In this document: piece after piece, positions 1-26,483 of the stretch | How the letters are laid out: each line of letters starts with the position of its first letter | How positions within the stretch are numbered: the stretch's first letter is position 1 | Virus record (IMG/VR): IMGVR_UViG_3300027771_000083 | Span: 1-26,483 of that record | Reading direction: 5' to 3' (one strand) | DNA from: a virus | Length of the DNA stretch: 26,483 nt | Notes under the pieces: generated by a model | Databases searched by the model: none | What the model was told of the DNA's origin: nothing | Seen by the model: only the letters and a program-made list of their open reading frames with translations | Translations under genes and position numbers: made by a program

Positions 1-1
1 A

Positions 2-1612
2 CACCACTACACCTTTGAGCAGATCCCGCTGATGTATAGGGCAATCAACCGCCTTGGCGCTACAGCGTGGGAAATCAACAGTGACTTGCTGGCATACGCT
101 AACATTATCGACGAAACTAACTCACCATTAGGCGCACTGGCGACCCCTGAGAGCCTTAGCGCCGCTTATCGTGCCCTCGGTAACGAAAAGGCATCAAAGT
201 CCCGTAGGAAGGCAGCAGCGAAGACTATCGGACTACATGAGAAGCGCAGCGTCTTTAACACTATCCACGATTTAGCCATTGAGTACCTCGGCCACGAATT
301 GCATTTCACACACAACTTTTGTGGAAGGGGTCGCCAATACGCCCTAGCGCCCCACCTAAGCCCGCAGGGTGCCGATATTGCCAAGGCGTTGCTAGTGCTC
401 AAAGATAAGGTGCCACTAGTCGAAACTGATTTTTGGATACACTTGGCAAACTGCGCTGGCGAAGACAAGCTAACTTTTGATGATCGGGTTAAATGGGTCG
501 ATGATAACATTGAGACCTTGAGAGCCATTGGGGTTGATCCTGTAGGCAACTATGATCTTATTGAGTGCCTCGGGGTTCACCGGGAAAAGAAGACGTATTA
601 TCAGTTTATTGCTTGCTGCCAGGATCTGGCAAAGTATCTAGCATATGACGGCGTTTTTCTGACGGGGATCATGTTGGGCCTCGATAGCACTTCCTCGGGT
701 AACCAAATCCTGGCAATGATCGCCAAGGATGACGAGGTTGCAGAGTACGTCAATATATCAGCTACTCCAGACGGTAAACCCGGCGACCTCTATAGGTACG
801 TTGGTAAGTTTGTGCAGCAAGGTTTAAAAGGTCTTACACTCGACAGCATCCCTTTGAAGCTTCAGCAATACGCCAACCTTGACGCTATCGCCGATTTGGC
901 TAATCTCCCCGAAGGCCACAAAGGGTTTCGCAAGATCACAAAGCGCATTTGCATGGTGTTACCGTACAGCGGTACACGATACGGGTCAGGCGAGATTACT
1001 AAAACCGACCAAATGGATCACGGCATACCCGAGATGGAGGCGTTAAACTTTGCGGATTGTTCTGTGGTGGGTGGCTTGATCTATGATAAATGCGTAGAGT
1101 CTGCAAAGAAGTCTATGGGGATACTGGCGTATCTTAGGGACGGTGTGGACTTTGCGGAAGAGGGGCCAATGCTTTCTTGGGTGATCCCCCAGACTAACTT
1201 CAGAGCCTTTCAGGTCAAAGAAAAGACATACGAGGAGACAATTACAGGCGTTATAGGCGGGGAGTCACTAGGGCTAAAGGTACACATTCCAACAGGCGAG
1301 CCAAACAAAGCAGGCCACAAAAACAGTATTGCACCGGGCATTGTGCATAGTTTAGATGCGGCCATGCTTACTATGATAGTCAATGGGATACCCGAGGAGC
1401 TACCAGTTGCAGCCATACACGATCAATTCTGTGTGCCTATGGGTCACATGGCAGAACTAGTCAACTCAGCGAGGGACGCGTATGCCGCAATTGCTTGCAG
1501 AGATAACTTCGAAACCCTTTGTGAATCGGCGTTTAACGTGAAGCGCCCATTACCACCCTCAGGCCGTTGGGATGTGTCGGAGCTGGCAAGCACTGATTAC
1601 TTTATCTGCTAA
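2..1612 (+). CDS. T7-type single-subunit RNA polymerase, 5' end outside window
   Basis: DNA-directed RNA polymerase of the T7/SP6 single-subunit family, which transcribes phage genes from short phage-specific promoters. The frame is open from base 2, and the residues before the first internal ATG (base 32) still align with T7 polymerase, so that ATG is not the start; about 536 C-terminal residues are present. Landmarks in family order: GRGRQYA (T7 FRGRVYA) near 316-340; motif A GLDSTSSGNQ with the catalytic Asp codon at 683; motif B ITKRICMVLPYSG with Lys at 941 and Tyr at 965; GIVHSLDAAML near 1340; motif C HDQF with the second catalytic Asp at 1421; and a C-terminal end in the style of T7 (DYFIC versus DFAFA). 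All catalytic residues are intact. A UUCG terminator and two SP6-like promoters follow directly. The family assignment is firm; promoter specificity is inferred. Confidence 0.97.
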   Translation, partial: HHYTFEQIPLMYRAINRLGATAWEINSDLLAYANIIDETNSPLGALATPESLSAAYRALGNEKASKSRRKAAAKTIGLHEKRSVFNTIHDLAIEYLGHELHFTHNFCGRGRQYALAPHLSPQGADIAKALLVLKDKVPLVETDFWIHLANCAGEDKLTFDDRVKWVDDNIETLRAIGVDPVGNYDLIECLGVHREKKTYYQFIACCQDLAKYLAYDGVFLTGIMLGLDSTSSGNQILAMIAKDDEVAEYVNISATPDGKPGDLYRYVGKFVQQGLKGLTLDSIPLKLQQYANLDAIADLANLPEGHKGFRKITKRICMVLPYSGTRYGSGEITKTDQMDHGIPEMEALNFADCSVVGGLIYDKCVESAKKSMGILAYLRDGVDFAEEGPMLSWVIPQTNFRAFQVKEKTYEETITGVIGGESLGLKVHIPTGEPNKAGHKNSIAPGIVHSLDAAMLTMIVNGIPEELPVAAIHDQFCVPMGHMAELVNSARDAYAAIACRDNFETLCESAFNVKRPLPPSGRWDVSELASTDYFIC

Positions 1613-1633
1613 CCCTACAACTACCAATATTAT

Positions 1634-1653
1634 GGCCCTTCGGGGTCTTTTTT
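1634..1653 (+). terminator. Rho-independent terminator after RNA polymerase
   Basis: Five-pair stem GGCCC/GGGTC (one G-T wobble) capped by a TTCG tetraloop closed by C-G, followed directly by six T. It lies 21 bases after the polymerase stop codon and just before the first phage-type promoter, so it separates polymerase transcription from the RNA locus. Confidence 0.88.
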
Positions 1654-1669
1654 CGTTATATTTAGCTCA

Positions 1670-1698
1670 AAAAGTTAAAACTACCCATTATAGAAGAG
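1670..1698 (+). promoter_or_regulatory. SP6-like phage promoter P1
   Basis: AAAACTACCCATTATAGAAG resembles the SP6 promoter (ATTTAGGTGACACTATAGAAG), matching best over the CAnTATAGAAG part around the start site. By analogy, transcription would start at G1693. The 25 bases 1670-1694 recur exactly at 1810-1834. Both copies lie just downstream of the phage polymerase gene in non-coding DNA. Recognition by that polymerase is inferred, not shown. Confidence 0.78.
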
Positions 1699-1761
1699 AC
1701 ATAATCACTGGTCGCCGTAGAATACGGTTTCTAAAGTAAATCCAAATTATGACCTTTCTAC

Positions 1762-1793
1762 CACCCCAGAGTTACGGCTCTGTGGGTGTTCTT
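1762..1793 (+). terminator. Hairpin, possible terminator between the two phage promoters
   Basis: Ten-pair stem CACCCCAGAG / CTCTG-T-GGGTG with one bulged T and a six-base loop (1772-1777). The downstream stretch has only short T runs (TTCTTC, then GATTTT), so it may be a weak terminator or a folded part of the short RNA that would start at P1. Positions 1700-1761 also hold a small CCGTA/TACGG hairpin. I see no reading frame here. Confidence 0.5.
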
Positions 1794-1809
1794 CGGGATT
1801 TTAAGGCTT

Positions 1810-1840
1810 AAAAGTTAAAACTACCCATTATAGAGAAGAA
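1810..1840 (+). promoter_or_regulatory. SP6-like phage promoter P2
   Basis: Second exact copy of the 25-base element found at 1670-1694, with the predicted start at G1833 in TATAGAGAAGAA. The initially transcribed bases differ from P1 after TATAGA. Transcription from here enters the hammerhead ribozyme 47 bases later. An exact duplicate in non-coding DNA beside a single-subunit polymerase gene is the main support. Confidence 0.8.
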
Positions 1841-1879
1841 TAGTCCCGACAAGGGTAAGCCCTACTTTGTAGGCAGCGC

Positions 1880-1967
1880 AAATCACTGATGAGAATCGGC
1901 GCTATATAAGTAAGATTCGAAACCCCCTACCTCTCACTTTAAGTGGTAGTAGCTGGGGGTATGGTTT
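1880..1967 (+). ncRNA. Type I hammerhead self-cleaving ribozyme
   Basis: All core elements of a hammerhead occur in order. CTGATGA (1886-1892) is followed by stem II GAATC/GATTC (1893-1897 with 1914-1918, a G-C pair next to the core), then GAAA (1919-1922). Stem III is A1922-T1960 plus five C-G pairs (1923-1927 with 1955-1959) and an inner CACT/AGTG hairpin. The cleavage triplet is GTA, with the cut predicted after A1961. Stem I (1880-1885 with 1962-1967) has six pairs including one G-T wobble. Because stem I is the open helix, this is type I. Every invariant core position of the family is met. Activity is predicted from sequence, not shown. It lies 3' of promoter P2, and cutting would free the downstream structured RNA with a new 5' end at T1962. 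Confidence 0.87.
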
Positions 1968-1970
1968 TTA

Positions 1971-2132
1971 GTGGTTTGCACTAAGAGACAGACGAATAAC
2001 CGGAGTAATCATATAATACCGGTTAGCCATAAGATGTGGCCTTATATGTATCCTAGGTACACGGGAGAAACAACAGTATACACGGGTGCCCTATGGGGTA
2101 TCTAGGGAAGGTCTGTCTCTTAGGGAAACCAC
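1971..2132 (+). ncRNA. Candidate structured RNA closed by a 7+13 bp stem
   Basis: CTAAGAGACAGAC (1981-1993) is perfectly complementary to 2111-2123. Outside it, GTGGTTT (1971-1977) pairs with AAACCAC (2126-2132), leaving a small internal loop (GCA opposite GG). Inside lie a seven-pair hairpin TAACCGG/CCGGTTA (1997-2003 with 2019-2025), a GCCA/TGGC hairpin (2026-2040) that competes with ATAAG/CTTAT, an 8-base direct repeat TACACGGG (2058-2065, 2079-2086) and a TGCCC/GGGTA hairpin near 2087-2100. No open frame or Shine-Dalgarno site explains it. The closing stem begins ten bases after the predicted hammerhead cut. I do not recognise the class; a multi-branched phage non-coding RNA is the best reading. 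Confidence 0.6.
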
Positions 2133-2141
2133 CTAAGATTA

Positions 2142-2224
2142 CATAAGTATACTAAGGTACAACCTACAACGACTAACAAAGAAATAGAAGTAGTAGTTGA
2201 TAGAGTATCTTAGGTATACTTAGG
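2142..2224 (+). repeat. Long imperfect inverted repeat
   Basis: Bases 2142-2160 (CATAAGTATACTAAGGTAC) pair with 2205-2224 over about 17 pairs, with one bulge and two mismatches; the central TAAGTATAC/GTATACTTA block is perfect. The loop is about 44 bases. CTTAGGTA occurs twice in the right arm, and ACCTAAG (2131-2137) can also pair with it. It could be another domain of the RNA starting at P2, or a protein-binding site. There is no coding frame. Confidence 0.5.
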
Positions 2225-2230
2225 TACAAG

Positions 2231-2257
2231 TTAAGGGCAGTGTCCCTAATAGATTTT
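2231..2257 (+). terminator. Small hairpin, weak terminator candidate
   Basis: TTAAGGG / CCCTAA stem around a CAGTGT loop (2231-2249, one bulged A), followed by TAGATTTT. It is the last folded element before the sigma70-type promoter. The short T run makes termination uncertain. Confidence 0.35.
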
Positions 2258-2299
2258 GAAGATTATCTACCCTTAAATAAAAGATAATTGAAATAAGTG

Positions 2300-2327
2300 T
2301 TGACAGGGTTACCGGGTGTGATAAGAT
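2300..2327 (+). promoter_or_regulatory. Sigma70-type promoter
   Basis: Perfect -35 box TTGACA (2300-2305), 16-base spacer, and TAAGAT as the -10 box (2322-2327), preceded by TGTGA as in an extended -10. It lies 35 bases upstream of the small gene starting at 2362, so host polymerase could transcribe the following genes without the phage enzyme. Confidence 0.6.
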
Positions 2328-2361
2328 AACCCCACATTCAACGAAACAAGAGATAAAGATT

Positions 2362-2559
2362 ATGAACAACTTACTTTTAAATATCGTTACTGAGCAAGCC
2401 GAGCGCATGATGAGCCGCAAAGGTGTTGTTGATTATAAAGCCATTGAAGCCTTAGTAGCTTTCCACGGAACTATGCGAAGTGCTAACGCAGAAGAGAAAG
2501 CCGCGGTGTTATGGGAGATTGGCAGCAGCTACCCTTGTAAAGTAGGTGAGCCTGTATAG
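2362..2559 (+). CDS. Small hypothetical protein, 65 residues
   Basis: I do not recognise this protein. It is small, mostly helical in appearance and soluble, with no signal peptide or membrane segment; the N-terminal half carries EQAERMMSRKG and the middle AIEALVAFHGTMRSA. It starts at ATG with only a weak purine-rich stretch upstream (AAGAGATAAAG). It is the first gene after the RNA locus, and a good sigma70-type promoter lies directly upstream, which is the main reason to believe it is real. It is probably an accessory phage protein; no function can be assigned. Confidence 0.6.
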   Translation: MNNLLLNIVTEQAERMMSRKGVVDYKAIEALVAFHGTMRSANAEEKAAVLWEIGSSYPCKVGEPV

Positions 2560-2621
2560 CAGTGACCCCAGGAGGCCTCTAGGGGCTTCCTAAGCTGTTT
2601 TGTATAGAAGGCCTAATCATG

Positions 2622-2676
2622 TATCACTTATGATATAGAGTAGCTGATATAGGCGTGTATGCGCTTATAAGTGATA
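2622..2676 (+). promoter_or_regulatory. 10-bp perfect inverted repeat just before a ribosome binding site
   Basis: TATCACTTAT (2622-2631) and ATAAGTGATA (2667-2676) are perfectly complementary, with a 35-base loop. The 3' arm ends five bases before AAAAGGAG (2681-2688), the ribosome binding site of the gene at 2697. It may be an mRNA hairpin affecting translation or stability, or a DNA operator. The rest of the 2560-2693 gap shows nothing clear. Confidence 0.5.
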
Positions 2677-2696
2677 TTTGAAAAGGAGATTAAGTG

Positions 2697-3077
2697 ATGA
2701 GTGAAATACTGCGAAACATGATGCGCACACCTGATGGCACAATGCTGCATTCAGTCCATCGACACGACTTCAGAGAACATCAAGACGCTAACGGTAAAGT
2801 TTACATGTTGGATGGTGGTCTTGATTATGTTAGACATTCTGCCCACGGTGACGAAGATATGTTTACTCTTATGTCAGACGATAGCCATGAAGTTATTAGG
2901 GAAGTAGTAACGTGGGGAACATACGGCAGAGAAGGGGACCAGCTTATTACGCACGTTAAAATTGTTGATATGGACACAGAGCATTTACAAGCCTGTATAG
3001 ATGGGATGAGGCGCTACCCACGACCAGCCATGTACAAAGTAATGCAAGATGAACTGGATTATCGAAGAGAGGGCTAA
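2697..3077 (+). CDS. Conserved phage protein of unknown function, 126 residues
   Basis: The start is ATG 2697, eight bases after AAAAGGAG; a GTG directly before it is less likely. The protein resembles a group of short phage proteins that begin with a pattern like MSEILRxxMxTPDGT, followed by a HDF-x(n)-DANGKxYMxDGGxDYVR block (about residues 22-48), then a conserved VTWGTYGxxGDQ stretch (about 79-90). My recognition rests on that pattern only, and no biochemical role is known to me. It lacks a signal peptide and membrane segments and is rich in His, Asp and Met. It overlaps the longest possible upstream extension of the HNH gene, suggesting co-transcription with it. Confidence 0.85.
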   Translation: MSEILRNMMRTPDGTMLHSVHRHDFREHQDANGKVYMLDGGLDYVRHSAHGDEDMFTLMSDDSHEVIREVVTWGTYGREGDQLITHVKIVDMDTEHLQACIDGMRRYPRPAMYKVMQDELDYRREG

Positions 3078-3096
3078 ATTAATAGGGGTGTTTCGT

Positions 3097-3504
3097 ATGA
3101 TTTACAAATGCTCCAGATGTACAGAACCAGCAACAGTAGGCACCTTATGTGCCAAGCATACAGCCACCATGGCACTAGATGGGAAGCCACGCTACAGGGG
3201 CGCCCATAACCGCAACTTCTACGGTTCTGCTAGGTGGCGAGGTCTTAGGGAGCTGGTGCTATCACAACAGCCCTTATGTGCCTGTTGTAACCATTACGGC
3301 ACCACTAGGCCAGCAGCAGAGGTTGACCACATCTACCCTATCAGCCACAGCCCACAGCTATTAGCTACCCTTTCTAACATGCAAGGCTTATGCAAGGGGT
3401 GCCACAGTAGAAAGACCCAGCACGAGAAGCGGGGCGTGGTGTATGACTACCTGAAGCTAATCATCATTGACCTCAATACTGGGGCTGTAACAACACTTAA
3501 ATAA
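3097..3504 (+). CDS. HNH endonuclease
   Basis: HNH-family nuclease of 135 residues. An N-terminal zinc-ribbon-like CSRC-x(9)-CAKH (about residues 5-21) precedes the HNH core: CACC (about 77-80), EVDHIYPIS with the catalytic-type DH pair, then NMQGLCKGCHSRKT with the N, the second CxxC and the final His. Small HNH proteins next to terminase genes are common in HK97-type phages and in several cases are needed for DNA cleavage by terminase; that role is inferred here from its place 430 bases upstream of terS. I chose ATG 3097 (GGGGTG seven bases upstream) over the ATG at 3049, which would overlap the previous gene and has no ribosome binding site. Confidence 0.9.
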   Translation: MIYKCSRCTEPATVGTLCAKHTATMALDGKPRYRGAHNRNFYGSARWRGLRELVLSQQPLCACCNHYGTTRPAAEVDHIYPISHSPQLLATLSNMQGLCKGCHSRKTQHEKRGVVYDYLKLIIIDLNTGAVTTLK

Positions 3505-3518
3505 TCAGGAGGTGACCC

Positions 3519-3758
3519 ATTAAGTACATCCACGTTAATCAGCACATCATTCGGTCTAATAAGAAGCACAACGAGAATAAACCGGTGCTGACTGTGAAGG
3601 ATGGTAAGACTAACACCTACGGCCATGCGGTAGAGATACACGGGCCGAGCACTGTTATATACGGTGGCAATGATAAGCCGCTGCTATCGTGTGGGGCTAG
3701 GGTGGTGATCAAGACTGATGCAGAGGTTGTTATCATTAATGAAGACGCACCAATATAG
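3519..3758 (+). CDS. Short conserved phage protein with apparent ATT start
   Basis: A 79-residue frame starting at ATT with an excellent ribosome binding site, AGGAGGTGA, just upstream. The predicted product (M)KYIHVNQHIIRSNKKH..., with GKTNTYGHAVEIHGPS and PLLSCGARVVI, matches the pattern of a family of short phage proteins I know only as hypothetical; in those, KYIHV follows the initiator directly. An in-frame TGA lies two codons before the ATT, so no upstream start is possible. The first in-frame GTG, about 25 codons in, has no ribosome binding site and would lose the conserved N terminus. ATT is a rare start codon (known for infC in Escherichia coli); a single-base sequence error from ATG is the alternative. 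Confidence 0.75.
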   Translation: MKYIHVNQHIIRSNKKHNENKPVLTVKDGKTNTYGHAVEIHGPSTVIYGGNDKPLLSCGARVVIKTDAEVVIINEDAPI

Positions 3759-3767
3759 TGCGCTCCC

Positions 3768-3796
3768 TTGAGTAATAGGAAAAATTATTTTATTTT
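3768..3796 (+). promoter_or_regulatory. Possible sigma70-type promoter upstream of terS
   Basis: TTGAGT (3768-3773), a 17-base AT-rich spacer, and TATTTT (3791-3796). It lies in the 178-base gap before terS, where no gene is visible. The -10 box is poor, so this is tentative. A five-pair GGGGG/CCCCC pairing (about 3843-3885) lies downstream. Confidence 0.3.
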
Positions 3797-3936
3797 GACG
3801 AAAAATCCCATAAAATCTTTTCCCGAATTGCTCCGAGGCATAGGGGGTAATAACCTTTTCGCAAATGAATTTTTGAGGCCCCCCGCTTAGAACCAAATCG
3901 AATAAAAAACAATCATAACTAGAACAAGGAGATATC

Positions 3937-4386
3937 ATGGCAGGCGTAGCTGGAAAGTCCGGGGGAGGTAACCGGTTAATGAGCGTTATTAAACCACCAC
4001 CGACCAAAGTGAAAGGGAAGCTTGTTTCCCCGGACTGGTACATACTCGGGGAAACCAAGACCCTCGAAGAGATTCATAGTCACATTGCCAAAAAGCTTAA
4101 AAACGCAGGGGTCACCGAATCCATTGACTCAACCCTTGTCGCCTCTCTGGCCCAGCAGTACCAATTTCTACAGGATTGCTCCCTTGCTTATGCCACCGAT
4201 GGCCCTAGTGCCCTGATCGGTAGAGCGCTGGCTTCCCGGTTGATTGGTGAAGCTCACGCCGAGATTTATAAAATCTTAAAAGAATTCCAAGTAACACCCA
4301 GCACAAGAAACAAGGCCGAAGATTTGGCCGCCCCCGAGTCAACCGGTGATACCGCACTCGACAACTTATTTAACTTTACTCACTAA
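3937..4386 (+). CDS. terS: Terminase small subunit, P27-like
   Basis: Probable small terminase subunit (149 residues), which recognises phage DNA and hands it to the large subunit for packaging. The N terminus MAGVAGKSGGGNR matches the AGxxGKSGG start typical of P27-family small terminases, with a helical central part (about 45-125) as in that family. The C-terminal DTALDNLFNF segment may be the tail that contacts the large subunit (inferred). The start is firm: AAGGAG lies eight bases upstream. It sits ahead of terL, separated by three small genes, which is longer than usual for this pair. Confidence 0.85.
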   Translation: MAGVAGKSGGGNRLMSVIKPPPTKVKGKLVSPDWYILGETKTLEEIHSHIAKKLKNAGVTESIDSTLVASLAQQYQFLQDCSLAYATDGPSALIGRALASRLIGEAHAEIYKILKEFQVTPSTRNKAEDLAAPESTGDTALDNLFNFTH

Positions 4387-4401
4387 CAACAGGCAGCCGA
4401 A

Positions 4402-4572
4402 ATGGAATTCCAAAAAGTCATAGCTATAGTAGCTTTTACCTCAGCATTAACCGCGGCATCCTATGCGGTATCACTGGCAACAGTGGCACCGGTGGAACGC
4501 GATATGATCCACGTAACAAAGCAACTCGACCGAATAGAAAGAAAGCTAGACTACCTGATTCCAAGACCATAA
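4402..4572 (+). CDS. Small single-pass membrane protein
   Basis: A 56-residue frame. The N-terminal half (about residues 5-29, VIAIVAFTSALTAASYAVSL) is one hydrophobic segment, followed by a charged amphipathic helix containing TKQLDRIERKLDYL. This N-in or N-out single-span layout occurs in small phage inner-membrane proteins such as holin-like or spanin-like proteins, but I see no lysis gene nearby, so no role is assigned. The ribosome binding site is weak (AGGCAG). Its support is the good fit into the gap between terS and the next gene and its protein-like composition. Confidence 0.6.
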   Translation: MEFQKVIAIVAFTSALTAASYAVSLATVAPVERDMIHVTKQLDRIERKLDYLIPRP

Positions 4573-4608
4573 ACCAAACAAATCAAAATCAAAAGAGGAA
4601 TACATAAT

Positions 4609-4866
4609 ATGTCAAAGTTAATCGAATTTTTAAAGATGCTGCTTCCGCCTAGCCTTTTCTACCCGCCCTCCCCTACGCCTTACGTGGTAACCGTTGATTC
4701 TTACACTGATGAAGAGCTTTCAATGGCTTCCGAAATGCTGGAGCCGGTGCTAACCGTTGAGCAAGTAGCCGAGGCGAATAAGCAGGCGAAGAAGAAAGCT
4801 GCCAACGCAAAGCGAGCAGCAACCCGCAAAGCCAACAAGCTGGCCAAACAAAAGGCGCAAGCGTAA
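4609..4866 (+). CDS. Small hypothetical protein with Lys/Ala-rich tail
   Basis: 85 residues, not recognised. A short N-terminal hydrophobic patch (FLKMLLPPSLFY) and proline-rich stretch lead to an acidic middle (DEELSMASEMLEP), and the last 30 residues are a basic Ala/Lys helix (KKKAANAKRAATRKANKLAK) that could bind nucleic acid or form a coiled coil. AGAGGA precedes the ATG. Its stop codon overlaps the start of the next gene (TAATG), so the two are translationally linked. A scaffolding or terminase-accessory role is possible but only a guess. Confidence 0.65.
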   Translation: MSKLIEFLKMLLPPSLFYPPSPTPYVVTVDSYTDEELSMASEMLEPVLTVEQVAEANKQAKKKAANAKRAATRKANKLAKQKAQA

Positions 4867-5174
4867 TGGCTGCTGGCGCTACTCACGGTGGCAAAGGCTC
4901 AGCGCCACGCCCCACAGACAAGGTAAAGTTTGAGAGTAACTGGGATGCTATTTTTAACAAGAAAGACAAAGAGGCACCCAAGGCCAAAGAGTTGCCAAAG
5001 GCCCGTTCGATTATTCACAAGCAATCCGCCGTTAACCTTGGCAGTGATGGGCTGGCATTGGTGCCTAGTGAATCCCAAATGAAGGGGAGCACCAAAGGCA
5101 CCCACCGGCGCCAAAGTGAGGACACGGAAAAATTCAATTCTAACTTTGACGCGATTTTTCGAAAAGGGGTTTGA
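4866..5174 (+). CDS. Small phage protein with duplicated F-x-SN-[WF]-DAIF motif
   Basis: 102 residues. The N terminus THGGKGSAPRPTD followed by KFESNWDAIFNKK (about residues 22-34) matches a pattern seen in many small phage proteins of unknown function (GGKG-x-xR, then F-x-x-N-[FW]-D-x-IF). Unusually, the motif recurs at the C terminus as KFNSNFDAIFRKG (about 89-101), so the protein looks like two copies linked by a basic spacer. It starts in a TAATG overlap with the preceding gene and ends three bases before the terL ATG. The position suggests a link with packaging, but this is inference. Confidence 0.75.
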   Translation: MAAGATHGGKGSAPRPTDKVKFESNWDAIFNKKDKEAPKAKELPKARSIIHKQSAVNLGSDGLALVPSESQMKGSTKGTHRRQSEDTEKFNSNFDAIFRKGV

Positions 5175-5176
5175 TC

Positions 5177-6841
5177 ATGGAACAACTTGATAAAGCCTGG
5201 CAGTATGCGGAGGACGTTGTGGCGGGCAGAGTGGTTGCAGGAGTTCTTGCAGCCCAAGCTTGCCAAAGGGCGTTGGATGACCTAAAGCAATCCGAGGAAA
5301 ACCCTGAATCCACTTGGGTCTTTAGTGCCCCCGCGGCACTCCACTTTTTGCAGTTCTGCACGTATATTAAGCACGTGAAGGGAGAGCTAGCCGGGAAGTC
5401 TTTTGACTTGGAGCCGTGGCAGCTCTTTCTATTTTCTCAGGTCTTCGGGTGGCGCAGGCGATCCAATAAAAAGGAACGGCGATTCCGCGAGGTGCTAATT
5501 GAGGTTGCACGAAAGAACGGGAAGAGTTTTATTTGTTCTGCGATTTCTTTATATGAATTGCTGTTTGGTGATGCTGGTGCAGAAGTCTACTCTGTCGCCA
5601 CAAAAACCGATCAGGCTAAGATTGTATGGGACTCCGCTGGCGAGATGGCAAAGAAGATGGATGATCGTTTATCTGGGAAGCTGTCACAAACCGTTTCAGC
5701 GATTAAGTGCGACGAGCGATTTAGCAGCTTCAAACCGTTGGCCCGAGATTCTAAAAGCCTCGATGGTTTAAACCCTTCTCTAGTAATAATAGACGAGGCC
5801 GGAGCTATTGAAGATCGAAACATTATTGGCGTTATGACAAGTGCGGTGGGTGCCCGATTGAGTCCTTTGATCATCTATATCACTACGGCCTACTTCAGCA
5901 AAGTCACTTCCTACTATGAGAAACGCAGTTACGCGGAAAGCATTTTAAAAGGTCGCCTGACTGATGATCGCATTTTTGCTATGATCTATACCCTAGACGA
6001 GCAGGACGATTGGAGAGACCCAACGGTTTGGATTAAAGCGAACCCTAATCTAAATGTGAGCATTAATACTGACTACCTCCAGTCGCAAGTTAACCAAGCG
6101 GATGCAGTGATTGCCCAGCGCCCCGGGGTTCTTGTGAAACACTTCAACCTCTGGCAGAGCAGTAGCTCGGCTTGGGTCGATGTGAAACACTGGGAAAATT
6201 CAGTTGGCCCCGTGGTTAGAGAAGGCCCGTGTTACATCGGTATGGATTTGGCACAGACTCGCGACCTTTGTGCGGTTACTCGGGTATGGGATAATGGGCA
6301 CGGCCAGTATTCCGTTGACTTCATGACGTGGCTGCCACAGTCCGCCGTAGATAATGCGCCGCCACATATTCGCCCGATGTATCTCCAGGCTATCGAGTCG
6401 GGGGTGTTGAAGATTACAGAGGGGCTGACAACGGACTATCGCCAGATCCAGAGTTTCATTGAACAGAGTTGCAAACAGCACAGTGTACACTCTATATGTG
6501 CCGATCCGTACAATGCTACGCAATTGGTCAATGAGCTTGAAGATAAAGGCTTACCGGTGCTAATGGTGAGACAAGGGATAAGCCACCTCTCAGCACCCTC
6601 AAAGGAAACCGAGGTTTGGATTACAGAAGAACGCTTGAAACATGATGGCAACCCTTTCTTTTTATGGCAGCTCAGTAACTGCGCTGTTTACACGGATCTC
6701 AATGCCAATATCAAAGTTCGAAAAGGGGATGATCAAAACCTAAAGATTGATAGTATTGTTGCTTTGATCATGGCTGTATCAGCCGCGGCAGGTAATGCAA
6801 ACAAACCCGAGACCTTTAATTTTGGTTTCATAGACTTATAA
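5177..6841 (+). CDS. terL: Terminase large subunit
   Basis: DNA-packaging motor and nuclease of the HK97/Terminase_1 type, 554 residues. The ATPase domain has Walker A ARKNGKS (residues 111-117) and Walker B LVIIDEAG with Asp206 and Glu207; the C-terminal RNase H-like nuclease shows GMDLAQTRD (Asp357), CADPYN (Asp443) and KIDSIVAL (Asp525), the expected acidic triad. Length and domain order are normal for the family. The chosen start is ATG 5177 with AAGGGG seven bases upstream; an in-frame TTG at 5171 would overlap the previous stop and is less likely. In the cell it acts at the portal vertex of the prohead with the small subunit. The portal gene follows after 12 bases. Confidence 0.97.
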   Translation: MEQLDKAWQYAEDVVAGRVVAGVLAAQACQRALDDLKQSEENPESTWVFSAPAALHFLQFCTYIKHVKGELAGKSFDLEPWQLFLFSQVFGWRRRSNKKERRFREVLIEVARKNGKSFICSAISLYELLFGDAGAEVYSVATKTDQAKIVWDSAGEMAKKMDDRLSGKLSQTVSAIKCDERFSSFKPLARDSKSLDGLNPSLVIIDEAGAIEDRNIIGVMTSAVGARLSPLIIYITTAYFSKVTSYYEKRSYAESILKGRLTDDRIFAMIYTLDEQDDWRDPTVWIKANPNLNVSINTDYLQSQVNQADAVIAQRPGVLVKHFNLWQSSSSAWVDVKHWENSVGPVVREGPCYIGMDLAQTRDLCAVTRVWDNGHGQYSVDFMTWLPQSAVDNAPPHIRPMYLQAIESGVLKITEGLTTDYRQIQSFIEQSCKQHSVHSICADPYNATQLVNELEDKGLPVLMVRQGISHLSAPSKETEVWITEERLKHDGNPFFLWQLSNCAVYTDLNANIKVRKGDDQNLKIDSIVALIMAVSAAAGNANKPETFNFGFIDL

Positions 6842-6853
6842 CAAGGAGGCCGC

Positions 6854-8095
6854 ATGGCTGACAATCGCAGTTTAATAGATATGATTTTAGGCCGCAACAA
6901 GCCGGAAGGCCAAGGAAGCCCCCACGCTGGGGTTTTCTTTAATGCCGCAAGCTCAACAACCAAGAGCGGTCAAAGTGTAACCACGGAGAACGCTTTAAAA
7001 AATGCCACAGTCTTATCTTGCGTAAACGTAATCGCTCAAGGGATAGCACAGCTTCCGTTACAGGTCTGGTCAGGAGAAAACAAGGCCGATGGGAATCAGC
7101 TTAACATAATACTCAAGCGCCCCAACAGTTTCCAGACAGGCTACGAATTTAAAGCAGCCCTCGTCAAAGACTTACTGGTTTACGGCAACTCCTTTACGCG
7201 AGTAGTCCGAGCGCCCAACGGTAGGGTTATCGAGATGATCCCAGTAGACCCCGATGACATGAGCGTTTCCGCAAACAAGTTTGGCATACCGGTCTACAGG
7301 CACTCTTCTTTTGGTATAATGCTCAATAAGGAAATTATTCATATTCGCGATGTTGCGGGCCATGATGTTACAGGGCTATCCCGTGTACTCTGCGCCGCTG
7401 AGCGGATAGGTGCATTAAATGCGGCAGATCAGCTAATGTCTGAAACTTTTGCAAATGGTGTATCAGTCAACTACTCCGTAGAGATGGCAGCAGCTCTTGA
7501 CGACACAAGCCGGGAGACGTTGTACAAGCAACTGAAGGCCAGCTTTGGCCAAGGTGGCAGCAGGCGTGGCGGCATAGCAGTCCTAGAGGGTGGCAAGATG
7601 ACAGCCATGAAGGGCAGCACCCCCGCAGATGCAGACCTAAGAGCACTCCGTACACACCTTATAAACGAGATTGCAGCCCTATTCAGGGTGCCCGCGAGTC
7701 TTGTGGGTGGCATGGCAGATGAAAAGTATTCGAATCAAAGCGCCCGTTTGGCATCTATGTACCGAGATACATTCGCCCCTATTCTGTACAATATCGAGCA
7801 GGCCTTTAGTCATAACCTAACCACAGGCACTACGGATATTCGGTTTGATGCTGGCGCTATGATCAAGGGAGATCTTGCATCTCAAGTCACCATTGCCTCT
7901 ACAGCAGTCGCAGGGGCTGCTATTATGACCCCGAACGAAGCCCGGGCCTTTATAGGGTTAACACGGATTGAGGGCGAAGGGGTAGACGAGCTAGGCCACA
8001 CCTCAGCACCCCCAGCACCCCCAGCACAACCGGGAGACCGAGCGGGCGAAGAGGCAACCGATGACGGAAATTTAGGAGATATGCCAGATGAATAG
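6854..8095 (+). CDS. Portal protein, HK97 type
   Basis: 413 residues, typical of the HK97-like portal family (Phage_portal). It forms the dodecameric ring at one vertex through which DNA is packaged and to which the connectors attach. Recognisable parts are NATVLSCVNVIAQGIAQLPLQVW near residues 47-71, VYGNSFTRVVR with the IEMIPVDPDDM segment near 110-135, and the C-terminal FRVPASLVGG...SNQSARLASMYRDTFAPIL clip/stem region near 278-316. The end is Pro- and acid-rich (APPAPPAQPGDR). AAGGAGG lies upstream of the ATG. Its stop overlaps the small gene that follows. Confidence 0.95.
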   Translation: MADNRSLIDMILGRNKPEGQGSPHAGVFFNAASSTTKSGQSVTTENALKNATVLSCVNVIAQGIAQLPLQVWSGENKADGNQLNIILKRPNSFQTGYEFKAALVKDLLVYGNSFTRVVRAPNGRVIEMIPVDPDDMSVSANKFGIPVYRHSSFGIMLNKEIIHIRDVAGHDVTGLSRVLCAAERIGALNAADQLMSETFANGVSVNYSVEMAAALDDTSRETLYKQLKASFGQGGSRRGGIAVLEGGKMTAMKGSTPADADLRALRTHLINEIAALFRVPASLVGGMADEKYSNQSARLASMYRDTFAPILYNIEQAFSHNLTTGTTDIRFDAGAMIKGDLASQVTIASTAVAGAAIMTPNEARAFIGLTRIEGEGVDELGHTSAPPAPPAQPGDRAGEEATDDGNLGDMPDE

Positions 8096-8252
8096 CTATG
8101 AGACAAAGAGCATCCCGCACGAAATCGCAAGCGGCAACTATGTAGAGCTACGCAACTCAAAGACCGGTGAAACTAAACTTGTCTTGAAAGCGTACTTTGA
8201 GAAAACTAAGAAAATAACCGGAGCTGATGAAACATGGCTAGTTCAGAAATGA
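8088..8252 (+). CDS. Small hypothetical protein between portal and protease
   Basis: 54 residues, MNSYETKSIPHEIASGNYVELRN... and not recognised. It overlaps the portal stop by eight bases and the protease start by 19 bases, and has AGGAG nine bases before its ATG. Tight overlap on both sides and clean composition suggest a real, translationally coupled gene. The YVELRNSKTGETKLVLKAYFEK stretch reads like a small beta-rich protein. Confidence 0.6.
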   Translation: MNSYETKSIPHEIASGNYVELRNSKTGETKLVLKAYFEKTKKITGADETWLVQK

Positions 8253-8896
8253 TTGTTAAGTCAGTGGATTCTCCGCTGTTAATTAAGAAGTTTGATATTG
8301 AAGCTGGCGAGCTCAAAGCATACGTCACCACATTCGGCAACGCCGATCTAGTTGGTGATGTGATGGACAAGGGCGCAGCAGATAACTTTGTAAAGCAGTT
8401 TAACGACCAAGAAAACTCCGCAATTCCTATGCTATGGGAACATAAACGAGATGAGATTATTGGAAGCTGGACAAAATTCGAGGTGGACGAGAAAGGCGTC
8501 ATTGGAACAGGAGAGCTTTACAAAGGCGTCTCCAAAGCCGAAGACGTAAAAGTTTATCTTGAGAAGGGTGCTGTAGGCTCTGTTTCTATTGGCTTCAGAT
8601 CTTCGGATTATGAAGACATTGAAAACGGAGGCAGGTTATTTAAGGAGATCGAATTATTTGAAACCTCCATTGTAATTCAACCAGCCAACCCCCAGGCGCA
8701 GATAGTATCCGCCAAAAATGATGAGGGTCAAATTGACCTAAGAAGCCTTGAGAAAGTCTTGCGTGATGCTGGTCTTTCCCGAAAAGAAGCTATGACGTTT
8801 ATCTCCGCTGGCAAATCAACCCTACGCGATGTAGTGGAACAAGAGCTAAAAAGTGAAGACGTAATGGCCCAATTAATTAATTTATATAAGGAATAA
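8234..8896 (+). CDS. Prohead protease, HK97 type
   Basis: HK97-family serine protease (220 residues), packed inside the prohead, where it removes the scaffold domain of the capsid protein and then itself. The fold pattern is clear: TFGNADLVGDVMDKGA (about 34-49), LWEHKRDEIIGSW with catalytic His70, GSVSIGF with the probable catalytic Ser118, and the ELFETSIVIQPANPQAQI strand with the conserved Glu. GGAG lies ten bases upstream of ATG 8234; ATG 8249, which overlaps the previous stop as ATGA, is the alternative. The gene directly precedes the capsid gene, the usual order. Confidence 0.95.
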   Translation: MASSEMIVKSVDSPLLIKKFDIEAGELKAYVTTFGNADLVGDVMDKGAADNFVKQFNDQENSAIPMLWEHKRDEIIGSWTKFEVDEKGVIGTGELYKGVSKAEDVKVYLEKGAVGSVSIGFRSSDYEDIENGGRLFKEIELFETSIVIQPANPQAQIVSAKNDEGQIDLRSLEKVLRDAGLSRKEAMTFISAGKSTLRDVVEQELKSEDVMAQLINLYKE

Positions 8897-8901
8897 TTTT
8901 T

Positions 8902-10164
8902 ATGAGTGAAGTTGAAATGAGTGTTGCCGAGCAACTTAAAGGAATGATGGATGCCCAAGTTTCAGAGAAGGCCGATAAAGCCGATCTTGAAGGCATGGTA
9001 AAGACTGAAGCACTAGAGGCCAAAGCCGACAGAGCCGACCTTGAAGGTATGGTAAAAGCCGCAGACTTGGACGAAGTAAAGAGCGCCCAAGTTGAAGCAA
9101 TCGAAGCAGCAAAGGCGGAAATCCGCGAAGAAATGGAAGCCAAAATGGCAGCCACATCCCCCGTAATTTACAAAGGAGCAGCACCAATGGAGTTCAAAGA
9201 TTTCAATCACGAAAATGGAGCGGTAGTTAAGCGCTTAAACCTTGACCTGACTAAGGCAGTACCCGGCAATAACGCAGCAGTCGGTGCAACTGACCCCCGC
9301 AGCGTAGGTTCTAACGCCACTTACCACACACTAGAGCAGTTTAACCCGTTCCGTGCTCAAGCTACTGTATTGAATGTATCTGGCGGCTCTATCCGCTTGC
9401 CTAACGTAACTGGCGTCGAGTTCACTTCGGACTCTACCGTACAGACTCAAGCACAGTTGTTGGCCCGTGATACTTCCGCTGTTGTAGCTAAGAACGTAAT
9501 CATTGAGAACTGGGTTTCTCAAATGCAGTTTAGCCGACCTTCCTTGGAAGACATTGACGGTATCCGTAACACTATCGCTGGTTTGATTGTACAGAAGTAC
9601 TCTGTTGCTCAGGCAAAAGACGCCGCAGCCGTACTTAAGACCCAGACCCAAGCAGCTACTGCTGGCGCTGGTAAAGTCGTTTGGGACGTTGAGCCTACTA
9701 CTGGTACTCAGTTGCCTATTGATGGATCTAACATTGTTGGCATTCTTTCTGATTTGCTTGCAACTTGTGACGTAGCCTACCGCACCAACGGTGTATTCAT
9801 GGTTTCTTCCAACGTGTTCGCCAAGCTAACTGAATCTAGTATTGCTACTGGTGGCGGTATGGTCTTCGACCCTACTACTGGAATTAGCCGTGTATTCGGT
9901 TATCCCGTAATGATTAACGGCTATCTTGACGATGGCATTCTTCCAAATGGTACCGCTGTTGCAGATGGCGCAGGTAAAGTAGCGGCATACTTCGGCGACT
10001 TTAGCCGCGGTCTAGCTATTTGTGAGCGTAAAGGCTTGGCTATCGATGAGTACGATCAAACTGCACCAGGCTTTAACACTTACTACGCAGATGGTCGATT
10101 CAAGAACAGCGGCTGGGATGATGCAGCTCTGGTAGGTCTTGAAGTAATCCACACTGTAGCCTAG
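8902..10164 (+). CDS. Major capsid protein, HK97 fold with N-terminal delta domain
   Basis: 420 residues. Residues 1 to about 83 form a highly charged coiled-coil delta domain that serves as built-in scaffold; within it KAD[KR]ADLEGMVK occurs twice (about 23-34 and 41-52). The mature HK97-fold part follows, beginning near APMEFKDF (about 94), with the usual N-arm, E-loop and P-domain composition. A cleavage site between about residues 83 and 95 is inferred from the adjacent protease gene. A strong UUCG terminator follows the gene, as expected for the most highly expressed protein. The start is supported by AAGGA upstream of ATG 8902. Confidence 0.95.
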   Translation: MSEVEMSVAEQLKGMMDAQVSEKADKADLEGMVKTEALEAKADRADLEGMVKAADLDEVKSAQVEAIEAAKAEIREEMEAKMAATSPVIYKGAAPMEFKDFNHENGAVVKRLNLDLTKAVPGNNAAVGATDPRSVGSNATYHTLEQFNPFRAQATVLNVSGGSIRLPNVTGVEFTSDSTVQTQAQLLARDTSAVVAKNVIIENWVSQMQFSRPSLEDIDGIRNTIAGLIVQKYSVAQAKDAAAVLKTQTQAATAGAGKVVWDVEPTTGTQLPIDGSNIVGILSDLLATCDVAYRTNGVFMVSSNVFAKLTESSIATGGGMVFDPTTGISRVFGYPVMINGYLDDGILPNGTAVADGAGKVAAYFGDFSRGLAICERKGLAIDEYDQTAPGFNTYYADGRFKNSGWDDAALVGLEVIHTVA

Positions 10165-10182
10165 TAATTAAAGAAGTAAAAC

Positions 10183-10219
10183 GTGGTAACCCTTCGGGGT
10201 TGCCACACCCTTTAAATTT
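10183..10219 (+). terminator. Strong UUCG hairpin terminator after the capsid gene
   Basis: Ten-pair stem GTGGTAACCC/GGGTTGCCAC (10183-10192 with 10197-10206, one T-G pair) with a TTCG loop, followed by CCCTTTAAATTTTT. The T tract is interrupted, so some readthrough into the connector genes is likely; this would give excess capsid mRNA. Confidence 0.85.
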
Positions 10220-10813
10220 TTGGAGTTCACAATGAAAAAACCGATTAAGTCGGAAGTAAAATACAGTCTTTCCGCTGGTGTAGTGAGTCTTCAAGAGGTA
10301 TCAGACCATTTGTCACTTTTTGGCGACACAACATATAATACTTACTTAACTCGCTTGATTGTTGCGGCCTCGACCTTTGCCAGCAACTATATCGGCGAGT
10401 CCTTAGAGTCTTCGACCATAGTAGATTACTACGATGCATGGGACGCCAGGCTTGAACTGTCAAAGCGTTTTGCAGACAGCAGACCCGCACCCTCAGTAAC
10501 TTATTATGATACGGCAAACGCCGTTAAGACCTTAACAACTAGTTTGATAATCGACAACTCAGGTGAGTCAGCGGCGTTAATTTACGCCCTTTCGCCTTCC
10601 GCGGCATTATCAACCCAAATAACGAACCCGATCACAGTCACCTATAGCACATCAAACTTAAACACCGCAGAAAGCGAAGCGATTAAGCAAGCTGTCCTAA
10701 TGGTAATCTCTGATCTTTTCCACGACCGAGCCGACAATTTAGAAGGCTCCCGTTCAAAGGCCCACGTAACCGCAGAAAGGCTTTTGGCACCGTATCGGAG
10801 AAACTGGGTATGA
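10220..10813 (+). CDS. Head-tail connector, gp6-like
   Basis: Probable adaptor of the HK97 gp6/SPP1 gp15 class (Phage_connect_1), which forms a ring under the portal. The 197 residues show the helical N-terminal pattern SLQEVSDHLSLFGDTTYNTYLTRLI and a tail AESEAIKQAVLMVISDLFHDRAD typical of this group (helix with final DxxxxR region). The start used here is the one nearest the upstream stop; a second ATG at 10231 (MKKPIKSEVK) has a better-placed TGGAG site and is probably the true start, which would make the protein 193 residues. Its end overlaps the next gene by ATGA. The order capsid, gp6-like, closure and completion matches HK97-type phages. Confidence 0.82.
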   Translation: MEFTMKKPIKSEVKYSLSAGVVSLQEVSDHLSLFGDTTYNTYLTRLIVAASTFASNYIGESLESSTIVDYYDAWDARLELSKRFADSRPAPSVTYYDTANAVKTLTTSLIIDNSGESAALIYALSPSAALSTQITNPITVTYSTSNLNTAESEAIKQAVLMVISDLFHDRADNLEGSRSKAHVTAERLLAPYRRNWV

Positions 10814-11127
10814 TTAGACGGCCTGTAAAATTTGTTTCAAAGACAACAACCGGCAGCAGCTTTTCGGCTACGTCCACCACAGCTAACGTGCTAATAGTTA
10901 ACACTGGCGCCGACATTCTAAGCATTAGCCTTGACGAGCGAATGATCAGAGGACTACAGCCCACAGAAGAGGCGTACCACGTTCGGTGTTATTATACGCC
11001 CACCATTGCAACAGTCCGAACGGTCGATTTTGTAATTATAGACTCTATCGAGTACAGCGTTACAGGAATTGTCAAAGACGGTTACAAAAACCGAACGATC
11101 ACCTTTGAAGTGAGGCGTGTATTATGA
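10810..11127 (+). CDS. Head-closure / head-tail joining protein
   Basis: 105 residues, mainly beta-strand, with VRCYYTPTIATVRTVDFVIIDSIEYSVTGIVKDG resembling the beta-barrel of head-tail joining proteins (Phage_H_T_join, SPP1 gp16 class). It seals the connector after DNA packaging. The start overlaps the previous stop (ATGA), and its stop overlaps the next gene in the same manner, so three connector genes are translationally coupled. The assignment rests on fold-like composition and gene order. Confidence 0.7.
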   Translation: MIRRPVKFVSKTTTGSSFSATSTTANVLIVNTGADILSISLDERMIRGLQPTEEAYHVRCYYTPTIATVRTVDFVIIDSIEYSVTGIVKDGYKNRTITFEVRRVL

Positions 11128-11495
11128 GTTTAGAAGCGTTCGCAATTGACCTAGCAACAAAATCTGAATTTTCAGGTGTACCTATTGAACCTGTACAGGC
11201 AGACCCAGCGTTAAAAGAGGCGGTTACGATTACCCAGCTAGGCGGGTATAAAACCGGCGGTATCGGGGGGAGCATGGAGCTAACCCGAGCCACTTATGAT
11301 ATTAATATTTATGCCGACAGTTATAGTCGAGCAATATCAATGCAAAATCAGATTTACGCGGAGTACAACAATTCTAGCGGAGTCATACAAGGGGTTTTAT
11401 TTAAAAGCCTCAAAATAATCAACGCTTTTCAAACGGCAACAAGCACTTCACCTATACTTTTTCAGGTGACTTTACAACTTGACGTAATAACCTAG
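11124..11495 (+). CDS. Tail terminator / completion protein candidate
   Basis: 123 residues. The helix LEAFAIDLATKSEF followed by alternating strands (TYDINIYADSYSRAISMQNQIYAEYN, then LFQVTLQLDVIT at the end) matches the layout of tail-completion proteins of the lambda gpU/DUF3168 type, which cap the tail tube and join it to the head. It sits between the head-closure gene and the tail tube gene, as expected. There is no clear signature motif, so the role is inferred mainly from order and length. Confidence 0.65.
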   Translation: MSLEAFAIDLATKSEFSGVPIEPVQADPALKEAVTITQLGGYKTGGIGGSMELTRATYDINIYADSYSRAISMQNQIYAEYNNSSGVIQGVLFKSLKIINAFQTATSTSPILFQVTLQLDVIT

Positions 11496-11505
11496 GAGTC
11501 ATAAC

Positions 11506-11994
11506 ATGACAGCACCATCCGGTTTTCTTTCTGGCCATAATTCTGGCCTCTACACCAACGCGACAGCCATCACAACTTTTGACTCAGCAGCAGCCGAAGC
11601 CTTTGCCATTGCTGGCAATTTTGTTGATGGGGTCACTGAATTTTCAGCGCTATCTAACGAAGATTCAATTCAAGATTTATCAATCATTGGCCGCCCTGTA
11701 GTTTCACACGTACTTGGTCAAGGCACGGCGCAAGAGTTTACTTTCTCTCTGGCGATGAACATGGCCGATGCTACTTCAGTCGCCCTTCGCGATGACGCAC
11801 GAACCACTGACCGTGGCTTTGTAGTTGCCTTCGACACAACTACCGGCAACACTCCAGGAGCTACTGCAACATTCTGTATGTTCAACGGTATGGTAGTAAA
11901 CACTAGCATTACCGGCGGCTCTGCCGATGGTATCGCCACTTTAGAAGTAACAGTTCGCCGTTCAGGTGATTTGGTTTGGGTTGATCTAGCCTAG
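11506..11994 (+). CDS. Major tail tube protein candidate
   Basis: 162 residues, rich in Thr, Ala and Ser and mostly beta, as expected for a tube protein that stacks as hexamers. Segments SNEDSIQDLSIIGRPVVSHVLGQGTAQEFTFSLAMNM and GIATLEVTVRRSGDLVWVDLA resemble tail tube proteins of siphoviruses. GGAG precedes the ATG, and a strong T6-tailed terminator follows, in line with high expression. It lies between the completion gene and the chaperone genes, the standard place. No Ig-like extra domain is visible. Confidence 0.82.
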   Translation: MTAPSGFLSGHNSGLYTNATAITTFDSAAAEAFAIAGNFVDGVTEFSALSNEDSIQDLSIIGRPVVSHVLGQGTAQEFTFSLAMNMADATSVALRDDARTTDRGFVVAFDTTTGNTPGATATFCMFNGMVVNTSITGGSADGIATLEVTVRRSGDLVWVDLA

Positions 11995-12007
11995 TAACCA
12001 AAAACTC

Positions 12008-12040
12008 AGCGGGTGCCTTTCGGGGTACTCGCTCTTTTTT
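12008..12040 (+). terminator. Strong terminator after the tail tube gene
   Basis: Stem AGCGGGTGCC/GGTACTCGCT of about ten pairs with wobbles and a TTCG-type loop, followed by CTTTTTT. It lies 14 bases after the tail tube stop. Confidence 0.88.
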
Positions 12041-12071
12041 CGAAATTCAATTAATAAAAGGAAAATTAAAA

Positions 12072-12263
12072 ATGGAAGACCAAGAACAAAACACAGGTTG
12101 GTGGTTTGACAGAGCACACCAAAGAAAATACATTTTAGAAATGGCACGGGATAGCATGATTGAAAACCCCGAAATGTCCGCGGGCGAAGCCCTAAGCAGA
12201 TCAGAGATTTTAATGGATTTGTATTTTGCAAAGCACGTTAACCCAGTCACACGAATTAATTAA
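12072..12263 (+). CDS. Small hypothetical protein, 63 residues
   Basis: Not recognised. It is acidic and helical (TGWWFDRAHQRKYILEMARDSMIENPEMSAGEALSRSEI...), with no membrane segment. AAAAGGAAAA precedes the ATG at good distance. It lies between the tail tube terminator and the tail chaperone pair, where phages often keep a small tail-assembly protein; no function can be given. Confidence 0.7.
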   Translation: MEDQEQNTGWWFDRAHQRKYILEMARDSMIENPEMSAGEALSRSEILMDLYFAKHVNPVTRIN

Positions 12264-12287
12264 ACCCAAAAACAGGAGACAAATAAA

Positions 12288-12596
12288 ATGGCTAAACTTT
12301 CACAGCTAAAAAGAACAAACGTAATTTCAACAAGTGTTGAAGGTGTATTTATTAAAGACCTTCCATTTAAGAAGACCCAAGCGGTACTCAAGGCCGCAGG
12401 GGAAACCGGAGAGCATGAGTTAAGCGGCGTCCTCGTAATGTTCAAAGATTTAATTTGCGATGCTAAGGGTCAGCCCTTCGATGACGCGGCGAGCATTGAA
12501 GATCTAGAAGAAAATATGCCTTCACGGTTGTTAAATGATATTATGCAGGCAGTCCCCGAAGCGCTTAACCCGAGCGTTGACCGTCTGGGAAAATAG
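12288..12596 (+). CDS. Tail assembly chaperone, short (gpG-like) product
   Basis: 102 residues, the counterpart of lambda gpG, a cytoplasmic chaperone coating the tape measure before tube assembly. The identification rests on its place between tube and tape measure genes, its length, and a slippery GGGAAAA (12587-12593) whose in-frame codons GGA AAA directly precede the TAG stop. A -1 shift there joins it to the next frame. GGAGA lies upstream of the ATG. Sequence similarity to known chaperones is not obvious to me. Confidence 0.82.
   Translation: MAKLSQLKRTNVISTSVEGVFIKDLPFKKTQAVLKAAGETGEHELSGVLVMFKDLICDAKGQPFDDAASIEDLEENMPSRLLNDIMQAVPEALNPSVDRLGK
12587..12593 (+). other. Programmed -1 ribosomal frameshift site
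   Basis: The heptamer G GGA AAA fits X XXY YYZ in the frame of the upstream gene (CTG GGA AAA TAG). Slipping back one base continues as ATA GGG AAG GAC and then the frame of the 12614 gene, giving a fusion of about 232 residues. Lambda uses the near-identical GGGAAAG between G and T. Confidence 0.85.
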
Positions 12597-12613
12597 GGAA
12601 GGACAAGGAGCGG

Positions 12614-12985
12614 ATGTTTCGCTTGCAAATGATGGACAACGGAATGCCTTGGTCTCAGATTGAGGCTATCCCAACTTCATACGTAAATGATTATTATATG
12701 CTAATGCAGCACGGAATAGTGGGCTATGCAAAAGACGCCCAGCAGATCAATTACGACTATATCAGCAGCCACAATACTCAGCAAGCAATCTACGCGGCAA
12801 ACGTGCCCAAGTTCAAACCTAAAGACGCCCAACCACTAGAGCAAGTTTTGCCTAGTTTTAATCTGCTATTGCACGGCCACAAAGAAAAGAAAAAGGCCGA
12901 TCCTTTTAAAATGGCGTTTCATATGTTCGCCAATTCCACCACAAACCCCGAATTAAAAAGGCGCTTCGAGGATGACAAAGATTAA
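12614..12985 (+). CDS. Tail assembly chaperone, frameshift extension (gpT-like)
   Basis: 123-residue frame in the -1 frame relative to the preceding gene, and open back to the slippery site. It is most likely made as the C-terminal part of the long chaperone (gpGT-like), which recruits tube protein to the tape measure. It contains FRLQMMDNGMPWSQIEAIP and a basic KEKKKADPFKMAFHMF stretch. AAGGAG sits only three bases before its ATG, so independent initiation is possible but the spacing is poor. The end overlaps the next gene by 14 bases. Confidence 0.8.
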   Translation: MFRLQMMDNGMPWSQIEAIPTSYVNDYYMLMQHGIVGYAKDAQQINYDYISSHNTQQAIYAANVPKFKPKDAQPLEQVLPSFNLLLHGHKEKKKADPFKMAFHMFANSTTNPELKRRFEDDKD

Positions 12986-13454
12986 TTCAGAATTGCAAGG
13001 GATCTTATCAGCTCAAAAAGCTATTAGAGACCTTGCCAAAGACCTTGGCGCCAAGAAGGCGGGAAGCCTCTACAGGAAGCCCATGAAAGATGCCTTGGTG
13101 CCGTTTCACCAGAGAATCGAGGCAACGACCCCAGTAGATTCAGGAGTGCTGAAAGACGCTGTTAAGTCCCTTGTCCGCAAGCCAAACAAGAAAGACTTAA
13201 AAAATGAAGATGTCACACAAGATACCGTGATGCTCGGCAAGGTTGGCTGGCAACGAAAGACGGGCGACGATGCCACCTACAAGCAATTTCTTGCCGTAGA
13301 GTATGGCAACAGAGACCGGAACTCTACCCCAGTAATCCGCCCAGCATTTACAGCACTACATGAGCAAGCCCGCAGCATCTTTGCAAAAGGACTTGGCGAA
13401 AACGTAAACAAAGCGGCTAAAAGATTAGCCCGCAAACAAAAGAAAGGAAAGTAA
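12972..13454 (+). CDS. HK97 gp10-like neck / tail-joining protein
   Basis: 160 residues, basic. GSLYRKPMKDALVPFHQRIEATTPVDSGVLKDAV and the C-terminal YKQFLAVEYGNRDRNSTPVIRPAFTAL follow the HK97-gp10-like pattern (ATPVDSGxLK, then VEYG, then PFLRPA-like). Such proteins join or terminate the tail at the neck. In most HK97-type genomes this gene lies before the tail tube gene; here it lies after the chaperones and overlaps the chaperone frame by 14 bases. The family call is good; the exact role is inferred. Confidence 0.85.
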   Translation: MTKINSELQGILSAQKAIRDLAKDLGAKKAGSLYRKPMKDALVPFHQRIEATTPVDSGVLKDAVKSLVRKPNKKDLKNEDVTQDTVMLGKVGWQRKTGDDATYKQFLAVEYGNRDRNSTPVIRPAFTALHEQARSIFAKGLGENVNKAAKRLARKQKKGK

Positions 13455-13457
13455 ACC

Positions 13458-15653
13458 ATGGCTACTATTGCATCCCTTGTCCTACAGTTAAGCGCAGACG
13501 ATGCGAAGCTGCAAAGAGACTTACGCAAAGCTAACAAGACAATCGCTAATTATGCAAAGAACACCAAGAAAGCTTTTGCAAACATTGCCAAAATAACAGC
13601 AGGCGCAAGCGTTGCCTTTGCAGGCCTAGCCAACCAGAGCATCAAGGCCGCCGATGAAATCGCAAAGTCCGCACGTAATGCAGGGCTGAATACGTCCGCT
13701 TACCAAGAACTAGCGGTGGCCTTTGAGTTGGGCGGGTCATCCGCTGAAGCCCTTGTAAAGACTACACAGGCGCTTTCAAGACAGGTTCGCGACCTAGGCC
13801 GTGGATTATCTACACAGCGAGACGCTTTTGATGCTTTAGGCTTATCTTTTGAGGGGCTTGTTAAGCTATCCCCAGAAGAACAGCTACTTAAAGTTATTGC
13901 CGCTTTGCAAGGCATGGAAAATGTTTCTGAGCGCTCCGCTATTGCACAGCAGATTTTAGGCCGAGCCGGTAAAGAGCTTGGCACTATTATGAGCGAGACC
14001 GCGGGGTCATTATCTCTTGCTAGGGACCGTGCCCGGGATCTAGGGTTGTCTATTGGCTCTGAATTGCTAGGAAACGCCGAAAAGGCTAATGATTCAATGT
14101 TTCTTCTCGGGGAAAGTATTAAAGCAAACTTTACCAAAGCAATATTGGAAGCTTTGCCCGTCTCTGGAGATTATGATGATAAAATTAAGGCAATAGGTGA
14201 AGCGGTAAAAGCGTTAACACTGGCTTTTATTAACTTTGGTTCGTGGGTTGCTCAGAACTCCGGTCTTATTGCGGGGTTCTTTATAGCGTACAGCGGGGTA
14301 AAAATTCTTAAAGGCGTTATTGCAATGGGTGTGGCGTTTAAAGCCCTCACAGCGGCCCTACTTACTTATCGGACGGCCATCACAGGCGCAGCTATAGCCC
14401 AGGCACTCCTAAACCCAGTTGCAGCAGCAGCGGGCCTAGCAGCCGCAGCAGTGGTAGCCTCTAGCGCTTATCTTATCTTTAAAGACGACGCAGATGACGC
14501 TAAAGTCTCCAATGATGCTTTGGCGGACTCTTTGCAAAGGGTTGCCGATTTGGCTAATGGACTGCCAGTCAGCTCGATTAGCTCAATGCTTGACGGGGCT
14601 ATTAATCAGACAGTTGAAGACGGCCCACAAGTAAAGCCAGCCGAAAGCCCTGGCAGCGCTTTAAACGAAGCTGAAGTACAACAGCTCAAAGACCATGCCG
14701 CGGCAATGCAAGTTATACATGATGCCTCTGTTATCCGTAACGAAGACATGTTAAAGGAACTTGAGCTTACTAATCAGCAGACAGCCGCAAATCAAGCGGG
14801 TGCAAGTGTTCTTGAGAAAACCGCGGCCTTCGAAGCGGGACTCATGGCCGAAAAAGAAAAGCTGGAAGCCAGTTTTAGGGAGGGTATGCTTGAAGGCTCA
14901 AACCTGACAGCAGAGCAAGACGCCGCTTTACAAGAAACAACGCGGTTAATTGGAGTGCAGACAGACGCCTTTAGGGCATCAGCACAGGCAGCCGCAGACG
15001 TGACAGCAGCGCAACAAACCAGCTTTGAGGTTCAACAGCGTATTACCAAAATGAGCGCTTATGCGTCACTGGCAAGCGCAGCATCGGAGTTCTTTAATAC
15101 TGTCGCCGAAGGCTCAAAAGCGGGGTTCTTGCTGTCGCAGGCGGCAGCCGTGGCCAATGCAAGTATGTCGTATGCACAAGGTACAATGGCGGCAACTGTA
15201 GCAGGAGCCAACACCACAGCAAGTCTTGCTGCTAACCCACTCACCGCACCGATTGCCCTTACAAGCGGCCAGGCAACCACTGCTTCCCTTAATACAATGA
15301 ACACAATCGCCTATGGCCTATCTTTAGGTACAATTGCAGCGCAAACCGTGCAGGGGCTTGAAACGGGCGGATTTGTAAACCAAGGCGGTCAATTTCTAGT
15401 TGGTGAACGTGGCCCAGAAATGGTCAACCTCCCCAAAGGCTCGGCGGTAGTAGACAACGCAAGAACAGACCGCATGCTTTCGGGCGGCGGTGGATCTCGA
15501 ATTGATCACGTTGTAAATAATATTAATGTTGGCTTTGGCCGAAACAGTCAATCAACGGCGGACGCTATTGCCCCGCGTGTATTAACTTCACTAAGACAAG
15601 GCGAGATTGACCGGTCAGGTTTTTCTCGCATTCCTAAGAATCGGAGACTTTAA
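13458..15653 (+). CDS. Tail tape measure protein
   Basis: 731 residues. It sets tail length and passes into the host envelope at injection. The N-terminal third is charged and coiled-coil-like (LSADDAKLQRDLRKANKTI, then KKAFANIAKITAG, as in many tape measures). Hydrophobic helices lie at about 268-345 (GLIAGFFIAYSGVKILKGVIAM and an Ala-rich AAAGLAAAAVVASSAYLIF stretch), followed by another coiled-coil part (about 400-530). The C terminus has GGFVNQGGQFLVGERGPEMVNLPKGSAV, a signature of this family. At about 0.15 nm per residue it predicts a tail of roughly 110 nm. No muramidase or peptidase domain is visible. Confidence 0.95.
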   Translation: MATIASLVLQLSADDAKLQRDLRKANKTIANYAKNTKKAFANIAKITAGASVAFAGLANQSIKAADEIAKSARNAGLNTSAYQELAVAFELGGSSAEALVKTTQALSRQVRDLGRGLSTQRDAFDALGLSFEGLVKLSPEEQLLKVIAALQGMENVSERSAIAQQILGRAGKELGTIMSETAGSLSLARDRARDLGLSIGSELLGNAEKANDSMFLLGESIKANFTKAILEALPVSGDYDDKIKAIGEAVKALTLAFINFGSWVAQNSGLIAGFFIAYSGVKILKGVIAMGVAFKALTAALLTYRTAITGAAIAQALLNPVAAAAGLAAAAVVASSAYLIFKDDADDAKVSNDALADSLQRVADLANGLPVSSISSMLDGAINQTVEDGPQVKPAESPGSALNEAEVQQLKDHAAAMQVIHDASVIRNEDMLKELELTNQQTAANQAGASVLEKTAAFEAGLMAEKEKLEASFREGMLEGSNLTAEQDAALQETTRLIGVQTDAFRASAQAAADVTAAQQTSFEVQQRITKMSAYASLASAASEFFNTVAEGSKAGFLLSQAAAVANASMSYAQGTMAATVAGANTTASLAANPLTAPIALTSGQATTASLNTMNTIAYGLSLGTIAAQTVQGLETGGFVNQGGQFLVGERGPEMVNLPKGSAVVDNARTDRMLSGGGGSRIDHVVNNINVGFGRNSQSTADAIAPRVLTSLRQGEIDRSGFSRIPKNRRL

Positions 15654-15655
15654 AA

Positions 15656-16273
15656 ATGGCAAATATAAATATAGATATGAGTTTAGTTGATTTTACTGAT
15701 TTCTCCGCAGAATGGGAGACACAATTTTATCGCAACCGTACAGCGACTTTAATCAATACGGCGGTCTCCAATGGGGCCGCTAGGTTAAACGCTGAAATGA
15801 CAATTGAAACGGAGTCGGCGGCAAAACGGCGTTACGTCGAGGGCGTCATGTTGGCCGCGGCCTATTCCTTTGATACCGTGACAATGGTGCTACCTGAGAT
15901 TTTTTACAAGTATCAAGGTGCCGGATCGTCCACTCCAGTTATTCCAGCGGTAAACTCAGCAGCGGGAAGTAGCAGTATACCCCTTAGAAATGGAATAAAT
16001 GGGGTTGACTTTCCCACAGGGCAAACTATTTACCAAGGGATGCTGATAAATTTCTCCGGGGATACCACGCTATACCGAGTAAACTCGTATAACGAAAACA
16101 GCTCTTTTTGTTTAATTTTTCCGATTTTAAGAAAAGCTGTTACAAACTCAACAACTGTTGAAATATTACAACCCAAATTTACGGGTCACATAACTAACAC
16201 ACCGAACGCCAAATATTTTAACGGGGCTTTAGATTACGTATCATACGACTTTGAAATTGAGGAGGCTTTATGA
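15656..16273 (+). CDS. Distal tail / minor tail protein candidate
   Basis: 205 residues, starting two bases after the tape measure stop, with GGAGA upstream, and ending in an ATGA overlap with the tail tip gene. Position argues for a distal tail component (lambda gpM/gpL or Dit-like). MSLVDFTDFSAEWETQFYRNRTATLINTA and the final DYVSYDFEIEEAL suggest a beta-rich minor tail protein. I cannot place it in a precise family. Confidence 0.65.
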   Translation: MANINIDMSLVDFTDFSAEWETQFYRNRTATLINTAVSNGAARLNAEMTIETESAAKRRYVEGVMLAAAYSFDTVTMVLPEIFYKYQGAGSSTPVIPAVNSAAGSSSIPLRNGINGVDFPTGQTIYQGMLINFSGDTTLYRVNSYNENSSFCLIFPILRKAVTNSTTVEILQPKFTGHITNTPNAKYFNGALDYVSYDFEIEEAL

Positions 16274-19200
16274 GTATTTTTGTATCATGGGTAGAACTTG
16301 AGCTTTCGGCAACAATTACCCGAAGATCCGCTTTAGCGTCATTCGATTTAGTACACGATGGTAAAACTTATTTTGCTGATGGTTTACTGGCTGACGTTTT
16401 ATCAACAAAAAGGGTTTTAAGCCTTGAAAATGTGCCGCAAGAAGTAGTTCTAAACCTTGTCGATAAAAACGGCAACACAGATATGAGGGATGCTGTAAGA
16501 GACGGCACGTATCGGCGTAGAAAAGCTACAGTTTACAAAGGTGAATGGAATACGACCACAGCTACCCTAAGCAATGTGGAGACCCTTAAACAAGGGCCGA
16601 TGGAAACGGTCAACGACGTAGAAGATGATGGCACTGTTACCTTAATTGTATCCTCTCAATTAGTTGATGCGCAAAAGAGCACGGAAAACATTGCTTTAGA
16701 CTTATTGCATCAAAAGAGAATACAAGATGGGGTTTATGGATCCAGCGTAGCCGACAAAGCACGGGTTGATAATATTTTTGTAAATGCTACTCGAGATTTT
16801 GACGATGTTAAATTTGGCAAATTCGCACTTATCGAAACTAAGTATAAAAGTCGTAATATTCTTCAAAAAGCGTTTGGTGTGCCGGCGGCAATTAAGTCTA
16901 ATCAAAAACCAAAAAGAACGGGTTCGACTGTTGAAAGTGCTGGCACTGATTTCCAACCTGCTAAGGTTTACGGGTCGGCGCAAGTAGATGCTAGGGTGAT
17001 TAATGCTTGGAACCCGACACCCGCTGAGGTTTTTGCAGCGTATGGGGGTAGCTCAAGTTCCCCGGTATCTGGTTATAATTTCGTTTTTAACCCAATAGGT
17101 GCCGGCTCCGTCTCGACCTACGTGGGATCCATTGTAGGCACCGGTCAGTGGTATGGAGAGAGATACCCTAATGAAGTGGATGGCGTCGAAGAAAACTCTC
17201 GATTTGTTTCTGTACAGTACGCAGTAGCGTCAGATAAAATTGATAAGCTCGAAATCTTTTTTGATGGCTTAAACTATAGCGGGCCAGTTTCGGAGCAGGT
17301 TATAAGGCTGGTAGCTCCCGCGACAATATTGCCGGATTCAACTAGTGTCGGCTCGATTACTGGAACTGTTAACGGTCAAACTGTCATCTCAGGTATAATC
17401 CAAGTACAATGGGCGAGCCATGATCAAATTGCGCTATCGCAAGCTGTAGACACATCGAACGGGCTTATTACTGCTAATAGCCGAGGCCTTGGCTATGTAA
17501 TCGTAACAGCAGTTTATGAGGCGACACGAGCCGGGGGTATCCTTTCTAATGGTTTTCCAAACCCGAAGTTTATGGTTACTCAGCGGGACACTAGAGAGTT
17601 TGGGAGTGTTACACTAACGGCCCCGCTTGATCCTATCTTTGGAACTTCAAACTACACCCCCGCAGATTTTTACGATAGGTCAACAGCTCAAACGTGTTCT
17701 ATCGGATATGGTACAACAAGGCCTTCCTTCCCTTCCTCTTACAATATGCCCTGTTTATGGACACAGGCGGGGGATGTGTTAGATGTTACTTTTAGTTCAA
17801 CTATTCAGCAAGATATCTTGGACGCTTGGGATTTACCAACGGCTAGCGGGGAGTATATTCGAAGAGTAAATTGGTCTGATCCAGCAATTGGAGAAGATCG
17901 GCCCGACTATCTTTATCTTGAACAGGGCGCAAATTATTCTTACGCTAAAATCTCAACTGTAATGTTTCCAGATATAGTAAACCAGCCGAATACTGTAAGG
18001 TTTCTATTTTCGTACCTGACGACAGAAGGCACAGTAGGTGAGCTTCCAGCAGTAGGCCAATTTGATTTGGCACTACCCCTAAAAATTCAAGCAGCAAAAA
18101 GGAACGATCACACAGTAAACGGGTTGTCATCCGTAAAATCAGATAATAATAGGTTTAACCGGGTACTAGTTGACTTTCTAACTGACCCTATCTGTGGGCC
18201 AGGGTTTTTAGCAAACGATCTTGACGCGGAAAGCTTTTTTAATGCTGACCGGGCGTTAAGGGTGCCGAAGCAAGCCCACGGGGTAATGCAGGGAAGAAGT
18301 AGTTACACCGATTATATTGAAGACATCCAGGATTCAAGCGGGCTAATCGTTTATGAAGAGCTAGGAAAAATTAGATGTTTTTTTAGGGAGCCTTTGGAAT
18401 CTTCCGATATTCAGCACCAGTTTACAGACGCAAACTCAGAATATTTTAAATTTGTGGGCGAGCGTAATGCAGACAGGTACAACCGGTTTACATTAGACTA
18501 CACGCAGTACATTGATGAGGGTTTGAGGGTTCCGCAGCAAAACGGTGAAGCCATTGTTGTGTTTAATAATACTTACATTACAGAAGACCTTCTTCAAGAT
18601 AGCGAAGGGGATATTGATTGCCCATACCTGTCGGCCTTTGCAGTAGAAGATACGCCGGGGGTTCTAATGCCTTCAAGAATATATGCGGGGTCACCTTTAA
18701 TTGAAACCTTTACAGAGTACGCCCTTTATTTAATGGACAAATCACGGCTATCTGACGAAATCGAAGCACGAGTAAGATACAGTGATGCGTATGGGCTACT
18801 GTTGGGCAAACCATTCTCGATTAACACCGAAAAATATGGATGGACGGGGTTAAATGAGCGGATTTTTCTTTGCAGTGAGATCGAAGATACTCACGATGGT
18901 TTTGTGACTATTACCGGCCAGCCACATAGCAACAGCCTTTTTGGGTGGGCGGATTCGTACCCCGGAATCATAGCAAGAGAGGAATGGGTAAGGTATTCAG
19001 AATACACCGGAATAACACAACCCCTTCAACCCCAAATACCTACTAGCCTGCAAGCGTCTTATAATACCGCAGATCAAGTGGTAGAGCTTTCTTGGGTTGC
19101 TCCGACAAGTGGGCCGACTGATCAATACCTTCTTGAATACAAGCTATCAACTGAAACTGTATTTAAAACTGTAAGTGTTGGCCCCTCGGTTTCATCTACA

Positions 19201-20133
19201 CATAACACCGGAGCAAATGCGGCGACCTACCAGTATAGAGTCAGAACGCAAGAAGTAGGCGGCACATTTTCAGATTATACAGCTATTGCCTCGGCCACAG
19301 TTACCGCAACACAGCAAGCCGAAGCACTTCAACCGAGGTTTGATACAACGCTTATAACCTTCGACAGTACAACTCTAGTCTCAGCAGATGCCGACGCTGA
19401 TTTAACAGTACTCTCCGGGGAATCACTAGCAACACTATCAACCGCAGTTACCGACCCCACTATGCTTAACAATACTTGGCGGTTAAAGTCTGCAACTATC
19501 TCAAACGGTTTTAGCGTATCTACATTAAATCAAGTCGCTGCAAAATCAGTAAAAATTACAGCCTCTGGTTTTATCGCAGACACGAGTAGCGTTATCACTT
19601 GCACCATTGCATACAAAGGAAGCACGGGAGTAGTGGTAGATTTAATTTTAAAACTTGACGTCGTAGCGAGCACAAGAAATCCGCCGGTTATCACAACAAC
19701 CTTAACTTCAACGACTGGCACTGTTTTCCGCTCTGACACTTCCGCTACAGTTTTACAGATAAACGTATTTTTAGACGGCGTTTTGAGTACAAACCACGAT
19801 GATTATACCTACAGTTGGCAGGTACTAAATTCATCAAATGCGAAAAAGGTAGTGATCGTGTCAAATGCCTTAGACTCAAATGGAAACCCACAATTGTTAA
19901 ATGACACAGTAGCAGGCGGGCCACTCTTAGCAATTGGTGACCCTAGTACAATCGCGGGCCGCCAAGGCTTAACCGTACCCTCGGGTTATAGCGGATTACC
20001 CGCTGATTCTCTTTGTACTTTAACCGTCGCGGTTCCCGCGGTAGCTGATGAGCTTAGGAGGCTTGCAGTGGGTGCAGAGGACGTTGACAACTTCCAGCAA
20101 TTTACTTGCAACGTTGGGAATATTCCAGACTAA
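16270..20133 (+). CDS. Tail tip (gpJ-like) protein with FN3 domain
   Basis: 1287 residues. This is the central fibre/tip protein that closes the tail and contacts the receptor. The N-terminal 200 residues look like the hub parts that dock on the distal tail ring (TRRSALASFDLVHDGKTYFADGLL). The central block FNRVLVDFLTDPICGPGFLANDLD, then YTDYIEDIQDSSGLIVYEELGKIRCFF (about 630-710), follows the lambda gpJ pattern. A fibronectin type III domain lies at about 917-1020 (IPTSLQASYNTADQVVELSW, then YQYRVRTQE). The last 260 residues are beta-rich and not recognised; they are likely the receptor-binding end. A long hairpin terminator follows. Confidence 0.88.
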   Translation: MSIFVSWVELELSATITRRSALASFDLVHDGKTYFADGLLADVLSTKRVLSLENVPQEVVLNLVDKNGNTDMRDAVRDGTYRRRKATVYKGEWNTTTATLSNVETLKQGPMETVNDVEDDGTVTLIVSSQLVDAQKSTENIALDLLHQKRIQDGVYGSSVADKARVDNIFVNATRDFDDVKFGKFALIETKYKSRNILQKAFGVPAAIKSNQKPKRTGSTVESAGTDFQPAKVYGSAQVDARVINAWNPTPAEVFAAYGGSSSSPVSGYNFVFNPIGAGSVSTYVGSIVGTGQWYGERYPNEVDGVEENSRFVSVQYAVASDKIDKLEIFFDGLNYSGPVSEQVIRLVAPATILPDSTSVGSITGTVNGQTVISGIIQVQWASHDQIALSQAVDTSNGLITANSRGLGYVIVTAVYEATRAGGILSNGFPNPKFMVTQRDTREFGSVTLTAPLDPIFGTSNYTPADFYDRSTAQTCSIGYGTTRPSFPSSYNMPCLWTQAGDVLDVTFSSTIQQDILDAWDLPTASGEYIRRVNWSDPAIGEDRPDYLYLEQGANYSYAKISTVMFPDIVNQPNTVRFLFSYLTTEGTVGELPAVGQFDLALPLKIQAAKRNDHTVNGLSSVKSDNNRFNRVLVDFLTDPICGPGFLANDLDAESFFNADRALRVPKQAHGVMQGRSSYTDYIEDIQDSSGLIVYEELGKIRCFFREPLESSDIQHQFTDANSEYFKFVGERNADRYNRFTLDYTQYIDEGLRVPQQNGEAIVVFNNTYITEDLLQDSEGDIDCPYLSAFAVEDTPGVLMPSRIYAGSPLIETFTEYALYLMDKSRLSDEIEARVRYSDAYGLLLGKPFSINTEKYGWTGLNERIFLCSEIEDTHDGFVTITGQPHSNSLFGWADSYPGIIAREEWVRYSEYTGITQPLQPQIPTSLQASYNTADQVVELSWVAPTSGPTDQYLLEYKLSTETVFKTVSVGPSVSSTHNTGANAATYQYRVRTQEVGGTFSDYTAIASATVTATQQAEALQPRFDTTLITFDSTTLVSADADADLTVLSGESLATLSTAVTDPTMLNNTWRLKSATISNGFSVSTLNQVAAKSVKITASGFIADTSSVITCTIAYKGSTGVVVDLILKLDVVASTRNPPVITTTLTSTTGTVFRSDTSATVLQINVFLDGVLSTNHDDYTYSWQVLNSSNAKKVVIVSNALDSNGNPQLLNDTVAGGPLLAIGDPSTIAGRQGLTVPSGYSGLPADSLCTLTVAVPAVADELRRLAVGAEDVDNFQQFTCNVGNIPD

Positions 20134-20142
20134 CAAGGCAAA

Positions 20143-20190
20143 ACTGTAGCCCTCAAAGTTTAAATTTTTGGGGGCTATAGTTAAGCTTTT
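20143..20190 (+). terminator. Long hairpin terminator after the tail tip gene
   Basis: About 15 pairs between 20143-20157 (ACTGTAGCCCTCAAA) and 20167-20181 (TTTGGGGGCTATAGT), with two G-T pairs and a nine-base loop, followed by TAAGCTTTTT. It fills most of the gap before the tail fibre gene. Confidence 0.82.
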
Positions 20191-20237
20191 TAATTTTCAT
20201 CTTTTGCAAATCAAAGATAAACGAAAAGGTACACAAA

Positions 20238-22535
20238 ATGGCAAGATCAGCAGCAGCCTCCGTTACTATTACCGATGTTCGGGATGGGGTAGCGTTTAAA
20301 GAGGTAGAACTTTACAAAATTGATTCACCGTCAACGCCCCCCACAGGGCTGGGCTTTAATGTAAACACGGGAGCCGCCGCAGACGCCGCAACGGGTTGGA
20401 CAGCAGTGGCCCCAACAGTTACCGTAAACCAGTTATTATACAGAGCAGTTCGCGGAGTTCAGTTAGACGCGGGCGCTACTCTATGGACAGCAAACCCATC
20501 AGAGGACTGGGTGATTTCTCTAGCTTCCGGCATACGGGGCCAGATTGGATCAGCGGGGGCGGCTATCGCCTTCGATGTAGATGCGAACCTTGACAGCGAT
20601 GCAGATAAATATGAACTTATCCAAAGCTATCGAGGCGACAACGCCGTAAATAATGCAGACATATATTGGCAAGTCACTACCGGCCAAGTCTTTCAGTGGC
20701 AAAATCCCAGCACTACCGACCCAACTATACCAGCGGGCCAAAGTTTTACAGACTTAACCACGTTACAGGGTGGCTTTCTCGATATTAACGGAATAACGGA
20801 AGTAGCATTTAGTCCTGGTGAAGATGGTAACATTGGTATAGGTGAAGGTGCGGTTGATAGTATTCAAGCAAGCTCCACACTTGCCATTCACAATATCGGC
20901 ATTGGTTATAATACTTTAACCTCTGCTGCCCTTAATGGTGAAAACAATGTGGCACTAGGGTATCAATCCTTGCTCCAATTAACGACTGGTGATGACAACA
21001 TCGGACTGGGGTCTTATGCGGGATGGCGAATTACATCCGGTAGCGACAATATTGCCATTGGGTCATTCTCAGTAGGCGGCTTCGGCACCTCCTCCGGTGC
21101 GGAGTCTTCCGTAGGCATTGGAAGAGGAGCATTGGGATATAATGTAAACGGGACAGGAAATGTATCAGCAGGTAACTCAGCCCTAGGGACTCTTTACGGA
21201 GGCAAATACAATGCAGGCTTCGGTCAAAGTTCAGGGGGTAATAGTTATGGGTCTTTTAATACCTTTATTCACAATAATATTTCAGGAACAAGCATTCCTA
21301 GTCGTAAATCCAATACAATACAAATAGGAAACAGCGAGGCGCTAGACGTAAGACTCGGTAATACAGTAAGAACCGACAACCTTGCAAGTAATATAGTGCT
21401 AGGTGAGGGCGCAGGGGTGGGAGGTTTGCCCACGTGGGCTGACCGCGATTCCACCGCAACTAGCATAGTTTCCAATGGTGACTTTTCTAACGGAACTACT
21501 GGTTGGACAAAATCGCAAGCTACCTCCTCACTTGCAACTGCTGAAATTACTAGGGAAGCCGCTTTTGGTTCTTTGTCTCTGGTTGATGACTTCTTACAAA
21601 TGACCCAAGGGACTTCACAAGGTTACGTTTATCAAACCTTGACAACGGTTGTCGGCAGAACTTACACGGTTACCGCAGAAGTGCAAACAGCCGTAGGCAG
21701 GGCGTTTAAGTTTGTTGCTGGAACTTCAGTAGGCGGGGAACAACTTGCAACGACTGGTTTAAAGTATAACTACGATGTTTACGCGGAGACCTCTATAAGT
21801 TTTGTTGCAACAAGTACAAGCTCAACAATCTCTTATTATGGCTTCGGAACAACAGGCGAGGTCTTTCAGCTTGCACGGGTGGAAGCGGTCTGGGTTGCAG
21901 CTAGAAATACAATTATAGGTAAGGGAGTTGGAACTAACCTGAGCACGGGTTCAAATAATATATGTATTGGTACAGAGGCCGGTAAAAACATTACTAGCGG
22001 TGAAGATAACATTTGCATAGGCAGCAACGCCAATGGGCCTAGCTCTGGTAGTAATAATATCACTATTGGTAAATCTACTTTTGTGCCGTTAAATACCGCT
22101 ATTAGTAATACTACTTCTATCGGAAATTCAACCGCAGACCGCCTAATTCTCAATGGAAGGGATGCGCTAACAGTTCAGTACAGTTCAACGGTAACCCCAA
22201 CATCTATAACGCAGTATGGTGATCAACAGATTATGGCTGCAACAGGGTTTGTGCCGAAAGGTCGAAAGTACTTAATCAGCTTTTCACTAGTTAGCACTTC
22301 TACTACAGTTATAAATTGTAAGTTAAAACGGCGAGTAGGAACAGGAGCACAGGAAACCATTGCTCAAATTGAAACCAGCAGTGCGGGCACTAATTCCGCG
22401 TATTCTTATGAAGTGCAAGACGTTGTAAGTGAGTTTACAGATGACGTTGTGTACGCAGTAACGGGTAGAGCTGATAGCACAATTGGTAACCCAACTAACT
22501 CAACTTTCCAACTAACAATTAAAAAGGTGGGATAA
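20238..22535 (+). CDS. Tail fibre with NxxIGxxAG-type repeats and an inserted CBM-like domain
   Basis: 765 residues, probably a trimeric receptor-binding fibre. The N-terminal ~190 residues would attach to the tail and include a short collagen-like GIRGQIGSAG. Residues about 195-385 hold repeats of the type DNIGLGSYAGWRITSGSDN / NNVALGYQSL, a beta-helical repeat common in phage fibres and adhesin heads. At about 411-553 a separate domain begins with VSNGDFSNGTTGWTK and continues through VYQTLTTVVGRTYTVTAEVQ, the jelly-roll pattern of CBM_4_9 carbohydrate-binding modules. The repeats resume (about 555-640: NNICIGTEAGKNITSGEDN), and a jelly-roll-like C-terminal part closes the chain. The start follows AAAAGG. 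Confidence 0.85.
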   Translation: MARSAAASVTITDVRDGVAFKEVELYKIDSPSTPPTGLGFNVNTGAAADAATGWTAVAPTVTVNQLLYRAVRGVQLDAGATLWTANPSEDWVISLASGIRGQIGSAGAAIAFDVDANLDSDADKYELIQSYRGDNAVNNADIYWQVTTGQVFQWQNPSTTDPTIPAGQSFTDLTTLQGGFLDINGITEVAFSPGEDGNIGIGEGAVDSIQASSTLAIHNIGIGYNTLTSAALNGENNVALGYQSLLQLTTGDDNIGLGSYAGWRITSGSDNIAIGSFSVGGFGTSSGAESSVGIGRGALGYNVNGTGNVSAGNSALGTLYGGKYNAGFGQSSGGNSYGSFNTFIHNNISGTSIPSRKSNTIQIGNSEALDVRLGNTVRTDNLASNIVLGEGAGVGGLPTWADRDSTATSIVSNGDFSNGTTGWTKSQATSSLATAEITREAAFGSLSLVDDFLQMTQGTSQGYVYQTLTTVVGRTYTVTAEVQTAVGRAFKFVAGTSVGGEQLATTGLKYNYDVYAETSISFVATSTSSTISYYGFGTTGEVFQLARVEAVWVAARNTIIGKGVGTNLSTGSNNICIGTEAGKNITSGEDNICIGSNANGPSSGSNNITIGKSTFVPLNTAISNTTSIGNSTADRLILNGRDALTVQYSSTVTPTSITQYGDQQIMAATGFVPKGRKYLISFSLVSTSTTVINCKLKRRVGTGAQETIAQIETSSAGTNSAYSYEVQDVVSEFTDDVVYAVTGRADSTIGNPTNSTFQLTIKKVG

Positions 22536-22537
22536 AA

Positions 22538-23194
22538 ATGAATTTTATAATATACAATGAAACCACCGGACGAATTGACCAAACGGGCTATACTTTGTGG
22601 GAGGCTCCAGCGGCTTCCCCTGAGTATACCGCAGCTGAAAAATGCGTTAGTAATCTTAGGGAGGCACTTCAAAAAGCAGAAACCGAAATTGAGTCTTTAA
22701 CAAGATCTATTGAAAGCTTAATACCCGGCGGTGAGCCTTCCTCAGAAGAGACAAAAAGAGACCTTTATCAACAAGAAGTTGAAAGGGTTTCAGGGGAGTT
22801 AGTTACAGATCAACTTAATTTAGACGAGTTGACAAGAATCGAAGCCGAAAGATATAACGAAGCTAAAGAGGTCTTTCTTGCGTCATTATGCACAGAAGGC
22901 CAAACAGCCATTGAAGGCATAGCTGACGCTTCAGTTCAAAAGGTTCAAATCTCAGATAAAACATTAATCAGCAGAAAGCCCGACCCGATCCCGTTTGGCA
23001 ATATCAACAGGAACCGCAGGGATTCTTTGTTAAACCTTTCAGATTGGACGCAAGTACCTGATAGCCCTTTATCCAGTTTAGCAAGAGAAAGCTGGAGGTT
23101 CTATCGTGTGGCATTGCGTGACCTCTCGGACACCGTGGAAACTTTTGAAACCGCGGAACTGAGTTATTCAGATTTACCAGAGAGGCCAGAATAG
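22538..23194 (+). CDS. Tail fibre accessory protein with tail-APC-like C terminus
   Basis: 218 residues. A long coiled-coil middle (about 35-115, ESLTRSIESLI and VERVSGELVTDQLNLDELTRIEAERY) precedes the C-terminal NRRDSLLNLSDWTQVPDSPLSS...ESWRFYRVALRDL (about 155-200). That end matches the Phage_tail_APC pattern (R-x-LL-x-x-[ST]DWTQ-x-x-D, then W-x-x-YRxALRDL) found in tail fibre assembly chaperones and small tail proteins. It starts two bases after the fibre stop, so it is probably co-translated and helps fold or attach that fibre. Its N terminus FIIYNETTGRIDQTGY also resembles fibre assembly proteins. Confidence 0.78.
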   Translation: MNFIIYNETTGRIDQTGYTLWEAPAASPEYTAAEKCVSNLREALQKAETEIESLTRSIESLIPGGEPSSEETKRDLYQQEVERVSGELVTDQLNLDELTRIEAERYNEAKEVFLASLCTEGQTAIEGIADASVQKVQISDKTLISRKPDPIPFGNINRNRRDSLLNLSDWTQVPDSPLSSLARESWRFYRVALRDLSDTVETFETAELSYSDLPERPE

Positions 23195-23276
23195 GGCTTT
23201 ATAAAAATAAATTATCCTAGGTAAGATGTAAAAATGCCTACACTCAAACAACCAAAATAAAAAAGGAAAATTAATT

Positions 23277-23870
23277 ATGCGACAAACCTTATATATCATT
23301 GATGATTTTTATGAAAACCCAGACGAGGTACGCGAGCAAGCTTTAAAAATGCACTACTTTAAAGCAGGGCACGGAAACTATCCGGGTGTAAGAACTGACC
23401 CTGTAAGTGAGTACGATTCTGAAATTATAAAGAAATACATTCAAGACAAGATTTTAAAAGAAGAAATTACCTATTGGCCCCGAGAGGCTAACACGGCTTT
23501 TCAGTTTACCACAGAAACAGATAGGTCATGGATTCACCACGATGCGACAACATGGGCCGCGGTTTGCTATCTAACCCCAGACGCTGAGAAAGAAACAGGG
23601 ACGGCTATTTTTAGAAACAAAGAGACGGGAATACATTGGTGGAATCCAGACGATGAGGCAACAGAGTTTAATTATTCTAAAGGTCTGGGGAACCCCATGA
23701 AAAACGAATTGTGGGAGACTATCACCGAGGTTAGCAACGTTTACAACCGAATGGTTATCTACAGGGGTAATATGTACCACAGCTCAATGAAAGCGGGTTT
23801 TGGGACTTGCGTAAAAACAGGCCGGTTGTTTCAGACGTTTTTCTTTAATACGGCAGGGGGTCTAAAATGA
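23277..23870 (+). CDS. 2-oxoglutarate/Fe(II)-oxygenase-like protein (DUF6445-like), copy 1
   Basis: 197 residues with the layout of a non-haem Fe(II)/2-oxoglutarate dioxygenase. The HxD motif is in WIHHDATTW (His87, Asp89), the distal His in NMYHSS (His168), and the 2-oxoglutarate-binding Arg in TGRLFQTFFF (Arg183), with normal spacing. The N-terminal IIDDFYENPDEVREQAL and VCYLTPD segments match DUF6445-type proteins. The substrate is unknown. It lies within the fibre region, overlaps its paralogue (ATGA) and is 1.1 kb from a collagen-like gene, so a structural protein or glycan could be the target (inference). AAAAGGAAAA precedes the ATG. The 80-base gap before it holds nothing clear. Confidence 0.82.
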   Translation: MRQTLYIIDDFYENPDEVREQALKMHYFKAGHGNYPGVRTDPVSEYDSEIIKKYIQDKILKEEITYWPREANTAFQFTTETDRSWIHHDATTWAAVCYLTPDAEKETGTAIFRNKETGIHWWNPDDEATEFNYSKGLGNPMKNELWETITEVSNVYNRMVIYRGNMYHSSMKAGFGTCVKTGRLFQTFFFNTAGGLK

Positions 23871-24433
23871 GACAAGAACCCGAGGTTATGGTTTTTGACA
23901 ATTTCTTTCACGACCCCGACTCAATAAGGGCGGAGGTATTAGGAAGAGACTTCGGCACGGGCGGCAGTAACTTCCCTTCTCAGAAAGCAGAACCCGAAAC
24001 CCCAGAGTATCAGGAAGTAATCAAAAAACACATTGAGAATAGAATTCTTGGGCGACCAATCAGCTATTGGGAAAAAAGTTATAACACTTGCTGGCAGTAC
24101 TCGATAAAAGGCCAAAAACAGCCCGTACACCACGATCATGGAAAGTATGTGGCGATTGTATACCTTACGCCCGACGCTCCCGTAGCGGCAGGCACCGGAC
24201 TATATCGGCACATCGAAAGCGGCATCTCAGTTTGGGATCAGGAAGACCCCGCCACGTATCCCGCAGCGTTGAACACTGGGGCCGATGAGGATACATGGGA
24301 ACAAGTGGCATTTTTTGGAAACGTTTACAACAGGCTAATAATATTCAACGCCCAACACTACCATAAGGGCGCCGGGACTTTCGGCACTAACAAAGAAGAC
24401 GGGCGACTTTATTGCACATACTTCTTTTCGTAA
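23867..24433 (+). CDS. 2-oxoglutarate/Fe(II)-oxygenase-like protein, copy 2
   Basis: 188 residues, a clear paralogue of the preceding gene: MVFDNFFHDPDSIRAEVL matches the first copy's start, and VHHDHGKYVAIVYLTPDAP carries HxD (His88, Asp90), with distal His166 in QHYHKG and Arg180 in GRLYCTYFF. All metal and co-substrate ligands are kept in both copies, which argues for two active enzymes rather than one decaying duplicate. The sequences have diverged well outside the motifs, so the duplication is not recent. It starts inside the stop of copy 1, implying coupled translation and perhaps a heteromer. Confidence 0.82.
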   Translation: MRQEPEVMVFDNFFHDPDSIRAEVLGRDFGTGGSNFPSQKAEPETPEYQEVIKKHIENRILGRPISYWEKSYNTCWQYSIKGQKQPVHHDHGKYVAIVYLTPDAPVAAGTGLYRHIESGISVWDQEDPATYPAALNTGADEDTWEQVAFFGNVYNRLIIFNAQHYHKGAGTFGTNKEDGRLYCTYFFS

Positions 24434-24453
24434 AACAAGTATCACAAAACCAC

Positions 24454-24493
24454 GGCTGCCCATAGGCGGCTTCAAAACACCCATAGGAGTTTT
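24454..24493 (+). promoter_or_regulatory. Two consecutive CATA-loop hairpins, the second holding the ribosome binding site
   Basis: Hairpin 1 pairs GCTGCC (24455-24460) with GGCGGC (24465-24470) across a CATA loop. Hairpin 2 pairs AAAACACC with GGAGTTTT (24474-24481 with 24486-24493, one mismatch), also with a CATA loop. AGGAG (24485-24489) of the following gene is in hairpin 2, so its translation may depend on the hairpin opening. Confidence 0.5.
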
Positions 24494-24498
24494 AACAA

Positions 24499-24978
24499 AT
24501 GAGAATTTCAGGAATTGAGAATTACATCGGCGGGGCAGATAATGTAAAATCTCTTTCACTAATCCAAGGAGAGCAAAGAGTACTTGGCGGCCAAATTTTA
24601 AATCCAGACGGAACACCGGTAGATATTACAAGCTTTGCAATCACAGCGAAGGTTGATTTTTACTTGGCGGATGTTACGGTAACATCCCGTTCAATGGCAA
24701 TTACAAACCTAGTGCAAAACGCAGCCGCAAAAACCCACACCCTCGCAGGTATCAAAACAATCGCAGCGGAAGGTAAATTTACAATCACGGTGCCAAAAGA
24801 TTTTTACGTAACCACGGCAAACGATCAAATTGAAATTGATACAGACTTAACAGTCAACGTGCCATTGGCTGTAATGTATATTGATTATGATACGGATTCA
24901 GGTTCAACAGATTCCACAATCAGGGCAAGCCGAATGGTTTTAGTTATTCGTCGCGGTTCGCCATCGGTAGGACTATAA
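24499..24978 (+). CDS. Small beta-rich tail/baseplate-associated protein candidate
   Basis: 159 residues. SLSLIQGEQRVLGGQILNPDGTPVDITSFAITAKVDFYLADVTVTS resembles the N-terminal Ig-like domain of baseplate or fibre proteins (BppU-N-type: a gain or linear-property term, then DGTPxDLTGxTIxAKV). This, with its place between the oxygenase genes and the collagen-like gene, suggests a virion surface part. The first residues MRISGIENYIGGADN are not recognised. GGAG with a seven- to nine-base spacing precedes the ATG. The function is inferred with moderate support. Confidence 0.6.
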   Translation: MRISGIENYIGGADNVKSLSLIQGEQRVLGGQILNPDGTPVDITSFAITAKVDFYLADVTVTSRSMAITNLVQNAAAKTHTLAGIKTIAAEGKFTITVPKDFYVTTANDQIEIDTDLTVNVPLAVMYIDYDTDSGSTDSTIRASRMVLVIRRGSPSVGL

Positions 24979-24988
24979 GGGGTTTAAT

Positions 24989-26483
24989 ATGTCGGATGAT
25001 AATTTTTTAGTTAACCTTTCAGAAGACAGCTTTGAAGTAACTTTTGGAGAAGATACTTTTGGAGTTGAGCTTTCAGAAGACAGCTTTGAGGTAAATTTTT
25101 CAGAAGCTGGAATACAAGGCCCAATAGGCCTGCAAGGTGACATTGGTCTTCAAGGCGACGTTGGCCTTCAAGGTGACATTGGCCTTCAAGGCCTCCAAGG
25201 TGACATTGGCCTTCAAGGCTTAATTGGTCTTCAAGGTGACATTGGCCTTCAAGGTGCTATTGGTCTTCAAGGTGACATTGGACTTCAAGGACTCCAAGGC
25301 GACATAGGTCTTCAAGGCTTAATTGGTCTTCAAGGCGACGTTGGTCTTCAAGGTGACATTGGCCTTCAAGGTCTCCAAGGCGACATAGGTCTTCAAGGCT
25401 TAATTGGTCTTCAAGGCGACGTTGGCCTTCAAGGTGACATTGGCCTTCAAGGTCTCCAAGGCGACATAGGTCTTCAAGGCTTAATTGGTCTTCAAGGCGA
25501 CGTTGGCCTTCAAGGTGACATTGGCCTTCAAGGTGACATTGGCCTTCAAGGACTCCAAGGTGACATTGGCCTTCAAGGTGCTATTGGCCTCCAAGGTGAC
25601 ATTGGCCTTCAAGGTGACATTGGCCTTCAAGGTCTCCAAGGCGACATTGGCCTTCAAGGTGCTATTGGTCTTCAAGGTGACATTGGCCTTCAAGGTGCTA
25701 TTGGTCTTCAAGGTGACATTGGCCTTCAAGGCCTCCAAGGCGACATAGGTCTTCAAGGCTTAATTGGTCTTCAAGGTGACATTGGCCTTCAAGGCCTCCA
25801 AGGCGACATAGGTCTTCAAGGCTTAATTGGTCTTCAAGGCGACGTTGGCCTTCAAGGTGACATTGGCCTTCAAGGTCTCCAAGGCGACATAGGTCTTCAA
25901 GGCTTAATTGGTCTTCAAGGCGACGTTGGCCTTCAAGGTGACATTGGCCTTCAAGGACTCCAAGGTGACATTGGCCTTCAAGGTGCTATTGGTCTTCAAG
26001 GTGACATTGGCCTTCAAGGTGCTATTGGTCTTCAAGGTGACATTGGCCTTCAAGGCGCTATTGGTCTTCAAGGTCTTATAGGCCTTCAAGGTGACCAAGG
26101 TGACATTGGCCTTCAAGGTGCTATTGGTCTTCAAGGTGACATTGGCCTTCAAGGTGCTATTGGTCTTCAAGGTCTTATAGGTCTTCAAGGTGACATTGGC
26201 CTTCAAGGTGCTATTGGTCTTCAAGGTGACATTGGCCTTCAAGGTACTATTGGTCTTCAAGGTCTTATAGGTCTTCAAGGTGACCAAGGTGACATTGGCC
26301 TTCAAGGTCTTCAAGGTGCTATTGGTCTTCAAGGTCTTATAGGTCTTCAAGGTGACCAAGGTGACATTGGCCTTCAAGGTGCTATTGGTCTTCAAGGTGA
26401 CATTGGCCTTCAAGGCGCTATTGGTCTTCAAGGTCTTATAGGCCTTCAAGGTGACCAAGGTGACATTGGCCTTCAAGGTGCTA
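24989..26483 (+). CDS. Collagen-like fibre protein, 3' end outside window
   Basis: The frame starts at ATG 24989 (GGGG eight bases upstream) and stays open to the window end, so at least 498 residues. Residues 1-40 are acidic, with a duplicated LSEDSFEV[TN]F (residues 10-19 and 28-37). From residue 41, Gly-X-Y triplets run without interruption for about 152 triplets. The X-Y pairs are almost only LQ, DI, DV, LI, AI, LQ and DQ; only one Pro (GPI) and no Lys are present. This should form a trimeric triple-helical or similar rod in a fibre. Very low Pro is unusual for a collagen helix; bacterial and phage collagens often compensate with charged and Gln residues. The frame was checked by the position of GGT codons early, mid and late in the repeat. 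Confidence 0.88.
   Translation, partial: MSDDNFLVNLSEDSFEVTFGEDTFGVELSEDSFEVNFSEAGIQGPIGLQGDIGLQGDVGLQGDIGLQGLQGDIGLQGLIGLQGDIGLQGAIGLQGDIGLQGLQGDIGLQGLIGLQGDVGLQGDIGLQGLQGDIGLQGLIGLQGDVGLQGDIGLQGLQGDIGLQGLIGLQGDVGLQGDIGLQGDIGLQGLQGDIGLQGAIGLQGDIGLQGDIGLQGLQGDIGLQGAIGLQGDIGLQGAIGLQGDIGLQGLQGDIGLQGLIGLQGDIGLQGLQGDIGLQGLIGLQGDVGLQGDIGLQGLQGDIGLQGLIGLQGDVGLQGDIGLQGLQGDIGLQGAIGLQGDIGLQGAIGLQGDIGLQGAIGLQGLIGLQGDQGDIGLQGAIGLQGDIGLQGAIGLQGLIGLQGDIGLQGAIGLQGDIGLQGTIGLQGLIGLQGDQGDIGLQGLQGAIGLQGLIGLQGDQGDIGLQGAIGLQGDIGLQGAIGLQGLIGLQGDQGDIGLQGA
25109..26483 (+). repeat. Collagen-coding tandem repeat DNA
   Basis: Near-identical 9-base and 18-base units (GGTCTTCAAGGTGACATT and variants) fill 1375 bases and continue past the window. 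Higher-order blocks recur, for example ones combining CTCCAAGGCGACATAGGTCT with a GCTTAATTGGTCTTCAAGG segment. Repeat number is likely to vary by slippage or recombination, and assembly length here should be treated with caution. Long open frames on the other strand and in other frames are by-products of the repeat. Confidence 0.9.

Follow-up and report, generated by a model that had tools for sequence, protein, structure and literature searches.

Phage ribozymes and the element at 1880-1967

Self-cleaving RNAs of two classes have been connected with the processing of phage transcripts. Hammerhead ribozymes of prophages cut in vitro and in E. coli, and Perreault et al. proposed that hammerheads process long phage transcripts (PMC3088659). 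The theta ribozymes of gut phages, which are HDV-like and self-cleaving, process phage transcripts and are found next to tRNAs (PMC10879173).

In the case described here, from the IMG/VR record IMGVR_UViG_3300027771_000083 (positions 1 to 26,483; this whole stretch of 26,483 nucleotides is termed the window), the location makes the role of a phage hammerhead easy to test: the element lies directly behind putative polymerase promoters, where the late transcript is predicted to begin, and a conserved structured RNA follows the cut site. It is likely a genuine type I hammerhead behind tandem putative phage-polymerase promoters, where it would trim the leader of the late transcript.

The ribozyme occupies 1880-1967 on the plus strand; it was recognized by a descriptor and by covariance model R1 (described below), and is also present in a related contig, L002. 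Its elements follow in the order AAAUCA, CUGAUGA, GAAUC-loop-GAUUC, GAA, ACCCCC-loop-GGGGGU, A and UGGUUU. Stem I joins A1880-A1885 with U1962-U1967 (6 bp, one G-U), stem II joins GAATC 1893-1897 with GATTC 1914-1918 (5 bp), and stem III joins ACCCCC 1922-1927 with GGGGGT 1955-1960 (6 bp); stem I is open and stems II and III are hairpins, which is the type I layout. The core consists of CTGATGA (1886-1892), GAA (1919-1921) and A1961 as H17, with a GUA cleavage triplet. Under the core definition of PMC3088659, positions C3 U4 G5 A6 N7 G8 A9, G12 A13 A14, the pair A15.1-U16.1 (A1922-U1960) and H17 are all present, and the core-adjacent pairs A1885-U1962, G1893-C1918 and A1922-U1960 are free of mispairs. 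The preliminary description of this DNA, which had reported a full type I hammerhead, its elements in the right order and its stems 6, 5 and 6 pairs long, proved exact to the base, and the cut it predicted after A1961, that is between A1961 and U1962, agrees with the GUA triplet and the position of H17.

Just upstream of stem I, AGCGC at 1875-1879 (plus strand) could form five Watson-Crick pairs with GCGCU of loop II (G1899-U1903). This pairing of loop II with the 5' flank (5 bp; shuffle p 0.075, not significant) is no more than suggestive of the usual hammerhead pseudoknot, and no canonical 3'-flank pseudoknot was found for the window hammerhead.

When both strands of the window were scanned with a descriptor, the site at 1880-1967 was the sole match. 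In first-order Markov sequence of matching composition (88.2 Mb), the same descriptor yielded four loose matches, none of which reached stems of 5/6/6 pairs. A control set was obtained by searching viral contigs with one narrow exact pattern, which returned 27 stretches, 25 of them from other phages; clear hammerheads are present in most of these 25 further contigs. Model R1 was trained on 22 other phage hammerheads and on no window sequence, and produced a single window match, of 30.5 bits (E 7.1e-8); the L002 site scored 30.6 bits. The element thereby stands out from chance and is recognized by a profile of other hammerheads. Covariation was seen among the 22 controls and is partly built in, because a pairing descriptor chose them.

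A search with Rfam family cutoffs had been put forward in the preliminary description as a check, and a lack of any match above the cutoff as a refutation. No family matched anywhere in the window at gathering thresholds. In a narrower Rfam search the best sub-threshold match was RF03152 (RAGATH-1-hammerhead), at 17.3 bits against a cutoff of 56.3, with an alignment that spans the core, stem III and stem I in the same layout as the window element; RF00163 (Hammerhead_1) was not among the matches listed for the window, and by Rfam score the element is a member of neither family. This outcome is uninformative, as clear phage hammerheads fail in the same way: none of eight scanned loci with pattern-found phage hammerheads reached any Rfam hammerhead cutoff, and clear type I controls scored merely 18.8-28.7 bits. 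The missing match was therefore not counted against the ribozyme. Surveys at default cutoffs will miss many such elements, because clear type I hammerheads of phages fail the cutoffs of Rfam release 15.

Other ribozymes were met among the controls and relatives. On the minus strand of the phage contig L046, three hammerheads stand in a row (999-1061, 1784-1846 and 2072-2128): a type III element and two of type I, whose triplets are GUC and GUA. Two phage contigs contain Pistol ribozymes that pass the Rfam cutoff, L005 (698-759), which also has a related RNA polymerase, and L034 (5072-5136), which also has a hammerhead. A hammerhead-like element of L088 (about 3999-4056), apparently of type III and with one extra base before stem II, accompanies a related polymerase and was unscored by Rfam at E 0.5.

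Genomic setting and conservation of the leader

The record represents part of the genome of a long-tailed phage. The 3' part of a T7-like single-subunit RNA polymerase gene lies at 32-1612 on the plus strand (phrog_414, E 3.4e-85), its start being located before the window. In the overlapping contig L016 the complete polymerase has 709 aa, and its full ORF matches phrog_414 with E 6.2e-90; the polymerase matches T7 RNAP structures with E 6e-26. Besides the complete polymerase, L016 adds genes for a DNA polymerase, SSB, an exonuclease and a ribonucleotide reductase upstream, and terminase, portal, protease, capsid and tail genes follow downstream in the window, on the same strand as the upstream replication genes. 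An HNH endonuclease gene (3049-3504) precedes the small terminase gene (3937-4386), an arrangement common at cos-type packaging sites.

The polymerase gene, which ends at 1612, is followed on the plus strand by an intrinsic terminator-like hairpin with a T run (1634-1655, from scan and sequence), by the putative phage-polymerase promoter P1 (AGTTAAAACTACCCATTATAG, 1673-1693), by its second copy P2 (1813-1833, expected start G1833), by the ribozyme about 50 nt downstream of P2, and by the late genes. P1 and P2 are exact 21-nt copies at a spacing of 140 nt, and the repeat has only two copies in the window (up to three mismatches allowed) and only two in L016 also. The two copies resemble the T7 promoter; read from ACTACCCATTATAGAGAA, P2 matches its consensus at 14 of 18 positions. 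The hammerhead had been placed in the preliminary description between the polymerase gene and its promoters, which was wrong; it lies downstream of both P1 and P2, and transcripts from P1, from P2 and from host read-through of the terminator would therefore all be cut. Directly behind the leader, scanning and repetition identify a host sigma70-type promoter (2292-2330, plus strand; TTGACA 2300-2305, TAAGAT 2322-2327). Its sequence AATAAGTGTTGACAGGGTTACCGGGT has seven identical copies (window 2292-2317; L016 7625, 7896, 8352, 8717, 9084, 9482, 13044), each followed by a -10-like hexamer, and these appear to be repeated early promoters of host type.

The following scheme for cleavage, promoter function and the effect on mRNA is drawn from sequence, base pairs, statistics, position and conservation in one relative. 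P1 and P2 probably serve the T7-like RNA polymerase of the phage in transcribing the late genes. Transcripts from either promoter, or from host read-through of the polymerase gene, would cut themselves between A1961 and U1962, releasing a 5' RNA of 129 nt from P2 or 269 nt from P1 that ends in a 2',3'-cyclic phosphate. The late-gene mRNA would then begin uniformly with a 5'-OH, and a stable structured RNA would start six to eight bases further on; this structure near the 5' end may shield the late transcript from decay. Release of a defined RNA through cuts on both sides was also considered and was dropped, because Rfam at E 10 gave no second ribozyme near the leader.

Conservation of the leader is judged from two independent sequences, the window and L002. 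Contig L001 is identical to the window in the overlap and probably represents the same phage; the leader is otherwise present in a single independent sequence, L002, which is 97.4% identical. L002 retains the ribozyme: stems I and II are unchanged, and stem III, with one G missing from its 3' strand, still has 5 bp. The loss from close relatives with conserved flanks that the preliminary description would have held against a ribozyme is not observed in this one relative. Over the leader (1649-2318) the two sequences show four differences, with about 21 expected from the neighbouring rate (3.2% divergence in the polymerase gene, 3.9% after 2318), and no base differs over 1956-2318; recombination could be an alternative cause of this local identity. 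Two of the four leader differences, G1855 to A and C1860 to T, count as a single event and keep a pair in a small plus-strand hairpin upstream of the ribozyme (AGGG-UAAG-CCCU, 1852-1863). Beyond 2318 there are 16 differences, 7 of which cluster at 2319-2332, where the host promoter that follows the leader has its -10 region.

BLAST searches of phage records with the leader or with the first 20 kb gave no close relative, and exact patterns for the promoter, for the promoter plus core and for the downstream RNA recovered the ribozyme leader, among viral contigs, only in the window phage and L002. Three extra promoter-plus-core matches (L129-L131) held no ribozyme by descriptor or model and were discarded. 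The polymerase was searched for in genome contigs and was not found there. The terminase relatives L021 and L022 (81%) begin 549 nt before the terminase, which places the leader out of their reach.

Competing helices and alternative readings

The surroundings of the ribozyme contain two new features, a 12-bp helix that was overlooked in the preliminary description and a downstream arm that could displace it. The 5' strand of this anti-ribozyme helix, GCAAAUCACUGA (1878-1889, plus strand), covers stem I and C3-A6 of the core and forms 12 continuous pairs with the 3' strand, UUAGUGGUUUGC (1968-1979, plus strand), which belongs to the left arm of the downstream structure as well. The helix has p 0.00025 against random 30-nt flanks and is contained in the minimum-energy fold. 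On its downstream side, the arms 1968-1993 and 2111-2136, a 26-nt inverted repeat with 81% complementarity, close a structured RNA with inner hairpins (1968-2136, plus strand), and the fold of 1962-2260 has a z of -6.17. Folding indicates a second long hairpin at 2140-2226 on the same strand; a role as intrinsic terminator was dropped for it, as it has no T run.

Three pairings are mutually exclusive: stem I (1880-1885 with 1962-1967), the anti-ribozyme helix (1878-1889 with 1968-1979) and the downstream arm (1968-1993 with 2111-2136). Constrained folding from 1833 put the ribozyme fold above the free ensemble by 4-5 kcal/mol when the transcript ends at 1967-1976, by 9-10 kcal/mol once 1979 is transcribed (ends 1980-2126) and by 5.3-5.5 kcal/mol for ends at 2132-2136; the absolute values of this penalty mean little, as the secondary-structure model omits hammerhead tertiary energy. 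The same penalty is 0.4-5.9 kcal/mol in other phage hammerheads (0.4-5.2 kcal/mol with a 20-nt tail), and the window is an outlier among them because of the 12-bp helix. No competing strand differs between the window and L002, save for one G in stem III.

In this folding model the helix and its displacing arm suggest timed or regulated cutting. The helix would exclude the ribozyme fold and the arm 2111-2136 could remove the 3' strand of the helix, so that cutting would probably either take place very fast, during transcription, or follow a timing set by the exchange of helix and arm. The helix may delay cutting, set up a race with transcription, or hold the products until the arm displaces the 5' product, and the arm may also serve the release of that product. 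Should the competing helices matter, this would be a natural hammerhead timed by co-transcriptional refolding.

The alternative that survives best is a regulated or timed switch, a possible though doubtful account, by which the anti-ribozyme helix would turn the ribozyme off once 1968-1979 has been made, and formation of the downstream junction, or its binding by a ligand or protein, would take that strand away and re-enable it; cutting would then depend on the extent or speed of transcription. The use of the same bases in three exclusive pairings, the rise and subsequent fall of the modelled penalty, and the strands kept in L002 are consistent with such control. Its evidence comes from a folding model that leaves out tertiary energy, however, and the helix may be without function, for instance where cutting outpaces transcription. 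The specific form of a three-state hammerhead switch heading the late transcript, with cleavage timed by transcription or gated by a binder of the downstream junction, is rather unlikely.

By analogy with T7, the leader might instead be a primary replication origin, with the leader RNA as primer or origin RNA that the ribozyme removes or trims. The T7 primary origin has the same order, two tandem promoters after the RNA polymerase gene; replication genes lie upstream, and GC falls to about 0.30-0.36 at 2150-2350. The 2',3'-cyclic phosphate left by a hammerhead cannot prime without repair, however, and this role is improbable. A further alternative is a decayed hammerhead, in which the 12-bp helix and the downstream structure matter and the core no longer cuts: the minimum-energy fold is the anti-ribozyme fold and Rfam gives no match, yet the core and all three stems are intact in both the window and L002, chance recurrence of the complete descriptor is negligible, and decay would be expected to cost core bases; such a relic is improbable. 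A chance resemblance in a structured leader, with no ribozyme at all, is strongly disfavoured, since the lack of an Rfam family at gathering threshold is outweighed by the simulation, by the E value of R1 and by the failure of Rfam on clear control hammerheads.

Comparison with other phage ribozymes

A genuine hammerhead trimming the late leader, the reading preferred here, can be set beside the ribozymes of phages with related polymerases. Such polymerases were collected from 105 distinct contigs or loci, which were not all tested alike; in the 80 loci covered by R1 (L049-L128), L050 and L058 alone gave clear type I hammerheads, and a hammerhead of type III in L098 is suggested by Rfam. All three precede the polymerase gene by 2-4 kb, on its strand and among small genes, whereas that of the window lies behind the putative polymerase promoters; L058 shares the GUA triplet with it. 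An apparent match just behind the polymerase of L115, without stems II and III and in coding-looking sequence, was rejected. A search for phrog_414 in the 25 hammerhead contigs gave no matches, and the control of that search also gave none. The claim that such a ribozyme is uncommon is tempered by the 25 further phage contigs and by the phages with related polymerases; it stands for the position in a leader directly behind putative polymerase promoters, which was found only in the window phage and L002.

The theta ribozymes (PMC10879173) resemble the window element in self-cleavage that processes, or here would process, transcripts; they belong to a different class and are tRNA-adjacent, whereas no tRNA genes were found in the window. 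From the hammerheads of the type described in PMC3088659 the element differs by a loop II of 16 nt, by GUA in place of the usual GUC, and by its place in a leader behind putative polymerase promoters with a strong competing helix. Its stem III arm, counted from GAAA to U16.1, has 41 nt, against 15-21 nt in the other type I examples retrieved. With these phage and prophage type I hammerheads (PMC3088659) it shares the invariant core, the A15.1-U16.1 pair, the closed stems II and III and the open stem I, and it also shares with them an intergenic phage site and a proposed part in transcript processing.
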